Source: a virus
Direction: 5' to 3' (one strand)
Length of the DNA: 31,923 nucleotides
IMG/VR virus record: IMGVR_UViG_3300046787_000230
Location: 1-31,923 of that record
In this document: in pieces, positions 1 to 31,923 of the stretch
Layout of the letters: every line of letters starts with the position of its first letter
Position numbering within the stretch: the first letter of the stretch is position 1
Position numbers and translations under genes: made by a program
The notes under the pieces: model-generated
Database searches by the model: none
What the model was told of the DNA's origin: nothing
Seen by the model: the letters and a program-made list of their open reading frames with translations, nothing else

Positions 1-1
1 T

Positions 2-3000
2 CCAATTGGACCAGCTGGCATGATTGCCTTGGGCAAAACTGGCATGGCTGCTGGAACAACCGCCATTGAGCTTGGCTCCGAAGTGCGCGATATGGTTGGC
101 AAGGTATTGGCCGAACGCAAGCTTGCGCCAACGGCCGCCAACATTAAATCAATATTGGACGAAGACGGATTCCGCGAGGAGGCCGCAAAGCAGGGCGCCA
201 TCAAAGGCTTGACGGTTGCTGCCGTTGACAACATTTTTCTTGGTATCGGCGGCAAGGTTGCCACGGCCCCAGCGAAGACTGCTTTGGGTAGGGCTGCAGC
301 AGGCGGGTCGGCTGTCGTAGTTGACGCCGCTGGTGAATCATTGGGCGAAGGTCTTAGCCAACAGTTTGCTCGCGGCACGGTTGATTATGGCGAGGCTCTT
401 CGAGAGGGAACGTCAAGCATTGGTCAGTCTGTAGCCCAGACTGCTGCGGGTTCTGCGATTGAGAGGGCGCAGGGGATTAGCACGGCGTTTGAGCCGTCAA
501 TTCAGCCTGCCGCACCCGAGGTATCAACCGCCGAGCAAATGGCCCGCGATCGCGGTTTCCTGACGCCTCAGCGCCCAGTTACCCAGCTCACCAACTTCAC
601 CCCAGCCGACAGCCCCACAAAGGCCGCAGGTTTGGTTGACGTTGTTGTGCCAGTTCCAGTTGCAACCCCTGCCGTCACGCCATTGGCTGAGGTTCAGATC
701 AATCCCGAGACTGAGCAGCAGTTCGGCCTCGACAAGCTACGACTGGGGACAACCAATGTCGGCGTACCAAGCACTGTTGGAACCACGGATGTACCTAGCG
801 GTGCAGGCGCAAGCGTTGAGCTTAGCGGAGGCGTGGGCACTGCAGGACCTAGCATCACTGGCCCAGAAGGGGGAGTGGCTGCCGCTACCACCGCAGCTCA
901 ATTCGGCGGTGGACAGGTTGCTGCTGTTGGAGCGGCCAACGGCCAACAGCCTACCGCTCTAAAGCAGGAGTGGTACGGCCGCCGTGGCGACGGCTACCTC
1001 ACAAAGCCAGACGCCGAGCAAGCTTTGCCCGGTCGTCAACGCATGTTCCCCGACCTTCAATGGACGGTCGAACCATTACCCACTGGCAAGTTCCGTCTTG
1101 CTGGCTATCAAACCGCAACCCCACAGGAGACAACCCTTGGCACTCAAACCACTCAAGCCATCCAAGCAGCGCAAGAAGGACAGCAAGCACCTACCCTTGG
1201 AACCGCAGTCGCCCCAACAACAGGCGCCGTTGCGCCCGATGTGCAAGGTGCTCAACCTACCGAGCTGAAGCTGGCGCCTGCCGCATCGATGCGCGTCATC
1301 AGCTCAGTTCGCAAAGAGCTGATCAAGGACAACGTCGAGATTTCCGCAGTGCCACAGGCTGAGATGAACGAGTCTCACAAGGTGGCCAGTGCCGTGGCCA
1401 AGCTGTTGGGCAAGACGCTCACCGTCATGCGCTACGAGTCAGGCAATCAGTCGGCCATGCCAAATGGTTTGATCGATCGCCTTGGTGGTGACAACATTTT
1501 TGTTGCCGACGACACTGAAGATTCGCCGCTGTTTGTGGTGATGCACGAGGCTCACCACGGTCTGCCGCAAGAGACTCGCGCCAAGCTGAATGCTGCGCTC
1601 AACTCTTTGTTCAAAGAAGAGATGCGTGGTGAGTTTGCTCGCGAGTTCAACTACACAGAAGACAAGCTCGATGAAGAGATCCCAGCCTTCATGGTGCAGG
1701 CGATCTCAAAGCGCGCTGACTTTTGGGAGCAGTTGCGCACAAAGATGGGCAACAAAGATTTTGCCGAGGTGGCGAAGCAGATCTTGGCCAAGCTCAATGA
1801 CATCCTCACTGGTGCACGCAAAGAGTACGGCAATGACTTCGTCACCAAGTACATCAAAGACGTGGAGAAGGCGCGCGACTTGTTGACCACAGCTTACGCT
1901 GAGGCAATCAACGAGAAGGCCACCACCACTGAGACGAAGAAGGTTGCGCCAACAGTTGGTCCAATCGCAAAAGAAGAGGCCGTCATCGATGGCGTCATGT
2001 ACTCTGCGCGCTCGCGTGACTTGGTGAAGCTGCCAACGATTGAGATCAAGGACTTGGTAGGCAAGCGAGTCATGGGTATTAAGGCTGACTTGACCGATGC
2101 TGGCGTGAGCTACACGGGCATCGACGGCAGCCAACTCGAGTTCCCAATCGAGATGATGGGTGGTCCAAACTTTGTGGCTCTACCTGAGAACATCAAGAGC
2201 AATGTGGTGTGGGCCGTGCGCGGTGGTGCAACGCTGACTAAGATCATGAACGTGGTCAACAACAGCGACTACATCATTGTGCACGCCATGAATGGCAACA
2301 GCCATTTGACAAACGCAACCATCTCTCAGGCTTACATTCAAACCGTTGAGGCGTACCTCAAAGACAAGCGCATCAGCGTTGAGAACTTGCGCGCGCTGGA
2401 CAAGATCGTTCGCTCGCCGGCAAACAAAAACTCACTGCCAGATTTCGTTGGCTTCGAGTCACCCAACATCATCGAGTACATCGATGGCTTGTCGTTTGAT
2501 CAGCGCGGCGCGTTGGCCAAGATCTTGGAAAAGAAAGAGGCGCAGATCCACGGTCTGCCAAACCTCGATCGCTTTCGTCGCGAGACCATCGATCAAGAGT
2601 ACGCAGGCTATCGTCAAGGCGACGCCATGTTGGTCATCGAGGTCGACAAAGAAAACCCCACCGTCAAGCTTGGCGAAGAGGGCACGAAGATGCACCCCTC
2701 CTACCCGCTTGGCCTTCGCGGCAAGGTGGTCGGCAAGCTCGCCAAGGGTATCAACTATGAGTTGATCTACCGCGACTACTTTGAAAACAAAGTCCCTACG
2801 CTTGGCAACAAAGAGGCTGGCGCATGGTACGCATTCGATCGCGTGCTCCCTGTGCAAGAGATCACGCCAGAGATCGCCGCATCCGTGTCAGAGGGTGGCT
2901 ACAAGGCGATCAAATCTGCGCGACAGGCCGAGGCTTCACTCGCCTTGGCTAACGACAATTGGCTGGTGTCTGGCAAGACCAAGGCCGAGGGCGGTGTGTC

Positions 3001-6000
3001 GGTGCAAGAGTTCGTCGACGCACTCGCCGCGAACGAAGGTGCTGCCGCTCTCACCATGTACACGCCTGACGAAGTCAAGGCAGGCATTAAGGACAAGTCC
3101 TTCAGCGTCTACCAACTTGGCAAGCAAGGTGGCGACAAGGGCATCCAAGTTTTCTTTGGCCTCAAGCGCGGCGCGCCTTGGTACAAGGACATGATCGACG
3201 GCGTCTCGGACAACGAGGTCGAGGTCGTGTCGGTGACCAACAACGAAGTTGGCGCGCAAGGTGTTGGGATTCCTGCTATCATCACAAAAGCTATACAAGA
3301 AGGTGCGACCATCTTGGATGCGTTCGCCGTCAAGAGCAAGCGTTTCCCTGATGGATTCTTGCCAGAGATGTATGGCCAATTCGGCTTCGAGAAGATCGGT
3401 TCAATTCCGTTCGACGCAAGCTACTACGACGCCAACCAAATGGCTGACCTGAAAAAGTTTTGGGCAGACGGTGGGTGGAAAGAATCCGATGGCTACCCAG
3501 ATGTGGTGGTCATGAAGTGGAAAGGTAATGATGATGAACGAGCAACGTCAATTGAAAGATATGTACGCGAGGGTGAGACAAGTGTTTCCGTTGGATCTGC
3601 TAGATTCAATGGCGCCCCAACAGCGGACGCTCACGGACAACGCAATCAATCGCGTGCTAAACAAGGACGGGGTCGAGGCGCTGACAGTGGACAGGTTGGA
3701 GGGGATCAAGGAGTTGGTAACGCAGCACCTGTGGTCCGACGCGCTTACGACAGCATCCAAGAACTCGCAAGCCTCAGCGATGGCGACATCCGAAATCTCG
3801 GACTCAACCCCGATGAAGTCGCCAAGCTCAAGCAATCCCTCGGCGGCATCCAATTCAGCAAGCGTGCAGGATCTCCAGAACCTATCGGAAGATCCAGCAT
3901 TGGGCGCGATCAGGGCGATGCAGTCAAGGTCGAAGGCGCCATCCACTACGGACGAAGCGCAGGGCTGAGCGTACTGTCTGGAACCAGCTTTGGTTCTGGC
4001 ATCAAGGGCGCGGAGCAAGCGCGCTTGTCTGGCGTTGGCGTTGACCCACGCATCAAGCGCCGCGTCTACTTCTACCTCCCAATGGAGGGCGGCATCCCTC
4101 AACCAGAGATTGGCTTGGGCACGAATGTCTACACCGCAAACCTAAGCAATCTGTATGACCCATCTCTTGGGACGCTGAAGCTTTCTACTGAACCTAACGC
4201 GTTCGAGTCTGGCGTTCTTGACGCTGGCTTCCGTGGCTACATCAATCGTTCCCAAGGCACGGCCGTGGTGCTCAACTCTGATGTGCCAGTCAAGGCTGTG
4301 GGCAAGTCGTCAGAGCAGACCATGGTGCAGCGCAAGCCGCAGATGGTTGCTCAAAAAATAAGCACACGTGTCGAGGGTCAAGAGCGAGTTCGCAAGCCAA
4401 CCAATGAAGAGATGATTGGCATCGTCAAGGCTCGCCCAGAGTTAGCCAAGGTGGCGCCTTCCTTCCGCTTGGAGTTTGGCTCTGCTCGAGTCAACTTCGA
4501 TGAGGCGGCTGCGGCTGACGAGGCGTTGGCCAAGGCAGGGTCGACGTTCCGATTCAATGAGGACACTGATGGCCAAGTCGAGGTGGACTTGCAGTTCAGT
4601 CGTCGCACGAAGCCAGCCCCAAAGAAGACGGTCATTGCGTACAAGCTGTTCCGCGTGGAGAAGGATCGACCAAGCGAGTTGTTCCCCTTGTTCGTCCCTG
4701 TGTGGGGCGACGATGGTCCACAGAAGTTCAGCGCCCGCGACCCACGTCGCCATGGCGAGGGCTTGCCAATTGGTGAGTGGTATGACGCAGAGGTGGGTGA
4801 GAACGCGCCGTCCACAAAGACTGGTAAGCCGCAGGTGAAGTCGAAGTTGGGCGGGCTGGCGTTCCGTCCGGGCTGGCACGCGGGCGATCTCCCCATCGCC
4901 ACCCACATCGGCTCCAAGTCAGACCCCTCATTGAACGCACCAGACCTCCGCTCATCCAATCAAGTGTGGGCTGAAGTCGAGATGCCCAACGACGTTGATT
5001 GGCAAACCGAAGCCGAGAAGCGTGGCATCAACGCCAAGGGTAAGTTCATTGCGAAAGAGGCGCACATCACTGACCAACTCCCAGAGGATGGCTTCTACCG
5101 CTACAAGACCAACTCCAACATGACTGGCAGTTGGCTGATTGGCGGCTCGATGAAAGTCAATCGCATCCTGTCTGACGAAGAGGTCAAGGCAATCAACGAC
5201 GCTGCTGGCACAGCAGACTTGCCACGCGGTGAGAAGTTCGACGCCAAGAAGTATGGCTTCGAGGGTGTCATGAAAAGCAATCGCTCTATCGGCGACGCCC
5301 TTCAAGAGCGCATCAATGCGGACATTGAGCAAGTCATTGGCGAGTACGAGAACCTCAAAGGCACAGACGACGGTCGCATCTTGGATACCGACATGGTGCG
5401 AGAGCTGTCGCCTGAGTACCGTGCTGATCGCTCACGTGCGGCCGAAGTTCACGAGGCTTCTAGCTTCTTGACGCAAGCAATGTTTGAAAGTCGAATTGCA
5501 AACAACGACGCTGGCATCGTTGCTTTTATGGCTGGCGGTGGCGGTGCTGGAAAGTCTACAGCCAACGAGTTGGTAGGCAACATGCTTAACAAAGCTCACA
5601 CCGTTTTAGATGGCACGCTGTCCAGCTACGACAAGGCCAAGCGTAATGTGGAGTCGGCGCTTAAAGCTGGCAACAAAGTGCGCATTGTCTATGTCTATCG
5701 AGAGCCTATTGAAGCTCTGCGTAACGGAGTGCTTACCCGCGCAGAGCGCATGGGTCGCACCGTTACCATTGACGCATTGGTCAAGGGTCACGCTGGCTCA
5801 AGCTCTGTTGTAAGAAAACTACAAGAAGAGTTCGGTGACAACCCAATGTTTAAGTTGATCGTGGTCGACAACTCACGTGGACAAGGTAATGCAAAGATTG
5901 CAAACCTGATAGACATCACACCTGTGATACAATCAGGACTGAAAGAGAGGTTACAAAATGCAACAGAAAGTGAATTTCAAGAAGGACGAATTGGGGAGGC

Positions 6001-6310
6001 CGTATATCGAGCCACAACCGCCTCGTATCCTGACGCCCGAGGAAGTGATCAAGCGGGACTTGGTGGCGAAGCAGTTCGACGAGGAGTTCAAGGCGGCGTT
6101 CAAAGACGGGTTGGATCTGAGCAACTACAACTCTCGTTGACCAAGTTGTTCACGGACCTTCGCGGTGCTCGCGGCCTGAAGCTTGCGCGCGTGCAGGAGC
6201 AGGTGGAAAATAACCCGCTCAGCGCGGCAATCAAAAACGTCGAAGAGAACTTCTACGACATCGTTGGCCAACTCGAAGAAGACGGCCTCATCAAAATCAA
6301 TTGCAAGTAA
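2..6310 (+). CDS. Giant phage polyvalent protein (partial at 5' edge): zincin, LPD, GNAT-like, ART-like and zeta-toxin-like domains
   Basis: The frame is open to the left edge, so the true start is probably upstream; residue 1 here is the ATG at 20. Visible segments are: an Ala/Gly-rich membrane-seeking region (1-150); Pro/Ala/Gly linkers (160-420); a zinc-metallopeptidase motif HEAHH (509-513) with a plausible third ligand at E552/E553; an LPD-type region (about 670-950); a GNAT-like fold (about 975-1170, ending in a 'PDVVVMKW' strand); a possible ADP-ribosyltransferase-like domain (about 1305-1430); a conserved domain rich in 'GWHAGDLPIATHIG'-type sequence (about 1530-1755); and a zeta-toxin-like kinase with P-loop AGGGGAGKST (1838-1847). 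Phage and plasmid polyvalent proteins are thought to be packaged and injected to act early against host defences. The last 120 residues run through another gene's frame, so the stop may have moved downstream. The ART-like and LPD labels are tentative; the zincin and zeta P-loop are firmer. Confidence 0.85.
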   Translation, partial: PIGPAGMIALGKTGMAAGTTAIELGSEVRDMVGKVLAERKLAPTAANIKSILDEDGFREEAAKQGAIKGLTVAAVDNIFLGIGGKVATAPAKTALGRAAAGGSAVVVDAAGESLGEGLSQQFARGTVDYGEALREGTSSIGQSVAQTAAGSAIERAQGISTAFEPSIQPAAPEVSTAEQMARDRGFLTPQRPVTQLTNFTPADSPTKAAGLVDVVVPVPVATPAVTPLAEVQINPETEQQFGLDKLRLGTTNVGVPSTVGTTDVPSGAGASVELSGGVGTAGPSITGPEGGVAAATTAAQFGGGQVAAVGAANGQQPTALKQEWYGRRGDGYLTKPDAEQALPGRQRMFPDLQWTVEPLPTGKFRLAGYQTATPQETTLGTQTTQAIQAAQEGQQAPTLGTAVAPTTGAVAPDVQGAQPTELKLAPAASMRVISSVRKELIKDNVEISAVPQAEMNESHKVASAVAKLLGKTLTVMRYESGNQSAMPNGLIDRLGGDNIFVADDTEDSPLFVVMHEAHHGLPQETRAKLNAALNSLFKEEMRGEFAREFNYTEDKLDEEIPAFMVQAISKRADFWEQLRTKMGNKDFAEVAKQILAKLNDILTGARKEYGNDFVTKYIKDVEKARDLLTTAYAEAINEKATTTETKKVAPTVGPIAKEEAVIDGVMYSARSRDLVKLPTIEIKDLVGKRVMGIKADLTDAGVSYTGIDGSQLEFPIEMMGGPNFVALPENIKSNVVWAVRGGATLTKIMNVVNNSDYIIVHAMNGNSHLTNATISQAYIQTVEAYLKDKRISVENLRALDKIVRSPANKNSLPDFVGFESPNIIEYIDGLSFDQRGALAKILEKKEAQIHGLPNLDRFRRETIDQEYAGYRQGDAMLVIEVDKENPTVKLGEEGTKMHPSYPLGLRGKVVGKLAKGINYELIYRDYFENKVPTLGNKEAGAWYAFDRVLPVQEITPEIAASVSEGGYKAIKSARQAEASLALANDNWLVSGKTKAEGGVSVQEFVDALAANEGAAALTMYTPDEVKAGIKDKSFSVYQLGKQGGDKGIQVFFGLKRGAPWYKDMIDGVSDNEVEVVSVTNNEVGAQGVGIPAIITKAIQEGATILDAFAVKSKRFPDGFLPEMYGQFGFEKIGSIPFDASYYDANQMADLKKFWADGGWKESDGYPDVVVMKWKGNDDERATSIERYVREGETSVSVGSARFNGAPTADAHGQRNQSRAKQGRGRGADSGQVGGDQGVGNAAPVVRRAYDSIQELASLSDGDIRNLGLNPDEVAKLKQSLGGIQFSKRAGSPEPIGRSSIGRDQGDAVKVEGAIHYGRSAGLSVLSGTSFGSGIKGAEQARLSGVGVDPRIKRRVYFYLPMEGGIPQPEIGLGTNVYTANLSNLYDPSLGTLKLSTEPNAFESGVLDAGFRGYINRSQGTAVVLNSDVPVKAVGKSSEQTMVQRKPQMVAQKISTRVEGQERVRKPTNEEMIGIVKARPELAKVAPSFRLEFGSARVNFDEAAAADEALAKAGSTFRFNEDTDGQVEVDLQFSRRTKPAPKKTVIAYKLFRVEKDRPSELFPLFVPVWGDDGPQKFSARDPRRHGEGLPIGEWYDAEVGENAPSTKTGKPQVKSKLGGLAFRPGWHAGDLPIATHIGSKSDPSLNAPDLRSSNQVWAEVEMPNDVDWQTEAEKRGINAKGKFIAKEAHITDQLPEDGFYRYKTNSNMTGSWLIGGSMKVNRILSDEEVKAINDAAGTADLPRGEKFDAKKYGFEGVMKSNRSIGDALQERINADIEQVIGEYENLKGTDDGRILDTDMVRELSPEYRADRSRAAEVHEASSFLTQAMFESRIANNDAGIVAFMAGGGGAGKSTANELVGNMLNKAHTVLDGTLSSYDKAKRNVESALKAGNKVRIVYVYREPIEALRNGVLTRAERMGRTVTIDALVKGHAGSSSVVRKLQEEFGDNPMFKLIVVDNSRGQGNAKIANLIDITPVIQSGLKERLQNATESEFQEGRIGEAVYRATTASYPDARGSDQAGLGGEAVRRGVQGGVQRRVGSEQLQLSLTKLFTDLRGARGLKLARVQEQVENNPLSAAIKNVEENFYDIVGQLEEDGLIKINCK
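3534..3968 (+). CDS. Overprinted ORF nested in the polyvalent gene, frame +1 relative to it
   Basis: The ORF could start at any of three successive ATGs (3528, 3531, 3534). AAAGG lies at a good distance from the third, giving 144 codons. The first 70 codons read as an ordinary helical protein (MNEQRQLKDMYARV...). By hand count about three quarters of their third positions are G or C, while in the long frame the same stretch has mostly A/T third positions and a low-complexity Gly/Arg/Gln protein. After about position 3740 the picture reverses: this frame becomes Ser/Ala/Pro-rich and the long frame looks natural again. It could be a real nested gene, or the trace of two compensating frameshifts in the polyvalent gene. 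Function unknown. Confidence 0.45.
   Translation: MNEQRQLKDMYARVRQVFPLDLLDSMAPQQRTLTDNAINRVLNKDGVEALTVDRLEGIKELVTQHLWSDALTTASKNSQASAMATSEISDSTPMKSPSSSNPSAASNSASVQDLQNLSEDPALGAIRAMQSRSKAPSTTDEAQG
5916..5933 (+). promoter_or_regulatory. Operator plus extended -10 promoter inside the polyvalent gene
   Basis: Perfect palindrome TCACA-CC-TGTGA (5916-5927) followed directly by TACAAT (5928-5933), so TGA-TACAAT forms an extended -10. The predicted RNA start is near 5940, just before the ribosome site and ATG of the nested gene at 5958. Five other copies of this module occur in the window. Confidence 0.65.
5958..6140 (+). CDS. Small overprinted gene (60 aa) within the polyvalent frame
   Basis: This gene encodes a 60-residue charged protein of unknown function (MQQKVNFKKDELGRPYI..., ending SNYNSR). 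AGAGAGG lies 7 bases before the ATG, and an operator-type promoter sits at 5916-5933. About three quarters of its third codon positions are G or C, as in neighbouring genes. In the polyvalent frame the same DNA gives a Gly/Arg-rich sequence, although the first part (GRIGEAVYRA) still looks like the tail seen after zeta-type domains. So the gene probably began as a normal overlap with the end of the polyvalent gene, which later lost its stop codon. The TGA overlaps a TTG that may start the next small protein. Confidence 0.65.
   Translation: MQQKVNFKKDELGRPYIEPQPPRILTPEEVIKRDLVAKQFDEEFKAAFKDGLDLSNYNSR
6137..6310 (+). CDS. Possible separate 57-aa protein with TTG start, same frame and stop as the polyvalent protein
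   Basis: The last 57 codons of the long frame (LTKLFTDLRGARGLKLARV..., ending GLIKINCK) read as a compact, self-contained protein unlike the Gly/Arg-rich stretch before them. A TTG at 6137 overlaps the TGA of the 60-aa gene as TTGA, an arrangement typical of coupled translation. No clear ribosome site of its own is seen. The segment may be made separately, as the C-terminus of the polyvalent protein, or both. Function unknown. Confidence 0.4.
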   Translation: MTKLFTDLRGARGLKLARVQEQVENNPLSAAIKNVEENFYDIVGQLEEDGLIKINCK

Positions 6311-6319
6311 GGAATCAAA

Positions 6320-6808
6320 ATGGCAACCCGTAACTTTCTCAAGCCAGAGACTCAAACTATTTTGGACAAGGCTGTGCATGCGGAGCTGTTCGCATCCAAC
6401 CTATACAAGCACCTATCGAATCACATGCAGCGCATGGGTTTCTTCGGTGCGCAAAAGTTCTTTGCTGGCGAGAGTGCTGATGAGCTGACTCACTACCAAC
6501 AGTTGGCTGACTACATGAACGATCGTGGCTCTGTTGCAAACATACCAATGATCGAAGCTATGCGCGACAAACCATCTGGCTTGATGGACGCTATCGAAGT
6601 TGCGTTCGACACTGAGGTCGAGCTGATGGAGAACTACTCCACTTGGTACGACGAGTGCAAGTGCGCGATCACAAAACAATTCCTCCTCCAATTCCTCGAG
6701 ACCCAACGCAAGAGCGTTGGTGAGTACGGCGATTTGCTCGCACGCCTCGAGTTGATTGGCGACGACAAGTGTGGCCTCATCATCATTGACCAAGAGTTGG
6801 GTGCCTGA
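6320..6808 (+). CDS. Phage-encoded ferritin-like protein
   Basis: A 162-residue four-helix ferritin, the usual length for bacterial non-haem ferritins (165 in E. coli FtnA). It aligns by eye with FtnA along its whole length: 'FLKPETQTILDKAVHAELFASNLY', then ADELTHYQQL and the closing 'GLIIIDQEL'. Ferroxidase ligands that appear kept are E22, E55, H58 and E99, with Q129 matching FtnA Q127. The later glutamates after Q127 in FtnA are not clearly kept, so the third iron site may be altered. The ATG follows the polyvalent stop by nine bases with AAGGAAT as ribosome site, and the stop overlaps the next gene. Family members oxidise and store iron as 24-mers. Here it lies between virion-protein genes, so a structural or packaged role is possible. 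Confidence 0.85.
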   Translation: MATRNFLKPETQTILDKAVHAELFASNLYKHLSNHMQRMGFFGAQKFFAGESADELTHYQQLADYMNDRGSVANIPMIEAMRDKPSGLMDAIEVAFDTEVELMENYSTWYDECKCAITKQFLLQFLETQRKSVGEYGDLLARLELIGDDKCGLIIIDQELGA

Positions 6809-9540
6809 TGAGCTGCACCTACAAGTTCAACACCAAGGACGGAGAGCAGACCATCGTCGGCATGGCCGAGATGAAGGCTTTCCTCGTGTTGAATGGTGTC
6901 GACTCCATCATTGGCAAGGTCGACATTCAGATGAGCAATCGCACGCTTGACTTGTCTGAAGATGCCAAGGCTCAGCAAGAATACTTGCAGCAGCGCGCAG
7001 AGGCTGCAGGCTACAAGACCATCGACGAGTTTGTGGACAACGACTACAACGGCTTCGTCGAGGCTGCTGCTGATTGGCGCTACGAACACCCAGCCGACAT
7101 GATGTTGGCCAAGCGCAAGGGTGGCGCGGCCGCACCTACGCCGCCCGCAAGCAAGGCCACCAATGGGTGGCTGTTGGCGCGTGACGAGTTGGGCAACTTT
7201 CGTTTCGGCGCTGGCGCTAAGGCGTATCGCGCTGTGTCCGATGTGGCCAACGTGGTGTTGGAGAAAATCAAACTCAAGCCCATCAGTCAAGACCTATCTC
7301 GCGCACTGCGCAAGATGAAGGTGGAGATCGAGCGCGCGCAAAACCTCACCGTCGAAGTGGCTGGCAAGATGAAAGATCTGTCGGACCAAGAGCGTCAAAT
7401 GATCAGCGACGTGATCGAGGGCGAACTCAAGCGTGGCTCCAAGCCACCTAAGCACATCCTCGAGTTGGCTGCATCCATGCAGTCGATCATGTCGGAGCAG
7501 TCAGCTGAGCTTGTACGCTTGGGCATGCTGAGTGAAGACGCCGCTGGTCGATGGGATGGCAAGTACCTACCACGCTTCTATGAGTCAAAGCTCAAAGACG
7601 AAACCAAGGCGTGGATGAAAGCCGTCAAAGGATTGTTTGGCCGCAAGAAAACTATGCAGGGTATCAGCGGCTCAAGCCTCAAGGCTCGCGGCATCTTCAG
7701 AAACGTGCCCGTCGCTGACAAGCAGGATTGGATTGACCAAGGGTGGGAAGTGCGCGACGATGATTTCGATGCGCAGAACGACACTGAGATCACCATGTGG
7801 CGTGACTACACACGCGATGAGCGTGACGACATGGGCGAGATCCGTGACGCCATGTTCCGCTTCGTGATGGGCTACAACAAGAGCCAACGCGACATCGCGC
7901 TCGGTCGACTGTACGAGAACCTAGCCAATACCGTGGCTGTCAAGCGCGAGCAAGAGGGCTACGTGCAGGTGCCCAACAGTACGATCGAAGGAACCAAGGC
8001 CAAGACCTATGGCAAGTTGGCCAACAAGTGGGTGCCCGCTGAAGTGATGGACCACCTCGTGGCATTTGACTCATCCATGCAGAGCGATCTGATGAAGATC
8101 TACCTCAAGGGTTTGAGCATGTGGAAAGAGGGCAAGACAGTTCTCAATCCAGTGTCACACGCCAACAACGTGTTGTCCAACCTGACCATGGCTCACTTCG
8201 CTGGCGTCTCATATTGGGATGCTGGCAAGTACATCGGTACGATCCGTGACTTGGTCAAGGGTCACCCCATGATCGAGGAGGCCAAAGGCGTTGGCTTGTT
8301 TGGCGGCACGTTCAATCGCGCCGACTTGCTCAACGATATGCCAGACCAACTTAAGGTGTTGGCCTCGGCCAGTGAGTCCAAGGCTGCCCAAGGTGTTGAT
8401 GCTGTGTGGAATGCTCTGTCGTTTTGGCTGCGCAAACCTGCAGGAAAAGCCTACGAGGCCGAGGATTTGTTCTTTCGATACCTGATATACCGTGAGGCTC
8501 GTCAGCGCGGCCTAGGCCCTGATGATGCGGTCGACTATGCGCAGAAGTACATCTTCACCTACGACGACTTGCCAAGCGGTGCGCGTAAGCTGCGCGACTA
8601 TGCGCTGCCGTTCTTCAGCTACACCTACAAGGTGGTCCCAACCCTAGCTCAAACTGCGCTCGAGCAGCCATGGCGCTATGCTGCCCCAGCCGCTGCGCTG
8701 TACACCGTCAACGCGATGATGTACGCCATGGCCGCAAGCCTTGGTGGTGGCGAGGATGAGGATTGGTGGGAGGTTGTGCGACGTTACGTAACGGACCCTG
8801 AGTTCCGTGAGCGTGCGCGCGAGTTGGAGAAGGACCAACGCAAGAGCTTGCCACCATGGATGAAGGGTGCGAGCGCGACGTTGGGCACGCCCAAGGCGAT
8901 ACGCTTGGGCATGGATGATGTGACCAATCTGCCGTTGTTCTTGGATGTGAGCCGAGTGTTCCCCGGCGGCGACCTGCTCGACGCCCACTCCAACGCTGGC
9001 GGCATCCCTCTCCTTCAGCCCCTCACCCCAAGCAGCCCAATCCTGAACATGGTCGGCGCCATGCTGTGGAACAAAGACCCCTTCTACGGCAAAGAGATCG
9101 TTGAAAAGAACGACACCAGCGCCGAGGCCGCAGCTAAGCGTGGCAAGTGGATGTGGCAACAGTTCACCCCTGCGGTGGCCATCGGCAACTACCATTGGGA
9201 TCGTGCCCTCAACGTGATCGCAAACCAAGTTGGCGAACCAGTGCTTGGCTACACAGGCGTGGGCAAGGACGGCCTACCAGTGCAGGCTAAGTACGCTATC
9301 GCACAGACGGTGGGCATCAAGATCAGGCCAGTCGACCTCGACTTGTCTGAGAAGTTTGAGGCAGCCGATCGTCGCAAGCTGATCCAAGGTTTGGAGGCTG
9401 AGGTCAAGCGAGTTAATAGGTTAGAGAACAAGGGTGCAATCACACCTGAGAACGCAGCCAAGGAACGAGACTTGCAAAAGCTGAAGATCCAACGATTGAA
9501 AGAGGGCCTCGACATCGAGGGTAATCCGAAGGACGAATAA
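6808..9540 (+). CDS. Large phage virion-associated polyvalent protein (LPD38-like)
   Basis: A 910-residue protein whose ATG overlaps the ferritin stop (TGATG). The first 130 residues are acidic and include an Ala/Pro linker; the middle is a long helical region (about 140-330). From about residue 430 it matches the phage LPD38-type region as I recall it: 'EGKTVLNPVSHANNVLSN', then 'FFRYLIYREARQRG' near 555. A hydrophobic part follows (about 600-650, 'ALPFFSYTYKVVPTLAQ' and an Ala/Met-rich helix) that could insert in a membrane. The last 60 residues are a charged helix. Such proteins lie near the end of morphogenesis clusters, and many are thought to be internal virion proteins ejected with the DNA. 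No enzyme motif was recognised. Confidence 0.75.
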   Translation: MSCTYKFNTKDGEQTIVGMAEMKAFLVLNGVDSIIGKVDIQMSNRTLDLSEDAKAQQEYLQQRAEAAGYKTIDEFVDNDYNGFVEAAADWRYEHPADMMLAKRKGGAAAPTPPASKATNGWLLARDELGNFRFGAGAKAYRAVSDVANVVLEKIKLKPISQDLSRALRKMKVEIERAQNLTVEVAGKMKDLSDQERQMISDVIEGELKRGSKPPKHILELAASMQSIMSEQSAELVRLGMLSEDAAGRWDGKYLPRFYESKLKDETKAWMKAVKGLFGRKKTMQGISGSSLKARGIFRNVPVADKQDWIDQGWEVRDDDFDAQNDTEITMWRDYTRDERDDMGEIRDAMFRFVMGYNKSQRDIALGRLYENLANTVAVKREQEGYVQVPNSTIEGTKAKTYGKLANKWVPAEVMDHLVAFDSSMQSDLMKIYLKGLSMWKEGKTVLNPVSHANNVLSNLTMAHFAGVSYWDAGKYIGTIRDLVKGHPMIEEAKGVGLFGGTFNRADLLNDMPDQLKVLASASESKAAQGVDAVWNALSFWLRKPAGKAYEAEDLFFRYLIYREARQRGLGPDDAVDYAQKYIFTYDDLPSGARKLRDYALPFFSYTYKVVPTLAQTALEQPWRYAAPAAALYTVNAMMYAMAASLGGGEDEDWWEVVRRYVTDPEFRERARELEKDQRKSLPPWMKGASATLGTPKAIRLGMDDVTNLPLFLDVSRVFPGGDLLDAHSNAGGIPLLQPLTPSSPILNMVGAMLWNKDPFYGKEIVEKNDTSAEAAAKRGKWMWQQFTPAVAIGNYHWDRALNVIANQVGEPVLGYTGVGKDGLPVQAKYAIAQTVGIKIRPVDLDLSEKFEAADRRKLIQGLEAEVKRVNRLENKGAITPENAAKERDLQKLKIQRLKEGLDIEGNPKDE

Positions 9541-9544
9541 GAAA

Positions 9545-9568
9545 GGGAGCCGAGGCTCCCTTTTTTTT
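9545..9568 (+). terminator. Intrinsic terminator between convergent blocks
   Basis: Stem GGGAGC / GCTCCC with a CGAG loop (9545-9560) followed by eight T (9561-9568). It ends the rightward morphogenesis transcript. The T-tract includes the stop codon of the leftward gene at 9567. Read leftward, the hairpin is followed by TTTCTTA, so it may also stop the leftward transcript weakly. Confidence 0.9.
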
Positions 9569-9803
9569 ATATGTCTAGCTTGTCTGCTATCCAATCAAGT
9601 AGTCGCACTGCCCAATATTCGTAGCACAGTGTGACGACCATGCTGATGAAGAAGCAGAGCACGTGGTACAGAGGGTCTGGTGACTTGTTGACAAGCCAAT
9701 CAAACGTGGACCACATGATGCCTACACCAACAAAGAACATGACGAAGACAACGTAGAGGCCAACGCTCCACTTCGTCAGCATGAACTTTGCTTTCTTGCT
9801 CAT
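9567..9803 (-). CDS. Small membrane protein with two transmembrane segments
   Basis: A 78-residue protein with a basic start (MSKKAKFMLTK), a hydrophobic segment at about 12-34, a short loop and a second segment at about 46-65, then an acidic tail. It is the last gene of the leftward block, and its ATG overlaps the stop of the pyrophosphohydrolase gene (ATGA). Size and topology would fit a holin or a small inner-membrane effector, but no endolysin lies beside it and no family was recognised. Confidence 0.7.
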   Translation of the reverse strand: MSKKAKFMLTKWSVGLYVVFVMFFVGVGIMWSTFDWLVNKSPDPLYHVLCFFISMVVTLCYEYWAVRLLDWIADKLDI

Positions 9804-10249
9804 ACGAAGTCCGACAAGTCAGGTGCTGTCCAACCTTCAGGCTTGCCGATCTTGCCACCCTCAAGGATGATCGGCTCACCGTCGACGAGCTTCGCTTCAT
9901 TGGAGTCCAACACAGCTTGGTCGGCCATGGGCTTATTGAAGCCGAGCAGGTGGGCCACGCCGTTGCCTGTCACCTCACGATCACACAATGCGTCGAGCGC
10001 ATTCACGCGATCACCTTCGCCAACTGTTGCAATGTCTGCACCAGTCTTCAGCGCCTTGGACACTCGCTTCAAACCACGAATGGCTTCTTGCAGCATTGTC
10101 CAATTGCCATCGTCGCCAAGCATCAAGCACTCGAGGAACTCGACCTGCTCTTCGATGTCGCATCCGATTTGCAGTGATGCAGTTTCTACGGACGGGACTT
10201 TGCCGCATGCCGTCAACCAATCCGCTGTGCGGTAAAAATTATTTTCCAT
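9800..10249 (-). CDS. All-alpha NTP pyrophosphohydrolase (MazG/PRA-PH-like)
   Basis: A 149-residue protein with the metal-binding pattern of the all-alpha NTP pyrophosphatase superfamily: acidic residues E33, E34 and E37 in 'CDIEEQVEFLE' and D86/D90 in 'NALDALCDREVTGNG'. The C-terminal part 'LVDGEPIILEGGKIGKPEGW' is typical of phage members as I recall them. The family hydrolyses nucleoside triphosphates or related nucleotides to the monophosphate and pyrophosphate. In a phage it could clean up dNTP pools or remove an alarmone or a signal nucleotide. The substrate cannot be read from the sequence. The stop overlaps the next ATG. Confidence 0.75.
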   Translation of the reverse strand: MENNFYRTADWLTACGKVPSVETASLQIGCDIEEQVEFLECLMLGDDGNWTMLQEAIRGLKRVSKALKTGADIATVGEGDRVNALDALCDREVTGNGVAHLLGFNKPMADQAVLDSNEAKLVDGEPIILEGGKIGKPEGWTAPDLSDFV

Positions 10250-10427
10250 TGTTCATCTCTCCTTGTTCATTAACCATTTGACCCATTGCTGATGCGGTGA
10301 TGTTGACCATTGTCACGGCCATGTTGTGGGCGCCGCTAGTTGGATCTCCACCACCCTCACCAAACTCTATTGCGACGGCGACCGTGCCGTCCTCTTGATC
10401 TTCAAGCGTCACTATTGCTTTGCTCAT
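10239..10427 (-). CDS. Small hypothetical phage protein (62 aa)
   Basis: Starts MSKAIVTLEDQEDGTVAVAI at 10427 with AGAGGA as ribosome site; longer readings upstream are rich in Cys and unlikely. The first 25 residues look like a small beta sheet (VTLEDQEDGTVAVAIEFGEG) and the rest is a helix rich in Met and Asn. It overlaps both the gene before it and the pyrophosphohydrolase gene after it. Function not recognised. Confidence 0.6.
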   Translation of the reverse strand: MSKAIVTLEDQEDGTVAVAIEFGEGGGDPTSGAHNMAVTMVNITASAMGQMVNEQGEMNNGK

Positions 10428-10725
10428 TTGAATCATCCTCTGTTTTGTTTTTACGCTGCCACTTAGGCAACACTGGGTACATCTTGCCATCATGATCGAT
10501 GAGCATTGGCTCTTCCAACTCATCGCGACGCACGACCTTGCAGTCGTGAATCAAGTCAGGCTCCATGCCCTCGTCGGCGCCCAACTCAAGGCGCAACTCT
10601 TCCAACCACCAATGCGGCGCAGCAATGATTGGAAGCGGCGTCTCACACCACTTGTCTGGATCGATCTGTTCTTTCAAGATCTGTAGGGCAGCACCTACGT
10701 TGAACACTGCGTGTGCGTTACTCAT
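10402..10725 (-). CDS. Hypothetical phage protein (107 aa)
   Basis: The chosen start MSNAHAVFNVGAALQILKEQ (10725) overlaps the stop of the Tad2-like gene as ATGA and has GGTGG upstream. The protein is mostly acidic, with 'PHWWLEELRLELGADEGMEPDL' in the middle and a charged tail (KTEDDSNEQSNSDA). The tail overlaps the start of the next gene by 26 bases. No domain recognised. Confidence 0.65.
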   Translation of the reverse strand: MSNAHAVFNVGAALQILKEQIDPDKWCETPLPIIAAPHWWLEELRLELGADEGMEPDLIHDCKVVRRDELEEPMLIDHDGKMYPVLPKWQRKNKTEDDSNEQSNSDA

Positions 10726-11231
10726 TCGATGACCACCCAATCTTCGCTGAGCATGTCGCTTTGTGAAGCGAGCCAGCCCATCAAGATCTCACCAGTGGCA
10801 ACCTTCATGGTGATGCATGGCAGCACAGTAGCAGCACCGCCCAAAGAGTCAGCATACTCACGATTGTTTTGTGACCAAAAGCCAGAAGAAGAAACTTCAC
10901 GAGTCTCACCGCAGCTAAGTGACAGCCACATGTCCTTGCCGTTCCAACCAACGCGAGCGATGCGCTTGCCATCCTTCAAAGCCTCGAGCGCCAAACCAAA
11001 CGACAGGTTGTCTGATTGACGATAAGCTTTTTCGAACTGCTCTTTCGGTGACCAACTAACGTAGCCCTCGAACTTGTCTGTGTTGGGTTTGCCGCCGTCA
11101 AGGTATTCGACAAGGTAGCCCTCGTCCATTCCGTCCTCATCTTCTGGCAATGTCCAACCACGGAAGTCGTTGTACTTCTGGCGGTTCATTGGCTCAGCGT
11201 TGATGATCTTTGTGCCGATATAGCGTTGCAT
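10722..11231 (-). CDS. DUF2829 / Tad2-like protein (candidate Thoeris inhibitor) with an N-terminal extension
   Basis: A 169-residue two-domain protein. Residues about 77-169 match DUF2829 as I know it: 'LSFGLALEALKDGKRIARVGW' at the start, WNGKDMWLSL, 'LPCITMKVATGEILMGWLAS' and the end QSDMLSEDWVVIE. DUF2829 is the fold of Tad2, a phage protein that binds and removes the gcADPR signal of the Thoeris defence system. Residues 1-72 ('MQRYIGTKIINAEPMNRQKY', FRGW, EGYVSWSPKEQFEKAYR) form a separate phage domain of unknown role. GGAGAACGAAG precedes the ATG, and the stop overlaps the next gene. Family membership is fairly sure; activity against Thoeris is inferred. Confidence 0.8.
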   Translation of the reverse strand: MQRYIGTKIINAEPMNRQKYNDFRGWTLPEDEDGMDEGYLVEYLDGGKPNTDKFEGYVSWSPKEQFEKAYRQSDNLSFGLALEALKDGKRIARVGWNGKDMWLSLSCGETREVSSSGFWSQNNREYADSLGGAATVLPCITMKVATGEILMGWLASQSDMLSEDWVVIE

Positions 11232-11255
11232 CTTCGTTCTCCAGTTGGTTAAAAA

Positions 11256-11489
11256 TTACTTGCCGTCACGCTCGTAGATCATGCCGCGAATGTAGTTGCA
11301 TGCGTCTAAGAGTTCTTCGTAAAGGTCTTGCATCATATCACGTCCGTTATGTGCTTGAAGCGGCGTGCCGTAGCGTTGTTGGCCAAGCAGCTTGCGGGCA
11401 AGCATGTCCTGCATGACTAGGTCTTGGATCGCTGGCTTGTTGTTTGGCGTCGGTGGAACTTGATCACCTTCGCGTTGTAATTTTTCCAT
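11256..11489 (-). CDS. Small conserved phage protein (77 aa)
   Basis: A helical protein with the phage pattern RKLLGQQRYGTPLQAHNGRD followed by 'LYEELLDACNYIRGMIYERD'. I recall similar small proteins next to replication genes in many phages. The pairing of E and D residues on the last helices recalls MazG-like folds, but it is too short to assign. CGGAGAAAA precedes the ATG. Confidence 0.65.
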   Translation of the reverse strand: MEKLQREGDQVPPTPNNKPAIQDLVMQDMLARKLLGQQRYGTPLQAHNGRDMMQDLYEELLDACNYIRGMIYERDGK

Positions 11490-11504
11490 TTGTTTTCTCC
11501 GTGG

Positions 11505-11705
11505 TTAAAAAGGTATCTCATCCCAATCCCATGAGTCGCAGCCAACTTGCTGCACCTCTGGTGGAGGGGTTGCGTTGAACTGCGTGCACTCACCCTGCTG
11601 AAAATTTAAGCAGTCGTTGCACGACTTTCTCTTGATCACTTCTTGCCAATACTCCATCTCTCGACGAGCAATGTTGATCTTGACTTGTATCTCTGCTGGT
11701 TTCAT
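11505..11705 (-). CDS. Small Cys-rich phage protein, probable zinc binding
   Basis: The 66-residue reading starts at 11705 (MKPAEIQVKINIARREMEYW), where its ATG overlaps the helicase stop as ATGA. A helix is followed by CNDCLNFQQGEC and then VGCDSWDWDEIPF. These four cysteines (C-x2-C-x6-C ... C) are spaced like a zinc site. Similar short proteins ending in W-x-x-D-x-IPF occur in other phages. Coupled to the helicase, it may be an accessory DNA-binding factor; that is inference. Confidence 0.65.
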   Translation of the reverse strand: MKPAEIQVKINIARREMEYWQEVIKRKSCNDCLNFQQGECTQFNATPPPEVQQVGCDSWDWDEIPF

Positions 11706-13309
11706 TGTGGTGTCCAATCGTAGGAAAGAATTGATGGGTACTTCTCTTTGCTCACAGTCAGTGCTGTGGGCTTGCGCAGAATTGCCTCGCTGTAGTTGAG
11801 CCATTCAATGGCGTCACCTGTGCTTGGCGGGATCGCGTCGATGGTTGCGCGCTGACGCCACCACGACTCAGCCTTCTTGCGAGGGAAGCCTTGGTGGGAT
11901 AGGCACACCCACTCGCTGGCCACTCGCATGACGCCGCTGTAATACTCGACGCGCAAGCTGTCTGGCTTGTCCTCTTTTTGATGCAGCTTGTAGGCGACGC
12001 GGTCCACAGGCACGACCTTAAACATGGTCTCCTTCTGTGTGCTGAGCACGGCCGCTGCGCTGGCCTCGGTCCCATGGGTGATGCGCTCTGGTGGAGGGAA
12101 GATGTGGCCACACTCCAAGCATTCGGGCGCGCTGGCTGGGCTTGGGTTGCCGCAGTTGGGGCAGATCTTGGTGGGCGCCACGCCTTTCTTACCACCGCTG
12201 GGTACTCGCCCCTTGATCTCATCGACTGGGCCAAGGGTGGCGATGGTGTCTGTGAAGTCAGCGATCAGGGCGTCGGTCTTTCCGTCAGCTGTGCGCAAGG
12301 CACGACCCAAGATCTGGACGTAGAGCACGGGCGATTTGGTGGCGCGCAGCAGGACCAAGAAGTCAATGTCTCGCACGTTGAAACCAGTTGTCAAAACTGA
12401 CACATTCACCAAGCAGCGAAGCTCGCCGCGACGATATGCCGCTATGGCCCCATCACGCTGCGCAGAAGGCGTGTCTCCTGTCACCACTGCCGTTGGTATT
12501 CCGCGATCAATTAAGGCCGCGCAAACGTGCTCTGCGTGGGCCACGTTGACTGCAAAGACCAACCACTTCTTACGCGGCGCACCCATGACCACGATCTCGT
12601 CGGCCGCTGCCTGCACCAACTCGTCTTTGTCGGTGAGCTTGGCCAAGTCTTGGAGGTTGTAGTCGCCCGCCACGGTGCGCGCTTCGCTTACATCGATGTG
12701 GGTCTTGGTCTCCATGGTGGTGAGCGGCGACAAGAAGCCAAGGTCCAACAGCTCGCGTATGGTCACGCGAGTGCAGACGTTGGTGAACAGCGGGTCTTCG
12801 CCGCAGGTGAGCCATGCGCCGTTGCCACGGAATGGCGTACCAGTAAGGCCCACCACGCGGGCAGGGCTGCCGTACTTGCGTAGGTCATTGATGAGGCCAC
12901 GCCACATGCCCGTGTCTTTGGGGTTGATGCCATGGCACTCGTCTGCCAAGATGAGGTCGATACGACCCATCACGTGGGCCTGCTTGTAGATCGATCCGAT
13001 CGTGGCGTAGGTCAAGTCGTAGCCAAGCTGCTTGCTTTTCACGGCCGCAGAGTAAACCCCAGCGCGCGCCTCTGGCCACACCGAGTACAGCTCCTCCACG
13101 TTTTGAACGAGCAGCTCTTTGCTTGGCACGATCACCAAGATGCGCGTGCCCGCGTACTCGGTCATGGCGCGCTGCGCGATCATGGCAATCATCATCGACT
13201 TGCCCGCACCTACGCAGGCTTCGACAATCGGGTTGCCCTCTGGGTGCTTGTGAAAGAACGACCACAGATCCTCGACCACCCGTGATTGGTATGGGCGTGG
13301 GATCAACAT
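11702..13309 (-). CDS. SF2 DEAD/DEAH-type helicase with C-terminal zinc ribbon
   Basis: A 535-residue ATP-dependent helicase. Motif I is ACVGAGKS (31-38), motif II DECH (123-126), motif III-like TGTPFR (156-161) and motif VI QILGRALR (332-339). A C4 zinc ribbon follows (C383, C386, C397, C400, 'CPNCGNPSPASAPECLEC') and then a 130-residue tail. The layout is that of phage SF2 helicases used in replication or recombination. TAATG joins it to the nuclease gene upstream, so the two are probably made together. The Cys in DECH is a normal variant. Confidence 0.9.
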   Translation of the reverse strand: MLIPRPYQSRVVEDLWSFFHKHPEGNPIVEACVGAGKSMMIAMIAQRAMTEYAGTRILVIVPSKELLVQNVEELYSVWPEARAGVYSAAVKSKQLGYDLTYATIGSIYKQAHVMGRIDLILADECHGINPKDTGMWRGLINDLRKYGSPARVVGLTGTPFRGNGAWLTCGEDPLFTNVCTRVTIRELLDLGFLSPLTTMETKTHIDVSEARTVAGDYNLQDLAKLTDKDELVQAAADEIVVMGAPRKKWLVFAVNVAHAEHVCAALIDRGIPTAVVTGDTPSAQRDGAIAAYRRGELRCLVNVSVLTTGFNVRDIDFLVLLRATKSPVLYVQILGRALRTADGKTDALIADFTDTIATLGPVDEIKGRVPSGGKKGVAPTKICPNCGNPSPASAPECLECGHIFPPPERITHGTEASAAAVLSTQKETMFKVVPVDRVAYKLHQKEDKPDSLRVEYYSGVMRVASEWVCLSHQGFPRKKAESWWRQRATIDAIPPSTGDAIEWLNYSEAILRKPTALTVSKEKYPSILSYDWTPQ

Positions 13310-14364
13310 TACTTCACCACCGTTGCGCTCACGCCTTGGGCCTGTAGGTCAAGCTTCAACTTGGCCACGTCGCCAAGCAGCAGCTTGTTTTCCAAGTCGC
13401 GGATCTCTTGCGAGTCGAGCGAGGTTAGGCGCTCGCCGTTGGCAAAGGTTTGGCCAGTGGCCTTGGTTGTATATACAACGTCACCATCCACAAAGTCTGT
13501 CATGGTGGCGAAGTTGTCCAACAAGATTGGGATGTAGCGATGGTTGGTGCAGCCCTCACGTTGGACCTCGAGCGTGAGATCAAACTTGTGGTGCGCGCAT
13601 GACCAACGTGCATCACCATCAGGCTCAGCGGTTGAGTGTGCACACGTGCGACAGTTGACGGCAGGCGCCATCTCGCCATGGCAGTGCGAGTGGAAGTCGC
13701 ACATCTTGCAGGTGAACCAACTTGGATCTGTGCTGCACTTGAGTGGTGGCTCGTTCGAGAACACAACGCGCTCAGCCCTAGCCTTCAGCTTGGCGAACTC
13801 GTTCACATCGAAGTCGACGCGCTCGCTGTACAGCTCGTCGGTGTTCTTGTTGACGGCCAAGTAGAACGCACGCTCCAAGCCAGTGAGGCCCATGTAGATT
13901 TGCATCTGTGCGTAGTGCTCTGGCTTTGCGCCTTGGACTTTTTTCTTTACCAACTCGGTAAAGCTTTTGTCGCCATGTGTTTTGTATTCGAGCACGTGCC
14001 AAGTCTTAGGCGCCTCTGGGAAACCTACGCCTGCGCCGTCCATGCTGCCACCGAAGTGGTTGCCCAAAGCCTGCACACGCCATTGGCTGCCATCTGGCGT
14101 GACGTCGTGGACCTCGATACCAATGCGTCGTAGGTTCGCAGTGAAGCGAGCCTCGGCCATTTGGCCAGTCTCGAATAGGCGCAGCATGCGTCCACTAAAT
14201 TTCTTGGCGTCTACCCATCGAAAGGTCAGCCACAGTTGGCGCTCGCATGGGCGACCAATCAAGCTGGCGCCCAAGTGCGGACGATTGCCTGAGTCGGCAT
14301 CGTCTTCGTAGGCTTTGTAAATCTTAGCGACCGTGGTGTGGTTTGGTTCGGGCAATGCTGCCAT
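13309..14364 (-). CDS. PD-(D/E)XK nuclease with probable 4Fe-4S cluster (Cas4/AddB-like)
   Basis: A 351-residue nuclease. The catalytic set is GGSMDG (D109) and HVLEYKTHG (E126, K128), typical of RecB-family PD-(D/E)XK enzymes. C40 lies before the core, and C219, C222 and C228 after it (C-x2-C-x5-C). This is the order of Fe-S ligands in AddB and Cas4. Further cysteines at 238-241 may bind a second metal. The start at 14364 (MAALPEPN) has GGAG upstream; the longer reading to 14418 would run into the structured element. It is coupled to the helicase by TAATG and likely resects or processes DNA ends in phage recombination. Confidence 0.85.
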   Translation of the reverse strand: MAALPEPNHTTVAKIYKAYEDDADSGNRPHLGASLIGRPCERQLWLTFRWVDAKKFSGRMLRLFETGQMAEARFTANLRRIGIEVHDVTPDGSQWRVQALGNHFGGSMDGAGVGFPEAPKTWHVLEYKTHGDKSFTELVKKKVQGAKPEHYAQMQIYMGLTGLERAFYLAVNKNTDELYSERVDFDVNEFAKLKARAERVVFSNEPPLKCSTDPSWFTCKMCDFHSHCHGEMAPAVNCRTCAHSTAEPDGDARWSCAHHKFDLTLEVQREGCTNHRYIPILLDNFATMTDFVDGDVVYTTKATGQTFANGERLTSLDSQEIRDLENKLLLGDVAKLKLDLQAQGVSATVVK

Positions 14365-14380
14365 GCTGTTCTCCGTGTGT

Positions 14381-14495
14381 TGCAAAGGTGAGGGTGACAG
14401 GGTTTGTATTACCTGCATGCCGAGCTACTCGCGTATAGCTTTATCGGCGCCAGCCCTCTGGTGCGTATAACTTTCGCCACACCCTCACCTTTGCA
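14381..14495. other. Structured element: 16-bp inverted repeat enclosing two hairpins
   Basis: TGCAAAGGTGAGGGTG (14381-14396) is repeated perfectly in inverse at 14480-14495. Inside are a stem GCCGA...TCGGC with inner GCTA/TAGC (about 14418-14447) and GCGCCAG/CTGGTGC with one wobble (about 14447-14465). An imperfect direct repeat GCGTATA(G/A)CTTT occurs at 14431-14442 and 14463-14474 (11 of 12 bases). No gene crosses it in a credible frame. In leftward RNA its 3' strand ends about 10 bases before the ribosome site of the nuclease gene. It does not match a tRNA or a riboswitch that I know. Confidence 0.7.
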
Positions 14496-14513
14496 GGCTC
14501 CCCGAAGGGAGCC
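14496..14513 (-). terminator. Stable hairpin after the 70-aa gene; terminator-like but without a T-tract
   Basis: On the leftward RNA, GGCTCCC-TTCG-GGGAGCC forms a seven-pair stem with a UUCG tetraloop, just after the stop at 14519. No U-run follows; the outer arm of the larger inverted repeat starts directly. It may protect mRNA ends or mark a processing or attenuation site. Confidence 0.55.
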
Positions 14514-14518
14514 ACCGA

Positions 14519-14731
14519 TTACTCGGCCGTCTGAGTTGTTGACACTTCAGCGCCAGCGACTTCGATCTTTACACCGTCTTGCATTGCTGCGACGAGTGTC
14601 TTTTGGTTTGCCACTTCAACTTGGAACAAGCCTTCAGCGACGTGGCGCAGTGCCGCGTTCTTGGTGCTTGCTTCGACGAGGTGAAAGCCATTGCCAATGG
14701 TTGATTGGACTGAGTAGATACGAGTTGTCAT
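14519..14731 (-). CDS. Small conserved phage protein (70 aa)
   Basis: Sequence MTTRIYSVQSTIGNGFHLVE, then ASTKNAALRHVAEGLFQVEVA. This beta-helix-beta pattern is found in small phage proteins whose function is not known to me. AAGGAAA precedes the ATG, and the gene starts inside the stop of the 63-aa gene. A strong hairpin follows its stop. Confidence 0.65.
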   Translation of the reverse strand: MTTRIYSVQSTIGNGFHLVEASTKNAALRHVAEGLFQVEVANQKTLVAAMQDGVKIEVAGAEVSTTQTAE

Positions 14732-14919
14732 TCTGTTTTTCCTTCGGGTTGTTGAGAGAGTTGGAGAGATTTGATTTGCATCAGTTGGAACTGGTACTGC
14801 GCTTCAATCTCTTGGTAGACGCCGTCGCTTTGTTCACGAGGCATCTTGTTCAAAGCAGCCAACACTAGCTCGACGCCAGCGGGGACCATCTTGATATTGA
14901 TGATTGGTGGCTTGCTCAT
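14728..14919 (-). CDS. Small hypothetical phage protein (63 aa)
   Basis: Starts MSKPPIINIKMVPAGVELVL and ends with a Gln-rich helix. Both ends overlap neighbours (TAAATG with the gene before, ATGA with the gene after), and no clear ribosome site is present, so translation is probably coupled. Function not recognised. Confidence 0.6.
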   Translation of the reverse strand: MSKPPIINIKMVPAGVELVLAALNKMPREQSDGVYQEIEAQYQFQLMQIKSLQLSQQPEGKTE

Positions 14920-15200
14920 TTAAGGCTCGCTTGGTAACGCTTCTCTGCAAGTAAGTAACCTTCGAGCGGCCACATGTGGTCAATGGCTTTTTCAAAGGCG
15001 TACTTTTCACCAGTCGCTTTGTTGTATTGAGCAGGGTCCACGCATGCACTTGTGCCGAGAATCGTGTGACCGTTCTCGAGCGTGAGCATGCACAGCGTGG
15101 TGGTGGAATCCTTCAGCACCGTGTACTCGGTCTTCTTGATCTTGGCCAACATGCTTTCCATGGTCACGCGTACTGGCAAGGCTTCTTGATTTTCTGTCAT
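14916..15200 (-). CDS. Phage gp49/gp66-family protein (N4 gp49, Sf6 gene 66)
   Basis: A 94-residue protein that fits the Phage_gp49_66 family: 'RVTMESMLAKIKKTEYTVLK', LCMLTLENGHTILGTSACVD, then HMWPLEGYLLAEKRY at the end. The family is common in podovirus and siphovirus early regions. Its biochemical role is unknown to me. It overlaps the small gene before it and the 63-aa gene after it, inside the recombination operon. Confidence 0.85.
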   Translation of the reverse strand: MTENQEALPVRVTMESMLAKIKKTEYTVLKDSTTTLCMLTLENGHTILGTSACVDPAQYNKATGEKYAFEKAIDHMWPLEGYLLAEKRYQASLK

Positions 15201-15325
15201 GGTTTTCTTTCAATGGTGGGCGGCGTATTCGGCCCATCCGAATACTGCTGTAGCTGCCGCCCGTTGTAGGTGAGGTCTACTCGCTGCACTGTGTCGACCT
15301 TCTGGACAAGGACATCCAGTGTCAT
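15197..15325 (-). CDS. Very small protein (42 aa) between DUF669 and gp49/66
   Basis: MTLDVLVQKVDTVQRVDLTY then NGRQLQQYSDGPNTPPTIERKP. The TGA overlaps the next ATG as ATGA. The frame stays open upstream to the DUF669 stop, so GTG at 15328 or a rarer start nearer that stop is possible. No strong ribosome site is seen for the ATG. Coding is supported by the overlap and a natural composition. Function unknown. Confidence 0.55.
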   Translation of the reverse strand: MTLDVLVQKVDTVQRVDLTYNGRQLQQYSDGPNTPPTIERKP

Positions 15326-15354
15326 CACACAGCATCCGCTTTCGACCTCGTCAA

Positions 15355-15885
15355 TTACTTCTTAGCCCAAGGTGGAGATGAGCCTGCGGGTGCCGACGTT
15401 GTTGGCGCGGCGGCCGTGTTTGCTGCTGCCGAGAATGGGCGAGGGGTGGAGCTAGGTGGCACCGCTGCACCACCAGAAGCTGCGCCATCGACAGGCTTAA
15501 AGCCAGCAATTTCATTTTGGTCTTCATACTGTGGGTCATCAGACTTACGAATCTTCACGCGGATTTGAACGGGCTTGTTGTGCAGCTCGACGGTGTCTTG
15601 CATTTGCACGATACCGATTGAATCACACAGCTCGCGCAGCTGTTGCTGAGCGATGGTCTCTGCCTTGGGGTTGGTGTGCTGAATGTTCAGACGCGACCAC
15701 ACTTTGCGACCACGACCTTGGTCAGACAAGATGTCAAAGGTGAGCTTCAATGCTTGGCCGTTACCAGAGTTGAGGGCCACGATGTCGGACTCAGAGACCT
15801 GAGCGATGTACCATCCTGCGGGCAGGAGTTCGTAGTTGTTTTCGCGTTTCTCAACGCTGCCTGTATTGAAATTAAAGCGTGCCAT
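15355..15885 (-). CDS. DUF669 protein, SSB-like partner of Sak4
   Basis: A 176-residue protein starting MARFNFNTGSVEKRENNYEL. Residues 1-130 fit DUF669 (PAGWYIAQV, KLTFDIL, VWSRLNIQHTNPKAETIAQQ, LRELCDSIG), a probable single-strand-DNA-binding fold. The last 45 residues are a flexible Ala/Pro/Ser/Thr tail ending SPPWAKK. DUF669 genes commonly lie beside Sak4-type ATPases, as here, and the pair is thought to promote single-strand annealing. The gene starts 20 bases after the ATPase stop. Confidence 0.8.
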   Translation of the reverse strand: MARFNFNTGSVEKRENNYELLPAGWYIAQVSESDIVALNSGNGQALKLTFDILSDQGRGRKVWSRLNIQHTNPKAETIAQQQLRELCDSIGIVQMQDTVELHNKPVQIRVKIRKSDDPQYEDQNEIAGFKPVDGAASGGAAVPPSSTPRPFSAAANTAAAPTTSAPAGSSPPWAKK

Positions 15886-15905
15886 TTGGGTGTCCTTTCT
15901 AGGGA

Positions 15906-16598
15906 TTAGTTGGCTGAGGTTGATTTGACTTTCGCGGCGATTGCCGATAGGTCGGGGGACTCGAACATCTCAAGACTGCCTGAGCGGTCTTTAGCTTCGT
16001 AGTTATAGTCGCGGCTGGTTTGCAGCCAACGTGTGGGGTTGCCGTCGCCGTCCTTCTCGACGCGAAGGGCGAAGACGAAATCAAAGAAGTAGCCGACGCC
16101 TTGCTTCAACATGTTGCCGGGCATCGCGGGGTAGTACAACATCGCCCCAGTCTGCTCGTCCTTGGCGCGCTCTTGCTTGCAAGAGAACATCACATTGCGT
16201 GCGGGCATGTCGCGGAATGCACGGATCAGATCGGTCATCTTCTCGGCCAATGCACCGTATGCTTGACGCGGATCTTTGGCTGCCTTCTTCTCGTGGTTGA
16301 GCACCACCTCAGCGATCTCGCTGATCGAGTCCAAGCAGATCCATTTGAATGCTTGACCCTCGGGCGTGTTGGCCACAAAGTCATAGGCTTCGTACAGTTG
16401 GTCGAGCGTCTTGACCTCGATCACTGGGATGTCCAAGTGACGCAGTGACAATAGGCCAGATTCGGCGCTGATGATGATGGTGGATTCACCAGTCGTGCCG
16501 CACAGCGTAGTCTTACCTGCGCCAGCTGGACCGTGAACCAAGAACTTCAAGCCGCTGATTTCGGCAGCTTGCTTGGTGGAAGAGAGAACGATTGCCAT
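15906..16598 (-). CDS. Sak4-like RecA-fold ATPase (AAA_24)
   Basis: A 230-residue protein with Walker A GPAGAGKT (23-30) and a Walker-B-type strand 'FKWICLDSISEIAE'. A conserved 'RNVMFSCKQERAKDE' region follows, then 'VFALRVEKDGDG' near the end. Length and order fit the Sak4 branch of phage single-strand annealing proteins, a shortened RecA core. Together with DUF669 and the nuclease/helicase pair downstream it forms a recombination module. Confidence 0.85.
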   Translation of the reverse strand: MAIVLSSTKQAAEISGLKFLVHGPAGAGKTTLCGTTGESTIIISAESGLLSLRHLDIPVIEVKTLDQLYEAYDFVANTPEGQAFKWICLDSISEIAEVVLNHEKKAAKDPRQAYGALAEKMTDLIRAFRDMPARNVMFSCKQERAKDEQTGAMLYYPAMPGNMLKQGVGYFFDFVFALRVEKDGDGNPTRWLQTSRDYNYEAKDRSGSLEMFESPDLSAIAAKVKSTSAN

Positions 16599-16607
16599 TG
16601 TTTTTCC

Positions 16608-16988
16608 TTAGATCATTTCGACTTTGATGGATGGCGCAGCTGGCTTGGACTCAAAGAACTTTGAGACCGTGACCAAGTCATTGCCTTCGAACTTACGCAG
16701 CGCGCTGACGCTGACGTCGGCGCTCCACTTGAATGCTGCCTGCTGTTCAGCAGACAGGTTTTCCCAACCATTTTGCAAAGCCTCGGTGTCGACCTTGCGT
16801 GTGACTTTGTAAGTCACAGTCACCTTTGCGCCAAGCTCAGGGAGCTTCAACGACTCAGTGCCTTCGGCCTTACCTGTCGAGAGTTGGAGGGAGATTTGCT
16901 CGTCAAGCTCGCGGCGCTTAGCCACGGCTGCGTCTTCTTCACGCTTGGCTGCAATGCGTGCAGCAACGAGGTCTTGAATGGTTTTCAT
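16608..16988 (-). CDS. Conserved phage protein, DUF7173-like (126 aa)
   Basis: An N-terminal coiled helix (MKTIQDLVAARIAAKREEDA...) is followed by a beta part with the pattern KVTVTYKVTRKVD and 'KWSADVSVSALRKF', ending KPAAPSIKVEMI. I recall such proteins just upstream of phage recombination ATPases. It is the first gene after the promoter at 17034-17051, with AGAAGGACAC as ribosome site. Function unknown; the DUF number is from memory. Confidence 0.65.
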   Translation of the reverse strand: MKTIQDLVAARIAAKREEDAAVAKRRELDEQISLQLSTGKAEGTESLKLPELGAKVTVTYKVTRKVDTEALQNGWENLSAEQQAAFKWSADVSVSALRKFEGNDLVTVSKFFESKPAAPSIKVEMI

Positions 16989-17033
16989 ATTGTGTCCTTC
17001 TGGAGTGGTTAAAAAACTTGCCGTCTTGCAATC

Positions 17034-17051
17034 ATTGTATCACAGGTGTGA
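17034..17051 (-). promoter_or_regulatory. Leftward operator plus extended -10 promoter
   Basis: On the minus strand TCACA-CC-TGTGA (17051-17040) is followed at once by TACAAT (17039-17034). This copy is identical to the 5916 site. It faces the recombination operon that starts at 16988. No good -35 is present, so it depends on the extended -10. Confidence 0.7.
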
Positions 17052-17282
17052 AACGTCTGGTCCATCTTTTTCTAATTTTTTTTCCCAATATGGGTCAAAA
17101 GAAAATGGCACTTCGTACATGCGTTCCTTGGTGTCTTCTGATACGAACTTCGTGGCGATGGCCATCTCCTTTGGAAACATGGCCAATATCTCAGCGGTCT
17201 CTTGGTTGATTGGGAAGTACAGATCTGAGTAGCGATTACTCACCGCCACACCGCGTTCGACTAGGGCTTTGTAAAGGCTCAT
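17040..17282 (-). CDS. Small hypothetical phage protein (80 aa)
   Basis: Sequence MSLYKALVERGVAVSNRYSD, with 'LYFPINQETAEILAMFP' following. AAAGGGGTGG lies before the ATG, and the start overlaps the previous stop as ATGA. Its last four codons run into the operator at 17040-17051, so repressor binding could also act as a roadblock here. No family recognised. Confidence 0.65.
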   Translation of the reverse strand: MSLYKALVERGVAVSNRYSDLYFPINQETAEILAMFPKEMAIATKFVSEDTKERMYEVPFSFDPYWEKKLEKDGPDVSHL

Positions 17283-17521
17283 GCCGCCACCCCTTTCTCA
17301 AACTTGAACTCGGCGTCGCTCGCCTCCAAGATGAACGCCGCCTCGCGGGCCAATGCTGCGCGTCGTGTGCACGCCGCAGCCTTCTCTTGCTGCTCGGCAG
17401 CAAACTCACGCAGCGATTGGATCGCTGACTTACCACTTGACAAACGCACATCCATCGATGTGGTGCTTGTCTCGATACAAGCGTAGGCCGCTTGTGCGCC
17501 GACGATTACTTTTACTTTCAT
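17279..17521 (-). CDS. Small hypothetical phage protein with Ala-rich helix (80 aa)
   Basis: The start chosen is the ATG at 17521 with AAGGAG seven bases upstream; a GTG at 17524 directly before it is also possible. The N-terminus (MKVKVIVGAQAAYACIET) is a short sheet. The rest is a long helix with 'LREFAAEQQEKAAACTRRA', which could be a coiled coil. Function unknown. Confidence 0.6.
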   Translation of the reverse strand: MKVKVIVGAQAAYACIETSTTSMDVRLSSGKSAIQSLREFAAEQQEKAAACTRRAALAREAAFILEASDAEFKFEKGVAA

Positions 17522-17533
17522 CACTGACTCCTT

Positions 17534-18007
17534 TTATTTAACGTTAATGATCTCGAGTCGACCAGACTTTTTAAGAGCGTTCATCATTTCGACCATGCCA
17601 ACTGGACCAGCAGGCTCGTCGTCTTCGATGGTCCATGGCGCTGCGTCGTAGCCATCCAACTTGTTGACCGCCCAACTAACCAACGCATCTGTGAAAGCTT
17701 TGGATTCACTGGCGTCGTACTCGTCGAACTCGCAGCTTTGGTAGGCCAAGCTGTTGGTGAGTTTGATGATCGCGATCATTGACAAGAGTGGTGCGTCGAC
17801 CCTGTAGACGATCTCGCGTGGAAGGTTGTCTTCTTTGTAGCGAGCGTTGACGCTGTCGTAGTTTGCGCAGAGAAGCATCTCGGCCATCTCCTGCTCCATG
17901 CCTGCAACGCGGCGTGTCATGCCTGCGTATTGGTAGGACAGTCCCATGCGACTAGCCGCACGAACGATGGCGTTGATCTGAGTATTTGAAACGATGAATG
18001 CTGACAT
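17534..18007 (-). CDS. Conserved hypothetical phage/plasmid-type protein (157 aa)
   Basis: Begins MSAFIVSNTQINAIVRAASR and has VNARYKED in the middle, then 'IIKLTNSLAYQSCEFDEYDA'. I recall related proteins in many bacteria and phages that start MSAFIVS and share the NxRY and YQSCE blocks, but no known activity. AGGAGATCATC precedes the ATG. It is the first gene behind the operator-promoter at 18053-18070. Confidence 0.7.
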   Translation of the reverse strand: MSAFIVSNTQINAIVRAASRMGLSYQYAGMTRRVAGMEQEMAEMLLCANYDSVNARYKEDNLPREIVYRVDAPLLSMIAIIKLTNSLAYQSCEFDEYDASESKAFTDALVSWAVNKLDGYDAAPWTIEDDEPAGPVGMVEMMNALKKSGRLEIINVK

Positions 18008-18025
18008 GATGATCTCCTGATGTGT

Positions 18026-18041
18026 CCCAGAATCTGCTGGG
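18026..18041 (-). other. 5' leader hairpin
   Basis: CCCAG-aatctg-CTGGG lies a few bases after the start predicted from the promoter at 18053-18070 and before the ribosome site of the gene at 18007. A hairpin with the same core sits in the leader at 18755-18776. Confidence 0.45.
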
Positions 18042-18052
18042 CCAGTGAAGTT

Positions 18053-18070
18053 ATTGTATCACAGTTGTGA
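18053..18070 (-). promoter_or_regulatory. Leftward operator plus extended -10 promoter
   Basis: Minus strand: TCACA-AC-TGTGA (18070-18059) followed directly by TACAAT (18058-18053). It overlaps the last codons of the upstream small gene. GAATTATTTTTGCA lies 9 bases further upstream and is shared with the 18810 site. Confidence 0.7.
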
Positions 18071-18229
18071 AGGTTGTTGAATTATTTTTGCAACGACTGG
18101 GATGCCATTGCGTGGGCGACAGTCAATTGCAGAACACTTGACTTCGCGCATGTATCGGAAGTCGCAGCCTTGGCAGCCTGCTGTTTGCGATGGGACCATC
18201 TTGTAGTCTGGTACTTGTTGCGAAGTCAT
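18059..18229 (-). CDS. Small Cys-rich protein, possible zinc binding (56 aa)
   Basis: Starts MTSQQVPDYKMVPSQTAGCQ with AGGAGAACGCA before the ATG; the longer reading upstream has no ribosome site. Cysteines in CQGCDFRYMREVKCSAIDC are spaced C-x2-C-x9-C-x4-C and could bind zinc. The end of the gene covers the operator at 18059-18070. Function unknown. Confidence 0.65.
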   Translation of the reverse strand: MTSQQVPDYKMVPSQTAGCQGCDFRYMREVKCSAIDCRPRNGIPVVAKIIQQPSQL

Positions 18230-18242
18230 TGCGTTCTCCTGA

Positions 18243-18542
18243 TTAAAGTGCGGCCATTGCGTCGGCGTACTCAACACCCATGGCGTCGGCCACGAAGTCG
18301 TAGCTGCCTTTGGTCCCTGCCTTGACGTCGTCTCGGCTTGGGATCACGTTGCCGTAGTAGTCACTGGCGCGGGACTTGCCAAGCAAGCAGCATCCAGAGT
18401 TGATGGCTTCCATCATGGTGCGACCGTAGCTGCCTTGTAAGCCCCACATGCCGCTGTTGATTGCGTTTTGGATCGAGGCGTAGTATTCGTCAGCGCCGCA
18501 GTCGTTGGATTCAATGTTGTCGATGTCGTTTAAGTCAAACAT
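18243..18542 (-). CDS. Hypothetical phage protein (99 aa)
   Basis: Starts MFDLNDIDNIESNDCGADEY at 18542 with CAGGAG upstream. The centre is 'MWGLQGSYGRTMMEAINSG', followed by 'VPSRDD'-like polar sequence and a helix 'FVADAMGVEYADAMAAL'. It reads as a soluble acidic protein. No family recognised. Confidence 0.65.
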   Translation of the reverse strand: MFDLNDIDNIESNDCGADEYYASIQNAINSGMWGLQGSYGRTMMEAINSGCCLLGKSRASDYYGNVIPSRDDVKAGTKGSYDFVADAMGVEYADAMAAL

Positions 18543-18555
18543 GGTGTGCTCCTGA

Positions 18556-18735
18556 TTAGATTGCGAGTTCGGGGGTTGCAACGCAGACTTGGTAGCCAGC
18601 TTGCTTGATCAGCTTGAGTGCTTGTGAGGTGAGGGTCTTGGTTCCAGCCAATGCAGCGAAGAATTTTGCTTGCTCGCAGATTGGGTATACGGTTTGAACG
18701 CCGTAAACGTTTTTGACTTCTACTAGGATTTGCAT
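18556..18735 (-). CDS. Small conserved phage protein (59 aa)
   Basis: MQILVEVKNVYGVQTVYPIC then EQAKFFAALAGTKTLTSQAL and a strand ending the protein. This layout (VKNVYG, YPxCE-A, LAGTKTLT) is one I recall from small phage proteins. AAGG lies 11 bases before the ATG. It is the first gene of the unit started by the promoter at 18804-18821. Function unknown. Confidence 0.65.
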   Translation of the reverse strand: MQILVEVKNVYGVQTVYPICEQAKFFAALAGTKTLTSQALKLIKQAGYQVCVATPELAI

Positions 18736-18754
18736 TTTGTGTGTCCTTATGGAG

Positions 18755-18776
18755 CGCCCCAGAACCGCTGGGGGCG
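18755..18776 (-). other. 5' leader hairpin
   Basis: CGCCCCAG-aaccg-CTGGGGGCG, an eight-pair stem with one extra G, lies between the promoter at 18804-18821 and the 59-aa gene. It shares the CCCAGAA...GCTGGG core with the hairpin at 18026-18041. Confidence 0.5.
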
Positions 18777-18803
18777 GGAAGCTTTTTCTGCTTCGTTAAA
18801 CTC

Positions 18804-18821
18804 AGTGTATCACAGTTGTGA
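18804..18821 (-). promoter_or_regulatory. Leftward operator plus extended -10 promoter
   Basis: Minus strand: TCACA-AC-TGTGA (18821-18810) followed directly by TACACT (18809-18804). The palindrome equals that at 18059. GAATTATTTTTGCA lies just upstream, as at 18079. Confidence 0.7.
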
Positions 18822-18860
18822 AGTCATCCAAGAATTATTTTTGCAGGTGTTGTTTTTTAT

Positions 18861-19166
18861 TCACAACACCTCGGCAGCCTTGAGTTTTCCTGTCTCGCCG
18901 TCAAAGGTGAGCATGATCTGATCACCTTGATCTTTGAATTTAGTGAAGCACGATTCAATTGATGCTGACCCATCCATGTCAAATACACCGTAGTAAACGT
19001 GGTCAGGCTTTGGCTCAGGCTTCACGCGAAATTCGAATCGATCTTGCCATAGGAATACATCAGGGCAGTCTTTCCATCGATGCTCACGTGGCGAGCTGTC
19101 ATACCATTGAATCTTTGCGCCATCGGCCCACGCCTTGATGACTTCTGCATGCTTGAGAGGTTTCAT
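18861..19166 (-). CDS. Conserved phage protein (101 aa)
   Basis: Starts MKPLKHAEVIKAWADGAKIQ at 19166 with AAAGGACT upstream. The N-terminal half, through WYDSSPREHRWKDC to FEFRVKPEPKPD, follows a pattern I know from many phage early proteins ('KHAEVIKAWADG ... EFRIKPE'). The C-terminal half has 'YYGVFDMDGSASIESC' and looks like a separate small sheet. Function unknown. Confidence 0.75.
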   Translation of the reverse strand: MKPLKHAEVIKAWADGAKIQWYDSSPREHRWKDCPDVFLWQDRFEFRVKPEPKPDHVYYGVFDMDGSASIESCFTKFKDQGDQIMLTFDGETGKLKAAEVL

Positions 19167-19168
19167 TT

Positions 19169-19333
19169 TTAGTCCTTTGAAATTGGGATGCAGGCATACT
19201 TCTCTCTCATCAGTGTGCCCTCTTGTTTTGGAATGGCCCGCACACACTCGCTTCGTGAGTTGTAGGGGATGGTGTACTGCGGCTCGCAGCTACGCGAGCA
19301 CAGCATGAATACAAGTGCCCACGTCGCTGTCAT
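19169..19333 (-). CDS. Very small protein with hydrophobic N-terminus (54 aa)
   Basis: MTATWALVFMLCSRSCEPQY followed by 'TIPYNSRSECVRAIPKQEG' and CIPISKD at the end. The first 12 residues are hydrophobic and could be a short membrane anchor or export signal, and four cysteines (C12, C16, C31, C48) suggest disulphides outside the cytoplasm. The ATG overlaps the previous stop (ATGA). Function unknown. Confidence 0.55.
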   Translation of the reverse strand: MTATWALVFMLCSRSCEPQYTIPYNSRSECVRAIPKQEGTLMREKYACIPISKD

Positions 19334-19560
19334 ACAACGTCAGTCAGTGTTGGCACTTGCGTTGACTTGGCGATGTGCGTAGTCAGTCGACGAATGCGAT
19401 CTTGGTTGTACTCGACCATGCGAGATGAGTAGTCTTTGGCGGTCTGCATTTGAAGCAACTCACGCTTGGCCTGCTCCAGCTCTGTGAGCGCCATCATCTC
19501 TGCACTGGGCATGCGGAACGATGCCTTGATGAACTCGATTGCTTTGTTGATGAATTTCAT
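19330..19560 (-). CDS. Small helical protein, probable coiled coil (76 aa)
   Basis: Begins MKFINKAIEFIKASFRMPSA and continues as one long charged helix ('ALTELEQAKRELLQMQTA', 'VEYNQDRIRRLTTHIAK'). AAAGGTAAAAA precedes the ATG, which overlaps the Nmad5-like gene's stop. No family recognised. Confidence 0.6.
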   Translation of the reverse strand: MKFINKAIEFIKASFRMPSAEMMALTELEQAKRELLQMQTAKDYSSRMVEYNQDRIRRLTTHIAKSTQVPTLTDVV

Positions 19561-20069
19561 TTTTTACCTTTCGCTGGCCAACCAGCTTTTGTGAAGTCTG
19601 CTACTACGTTTGTTACTGCGGGAAGAGTCCTTGCTGCTTTAGCCTCTTCCTCTGGTAAGTATGCCTTGAACTCTGGCAGTGCATCTTCAAGTTGCTTGCG
19701 TGTTGTGCAGGCATAAGCGACGCCGCGCAGTCGAGTCTCAAGCGTTGACATGTTTTCGTCTTGCTCTTTCTTTTTAACACTCAGCGCTTCAAGCTTGGCC
19801 CATGTCTTCTCATCTCGCTTAATCATGCCGTAACCTGTGGTCACCTTCATGTAGATGTTTCCTATGTGGCGAGGCATTTCAAGGCTGCTTGATTCGAACC
19901 ATCCAGATTCGCCAGCTTTGTCGTAGTCCATCGATGGAAAGTCTTTTGCAAACTTTGCCTTAACAAATTCTCGCGCAAGCTTTTGCGCCTGCTCTTCGTA
20001 ATCTTTTTTGGGCACGTCGTGCATTGCTGCACGAATGAATGCGTCGCGAATAAAGTTTGTGAGTCTCAT
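19557..20069 (-). CDS. Nmad5-like protein (putative nucleotide modification associated)
   Basis: A 170-residue protein: 'MRLTNFIRDAFIRAAMHDVP' at the start, 'YMKVTTGYGMI' in the middle, and 'CTTRKQLEDALPEFKAYLPE' then 'LPAVTNVVADFTKAGWPAKG' at the end. These blocks match the phage family that I recall as Nmad5, named for its occurrence with DNA-modification genes. It lies one gene away from an ABC/GNAT fusion of the kind tied to base modification. AAAGGAAAAACC precedes the ATG. The family name is from memory and no catalytic site is evident. Confidence 0.6.
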   Translation of the reverse strand: MRLTNFIRDAFIRAAMHDVPKKDYEEQAQKLAREFVKAKFAKDFPSMDYDKAGESGWFESSSLEMPRHIGNIYMKVTTGYGMIKRDEKTWAKLEALSVKKKEQDENMSTLETRLRGVAYACTTRKQLEDALPEFKAYLPEEEAKAARTLPAVTNVVADFTKAGWPAKGKK

Positions 20070-20090
20070 GGTTTTTCCTTTGGTGGTTGA

Positions 20091-20363
20091 TTAAATTGGA
20101 CGCCCGACAACGCGGGAGATTAGTTGCAAAGCCTCTGACTGTGCTTGTTGGCGTTGGCCACACAGAGCGAGGGTAAATATGTGGTCAAGCTCTACGCCTG
20201 CAATGTGATCTTCAAAGTCGGCTGATCCTGTTGATGACCCACCGATAACAGAGAACCCTCTGTGTCGTAGGTACTCAACAATCTCGTCATCATCAAAATC
20301 GTCAAGCGATACGGTGAGGTGCTCGGTGTGAGTTGGGACTCTATAACTTGGCTTGTCTATCAT
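20091..20363 (-). CDS. Small acidic phage protein (90 aa)
   Basis: Starts MIDKPSYRVPTHTEHLTVSL and continues 'DDFDDDEIVEYLRHRGFSVI', a pattern I recall from short phage proteins. The C-terminal half is helical. GGAGAAAACAA precedes the ATG, which overlaps the stop of the ABC-GNAT gene. Because it is coupled between that gene and the Nmad5-like gene, it may belong to the same modification pathway. No catalytic motif. Confidence 0.65.
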   Translation of the reverse strand: MIDKPSYRVPTHTEHLTVSLDDFDDDEIVEYLRHRGFSVIGGSSTGSADFEDHIAGVELDHIFTLALCGQRQQAQSEALQLISRVVGRPI

Positions 20364-21415
20364 TTGTTTTCTCCAATAAATTCATGGCTGTAGCACAGAC
20401 GTTGCGCGTGGGCTAATCTGTAGTTGGTGTTGGTCCACTTCTTGTCGCTCTTCGAATCGCTTCGAATCTTTTGGTTCTTGCTCGTTGGCTTCCACAGTGG
20501 TGAGTTGTTGCGATACTCGCCCAAGCGTGATGATGATGACTTGCTAAAGTACCTACCCCCATCAGCCCTCACCATGGCCCCCATAGCGTCCGATATGCGA
20601 ACACCTAGACCTAACCCTTGGAACTCTGGCAGGACCACCGTGCGATGGCCTCTCCACGCGTTCTTGAGCGTACCGCTTGGTAGTGGGATTACGGCAGCAA
20701 ATCCAATTGCTGTTCCGTCCCACTCGACAACCCAACAGCGTGCAGAACGATTGATGTTTCCTGTGAGATAGTGATGCTTGCTGAATAGCGACCATGCCCC
20801 AACGGTAGTCGGTACGAGTTCCAACCTAATAGTCGGTCGCCTTTCCACCCCCCTTGTCGACAGCTTGCCGACAGTGGTATCGAACACCCAATCTGGTTGC
20901 AGCCATTCAACAATGTCGTAGTGGCAGGTGGCGAACACGATGCGCTGCAAGCCCTCCTTGCGAATGTGTCGAGCAGTAGCGTATGAGCATGACTTGGCGA
21001 CGTTGCGATCCACCACCGAAGTAAACTCATCGATCACTGCACCATCGACTAGGCGACGCGCAAGGTCGGCGCGAAACTTCTCACCAGTGGATAGCACTCG
21101 GTACGGCTTCACCCACACAGGCACAGAGTTCAAACCCACTGCACCTAGGCGAGCGATGGCCTCGTCAGAACTTGCAAAGTGCGAGCAGATCGATCGACTG
21201 TTGGACCAACACACGCCCTCCTCTTCGCCAAACTGTTTGAGCAGTGATGACTTACCAGATCCAGATGGACCAACGATCAAACCAATTTGAAAATCTTGTG
21301 GCGCATCTAGCGTAGGCACATCGAACGTGCTGAACCCATCGAACTCAAAATCAAATGAGCGTGCGCACTCAGCAGTGATGTCATCTAACTCGACCTGTGA
21401 CTTCAGTTGCGTCAT
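20360..21415 (-). CDS. ABC-type ATPase fused to a Mom-like GNAT acetyltransferase
   Basis: A 351-residue fusion. The N-terminal half is an ABC ATPase: Walker A GPSGSGKS (49-56), signature-like LSTGEK (108-113), Walker B VIDE (127-130) and H-loop ATCH (H165). The C-terminal half is a GNAT fold: FSKHHYLTG (HHY 214-216), strand 'GTAIGFAAVIPL', then 'RTVVLPEFQGLGLGVRI' with the acetyl-CoA loop QGLGLG (266-271). The HY pair and overall pattern recall Mom of phage Mu, which carbamoylmethylates adenine in DNA. ABC-GNAT fusions of this sort occur in phages. It probably acts in DNA modification or in sensing unmodified DNA; that is inference. Confidence 0.8.
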   Translation of the reverse strand: MTQLKSQVELDDITAECARSFDFEFDGFSTFDVPTLDAPQDFQIGLIVGPSGSGKSSLLKQFGEEEGVCWSNSRSICSHFASSDEAIARLGAVGLNSVPVWVKPYRVLSTGEKFRADLARRLVDGAVIDEFTSVVDRNVAKSCSYATARHIRKEGLQRIVFATCHYDIVEWLQPDWVFDTTVGKLSTRGVERRPTIRLELVPTTVGAWSLFSKHHYLTGNINRSARCWVVEWDGTAIGFAAVIPLPSGTLKNAWRGHRTVVLPEFQGLGLGVRISDAMGAMVRADGGRYFSKSSSSRLGEYRNNSPLWKPTSKNQKIRSDSKSDKKWTNTNYRLAHAQRLCYSHEFIGENK

Positions 21416-21624
21416 GGCTTTGTGACCTTCTCAATGTGGATGACGTGGGTGCTGACGACTGGGGCCTGAGCGACCATCTCGTACACGGCAAGGCGAACAT
21501 TCTGTCGACCCTTGGTAGCCAAGGCGAGCGCGGCCTGCTGCCCATCCTTGAGTGCCTCTTGCACAGAGTCGCGCTCAATAAACTCTCTGTAGCCCTCGCA
21601 CTTGATAACGCATACGGCTTTCAT
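21412..21624 (-). CDS. Small hypothetical phage protein (70 aa)
   Basis: Starts MKAVCVIKCEGYREFIERDS with AAGGGCAATG before the ATG. A central helix with 'QEALKDGQQAALALATKG' is followed by a strand and a polar tail. Both ends overlap neighbours by ATGA. No family recognised. Confidence 0.6.
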   Translation of the reverse strand: MKAVCVIKCEGYREFIERDSVQEALKDGQQAALALATKGRQNVRLAVYEMVAQAPVVSTHVIHIEKVTKP

Positions 21625-21938
21625 TGCATTGCCCTTTCCATTGCTTGGCTCATCAGCATTGAGTACAGCTGACCTTGCGTTGTCAGCACAACGTACTTGG
21701 TGCGTCGATTCTTTCCTTGGTGTTGGTGCGTGACCAAGCCCAACTCGAGCAAGTCTTCAAGCTTGCGGTGCATCGTCGCTGGCGACGCGAGCTGCGGCTG
21801 ATTCATGACCTGAGTCACTGTCAGTGGGTAGCTCATGCCTTCGTGAAGGCAGACCAAGTCAAGTAGGTCGCGTGCCGTCGAGTCGTGAGGCTTTGGTATG
21901 CCAACGGACTCGTTCAAAAATTTGATGTATGCATTCAT
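21621..21938 (-). CDS. Winged-helix regulator (MarR-like)
   Basis: A 105-residue protein with 'TARDLLDLVCLHEGMSYPLT', recognition region 'SPATMHRKLEDLLELGLV' and wing 'HQHQGKNRRTKYVVLT', as in MarR-type and related winged helices. The C-terminal helix (MLMSQAMERAMQ) may mediate dimers. AGAGG precedes the ATG. It probably binds phage or host promoters; the target is unknown. Confidence 0.7.
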   Translation of the reverse strand: MNAYIKFLNESVGIPKPHDSTARDLLDLVCLHEGMSYPLTVTQVMNQPQLASPATMHRKLEDLLELGLVTHQHQGKNRRTKYVVLTTQGQLYSMLMSQAMERAMQ

Positions 21939-22045
21939 AGTGGTGCCTCTGGAAGTTGGTTGCGTTGTTGCGCTTGATAGGCGCGCTCTTGTTTAGATGT
22001 CCACGGCACTGGGCCAGTGGGTGGTGGGAATGGCCATGTCTTCAC
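21935..22045 (-). CDS. Very small Pro/Gln-rich protein (36 aa, GTG start)
   Basis: GTG start at 22045 preceded by AGGAGCGACATC, overlapping the previous stop as GTGA; its own TGA overlaps the next ATG. The peptide runs MKTWPFPPPTGPVPWTSKQE then a Gln-rich helix ending LPEAPL. The ribosome site and both overlaps support it. Function unknown. Confidence 0.6.
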   Translation of the reverse strand: MKTWPFPPPTGPVPWTSKQERAYQAQQRNQLPEAPL

Positions 22046-22311
22046 GATGTCGCTCCTGATTTCATAAACTTGACGAGGCGATCAATGCCACGTCGCTTGT
22101 TGCGTGTACCGCGTATCCACCACAACCCAGTGCTTGGCCAATAGTCAATTGCTTGGGCGCCCTTCATCAAGACTAGGTGAACACCGTGGTTGTGGGACGT
22201 GAAGGCAAAGCCCTCACGCTCGAGTCTGGATGTTGATGCGGCCATGTTGGATCGCTTCTTGGCTTGCTTCATCTCTCGAAAAGCAGCCCAACCCTCAGCC
22301 ATCTCGCTCAT
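22042..22311 (-). CDS. Small conserved phage protein (89 aa)
   Basis: Starts MSEMAEGWAAFREMKQAKKR with CAGGTGA before the ATG. It contains 'GVHLVLMKGAQAIDYWPSTG' and 'LWWIRGTRNKRRGIDRLVKF', a pattern (HL-V, DFWP-TGLW, RG-LIKF) that I recall from many lambdoid and podovirus early proteins. It is basic and may bind nucleic acid. Role unknown. Confidence 0.75.
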   Translation of the reverse strand: MSEMAEGWAAFREMKQAKKRSNMAASTSRLEREGFAFTSHNHGVHLVLMKGAQAIDYWPSTGLWWIRGTRNKRRGIDRLVKFMKSGATS

Positions 22312-22472
22312 AACTCACCTGCCGCACGTTGCTCGTGGTACTTGAGGCCCAACTGCAAGATCAGCTTGGCGTCAGCAACCTCCATCTCGTTGTGCTCAGC
22401 AAACTTTTCGATGGTGAGGTAGTTGTTGAAGTAGTCGAGGAACAAGTCCGCGAGTGCGATTTTCATTTTCAT
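22308..22472 (-). CDS. Small conserved phage protein (54 aa)
   Basis: MKMKIALADLFLDYFNNYLT then IEKFAEHNEMEVADAKLILQ and a closing helix. The block YLTIEKFAEHN-M-V-DAK is common in small phage proteins. ATGA overlaps join it to both neighbours. It is helical and acidic. Function unknown. Confidence 0.65.
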   Translation of the reverse strand: MKMKIALADLFLDYFNNYLTIEKFAEHNEMEVADAKLILQLGLKYHEQRAAGEL

Positions 22473-22624
22473 GATCGTTCCTTTGTGATGATTGACTGAA
22501 TCTCTTGATCGCTCAAAATGCGCATCACTTTCACCGCTTCAGTCTCTGCGCGATATTGGCTGCGAGCAATGCCGCGCCAAGTGAACTTGTTTCCGTCTAC
22601 CAATGTGATCGTTACTGTGTACAT
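22469..22624 (-). CDS. Small hypothetical protein (51 aa)
   Basis: Starts MYTVTITLVDGNKFTWRGIA at 22624 with AAGGAGCTGAT before the ATG. A short sheet is followed by a helix (YRAETEAVKVMRILS). Its ATG lies just after the stop of the preceding gene. Function unknown. Confidence 0.6.
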   Translation of the reverse strand: MYTVTITLVDGNKFTWRGIARSQYRAETEAVKVMRILSDQEIQSIITKERS

Positions 22625-22625
22625 A

Positions 22626-22853
22626 TCAGCTCCTTGCATAGCCCCACTCGGGCATAGTCCATCCACTCATCTTGTTCAGCATGTCCATGTCAAGTTGTGA
22701 GCGCTTGACCTCGCCACGTAGGTAGCCTTTGTACAGATCCATTTGACCCAACCAATAAGACTTCATGGCCTCGCTTGACTTGTTGGGGAATGGTGTGCCT
22801 GCATACATGTTGATGCGATCTTGGATGTACTGGGTCATGTCTGGCTCTTGCAT
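22626..22853 (-). CDS. Small hypothetical protein (75 aa)
   Basis: Starts MQEPDMTQYIQDRINMYAGT at 22853 with AGGAGAACATT before the ATG. It is mainly helical with many Met and Tyr residues. It is the first gene behind the operator-promoter at 22874-22891. No family recognised. Confidence 0.65.
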   Translation of the reverse strand: MQEPDMTQYIQDRINMYAGTPFPNKSSEAMKSYWLGQMDLYKGYLRGEVKRSQLDMDMLNKMSGWTMPEWGYARS

Positions 22854-22873
22854 AATGTTCTCCTGTTGGTAAC

Positions 22874-22891
22874 AGTGTATCACACTTGTGA
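22874..22891 (-). promoter_or_regulatory. Leftward operator plus extended -10 promoter
   Basis: Minus strand: TCACA-AG-TGTGA (22891-22880) followed directly by TACACT (22879-22874). It faces the 75-aa gene and lies just behind the stop of the gene at 22894. Confidence 0.7.
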
Positions 22892-22893
22892 AG

Positions 22894-23103
22894 TTAACGC
22901 ACAACTCGGCAGAAGCGCATTGACTGTGCGCGCATTCGGCGGTCGTAGCGGTCCTTGCAGTCGATGGCACGTGTGCGATCGGTGAAGACCTCGCAGCCAC
23001 CAACCTCCTCCCAACGATCGCTGGCGTCGTCGGCGTCTTGTTGACGAGAGAAGGTTTGTTGGCTCAGTTGATTGGCTCTGTCGATGATGTAGATGGTGTA
23101 CAT
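22894..23103 (-). CDS. Small hypothetical protein (69 aa)
   Basis: Starts MYTIYIIDRANQLSQQTFSR at 23103 with AAGGGGAACACC before the ATG. The first strand is followed by polar helices and a basic end ('YDRRMRAQSMRFCRVVR') that could contact nucleic acid. It is the second gene behind the main leftward promoter. Function unknown. Confidence 0.65.
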   Translation of the reverse strand: MYTIYIIDRANQLSQQTFSRQQDADDASDRWEEVGGCEVFTDRTRAIDCKDRYDRRMRAQSMRFCRVVR

Positions 23104-23113
23104 GGTGTTCCCC

Positions 23114-23371
23114 TTAAACTTTGAGTTTTGCGATGCGTTCGTTGGCGGTGGCGTAGGCCCAACGTGTGGCCAAAGCCTGAGACTTGAAGCACTTGCTGCG
23201 TTGTCTAACACCGAACTCTTCCCACTCACCACCGCTTACGCGTCGAGAGTTTTGGACCCAAGCGTAGAAGTTGACGCCGTCATCGCGAAGGCCAACGATG
23301 TAACCGATCTCGCGGCCCTTGCTGTCGTAGCGCCCTGAGCGCATGTAGTTCTCTAATACTTCACCTAACAT
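23114..23371 (-). CDS. First leftward early gene, hypothetical (85 aa)
   Basis: Starts MLGEVLENYMRSGRYDSKGR with AGGAG before the ATG. The middle is a sheet with 'IGYIVGLRDDGVNFYAWVQN', then a basic stretch and a helix rich in Ala. As the first gene from the leftward promoter it may be an early host takeover factor, but nothing in it shows this. No family recognised. Confidence 0.65.
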   Translation of the reverse strand: MLGEVLENYMRSGRYDSKGREIGYIVGLRDDGVNFYAWVQNSRRVSGGEWEEFGVRQRSKCFKSQALATRWAYATANERIAKLKV

Positions 23372-23389
23372 TTTGGACTCCTGTCGTGA

Positions 23390-23402
23390 CCAGTTACGCT
23401 GG
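23390..23402 (-). other. 5' leader hairpin
   Basis: CCAG-TTACG-CTGG lies a few bases after the start predicted for the leftward promoter at 23415-23443 and before the ribosome site of the 85-aa gene. Leaders at 18026 and 18755 also carry hairpins. Confidence 0.35.
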
Positions 23403-23414
23403 CTCGTTGGAATT

Positions 23415-23443
23415 AGTATAACAAGATTTATAGGTTGTCACAA
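23415..23443 (-). promoter_or_regulatory. Leftward sigma70-type promoter
   Basis: Minus strand: -35 TTGTGA (23443-23438), 17-base spacer, -10 TATACT (23420-23415). It drives the long leftward early block. The -35 contains a TGTGA half-site like that of the operators. Confidence 0.65.
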
Positions 23444-23460
23444 TAATATTTTAAAAATAT

Positions 23461-23494
23461 TTTCATCTGTGATGTGGTTCACAGGTGCTATACT
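23461..23494 (+). promoter_or_regulatory. Cro-like gene promoter with two weak operator copies
   Basis: An extended -10, TGC-TATACT (23486-23494), precedes the Cro-like gene. Two sites resemble the TCACA-NN-TGTGA palindrome at 8 of 10 positions each: 23461-23472 and 23479-23490, with centres 18 bases apart. Upstream is an AT-rich stretch (23443-23463). Confidence 0.55.
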
Positions 23495-23527
23495 CGCGGC
23501 CATCTACACCAACCCAGAGAAAAGACA

Positions 23528-23704
23528 ATGACATTCGCACAACTTATCAAGCACTTCAAGACCCAAGTGGCTGTGGCTAAGGCGTTGGGCGTGACCCAAC
23601 CAGCTGTGAGCAATTGGCAAACTCGTGGCATCCCTGCGATGCAGCAGGTCAAGATCAACAAGGTGACCAAGGGCGCGCTGAAGATCGACAAGGGCATCCT
23701 TTAA
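23528..23704 (+). CDS. Cro-like helix-turn-helix regulator (58 aa)
   Basis: Starts MTFAQLIKHFKTQVAVAKAL at 23528; the longer reading has no sensible start. The helix-turn-helix is 'QVAVAKALGVTQPAVSNWQT' (about 13-32), followed by RGIPAMQQVKINKVTKGALK, as in Cro and related short phage regulators. It is the first gene rightward of the divergent control region. It is the best candidate in the window for binding the TCACA-NN-TGTGA operators. No CI-type partner gene is visible beside it. Confidence 0.8.
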   Translation: MTFAQLIKHFKTQVAVAKALGVTQPAVSNWQTRGIPAMQQVKINKVTKGALKIDKGIL

Positions 23705-23711
23705 TTTTTAA

Positions 23712-23774
23712 GGTCGGGCCACAGGGTGGCCACCTTCGTGCCAATTCGTCTTGTTGGCCGTGGCCCGATCACCT
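23712..23774 (+). terminator. Long hairpin after the Cro-like gene, possible terminator or attenuator
   Basis: TCGGGCCAC (23714-23722) pairs with GTGGCCCGA (23760-23768) around an inner palindrome GGTGGCCACC (23725-23734). It is followed by CACCTTTTATTT. It lies between the Cro-like gene and the primase gene, where partial termination could balance the two. Confidence 0.5.
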
Positions 23775-23801
23775 TTTATTTCAAGACGTCAAAGCAAGAC
23801 G

Positions 23802-26336
23802 ATGACAACAGACAACGATAACGAATCAAAACTCTCCGACATTCAGAAGTCTCAGATAGAGCACGCGTTTGCGTACATGCAGCGTGGGTGGTCATTGGTG
23901 ATGATGCCGATGAAGACGAAGGGTCCGAATTACCCGGGGTGGAACAGCCCCTCGGAATTGATCAACACCCCCGAGCGCGCCGTCTTCAAACTCAGCCAAG
24001 GCCCACAAAACATGGGGCTGGTGCACCAACCCTCTGGAACCTGCGCCCTCGATGTGGATGACGAGGCATGGTCTCGCCACATCATGGAGGAGCTTGGCAT
24101 CGACTACGACGCCATCATCGAGCAGGGCATGCGCATTCGCAGCAAGGACAATCGCGACAAGGTGATCTTCGTCGGCGCCCCTTCGGACCTTCCTCTACTC
24201 AAGATCACGTGGCCCAAGAAGGACGCGAAGTCGCCCGTGGATCGCTTCACCATCATTGAGTTTCGTGCTGGCCCAAACCAAGACGTGCTACCACCCAGTC
24301 AGCACCCTGATGGGCACAACTACACGTGGACCGAGGGCAAGGCGCCATGGGACTTCGATGAGATGCCCACCATGCCCACGATCCTGCTTGACCTTTGGCG
24401 TCAGCTTGCGGATCGCTCGAGCGGGCTGCGCGAAGAGATCGACAACATGTGCCCATGGAAGACGATGCACTCAGGCAAGCGCTATGCGCAGCAGAGTCGC
24501 ACCGTCAACCCAGAGCACAACGATGTGATCGGCGCGTACAACAAGGCGGTGAGCCTTGAGGACCAATTGACGCAGGCAGGCTATCGCAAGAAGGGGAAGC
24601 GTTGGCTCGCCCCTAGCTCCAGCACCAAGATCCCCGGCCTAGTCCTGTTCCTCGACCAAGAGCAGCAAAAGTGCTACTCACACCACGGCTCAGACCCCTT
24701 GGCCGATGGCTATGCTCACGACGCGTTCGATCTGATGTGCACTCTGCAGCACAACGGTGACCTCAAGGCCGCCTTGGATGAGGCCGCTAAGTTGGTGGGG
24801 ATTGAGCGGCACGCACCAAAGCGCAAGCCCGACGTGGTCATTGACCTCGACGCAGCCCTCGCTGCACAGGCAAAGCGCAAGGCGGCAGCCCAGCCCATCC
24901 CCGTGCTCGAGCGCAGCACCACGCCCATCACCTCGACGACCATCATCATCGATGAGGAGCGTGAGTTGCCTGTGCTTAAAAAAGAGGCAGCTAACTCGGA
25001 TGAGTTGGCCTACGACGTGCCCGACTACCCACGACACCTCCTCCAAACTGGCGGCATCGTGCAGGAGATCATGGAGTGGATCTTGCAGACAGCGCAGAAG
25101 CCCCAACCAATCTTGGCCCTAGCTGGCGCCTTGAGCGTGGTGGGCACAGTGCTCGGTCGCAAGGTGGCAACCAGCACAGGGCTGCGCACCAACTACTACC
25201 TAGTCGGCGTGGCAGGCACATCTGCGGGCAAGGACCATGCACGTAAGTGCGTCAAGGTGCTCATGACAGCAGCTGGCCTCAACGATCTGCTTGGCGGTGA
25301 AGAGTTGGCGTCTGGCCAAGGCTTGTTGGCACGCACAGCCGCGCACCCTAACACCTTGTTCCAGATCGACGAGCTGGGCCTACTGCTCAAGGCCGTGGCC
25401 ACCAAGGGATCAGGCCCGCACCTCGCATCGATCATTACCAGTTTGATGAAACTATTCAGCTCAGCCGGCACGGTCTACAACGGCACAGAGTACGCGGACC
25501 AAAAGAACCGCAGCCGTGTGGACATTGCGTACCCTTGCGTGGGCTTGCATGGCACGACCACACCCGAGACGTTGTGGCCTGCACTGCAGAGCCAAGACGT
25601 GGTGAGCGGCTACCTGAACCGCATGATCATGATGTTTGTGCCGGACCGTCGCGTGCAAAAGCAGTACGTGGGTATCGGTCAGCCACCGCAATCAATCATC
25701 GATTGGATGAAGGCGGCACGCGAGATGAGCAACGGCATCATGGGCCTAGACCCAGCCAACCCAATTGAGGTGCCCTTCGCTGGCATGACCAACCAAATCT
25801 TCATGGACTTCGACACATGGGTCGAGGACCACATGGAGGAGGTCAAGGCCAAGCAGTTGGCTCCGCTGTGGGGTAGGGCATGGGAGCATGCTGCAAAGTA
25901 CGCTCTGGGCTTCGCATGCGCCCGCTACGACGCTAAAACACTCAAGCAGGTAGCTCAGGGTGGGGGACTCGAGATTGACCCCTCCAGCGCCCAATTAGCC
26001 ATCGACTTCGTCAAGTTCACCATGTTGGTCCAAGAGGATCAGGTTGCGACTCGAATGGGTGACAGCGACTTTGATCGTTGGTGCCAAGACACCTTGCGAG
26101 TTGTGAAGCAGGGTGGGGCTGGTGGTAGGACCGAGTCAGAGCTGACACGTTTTAGTCGCACGTTTAGGGCATTGGAGCCACGTCAACAGGACTCGATCAT
26201 GGACGCATTGAAGCGACGTGAGGCGGTCAAGTTGGTTCAGTTCAAGCCACCATCTGGGCGAGGCAAATCTCGTATGGCTTGGGTGTCGACTGAGTTTGCA
26301 CCCGTCGACGATGGTGGCGAAGACGATGATCAATGA
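23802..26336 (+). CDS. Primase-polymerase (Prim-Pol) fused to AAA helicase, with C-terminal winged helix
   Basis: An 844-residue replication protein. The N-terminal Prim-Pol has ALDVDD (D84, D86, D87), the basic part 'DRFTIIEFRAG' and the block VLPPSQHPDGHNYTW (H168). The middle has conserved His/Cys and Ala-rich linkers. The helicase part has Walker A AGTSAGK (471-477) and Walker B LFQIDELG (D523, E524). The last 70 residues ('ESELTRFSRTFRALEPRQ', then GRGKSRMAWV) are a winged helix that is duplicated in the gene at 26575. The start chosen is MTTDNDNESK; it has only a weak ribosome site. It would prime and unwind phage DNA. Confidence 0.9.
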   Translation: MTTDNDNESKLSDIQKSQIEHAFAYMQRGWSLVMMPMKTKGPNYPGWNSPSELINTPERAVFKLSQGPQNMGLVHQPSGTCALDVDDEAWSRHIMEELGIDYDAIIEQGMRIRSKDNRDKVIFVGAPSDLPLLKITWPKKDAKSPVDRFTIIEFRAGPNQDVLPPSQHPDGHNYTWTEGKAPWDFDEMPTMPTILLDLWRQLADRSSGLREEIDNMCPWKTMHSGKRYAQQSRTVNPEHNDVIGAYNKAVSLEDQLTQAGYRKKGKRWLAPSSSTKIPGLVLFLDQEQQKCYSHHGSDPLADGYAHDAFDLMCTLQHNGDLKAALDEAAKLVGIERHAPKRKPDVVIDLDAALAAQAKRKAAAQPIPVLERSTTPITSTTIIIDEERELPVLKKEAANSDELAYDVPDYPRHLLQTGGIVQEIMEWILQTAQKPQPILALAGALSVVGTVLGRKVATSTGLRTNYYLVGVAGTSAGKDHARKCVKVLMTAAGLNDLLGGEELASGQGLLARTAAHPNTLFQIDELGLLLKAVATKGSGPHLASIITSLMKLFSSAGTVYNGTEYADQKNRSRVDIAYPCVGLHGTTTPETLWPALQSQDVVSGYLNRMIMMFVPDRRVQKQYVGIGQPPQSIIDWMKAAREMSNGIMGLDPANPIEVPFAGMTNQIFMDFDTWVEDHMEEVKAKQLAPLWGRAWEHAAKYALGFACARYDAKTLKQVAQGGGLEIDPSSAQLAIDFVKFTMLVQEDQVATRMGDSDFDRWCQDTLRVVKQGGAGGRTESELTRFSRTFRALEPRQQDSIMDALKRREAVKLVQFKPPSGRGKSRMAWVSTEFAPVDDGGEDDDQ

Positions 26337-26574
26337 CAACAAAGGAGACTGAGTAAAGTAGACAATCAACGACAGGGTTGTCTACGTGGGAAAGCGGCGT
26401 GGGTAAAGGGCTAGAGGTATATAACATATAAAAAGAGATACCTTCTTTATATTATATAAAAAATATATTCTTCCCTTTAAGCACCCCTTGTCGCAATTGA
26501 ATTTGTTGCAGTTACTGGATTTTGAGTGAATTGTGGATACAATCGCAACACTCTCAACAAACGGAATAAAAACC
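26337..26574. other. Gene-free AT-rich stretch after the primase gene
   Basis: No credible gene. Bases 26415-26475 are almost entirely A/T and contain the inverted repeat AGGTAT / ATACCT (26415-26420, 26438-26443) and runs such as TTATATTATATAAAAAATAT. A TGTTGC / GCAACA repeat flanks a possible promoter at about 26538. AT-rich DNA beside a primase-helicase gene can be a replication origin, but no iterons were found. Confidence 0.5.
26531..26543 (+). promoter_or_regulatory. Possible promoter for the 97-aa gene
   Basis: TTGTGGA-TACAAT (26531-26543), a degenerate form of the operator/-10 module without the left TCACA half. It lies 32 bases before the ATG at 26575. No convincing -35 is present. 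Confidence 0.4.
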
Positions 26575-26868
26575 ATGTATTGCTCAAACTGTAGCTGCCC
26601 AAATTGCAAGATTGAAAGACTTACCAACAACCCAACCGAGAAGGCTGTCAGAGATGTCATGAGGCTCATCGTTGATGCCAAAGATGAAGGCATGACATTG
26701 CATGAGCTGAATCGATACTCACGACCTTTCAGGGCCTTGGATGACGTGGTGAAGGATTCATTGATCGAAAGCTTTTTGAACCAAGGGTTGATCATTGAGC
26801 AAACGTTTGAACCACAGGGAAGAGGTCGTTCACGCAAGGCTTTTGTTCGAGTGAACAGTCTGTTGTAA
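26575..26868 (+). CDS. Small protein: Cys motif plus winged helix paralogous to the primase C-terminus
   Basis: A 97-residue protein from the ATG at 26575. The N-terminus MYCSNCSCPNCK has C-x2-C-x-C-x2-C, a likely metal site. The rest, 'LHELNRYSRPFRALDDVVKD' to GRGRSRKAFVRV, can be aligned by eye with the last 65 residues of the primase (LTRFSRTFRALEPRQQDS ... GRGKSRMAWV). Its DNA is visibly richer in A/T than its neighbours. It could have arisen by domain duplication. It might compete with, load or regulate the primase-helicase; that is inference. Confidence 0.7.
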   Translation: MYCSNCSCPNCKIERLTNNPTEKAVRDVMRLIVDAKDEGMTLHELNRYSRPFRALDDVVKDSLIESFLNQGLIIEQTFEPQGRGRSRKAFVRVNSLL

Positions 26869-26919
26869 AAATACAACGTTTGTTACTAATAACGAACCTG
26901 CTTAAAAAAGAGGCAATAT

Positions 26920-27300
26920 ATGGAATTGAAAACGATTGAGTTGGAGCTGCCTTGGCCACCAACTGGGAACCATGCGACGAAGCACACTCGTGCTGGCATC
27001 CACTACAAAACGGCTGAGGCTGTTCGCTACCGCGCTGCCATCGCGCAGCTGCTTGGTTGGAAAGGGTTGGGCAAGGAGCCATTGATTGGCCCACTCAAGG
27101 TTGAGTGGTTGTTGGCCCCGCCTGATCGACGTGCTCGCGACGTGGACAACGCGCGCAAGGAAGCAGCCGACGCCCTCACGCTTGGCAAGCTTTGGGTCGA
27201 CGACTCGAACAAGGTCATACGCAAAGAGACCTTCATTTGGACTGACCCCGAACCAAAGGGGAAGATTTTCTTGACGATAACTATTGGAGATTTGACATGA
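26920..27300 (+). CDS. rusA: RusA-type Holliday junction resolvase
   Basis: A 126-residue protein with the RusA layout: 'LPWPPTGNHATKHT' near the start, PPDRRARDVDN with the conserved Asp pair, 'ADALTLGKLWVDDSNKVI' and the closing strand IFLTITIGD. RusA dimers cut four-way DNA junctions symmetrically. The Asp residues in RDVDN and WVDDS are the known metal ligands. AAGAGGCAATAT precedes the ATG, and the stop overlaps the next gene. It resolves joint molecules before packaging. Confidence 0.9.
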   Translation: MELKTIELELPWPPTGNHATKHTRAGIHYKTAEAVRYRAAIAQLLGWKGLGKEPLIGPLKVEWLLAPPDRRARDVDNARKEAADALTLGKLWVDDSNKVIRKETFIWTDPEPKGKIFLTITIGDLT

Positions 27301-27467
27301 CTGCATTTGGATTGGCCCTGATGGCCATCTCGTTTTTCGCCGCGTGGTACGAATCCGTGATTGGTCTACCAAAGCGATTGGTGAAAGTATTTGGCAGCAT
27401 TGGCCTTGTTGGTATTGCTTTTTTCGTTTTTGGTGTGCTGACTTGGGTGTGGAGGGTGATGCCATGA
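27297..27467 (+). CDS. Very small membrane protein (56 aa, two transmembrane segments)
   Basis: MTAFGLALMAISFFAAWYES, a short basic loop (LPKRLVKV), then GSIGLVGIAFFVFGVLTWVW. The two hydrophobic segments are at about 3-18 and 32-52. ATGA overlaps join it to RusA and to the next gene. It could be a holin-like or membrane-anchoring protein. Function unknown. Confidence 0.65.
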   Translation: MTAFGLALMAISFFAAWYESVIGLPKRLVKVFGSIGLVGIAFFVFGVLTWVWRVMP

Positions 27468-27616
27468 TTGAGGTGATCAAGACCTACACCAGCGGACCTA
27501 CTCGCAAGGTCGCAGTCACCTTGGCCTATCGTTGCAAACGCTGCGAGCGCATTTGGCCAGACATCATCAACGATCGCGAGAAGGCCATGTGGCACGAATG
27601 CAAGGGAAGAAAATGA
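27464..27616 (+). CDS. Very small zinc-ribbon-like protein (50 aa)
   Basis: MIEVIKTYTSGPTRKVAVTL then YRCKRCERIWPDIINDREKA and MWHECKGRK. C-x2-C near the centre and H-x-C at the end could bind zinc. ATGA overlaps at both ends. Function unknown. Confidence 0.6.
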   Translation: MIEVIKTYTSGPTRKVAVTLAYRCKRCERIWPDIINDREKAMWHECKGRK

Positions 27617-27813
27617 CAACACACATCGACAGCACAGGCGCAGCAGCCGTGGACCACAACTACTTTTGGCAACCCATCGAGACCTGCCCGCGCGGCGCCA
27701 AGGTGCAGCTGTTGGGCAAAGGTGGCGTGGCCATGTACGGCCAATACCACGGCAAGGAAACGTTCTACACACATTGGGCGCCATTGCCCAAGCTCAAGCG
27801 GGAGGCGTCATGA
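27613..27813 (+). CDS. DUF551-like small phage protein (66 aa)
   Basis: After a 17-residue polar start, 'FWQPIETCPRGAKVQLLGKG', YGQYHGKETFYTHWAPLPK fits the short phage family with W-PIETAP ... W-PLP (DUF551-type). The role is unknown. ATGA overlaps at both ends. Confidence 0.7.
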   Translation: MTTHIDSTGAAAVDHNYFWQPIETCPRGAKVQLLGKGGVAMYGQYHGKETFYTHWAPLPKLKREAS

Positions 27814-28034
27814 GAGATCTGATTGACGATGAGGGCGAGAACCAAGCCGTGCGCATGTTCCTGCTTTTGTACGGTGGCAACAACGGGTGCACTACTGGAC
27901 TAATGAGATACCACCTCAAGGCTTCAGGCTTCAACGGTCTGTGGCCTGAGTGGGCAAACAAAGACATGCACCTCACCAAAGCTGGTGCTCAACTGTGGCT
28001 TCGCCACCTATTCAACTTGGAGACTGCACAATGA
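27810..28034 (+). CDS. Small hypothetical phage protein (74 aa)
   Basis: MRDLIDDEGENQAVRMFLLL then 'CTTGLMRYHLKASGFNGLWP' and a helix ending NLETAQ. GGAGGCGTC precedes the ATG, and ATGA overlaps are present. Predicted helical. No family recognised. Confidence 0.6.
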   Translation: MRDLIDDEGENQAVRMFLLLYGGNNGCTTGLMRYHLKASGFNGLWPEWANKDMHLTKAGAQLWLRHLFNLETAQ

Positions 28035-28384
28035 TTCGAATCCAACCTGATTGGTGCGGTGAGTTGCTCAGCATGTGGGCAGCCAAGGATTGGAGCGACG
28101 CGCAAGGTGACCTCGGCTTCCCTCACGTGTCACCCATGTTTGCCAAGACCACGGCGTTCGCTGCCGAGGTCGAGGACGTCGAGGGCTACAGCAGCGCAGA
28201 GCTTCGCGCCATGACCGCTGCAGTTGATTGGCTCAAGACCACGCACCCAGATCATTGGCGCGCACTCAGTCGTGAGTTCAGGCAGTGGACCAAGAGAGAT
28301 CTACAACCCAAGGACAACGACAACGAGCTGGTGCTAGAGGCTGGGCGCATGCTCGCAAAATATATTGATGAGACCCTTGGATAA
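28031..28384 (+). CDS. Hypothetical phage protein (117 aa)
   Basis: Starts MIRIQPDWCGELLSMWAAKD; later 'SSAELRAMTAAVDWLKTTHP' and 'HWRALSREFRQWTKRDLQPK'. The helical second half with several Trp residues is reminiscent of small phage antitermination or sigma-like proteins, but not enough to assign. The stop is directly before the operator-promoter at 28388. Confidence 0.6.
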   Translation: MIRIQPDWCGELLSMWAAKDWSDAQGDLGFPHVSPMFAKTTAFAAEVEDVEGYSSAELRAMTAAVDWLKTTHPDHWRALSREFRQWTKRDLQPKDNDNELVLEAGRMLAKYIDETLG

Positions 28385-28387
28385 GGT

Positions 28388-28405
28388 TCACATCTGTTAT
28401 ACAAT
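28388..28405 (+). promoter_or_regulatory. Rightward operator plus -10 promoter (one mismatch)
   Basis: TCACA-TC-TGTTA (28388-28399, one mismatch to the palindrome) followed directly by TACAAT (28400-28405). It faces the 66-aa gene at 28444. The hairpin GCAACGC-aatttc-GCGTTGC (28409-28428) follows close to the predicted start. Confidence 0.65.
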
Positions 28406-28443
28406 CGCGCAACGCAATTTCGCGTTGCATCTTGGAGACGACC

Positions 28444-28644
28444 ATGATCACACCACAAATTGAAGGCGGCCAAATCGTTGGCCCTCGCACACTCACCAAC
28501 TCAACTGTCGACCAACGCAGCAACCCATTGGTTGTTGGTTGGGTGCCAGTGCGCCAAGGTTCGCAAGAGCACGAAGACATCCCAAGTCGTTTCGGCGATC
28601 GCCTTGAGTACCGCGACGGTCGCGTGAAAGAGCTGAGCGCATGA
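28444..28644 (+). CDS. Small hypothetical phage protein (66 aa)
   Basis: MITPQIEGGQIVGPRTLTNS, then 'NPLVVGWVPVRQGSQEHEDI' and a charged end. GGAGACGACC precedes the ATG. It is probably a small beta-rich protein. It is the first gene behind the operator-promoter at 28388-28405, and its stop overlaps the next ATG. Confidence 0.6.
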   Translation: MITPQIEGGQIVGPRTLTNSTVDQRSNPLVVGWVPVRQGSQEHEDIPSRFGDRLEYRDGRVKELSA

Positions 28645-29048
28645 AGCCTAACAAGCACGCAAAGACTGGGCGCATTCGCACCTTTCTACGCGACAAGGGC
28701 AAGGGTATGAGTGCGCAGCTGATTGCTGACACTCTTGGCCTAGATGCAGACTACGTTCGCGTGATGCTGACTCAAATGCCAGACACGTATATCGAGCGAT
28801 GGGATCGCACCAAGACAGGACGAGGATGGCTCGCTGTGTGGAACGTGGCTTACGTACCGCCAGACGCAATGCGTCCAAAGTCTGCAGCTGTCGAGCGTCG
28901 TTTGTATGACGCTCAGTACCGCGAGAGAAAGCGATACGCAAAACGCAAGGCTGAGATGGCAGAGAAGAACGCAGCGTCGCAAGACATTGCGCCAACAGAC
29001 AACAAGCCAAAAACAGTGTGGGTCACACCACCACCATGGAGTCACTGA
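28641..29048 (+). CDS. Helix-turn-helix protein with basic tail (135 aa)
   Basis: Residues 1-60 contain 'RIRTFLRDKGKGMSAQLIAD' and 'TLGLDADYVRVMLTQMP', a helix-turn-helix with a following wing (RGWLAVWNVAYVP). Residues 85-115 are a very basic helix (RRLYDAQYRERKRYAKRKAE), and the end is Pro-rich. ATGA overlaps at its start. Probably a DNA-binding regulator; targets unknown. Confidence 0.65.
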   Translation: MKPNKHAKTGRIRTFLRDKGKGMSAQLIADTLGLDADYVRVMLTQMPDTYIERWDRTKTGRGWLAVWNVAYVPPDAMRPKSAAVERRLYDAQYRERKRYAKRKAEMAEKNAASQDIAPTDNKPKTVWVTPPPWSH

Positions 29049-29242
29049 TGATGTACAAAGACAAGTTGAAAGTCGCGCAGGCAATCGGATCTATTGCGTG
29101 GAAGATGAGCGTGTTCGTGATGATGATTGCCACATGGATTCAGATCATCAGCGGCCTCATCAACAAGGACTACATGCAGGTTGTGGCTTGGGCATCAATC
29201 TACATGATGATTCAACTTAACGAGATCGAGGAGAAGTTGTGA
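29048..29242 (+). CDS. Very small membrane protein (64 aa)
   Basis: MMYKDKLKVAQAIGSIAWKM followed by hydrophobic SVFVMMIATWIQIISGLI (about 21-38) and 'YMQVVAWASIYMMIQL' (about 43-58), ending in acidic EIEEKL. One or two membrane helices. TGATG overlap at its start. Function unknown. Confidence 0.6.
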   Translation: MMYKDKLKVAQAIGSIAWKMSVFVMMIATWIQIISGLINKDYMQVVAWASIYMMIQLNEIEEKL

Positions 29243-29448
29243 ACAAGTGGAAGCAATACACAATTCAGGGCGGCACGAGTTTCTTTCGCCGCGATGGTTG
29301 GCTAGGTGTGTGGGATGCATTGGTGTCGGCCATCACTGGTAAGCCACGCCTACTGATCGAGAAGCCAGTGACGATTTCGTTTTGGGCTAAGCACGGCGCC
29401 GACGTGTCGTTCAACTCGATGCAGGTTGAGGTTGGAGAGAAGTCGTGA
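29239..29448 (+). CDS. Small hypothetical protein (69 aa, GTG start)
   Basis: GTG start overlapping the previous stop as GTGA. MNKWKQYTIQGGTSFFRRDG, then 'WLGVWDALVSAITGKPRLLI' and a sheet at the end. It is followed by another GTGA overlap. Function unknown. Confidence 0.6.
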   Translation: MNKWKQYTIQGGTSFFRRDGWLGVWDALVSAITGKPRLLIEKPVTISFWAKHGADVSFNSMQVEVGEKS

Positions 29449-29621
29449 GAGAGATCACGTACCTGATCTACATCATCTTGTGGGAAGGCATGATCTTCGG
29501 CGGCATTGGCTACGCCGTGTTCGCACTCAACCACTCTGGTTGGTGGGTTCTTGCAGCGGTAATGATTGGTGGGTGTGCGTACACACCAGAGCGATGGATA
29601 TATGGAAAGGTAAAGTCATAA
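29445..29621 (+). CDS. Very small membrane protein (58 aa, GTG start)
   Basis: MREITYLIYIILWEGMIFGG, then IGYAVFALNHSGWWVLAAVM and a basic tail ending GKVKS. Two hydrophobic segments at about 5-27 and 32-45. GTGA joins it to the gene before; TAATG to the gene after. Function unknown. Confidence 0.6.
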   Translation: MREITYLIYIILWEGMIFGGIGYAVFALNHSGWWVLAAVMIGGCAYTPERWIYGKVKS

Positions 29622-29749
29622 TGACCTGCAAACACAGATACGAGCCGACCAACTTCGGCATCAAGTACCGCAACCCAAAAGACTATTGGTGGTGCTGCAA
29701 GCGCTGCGGCCACACCATATTCTCTGGACTCAAGGAGGAGCGATCATGA
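29621..29749 (+). CDS. Very small zinc-finger-like protein (42 aa)
   Basis: MTCKHRYEPTNFGIKYRNPK followed by 'DYWWCCKRCGHTIF'. C3 and H5 at the start and C-C-x2-C-G-H later could form a treble-clef-like zinc site. TAATG overlap at the start. Function unknown. Confidence 0.55.
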   Translation: MTCKHRYEPTNFGIKYRNPKDYWWCCKRCGHTIFSGLKEERS

Positions 29750-29934
29750 GTGCCGCAAGACAATTGGCAGAGGCCATCAACACCGTTGCGGAGTCGCTAA
29801 AAAATCTTGGTGAGGCGATCTATGAGCGCATCACTCGAGAGTCGAAGCGCATCGACGATCTTGAGCAGGAGATAGAACGACTCAAGCGCGAGCCTCGCAA
29901 ATCATTTAGCCAAAAGATCAGGGAGAGATCATGA
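29746..29934 (+). CDS. Small coiled-coil protein (62 aa)
   Basis: MSAARQLAEAINTVAESLKN then IYERITRESKRIDDLEQEIE and a basic tail. Regular hydrophobic spacing suggests a coiled coil. AAGGAGGAG precedes the ATG, and ATGA overlaps are present. Function unknown. Confidence 0.6.
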   Translation: MSAARQLAEAINTVAESLKNLGEAIYERITRESKRIDDLEQEIERLKREPRKSFSQKIRERS

Positions 29935-30125
29935 GCAGGAACGACATCACTGGCGACTCACTCGTGAGCAAGGCGGCCACCGACGAGTACAGGACCAACC
30001 TCGAGCGAGTGTTCGGGGTCAAGAAGCCTTGGTACATACGACGCGACGAGCAAGCACAACAGGAGCAGACAAGTGAACATCGACAAGCTGAATCTGGACA
30101 AGCCAGCACCACTGACGAACGCTGA
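29931..30125 (+). CDS. Small hypothetical protein (64 aa)
   Basis: MSRNDITGDSLVSKAATDEY, VFGVKKPWYIRRD and a Gln/Glu-rich polar tail. GGGAGAGATC precedes the ATG. Its last 53 bases overlap the next gene in another frame, so the tail may be constrained by that gene. Function unknown. Confidence 0.55.
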   Translation: MSRNDITGDSLVSKAATDEYRTNLERVFGVKKPWYIRRDEQAQQEQTSEHRQAESGQASTTDER

Positions 30126-30348
30126 GCGCCAAAAGCGTTGGCGTGCGAAGCAGGCAAGTCGCGGCATCACCGTGGCTTTCCACGCCCACACCGAGGCCAC
30201 GGCAGCCCTCATGTACCTTCGCAAGCAGTGGGGCTTCACCAGCAACCAAGAGGCGGTCGAGGCTGCGCTGCGCCACCTCGCGCTCGAGACTCGCATGGGG
30301 CTGAAGCGCATTCAGCTTGACGCCGTTGACGTGCTCGACCAGCGGTGA
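30073..30348 (+). CDS. Possible ribbon-helix-helix DNA-binding protein (91 aa, GTG start)
   Basis: GTG start with AGGAGCAGACAA before it. 'LTNAERQKRWRAKQASRGIT' is followed by strand VAFHAHTEATAALMYL and helix 'TSNQEAVEAALRHLALETRM', which fits a ribbon-helix-helix dimer fold. Its last codons carry the promoter at 30326-30354. It may regulate the terminase region. Confidence 0.6.
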   Translation: MNIDKLNLDKPAPLTNAERQKRWRAKQASRGITVAFHAHTEATAALMYLRKQWGFTSNQEAVEAALRHLALETRMGLKRIQLDAVDVLDQR

Positions 30349-30354
30349 TATAGT
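30326..30354 (+). promoter_or_regulatory. Strong sigma70 promoter without operator
   Basis: TTGACG (30326-30331), 17-base spacer, TATAGT (30349-30354), with TGA directly before the -10. No TCACA-NN-TGTGA palindrome overlaps it, unlike the other promoters here. The start is expected near 30361. Confidence 0.7.
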
Positions 30355-30360
30355 GCGCCT

Positions 30361-30408
30361 CGGAGCAGTGTCTCCAAAATCAGCCCGCCGCGTGCGGGCT
30401 TTTTCGTT
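30361..30408 (+). ncRNA. Possible short untranslated RNA (about 48 nt)
   Basis: Between the promoter at 30326 and the terminator at 30382 lies only a short RNA: hairpin GGAG-cagtgt-CTCC (30362-30375), a six-base linker, then the terminator stem. It contains no start codon with a reading frame of use. It may be a regulatory RNA, or the promoter may simply read through into the terminase genes. Confidence 0.4.
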
Positions 30409-30410
30409 TT
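30382..30410 (+). terminator. Intrinsic terminator before the terminase genes
   Basis: Stem AGCCCGC-cgcgt-GCGGGCT (30382-30400) followed by TTTTTCGTTTT. It ends the string of small rightward genes and the short RNA. The stretch from here to 30522 holds no gene that I can support, only alternative terminase starts. Confidence 0.8.
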
Positions 30411-30522
30411 TATTGACCCCCTGCCGCCCTTTCAAGTGTCCGTCTCCCATGAGATAGGGATGGCTAGGGGTGTCATTCATCGTCTTGTGGAGACGCCACA
30501 GTGGACAAGAAAGCAGCAAAGA

Positions 30523-31038
30523 ATGAGCGATACACCTGAAAAGAAACCAGTCAAGCGCAAGTACGTGCCAGAGACGGTGGCGCTGCATCGCAAGCCAGAG
30601 CGCGACGCCGCTGAGGTTTTGCGCGAGCAGGTCCTTGCCGTGGCTGACGAGGTGTTTGATCGCTACGTGTGGGGCGAATCGTTTCAAGCGATCGCCGACA
30701 CGCTCGACTTCAAGGTGGCTGGTTGGAAGCTGCGTGCCATCCTCATGGAGCACGAGACAACCAAGGAAACCTACGCCAAGATCGGCGCTCTGCGCGCCCA
30801 CAACTTGGTTGACGCGGCCATCGACTACGGTCGCAGCGCCGCAGCCATTGGTGACGCCGCAGGCTTTCGCGTTGCCGTGGACACCAACCTCAAGGTGGCG
30901 GCCAAGCTCAACGTCATGGACTATGGCGACAAGTCAAAGCTCGAGCTGACTGGCAAGAATGGTGGCGCCCTTGAGATCAAGGCCGACCTCACACTCACCG
31001 CAGAGCAAGCCTACGAGCGCATGGTCAAGGGCATCTGA
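30523..31038 (+). CDS. Terminase small subunit
   Basis: A 171-residue protein from MSDTPEKKPVKRKYVPETVA. GTG at 30436 and ATG at 30460 in the same frame are also possible, since the ribosome site at 30523 is weak. A helix-turn-helix-like part (ESFQAIADTLDFKVAGWKLR) is followed by long helices and then 'NLKVAAKLNVMDYGDKSKLE', the block seen in Sf6-type small terminases. The end, 'LTLTAEQAYERMVKG', probably binds the large subunit. It recognises phage DNA for packaging. TGATG joins it to the large subunit. Confidence 0.8.
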   Translation: MSDTPEKKPVKRKYVPETVALHRKPERDAAEVLREQVLAVADEVFDRYVWGESFQAIADTLDFKVAGWKLRAILMEHETTKETYAKIGALRAHNLVDAAIDYGRSAAAIGDAAGFRVAVDTNLKVAAKLNVMDYGDKSKLELTGKNGGALEIKADLTLTAEQAYERMVKGI

Positions 31039-31923
31039 TGGAAAACTTCGATTGGATCAACCCAAACTACGAAGAGGTTTTCAAGCAGCGCGTCGAGCGC
31101 CTCGAGCGCATGCGCGCGCAGCCCGAGATCGTGCATCGACTCAAGGACTACTACGCGGGCAACCCTGCCGACTTCATCAACGATTGGGGCATGACGTTCG
31201 ACCCACGATTGGCCGAACGTGGCCTGCGCACCGTGGTCCCATTCGTCCTGTTCCCCAAGCAGCGCGAGTTCATTGATTGGCTGCTGCAGCGTTGGATGAG
31301 CCGCGAGGACGGCCTAGTCGAGAAGTCTCGTGACATGGGCCTGAGTTGGCTCACCGTGGGCTTTGCTGCATGGATGATGCTCTTCAAGACTGGCACTGTG
31401 GTGGGCTTCGGCTCACGCAAGGAAAGCTACGTCGACCAAATCGGCAACCCCGCGTCGCTGTTTTGGAAGGTGCGAGAGTTCATCAACTTGCTGCCCGCTG
31501 AGTTCCAACCTGATGGTTGGGACGCGAGCAAGCACGCGCCGTTCATGAAGATCCAAAACCCAGAGAACGGCTCGTTCATCACTGGTGAGGCTGGCGACAA
31601 CATCGGTCGCGGTAATCGAACATCGATCTACTTCGTGGACGAGGCCGCCTTCTTGGAGCACCCAGAGTCTGCCGACGCCGCGCTGTCCCAAACATCCAAC
31701 TGTCGACTGTACGTGTCCACGCCCAACGGCGCGGGCAACCCGTTCTATCGTCGCGCGCACGACGGCAAGACCAAGAAGTTCGTCTTCGATTGGCGTGACG
31801 ACCCGCGCAAGGACGAGGCTTGGTACGAGAAGCAGAAGGCCACGCTCGACCCAGTCGTGTTGGCCCAAGAGGTTGATCGCAGCTACACCGCCTCGGTGGC
31901 CAACGCATTCATTGCTGGCGAGT
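31038..31923 (+). CDS. Terminase large subunit (truncated by the window end)
   Basis: The ATG at 31038 overlaps the small-subunit stop. 295 codons are present and the frame is open at the right edge. The ATPase site is visible: Walker-A-like K96-SRDMGLSW (96-104) and Walker B SIYFVDEAAFLE (D201, E202), followed by the coupling motif 'YVSTPNGAG'. The order and spacing fit a headful-type TerL that powers DNA into the capsid. The C-terminal nuclease domain lies beyond the window. Confidence 0.92.
   Translation, partial: MENFDWINPNYEEVFKQRVERLERMRAQPEIVHRLKDYYAGNPADFINDWGMTFDPRLAERGLRTVVPFVLFPKQREFIDWLLQRWMSREDGLVEKSRDMGLSWLTVGFAAWMMLFKTGTVVGFGSRKESYVDQIGNPASLFWKVREFINLLPAEFQPDGWDASKHAPFMKIQNPENGSFITGEAGDNIGRGNRTSIYFVDEAAFLEHPESADAALSQTSNCRLYVSTPNGAGNPFYRRAHDGKTKKFVFDWRDDPRKDEAWYEKQKATLDPVVLAQEVDRSYTASVANAFIAGE

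What the first reader, a model, noticed from the sequence alone, without database searches (positions are those of the whole stretch)
5916..6310. Promoter-driven nested gene inside the end of the giant polyvalent frame
A copy of the operator-promoter module sits in the coding region just before a 60-codon gene in another frame, with a good ribosome site and typical codon use. Its TGA overlaps a TTG from which the last 57 codons of the long frame read as an independent protein. The polyvalent gene seems to have lost its stop and run through an overprinted gene into the next one. This gives two new small proteins and a polyvalent protein with a foreign C-terminus.
Basis: partly seen in the sequence, partly recalled or inferred. 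Interest (0 to 1): 0.72.

Follow-up and report, generated by a model that had tools for sequence, protein, structure and literature searches.

The report
Antitoxin-like gene nested in phage toxin
Inside the end of a phage zeta-toxin gene, a second small gene is written in a shifted reading frame; relatives show it is real, conserved and tied to the toxin, and it most likely makes the antidote, so the poison and its likely cure are printed on the same stretch of DNA.

Summary
The 60-codon ORF at 5958-6140 is real. It lies in the +1 frame across the end of a zeta-toxin kinase domain in a 2096-aa polyvalent protein. It has coding-like codon use where the long frame does not. In relatives its wobble positions take the substitutions, while the long frame's wobble positions take them before and after it. 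A +1 ORF of 40 aa or more starts at the zeta end in 66 of 68 non-redundant zeta loci (phages, plasmids, bacteria); the +2 frame has none. Where zeta ends its protein, the small ORF overlaps the stop codon; where another domain follows, it is wholly nested. Homology between relatives switches exactly at the small gene's stop codon, so zeta plus nested gene moves as a cassette. The zeta domain is of the gonococcal ng_zeta1 type. In related plasmid zetas the nested +1 ORF resembles ng_epsilon1, a tested antitoxin. Best reading: the nested gene is the zeta domain's antitoxin. Existence is near certain; function is inferred. The 57-aa stretch is better read as the polyvalent protein's C-terminal tail than as a gene. 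The stop loss, if any, is old: the window's whole 22-row clade is nested.

The parts
20..6310 (+). polyvalent protein gene, 2096 aa (long frame)
   Evidence: PHROG 30118 at aa 1536-1747, Pfam Zeta_toxin at aa 1857-1943
5438..6028 (+). zeta-toxin-type kinase domain (long frame), ng_zeta1 subtype, P-loop GGGGAGKST
   Evidence: Pfam PF06414 E 1.5e-11; AF2 residues 1-197 mostly above pLDDT 80-90; 6eph Z 19.3, rmsd 2.4 over 190 residues; profile hit to 6eph E 9.7e-15
5916..5933 (+). putative promoter-operator: palindrome TCACACCTGTGA (5916-5927) joined to -10-like TACAAT (5928-5933)
   Evidence: kept in L020-L023 and L051; only promoter-like site found in 5400-6900, though not above chance there
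5943..5950 (+). ribosome binding site AAGAGAGG of the nested gene
   Evidence: SD-like motif in 35 of 37 relatives vs 9% of control ATGs
5958..6140 (+). nested +1-frame gene, 60 aa: probable antitoxin / zeta partner
6029..6136 (+). overprinted linker of the polyvalent protein (long frame, passenger sequence)
   Evidence: substitution pattern reversed; AF2 pLDDT below 50 from residue 198 on; non-coding-like codon use
6137..6310 (+). C-terminal 57-codon tail of the polyvalent protein; exchangeable module that starts at the nested gene's stop
   Evidence: 87-100% DNA identity to L051 after the stop vs 30-50% before it; long-frame codon pattern

Best explanation
The polyvalent gene carries a zeta-toxin kinase domain of the ng_zeta1 subtype near its C-terminus. 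A separate small gene starts inside the last codons of that domain, one base out of register, with its own ribosome site (and in this phage group probably its own regulated promoter), and makes a 60-aa protein with a likely disordered N-terminus and a short conserved C-terminal motif. It most likely acts as the antitoxin that keeps the zeta kinase inactive in the cell that makes it, as ng_epsilon1 does for ng_zeta1. In zetas that end a protein, the pair is an ordinary overlapping gene pair. When zeta is followed by other domains, the long frame reads through the antitoxin gene as a flexible linker. The toxin cannot then easily be copied or shuffled into another polyvalent gene without its antitoxin, and recombination breakpoints fall at the antitoxin's stop codon. 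Shown: the gene is under selection, linked to zeta, and the cassette boundary is at its stop. Inferred: neutralisation of zeta, promoter activity, the linker role.
For: Substitutions by long-frame codon position: zeta 249/196/603, 3' part of overlap 318/159/119, after overlap 60/46/203; ten near-independent pairs 81/61/196 vs 105/62/35, chi-square p about 1.6e-19. +1 ORF of 40 aa or more at the zeta end in 66 of 68 non-redundant loci, none in +2. SD 35/37 vs 9%. HMMs of the small proteins hit only zeta ends in all held loci, apart from the upstream ng_epsilon1 genes that were in the third HMM. Homology breaks at the nested stop: L033/L045 about 97% before, unrelated after; window/L051 30-50% before, 87-100% after. 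In nested loci none of 421 junctions able to make a long-frame stop has T, vs 137/838 elsewhere, and 66/160 in the separate-gene loci. Zeta matches ng_zeta1 best by profile and fold. ng_epsilon1, shown to neutralise ng_zeta1 in E. coli (PMC5923241), is matched above 5000 shuffles by an HMM of the nested +1 ORFs of related plasmid zetas; in Neisseria, where the antitoxin gene lies upstream, the +1 frame of zeta_1 is broken by stops.
Against: No direct sequence similarity between the window's 60-aa protein and ng_epsilon1 (hhalign E 0.18); the link is by position, frame, size and zeta subtype. The resemblance of plasmid nested ORFs to ng_epsilon1 is short (about 20 bits). The AF2 chimera did not dock the C-terminal motif on zeta (pLDDT below 50). 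No expression or toxicity data. An open +1 frame alone is weak evidence in these GC-rich genes: 34% of control anchors and 70% of synonymous shuffles also keep one.
Confidence: 0.7

Rival explanations
1. The nested gene is real and zeta-linked but not an antitoxin: for example a chaperone, a virion-packaging adaptor or a secretion partner of the zeta domain.
For: No sequence similarity to any known family; a small downstream partner of a zeta-fold protein is known as binding partner and antitoxin, Arc1 of AvrRxo1.
Against: Plasmid counterparts resemble the validated antitoxin ng_epsilon1, and the same arrangement occurs in chromosomal stand-alone zetas of Acidobacteria that are not part of a polyvalent protein.
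Confidence: 0.2
2. The +1 ORF is only an open frame kept by chance and by the long frame's composition; a single protein is made.
For: Open +1 frames are common in these GC-rich genes; the first 20 codons are largely dictated by conserved zeta residues.
Against: Reversed substitution pattern in the 3' part, conserved ribosome sites, codon use, and stand-alone overlapping versions that extend past the zeta stop.
Confidence: 0.03
3. The +1 frame is reached by programmed frameshifting from the zeta frame, giving a zeta with an alternative C-terminus instead of a separate small protein.
For: The +1 register is the same in every lineage examined.
Against: Conserved ATG and ribosome site at a fixed spacing; no shared slippery site was noticed, though none was searched for systematically; codon-pattern evidence for the nested frame begins inside the zeta domain.
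Confidence: 0.04
4. The 57-aa tail is a third gene started at TTG by translational coupling, and the long frame is not a real product past the zeta domain.
For: TTGA stop/start overlap in the window and L020-L023.
Against: CTG in L051, no ribosome site, and in other relatives the long frame continues for hundreds of codons into other domains at the same point; long-frame stops are avoided throughout the overlap.
Confidence: 0.06

Closest known systems
ng_epsilon1/ng_zeta1 toxin-antitoxin of N. gonorrhoeae plasmids (PDB 6EPG/6EPH/6EPI, PMC5923241)
   Same: Zeta kinase of the same subtype (colinear fold match, Z 19.3); small antitoxin of about 60 aa, extended rather than globular in the crystal.
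   Different: There the antitoxin is a separate upstream gene; here the small gene is nested out of frame in the toxin domain, inside a phage polyvalent gene; no detectable sequence similarity for the window's own small protein.
AvrRxo1:Arc1 (PMC5491322, PMC4938570)
   Same: Zeta-fold kinase encoded first, small neutralising partner downstream.
   Different: Arc1 is 81-98 aa with a KExFD...YExxYY motif that is absent here; zeta fold match much more distant (Z 11-12, rmsd 4-5).
Streptococcal epsilon/zeta and PezAT
   Same: Zeta-family kinase toxin with a protein antitoxin.
   Different: Epsilon is a three-helix bundle encoded upstream (general knowledge and PMC5923241); fold match here weaker (Z 11-12, rmsd about 5).
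Zeta domains in polyvalent proteins (Iyer et al. 2017, PMC5512222)
   Same: Zeta-toxin-like kinase as one module of large phage or conjugative-element proteins.
   Different: No nested partner gene turned up in the passages found by the terms searched.

Membership tests
ng_zeta1-type zeta toxins | kinase domain sequence and fold of ng_zeta1, in its own order along the chain | tested here: met
   profile E 9.7e-15 to 6eph; colinear alignment 1-197 to 75-271, Z 19.3, rmsd 2.4
ng_zeta1-type zeta toxins | P-loop lysine | tested here: met
   GGGGAGKST; K39 invariant in the 25-row alignment
ng_zeta1-type zeta toxins | C-terminal OB domain | tested here: inconclusive
   window tail is 57 aa, low-confidence helices; PMC5923241 reports the OB domain only in gonococcal zetas and one Eikenella homologue, so it does not define the subtype
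ng_epsilon1 antitoxins | sequence similarity to ng_epsilon1 (window protein) | tested here: not met
   hhalign E 0.18
ng_epsilon1 antitoxins | sequence similarity to ng_epsilon1 (nested ORFs of related plasmid zetas) | tested here: met
   19.9 bits, best of 5000 shuffles 14.5
type II toxin-antitoxin module | toxin gene genetically linked to a small partner gene | tested here: met
   66 of 68 non-redundant loci; small-protein HMMs hit only zeta ends
type II toxin-antitoxin module | small protein neutralises the toxin | not testable with these tools
   needs expression
canonical epsilon antitoxin | match to a known epsilon family, gene upstream of zeta | tested here: not met
   no credible Pfam, PHROG or NCBIfam match of the window protein (Pfam, PHROG) or ten relatives; gene lies inside the toxin gene
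Arc1 | KExFD(x25-27)(Y/L)ExxYY motif | tested here: not met
   absent from the 60-aa sequence (motif)
polyvalent protein | large multidomain phage protein with conflict-related domains | tested here: met
   2096 aa with PHROG 30118 and zeta domains; same zeta fused to many different tails in relatives

The most novel reading that the evidence does not exclude
A whole branch of zeta toxins in phages, plasmids and bacteria encodes its antitoxin in the +1 frame across the toxin's own C-terminus, so that toxin and antidote are physically inseparable and travel as one overprinted cassette through the domain shuffling of polyvalent proteins.
Probability: 0.62. Interest if true: 0.85.

Novelty: new variant of a known kind. 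Interest (0 to 1): 0.76.

Why it matters
Overlapping genes are usually argued about one case at a time. Here one out-of-frame pair recurs over dozens of zeta lineages and its codon-position signature is clear, so dual coding can be measured. If the small protein is the antitoxin, it answers how phages carry a zeta kinase inside a giant protein without harming the producing cell, adds an antitoxin family missing from annotation, and shows a way in which overprinting ties a toxin to its antidote during gene shuffling. It also means that many zeta genes in databases have a partner gene that annotation overlooked.

Tried and rejected
Blastn of the region and of L078 in the phage collection: no match. 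Small proteins against Pfam, PHROGs, NCBIfam and PDB: nothing credible; beta-lactamase hits of the Burkholderia ORF are weak and taken as chance. My first reading that ng_epsilon1 lies downstream of ng_zeta1 was wrong: it is upstream. Openness of the +1 frame as proof: rejected as too weak on its own. Stop-loss direction on the zeta tree: unresolved, 7 changes, long branches. Acidobacterial survey: such zetas in only 4 of 150 genomes. Direct homology of the window's small protein with ng_epsilon1: not found. Literature searches for a nested out-of-frame antitoxin gave nothing relevant in the held library. Searches were input errors.

Full report
WHAT IS THERE. The window is a 31.9-kb linear IMG/VR virus record. 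ORF 20-6310 encodes a 2096-aa polyvalent protein with a Pfam Zeta_toxin match at aa 1857-1943. At 5958 an ATG opens a 60-codon ORF in the +1 frame, ending at TGA 6138-6140. Before it stand AAAGAGAGG as ribosome site and TCACACCTGTGATACAAT at 5916-5933, a copy of an element found upstream of other genes of the phage.

IS IT A GENE? Codon use, scored against the window's own genes, is coding-like for the nested frame (+0.20, +0.33 bits per codon) and not for the long frame over the same bases (-0.24, -0.33), whereas the long frame is coding-like before (+0.19) and after (+0.39). In relatives, differences between pairs fall mainly on the long frame's third position in the zeta domain (249/196/603) and after the overlap (60/46/203), but on the long frame's first position, which is the nested frame's wobble position, in the 3' part of the overlap (318/159/119). 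Ten near-independent pairs give 81/61/196 against 105/62/35, p about 1.6e-19 (pairs share deeper ancestry, so the value is approximate). In the 5' part of the overlap both frames are constrained: there the nested N-terminus is written over the last conserved zeta helix.

HOW WIDESPREAD? A scan with a zeta alignment gave 80 viral loci; plasmid, phage and genome records added more. Reading the frames at the zeta end shows a +1 small ORF nearly everywhere: 66 of 68 non-redundant loci have one of 40 aa or more, none in the +2 frame. Caution: control positions inside zeta have such +1 ORFs in 34% of cases and synonymous shuffles in 70%, so openness alone proves little; the substitution pattern and the ribosome sites (35 of 37 against 9% of control ATGs) carry the argument. 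Where zeta ends its protein (for example L054, L073-L080, L092-L098, phage record MW202577, Acidobacterial chromosomes L107, L109, L111) the small ORF overlaps the zeta stop and continues past it, an ordinary overlapping gene pair. Where zeta is followed by another domain, the small ORF is wholly nested, as in the window. HMMs of the small proteins find nothing but zeta ends in the held loci. A Patescibacteria contig (L108) shows it too.

THE LONG FRAME IS ALSO USED. In 48 nested loci, 421 junctions could create a long-frame stop by a T at the wobble position of the small gene; none has T, against 137 of 838 other junctions, and against 66 of 160 in loci where zeta stops (nested loci are defined by an open frame, so this measures the extent of the avoidance and is not an independent test). 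AlphaFold gives the window zeta domain high confidence and the overprinted linker under 50.

CASSETTE BOUNDARY. Relatives switch from similar to unrelated sequence, or the reverse, at the small gene's stop codon: L033 and L045 are about 97% identical up to the TAA and unrelated after it; the window and L051 are 30-50% identical before the TGA and 87-100% after. So the unit that is shuffled among polyvalent genes is zeta plus nested gene. This also explains the 57-codon stretch: it is one of many alternative C-terminal tails, in frame with the long ORF. It has no ribosome site, and L051 has CTG at the supposed TTG start. I do not support it as a separate gene.

WHAT IT DOES. The zeta domain's closest solved relative is ng_zeta1 of N. 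gonorrhoeae, by profile (E 9.7e-15) and by fold (Z 19.3, rmsd 2.4 over 190 residues, colinear; streptococcal zetas and AvrRxo1 Z 11-12, rmsd 4-5). ng_zeta1 is neutralised in E. coli by ng_epsilon1, a small protein unrelated to classical epsilon that binds as an extended chain and covers the ATP site (PMC5923241). In Neisseria that gene lies upstream of zeta_1 and the +1 frame of zeta_1 is closed. In related zetas of Moraxella, Burkholderia, Pandoraea, Paraburkholderia and Sphingobium plasmids the +1 frame at the zeta end is open and encodes a protein resembling ng_epsilon1: an HMM of these ORFs ranks ng_epsilon1 (19.9 bits) above all 5000 shuffles (best 14.5). For the Pandoraea and Burkholderia loci the region read shows no gene just upstream on the same strand; for Moraxella and Sphingobium I did not test the upstream genes. 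The window's own small protein has no detectable similarity to ng_epsilon1. The antitoxin reading for the window therefore rests on zeta subtype, position, frame, size and strict linkage. An attempt to dock its conserved C-terminal motif in a single-chain model was uninformative.

PROMOTER. The palindrome plus TACAAT is exact in the window, L020-L023 and L051; in L051 the difference lies in the two central bases of the dyad, which alters a residue of the long frame but keeps the palindrome. L024 and L027 have near versions (TCACAAGCGTGATAAA, TCACGCCTGTGATAAA) and carry similar sites elsewhere in their genomes, whereas the L023 phage has one other near copy. There is no good -35 box; the one promoter-like match in the region is this site but is not above chance by scan alone. 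A regulated promoter is plausible, not shown.

HISTORY. On a zeta tree of 75 rows the window's 22-row clade is entirely nested; at least 7 switches between nested and separate states are needed, direction unresolved. So 'lost its stop' may be right in principle but is old here.

NOVELTY. Overlapping genes, zeta toxins and polyvalent proteins are all known. A probable antitoxin nested out of frame in the toxin domain, recurrent over dozens of lineages and moved as a cassette, I did not find in the held literature, which lacks most subscription journals.

Noticed in passing
17037-17051 (-), 18056-18070 (-), 18807-18821 (-), 22877-22891 (-), 28388-28402 (+): Further copies of the TCACANNTGTGATAC promoter-operator-like element, most with a ribosome site and ATG some tens of bases downstream: a probable phage regulon. 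The L024 phage (record G009) has five TCACAATTGTGATATA copies within about 4 kb.
   Followed up: partly
6320-6808 (+): Ferritin-like protein gene (Pfam Ferritin E 9.5e-19, PHROG 16594) directly after the polyvalent gene; its stop overlaps the start of a 910-aa ORF without any family match.
   Followed up: no
20360-21415 (-) and 19557-20069 (-): A 351-aa protein with weak ABC-ATPase and GNAT acetyltransferase matches (PHROG 11143), and a protein with an Nmad5 nucleotide-modification domain.
   Followed up: no
L017, L018, L122 (plasmid zetas): The nested +1 ORF lies in the linker before a tail that may correspond to the OB domain of ng_zeta1 (by eye only); the records list no gene there.
   Followed up: partly
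L048-L050: A different-looking +1 small protein (MEKYQNQYTV...) at the same place, suggesting that the nested partner has been replaced or has diverged beyond recognition in some zeta lineages.
   Followed up: no

Follow-up and report, generated by a model that had tools for sequence, protein, structure and literature searches.

A phage ferritin clade linked to the conserved domains T57 and N45 between the halves of a giant polyvalent protein

A 162-aa protein encoded at positions 6320–6808 (+ strand, ATG start) of a 31.9-kb IMG/VR virus record, the whole of which was analysed and is referred to below as the window, is by its predicted fold and ligands a genuine FtnA/H-type ferritin. The gene lies between two conserved domains, T57 and N45, with which it forms a block that was probably inserted into a giant polyvalent virion protein. 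The ferritin has a Ser-type ferroxidase centre and no site C, and would oxidise and sequester Fe(II) in the infected cell as a 24-subunit cage, a reading to which we assign a probability of about 0.6.

Identity and distribution of the phage ferritin

The protein matched the Pfam family PF00210 (Ferritin) with 68.2 bits (E = 9.5e-19; gathering score 24.5), and a sequence search of solved structures gave FtnA-type bacterial ferritins as top matches (E ∼1e-11). An AlphaFold2 model (mean pLDDT 92.8, pTM 0.86) consisted of five helices, at residues 9–39, 42–68, 88–112, 116–146 and 150–161, the last being a short C-terminal helix E. When this model was compared with solved structures using Foldseek, FtnA ferritins were the best matches (E = 6.5e-10, TM 0.92), and its comparison with FtnA by VIA gave Z values of 23.4–23.6 and an rmsd of 1.2 Å over 157 residues. 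The sequence-only reading had taken the gene for a full-length ferritin and had proposed structure prediction against FtnA as a check; the match to PF00210, the model and the intact ferroxidase sites bear it out.

Alignment with cellular ferritins placed E22, Y29, E55, H58, E99 and Q129 among the invariant columns. These correspond to E17, Y24, E50, H53, E94 and Q127 of FtnA, residues with established ligand roles. The ligands of the intra-subunit ferroxidase sites A and B are present and the tyrosine is conserved; these residues and S132 were unchanged in all 19 distinct ferritins of the phage clade, with Ser at the position of FtnA E130 in each. The homologues are therefore not non-ferritin bundles devoid of ferroxidase ligands, a possibility raised at the outset. 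The suspicion that the third iron site was altered also proved right: E49/E126/E129/E130 of FtnA site C correspond to D54/T128/K131/S132 in the window ferritin, and across the phage clade these columns hold D/T/E, T/I/L/V/F, K/L/T/R and S, the bacterial site C glutamates not being kept in the 19 distinct proteins. With Ser in place of E130 throughout the phage homologues and with site C missing, the protein may turn iron over differently from FtnA. The phage protein is neither FtnA proper nor Dps: the first because of site C and because its score of 46.8 bits against the NCBIfam FtnA equivalog NF007638 lies below the 178-bit cut-off, the second being ruled out by the predicted helix E and the conserved ligands of the intra-subunit site.

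When the window was compared with L004–L006, dN/dS was 0.06–0.07 for the ferritin and ∼0.3 for the giant ORF; judged by these ratios, the ferritin is under strong purifying selection. A chance or misassembled ORF was ruled out by the presence of the same-site gene in five contigs of other datasets and by the dN/dS of 0.07. Recruitment of the ferritin fold as a structural virion protein, with iron handling lost, would suit a gene that lies in the virion-protein region and encodes no site C, but the invariance of the conserved Tyr, the Ser and all site A and B ligands makes this a very improbable explanation.

Scanning IMG/VR yielded five relatives of the window (85–99% identity) with a ferritin at the same site. 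Further ferritin loci included a group at ∼60% identity, more members reached via the neighbouring domains, and two MAG contigs at 54–55%. The search for the same-site gene in related phages, also proposed initially, thus gave ∼30 contigs in all, several of which are near-duplicates, leaving 19 distinct ferritins. In a tree, the phage ferritins were monophyletic (support 100/100) and sat on a long stem. A search of 50,697 phage records gave no matches to the ferritin at E ≤ 1e-5 other than two unannotated faecal contigs, in agreement with the claim that such a gene is rare in phages, although the phrog_16594 lineage also has a ferritin. Both faecal 'phage' records look like bacterial DNA, and one of them holds two ferritins. 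A host ftnA beside a prophage is the likely explanation for the IMG/VR loci L040–L042 and L050–L060; for the window's clade it is not. When 299 genomes from the family to which the Burkholderiales MAG belongs were searched for the prophage, the MAG itself was the sole match.

The phrog_16594 proteins represent a second, unrelated lineage of phage ferritins (L044:7959-8501, L049:7956-8498 and L054:7971-8474). In L044 and L049 the gene is directly 3′ of the portal gene and is followed by a DNA-polymerase exonuclease gene; in L054, a contig of 104.7 kb, it is near the terminase.

The divided giant and the T57–ferritin–N45 block

The ferritin gene starts 9 nt past the stop of a 2096-aa ORF (20–6310, +), and its TGA has one base in common with the ATG, at 6808, of a 910-aa ORF (6808–9540, +), as the tight overlap read initially had it. 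The first ORF encodes the upstream half of a DarB-like/polyvalent virion protein, with a match to the HEAHH zincin metallopeptidase motif at residues 509–513 (1544–1558, +) and a zeta-toxin-like domain at residues 1857–1943 (5588–5848, +; Pfam PF06414 Zeta_toxin, E = 1.5e-11). A single HExxH zincin motif, as a motif match only, was present in each of seven giants compared. The 910-aa ORF encodes the downstream half, with a type-A body from about residue 114, and an intrinsic terminator (9539–9566, +; a 12-bp stem then a T run) closes the rightward operon. In G004 and other longer relatives, genes for the terminase, portal, major head protein, T7-type tail fibres and endolysin lie upstream; the locus therefore lies where the virion module of a podovirus-like phage ends, the ferritin-bearing group being one of uncultured, short-tailed phages. 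The leftward genes of the window include those for a helicase, a Cas4-type exonuclease, an SSB-like protein and Sak4.

Polyvalent proteins, for which injection is predicted, are recognised by their zincin-like metallopeptidase and LPD domains (PMC5512222). LPD38 was detected in the type-B downstream protein of L006 (E = 2.8e-22); a Pfam search did not detect it in the window's own type-A downstream protein. Virions of phage JC1 purified on CsCl contain the homologous DarB-like protein gp69, identified by 51 unique peptides (PMC9144972). Homology thus makes the virion association of the ferritin's neighbours well founded, most directly for the type-B body, and by analogy the flanking polyvalent proteins are probably packaged and injected with the DNA. 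The AlphaFold model of the type-A body had a pLDDT of 45, and its hhalign comparison with the type-B body gave E = 5.7e-4 with a probability of only 30%.

Ferritin-free relatives have a single ORF of 3,100–3,500 aa without T57 or N45. In L009, upstream polyvalent sequence continues in frame into the downstream body, and neither a ferritin nor T57 or N45 was found. In G316 and G315, which are ferritin-free and related by the helicase, the type-A body forms part of one long open frame, of 3,517 and 3,399 aa respectively, and the examined part of the 3,517-aa frame also has upstream-giant homologues. MW202426 has a single 3,145-aa ORF that ends in the type-B body, which is also C-terminal in BcepIL02 gp70 and three giant PHROG families. 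The block therefore splits what is elsewhere one protein. Its three parts (T57 tail, ferritin and N45 head) were probably inserted together, once, into the giant polyvalent virion protein; insertion would be favoured over loss because unsplit giants occur far more widely. The sequence-only reading had put the ferritin between two large virion proteins. Their homologues are indeed virion proteins, but in the ferritin-free relatives the two neighbours are halves of one giant.

T57, the C-terminal domain (57 aa) of the upstream giant (6137–6310, +), and N45, the N-terminal domain (∼45 aa) of the downstream protein (6808–6942, +), are conserved across the ferritin phages, the two MAG contigs included. 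Profile scans of IMG/VR, which reach fairly close relatives of both domains only, found T57 in 23 loci, every one with an adjoining ferritin of 161–164 aa that starts 9–11 nt past the T57 stop, and N45 in 25 loci, with a ferritin before it in all 24 that were readable upstream. There was no credible match of the two profiles to PDB sequences, or of single T57 and N45 sequences to PHROGs. That T57 might be a separate small gene (e.g. a Bfd-like partner) was ruled out as a general rule by its non-conserved start codon, the codon at this position being GTC in L062, GAA in L039 and CTG in L006.

The DNA on either side of the block has been swapped wholesale while the block stays constant. Identity between L062 and L063 was 0.97–1.00 through N45 and then 0.57; between L062 and L069 it was 0.80–0.87 within the block (0.87 in the ferritin) and 0.57 in both flanks; and between the window and L006 it was 0.94 in T57 and N45, and 0.61 and 0.58 outside, the background of such DNA alignments being ∼0.55. 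Two alternative downstream bodies occur behind the same N45, A in the window and B in L006. Even close relatives (L063 vs L062, L006 vs the window) swap the whole downstream body right after N45, an exchange that resembles the tip exchange of polymorphic toxins. Synonymous divergence was 0.1–0.3 in T57 (6137–6310) and 0.12–0.18 at the start of N45 (6808–6897), compared with ∼0.5–0.6 in the ferritin. The low values suggest either recombination anchors or a constraint at the nucleic-acid level.

The ferritin could, accordingly, be a passenger, with T57 and N45 acting merely as anchors for the exchange of polyvalent domains. Synonymous divergence is lowest in just these two segments and higher in the ferritin, as if anchors had been homogenised by recombination, and the bodies are swapped exactly outside them. 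A passenger, however, would not retain every ferroxidase residue at a dN/dS of 0.07; moreover, anchors need no ferritin, yet the T57 and N45 scans found none without it. This explanation is thus quite improbable.

Alternatively, T57 and N45 might bind the ferritin, which would then be a docking hub through which the split, ejected halves are assembled, packaged or kept together. Both domains adjoin the ferritin in every locus found and are absent where the giant is unsplit, both remain constant while the attached bodies are exchanged, and the unsplit homologue JC1 gp69 is a component of purified virions. A single ancestral insertion followed by descent would, however, give the same linkage, and a 12-nm cage would hardly fit the portal channel. 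Because of this size, an assembled cage is unlikely to be ejected via the portal and would be left in the head or work on freshly synthesised protein; if in the particle, the ferritin would therefore stay in the head or travel as subunits. We regard docking as a tentative possibility. Its fuller form, in which the ferritin would be the hub of a virion-associated effector assembly, and exchangeable polyvalent halves bearing T57 and N45 as docking domains would be early effectors delivered or assembled with an iron-oxidising cage, appears rather unlikely.

Expression and proposed role

Inside the giant ORF and directed towards the ferritin lies the operator TCACANNTGTGATACANT (5916–5933, +), a palindrome that overlaps an extended –10 element (TCACACCTGTGATACAAT); the promoter-like match spans 5906–5933. 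The window contains six copies of TCACANNTGTGATACANT, against 0.07 expected, and none of 100 shuffles reached six. Four copies face leftward genes (17034–17051, 18053–18070, 18804–18821 and 22874–22891, –), and one, with one mismatch, faces rightward (28388–28405, +). The copy at 5916–5933 is kept in all five subgroup relatives (L002–L006), including L006, in which the neighbouring sequence has diverged. The operator-controlled internal promoter recognised in the sequence-only reading therefore stands as a sequence feature. The operator-promoter was not found in the L039 and L062 subgroups, and independent expression of the ferritin is thus not general. The six copies, mostly located before leftward replication genes, have the appearance of a phage-wide regulon.

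Since the operator copies are shared, the ferritin of the window's subgroup can probably be made from a promoter co-regulated with the replication genes. It would be transcribed with the giant and also from the internal operator-promoter, and, as the latter is shared with the leftward replication and recombination genes, could be expressed independently of the late structural operon.

In another frame, the last part of the giant ORF also contains a 60-aa ORF (5958–6140, +). Its length of 183 nt is the same in six subgroup phages, its start and stop are also kept in the six, and both frames remain open. Upstream of it lie the operator-promoter and a purine-rich, SD-like stretch. A possible role for its product is that of antitoxin to the zeta domain.

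In the role that we favour, the ferritin subunits would assemble into a 24-mer, this cage would oxidise and sequester Fe(II) in the infected cell, and the benefit would be less Fenton damage to replicating phage DNA and/or iron held for the phage. Such a role points to control of iron by the phage in the course of infection. A stand-alone metabolic gene should at times be lost or move on its own, and would not be expected to show so perfect a linkage to T57 and N45. This exclusive linkage is the part that iron oxidation and storage leave unexplained, and it supports the docking of T57 and N45 to the ferritin.

Comparison with known ferritins, polyvalent proteins and phage iron genes

The phage genes known for the control of iron and oxidative stress are for the most part Dps or catalase genes that occur here and there. 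In the ∼30 contigs of this study, a ferritin is inseparable from a giant protein that is probably ejected, and T57 and N45 were found only beside it, which ties a ferritin to probably injected phage proteins in a manner not previously described. If T57 or N45 bind the ferritin, this would be a new mode of cargo attachment for a ferritin cage and would for the first time connect phage ejection proteins with iron; even without such binding, a clade of active-site-intact phage ferritins is defined that is directly testable. A literature search found no account of an FtnA-type phage ferritin. That ferritin-superfamily genes occur in phages is already known; as far as the literature and databases searched show, what is new is the ferritin clade, the fixed block of three parts and the location of this block within a polyvalent giant that it splits.

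The flanking proteins resemble the polyvalent/DarB-like giants (PMC5512222; JC1 gp69, BcepIL02 gp70) in their zincin motif, in LPD38 (type-B body) and in their place at the end of the virion module, and the type-B phages have the same C-terminal body as JC1 gp69 and BcepIL02 gp70. Such giants, however, are normally one ORF, rather than two halves with a ferritin between them, and ferritin is not mentioned in PMC5512222.

Gut phages carry genes for Dps and Mn-catalase, proposed to counter oxidative stress (PMC8008677). These and the phrog_16594 ferritins are likewise ferritin-superfamily genes in phage genomes, but belong to other subfamilies or another lineage, and have neither the T57/N45 block nor a split giant. 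The BFVD models include a putative non-heme ferritin of an uncultured marine phage. Weak matches to the ferritin model were also seen there for A0A6J7WIS1, A0A6J7WPK9 and A0A6J5N5R9, proteins of 432–763 aa from uncultured Caudovirales annotated as prohead protease or Ferritin/DPS domain; these hint that head-morphogenesis proteins may carry further ferritin-like domains as fusions.

With FtnA (PF00210; E. coli 1EUM, V. cholerae 3QZ3), the phage ferritin shares its length, the five-helix subunit (1.2 Å rmsd), the E17/E50/H53/E94/Q127 ligands and Tyr24. It differs in having only ∼27% identity, in the change of E130 to Ser, in the loss of site C and in a CD loop three residues shorter, and the phage ferritins form a separate clade on a long stem, below the NCBIfam FtnA equivalog cut-off. 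Human mitochondrial ferritin and the cyanobacterial SynFtn have Ser at the HuHF Ala144 position together with a conserved Tyr, an arrangement that influences mechanism (PMC12092714). The phage protein has the same Ser and Tyr, although its identity to these ferritins is 20–23%, and by analogy it may share their mixed-valent chemistry.
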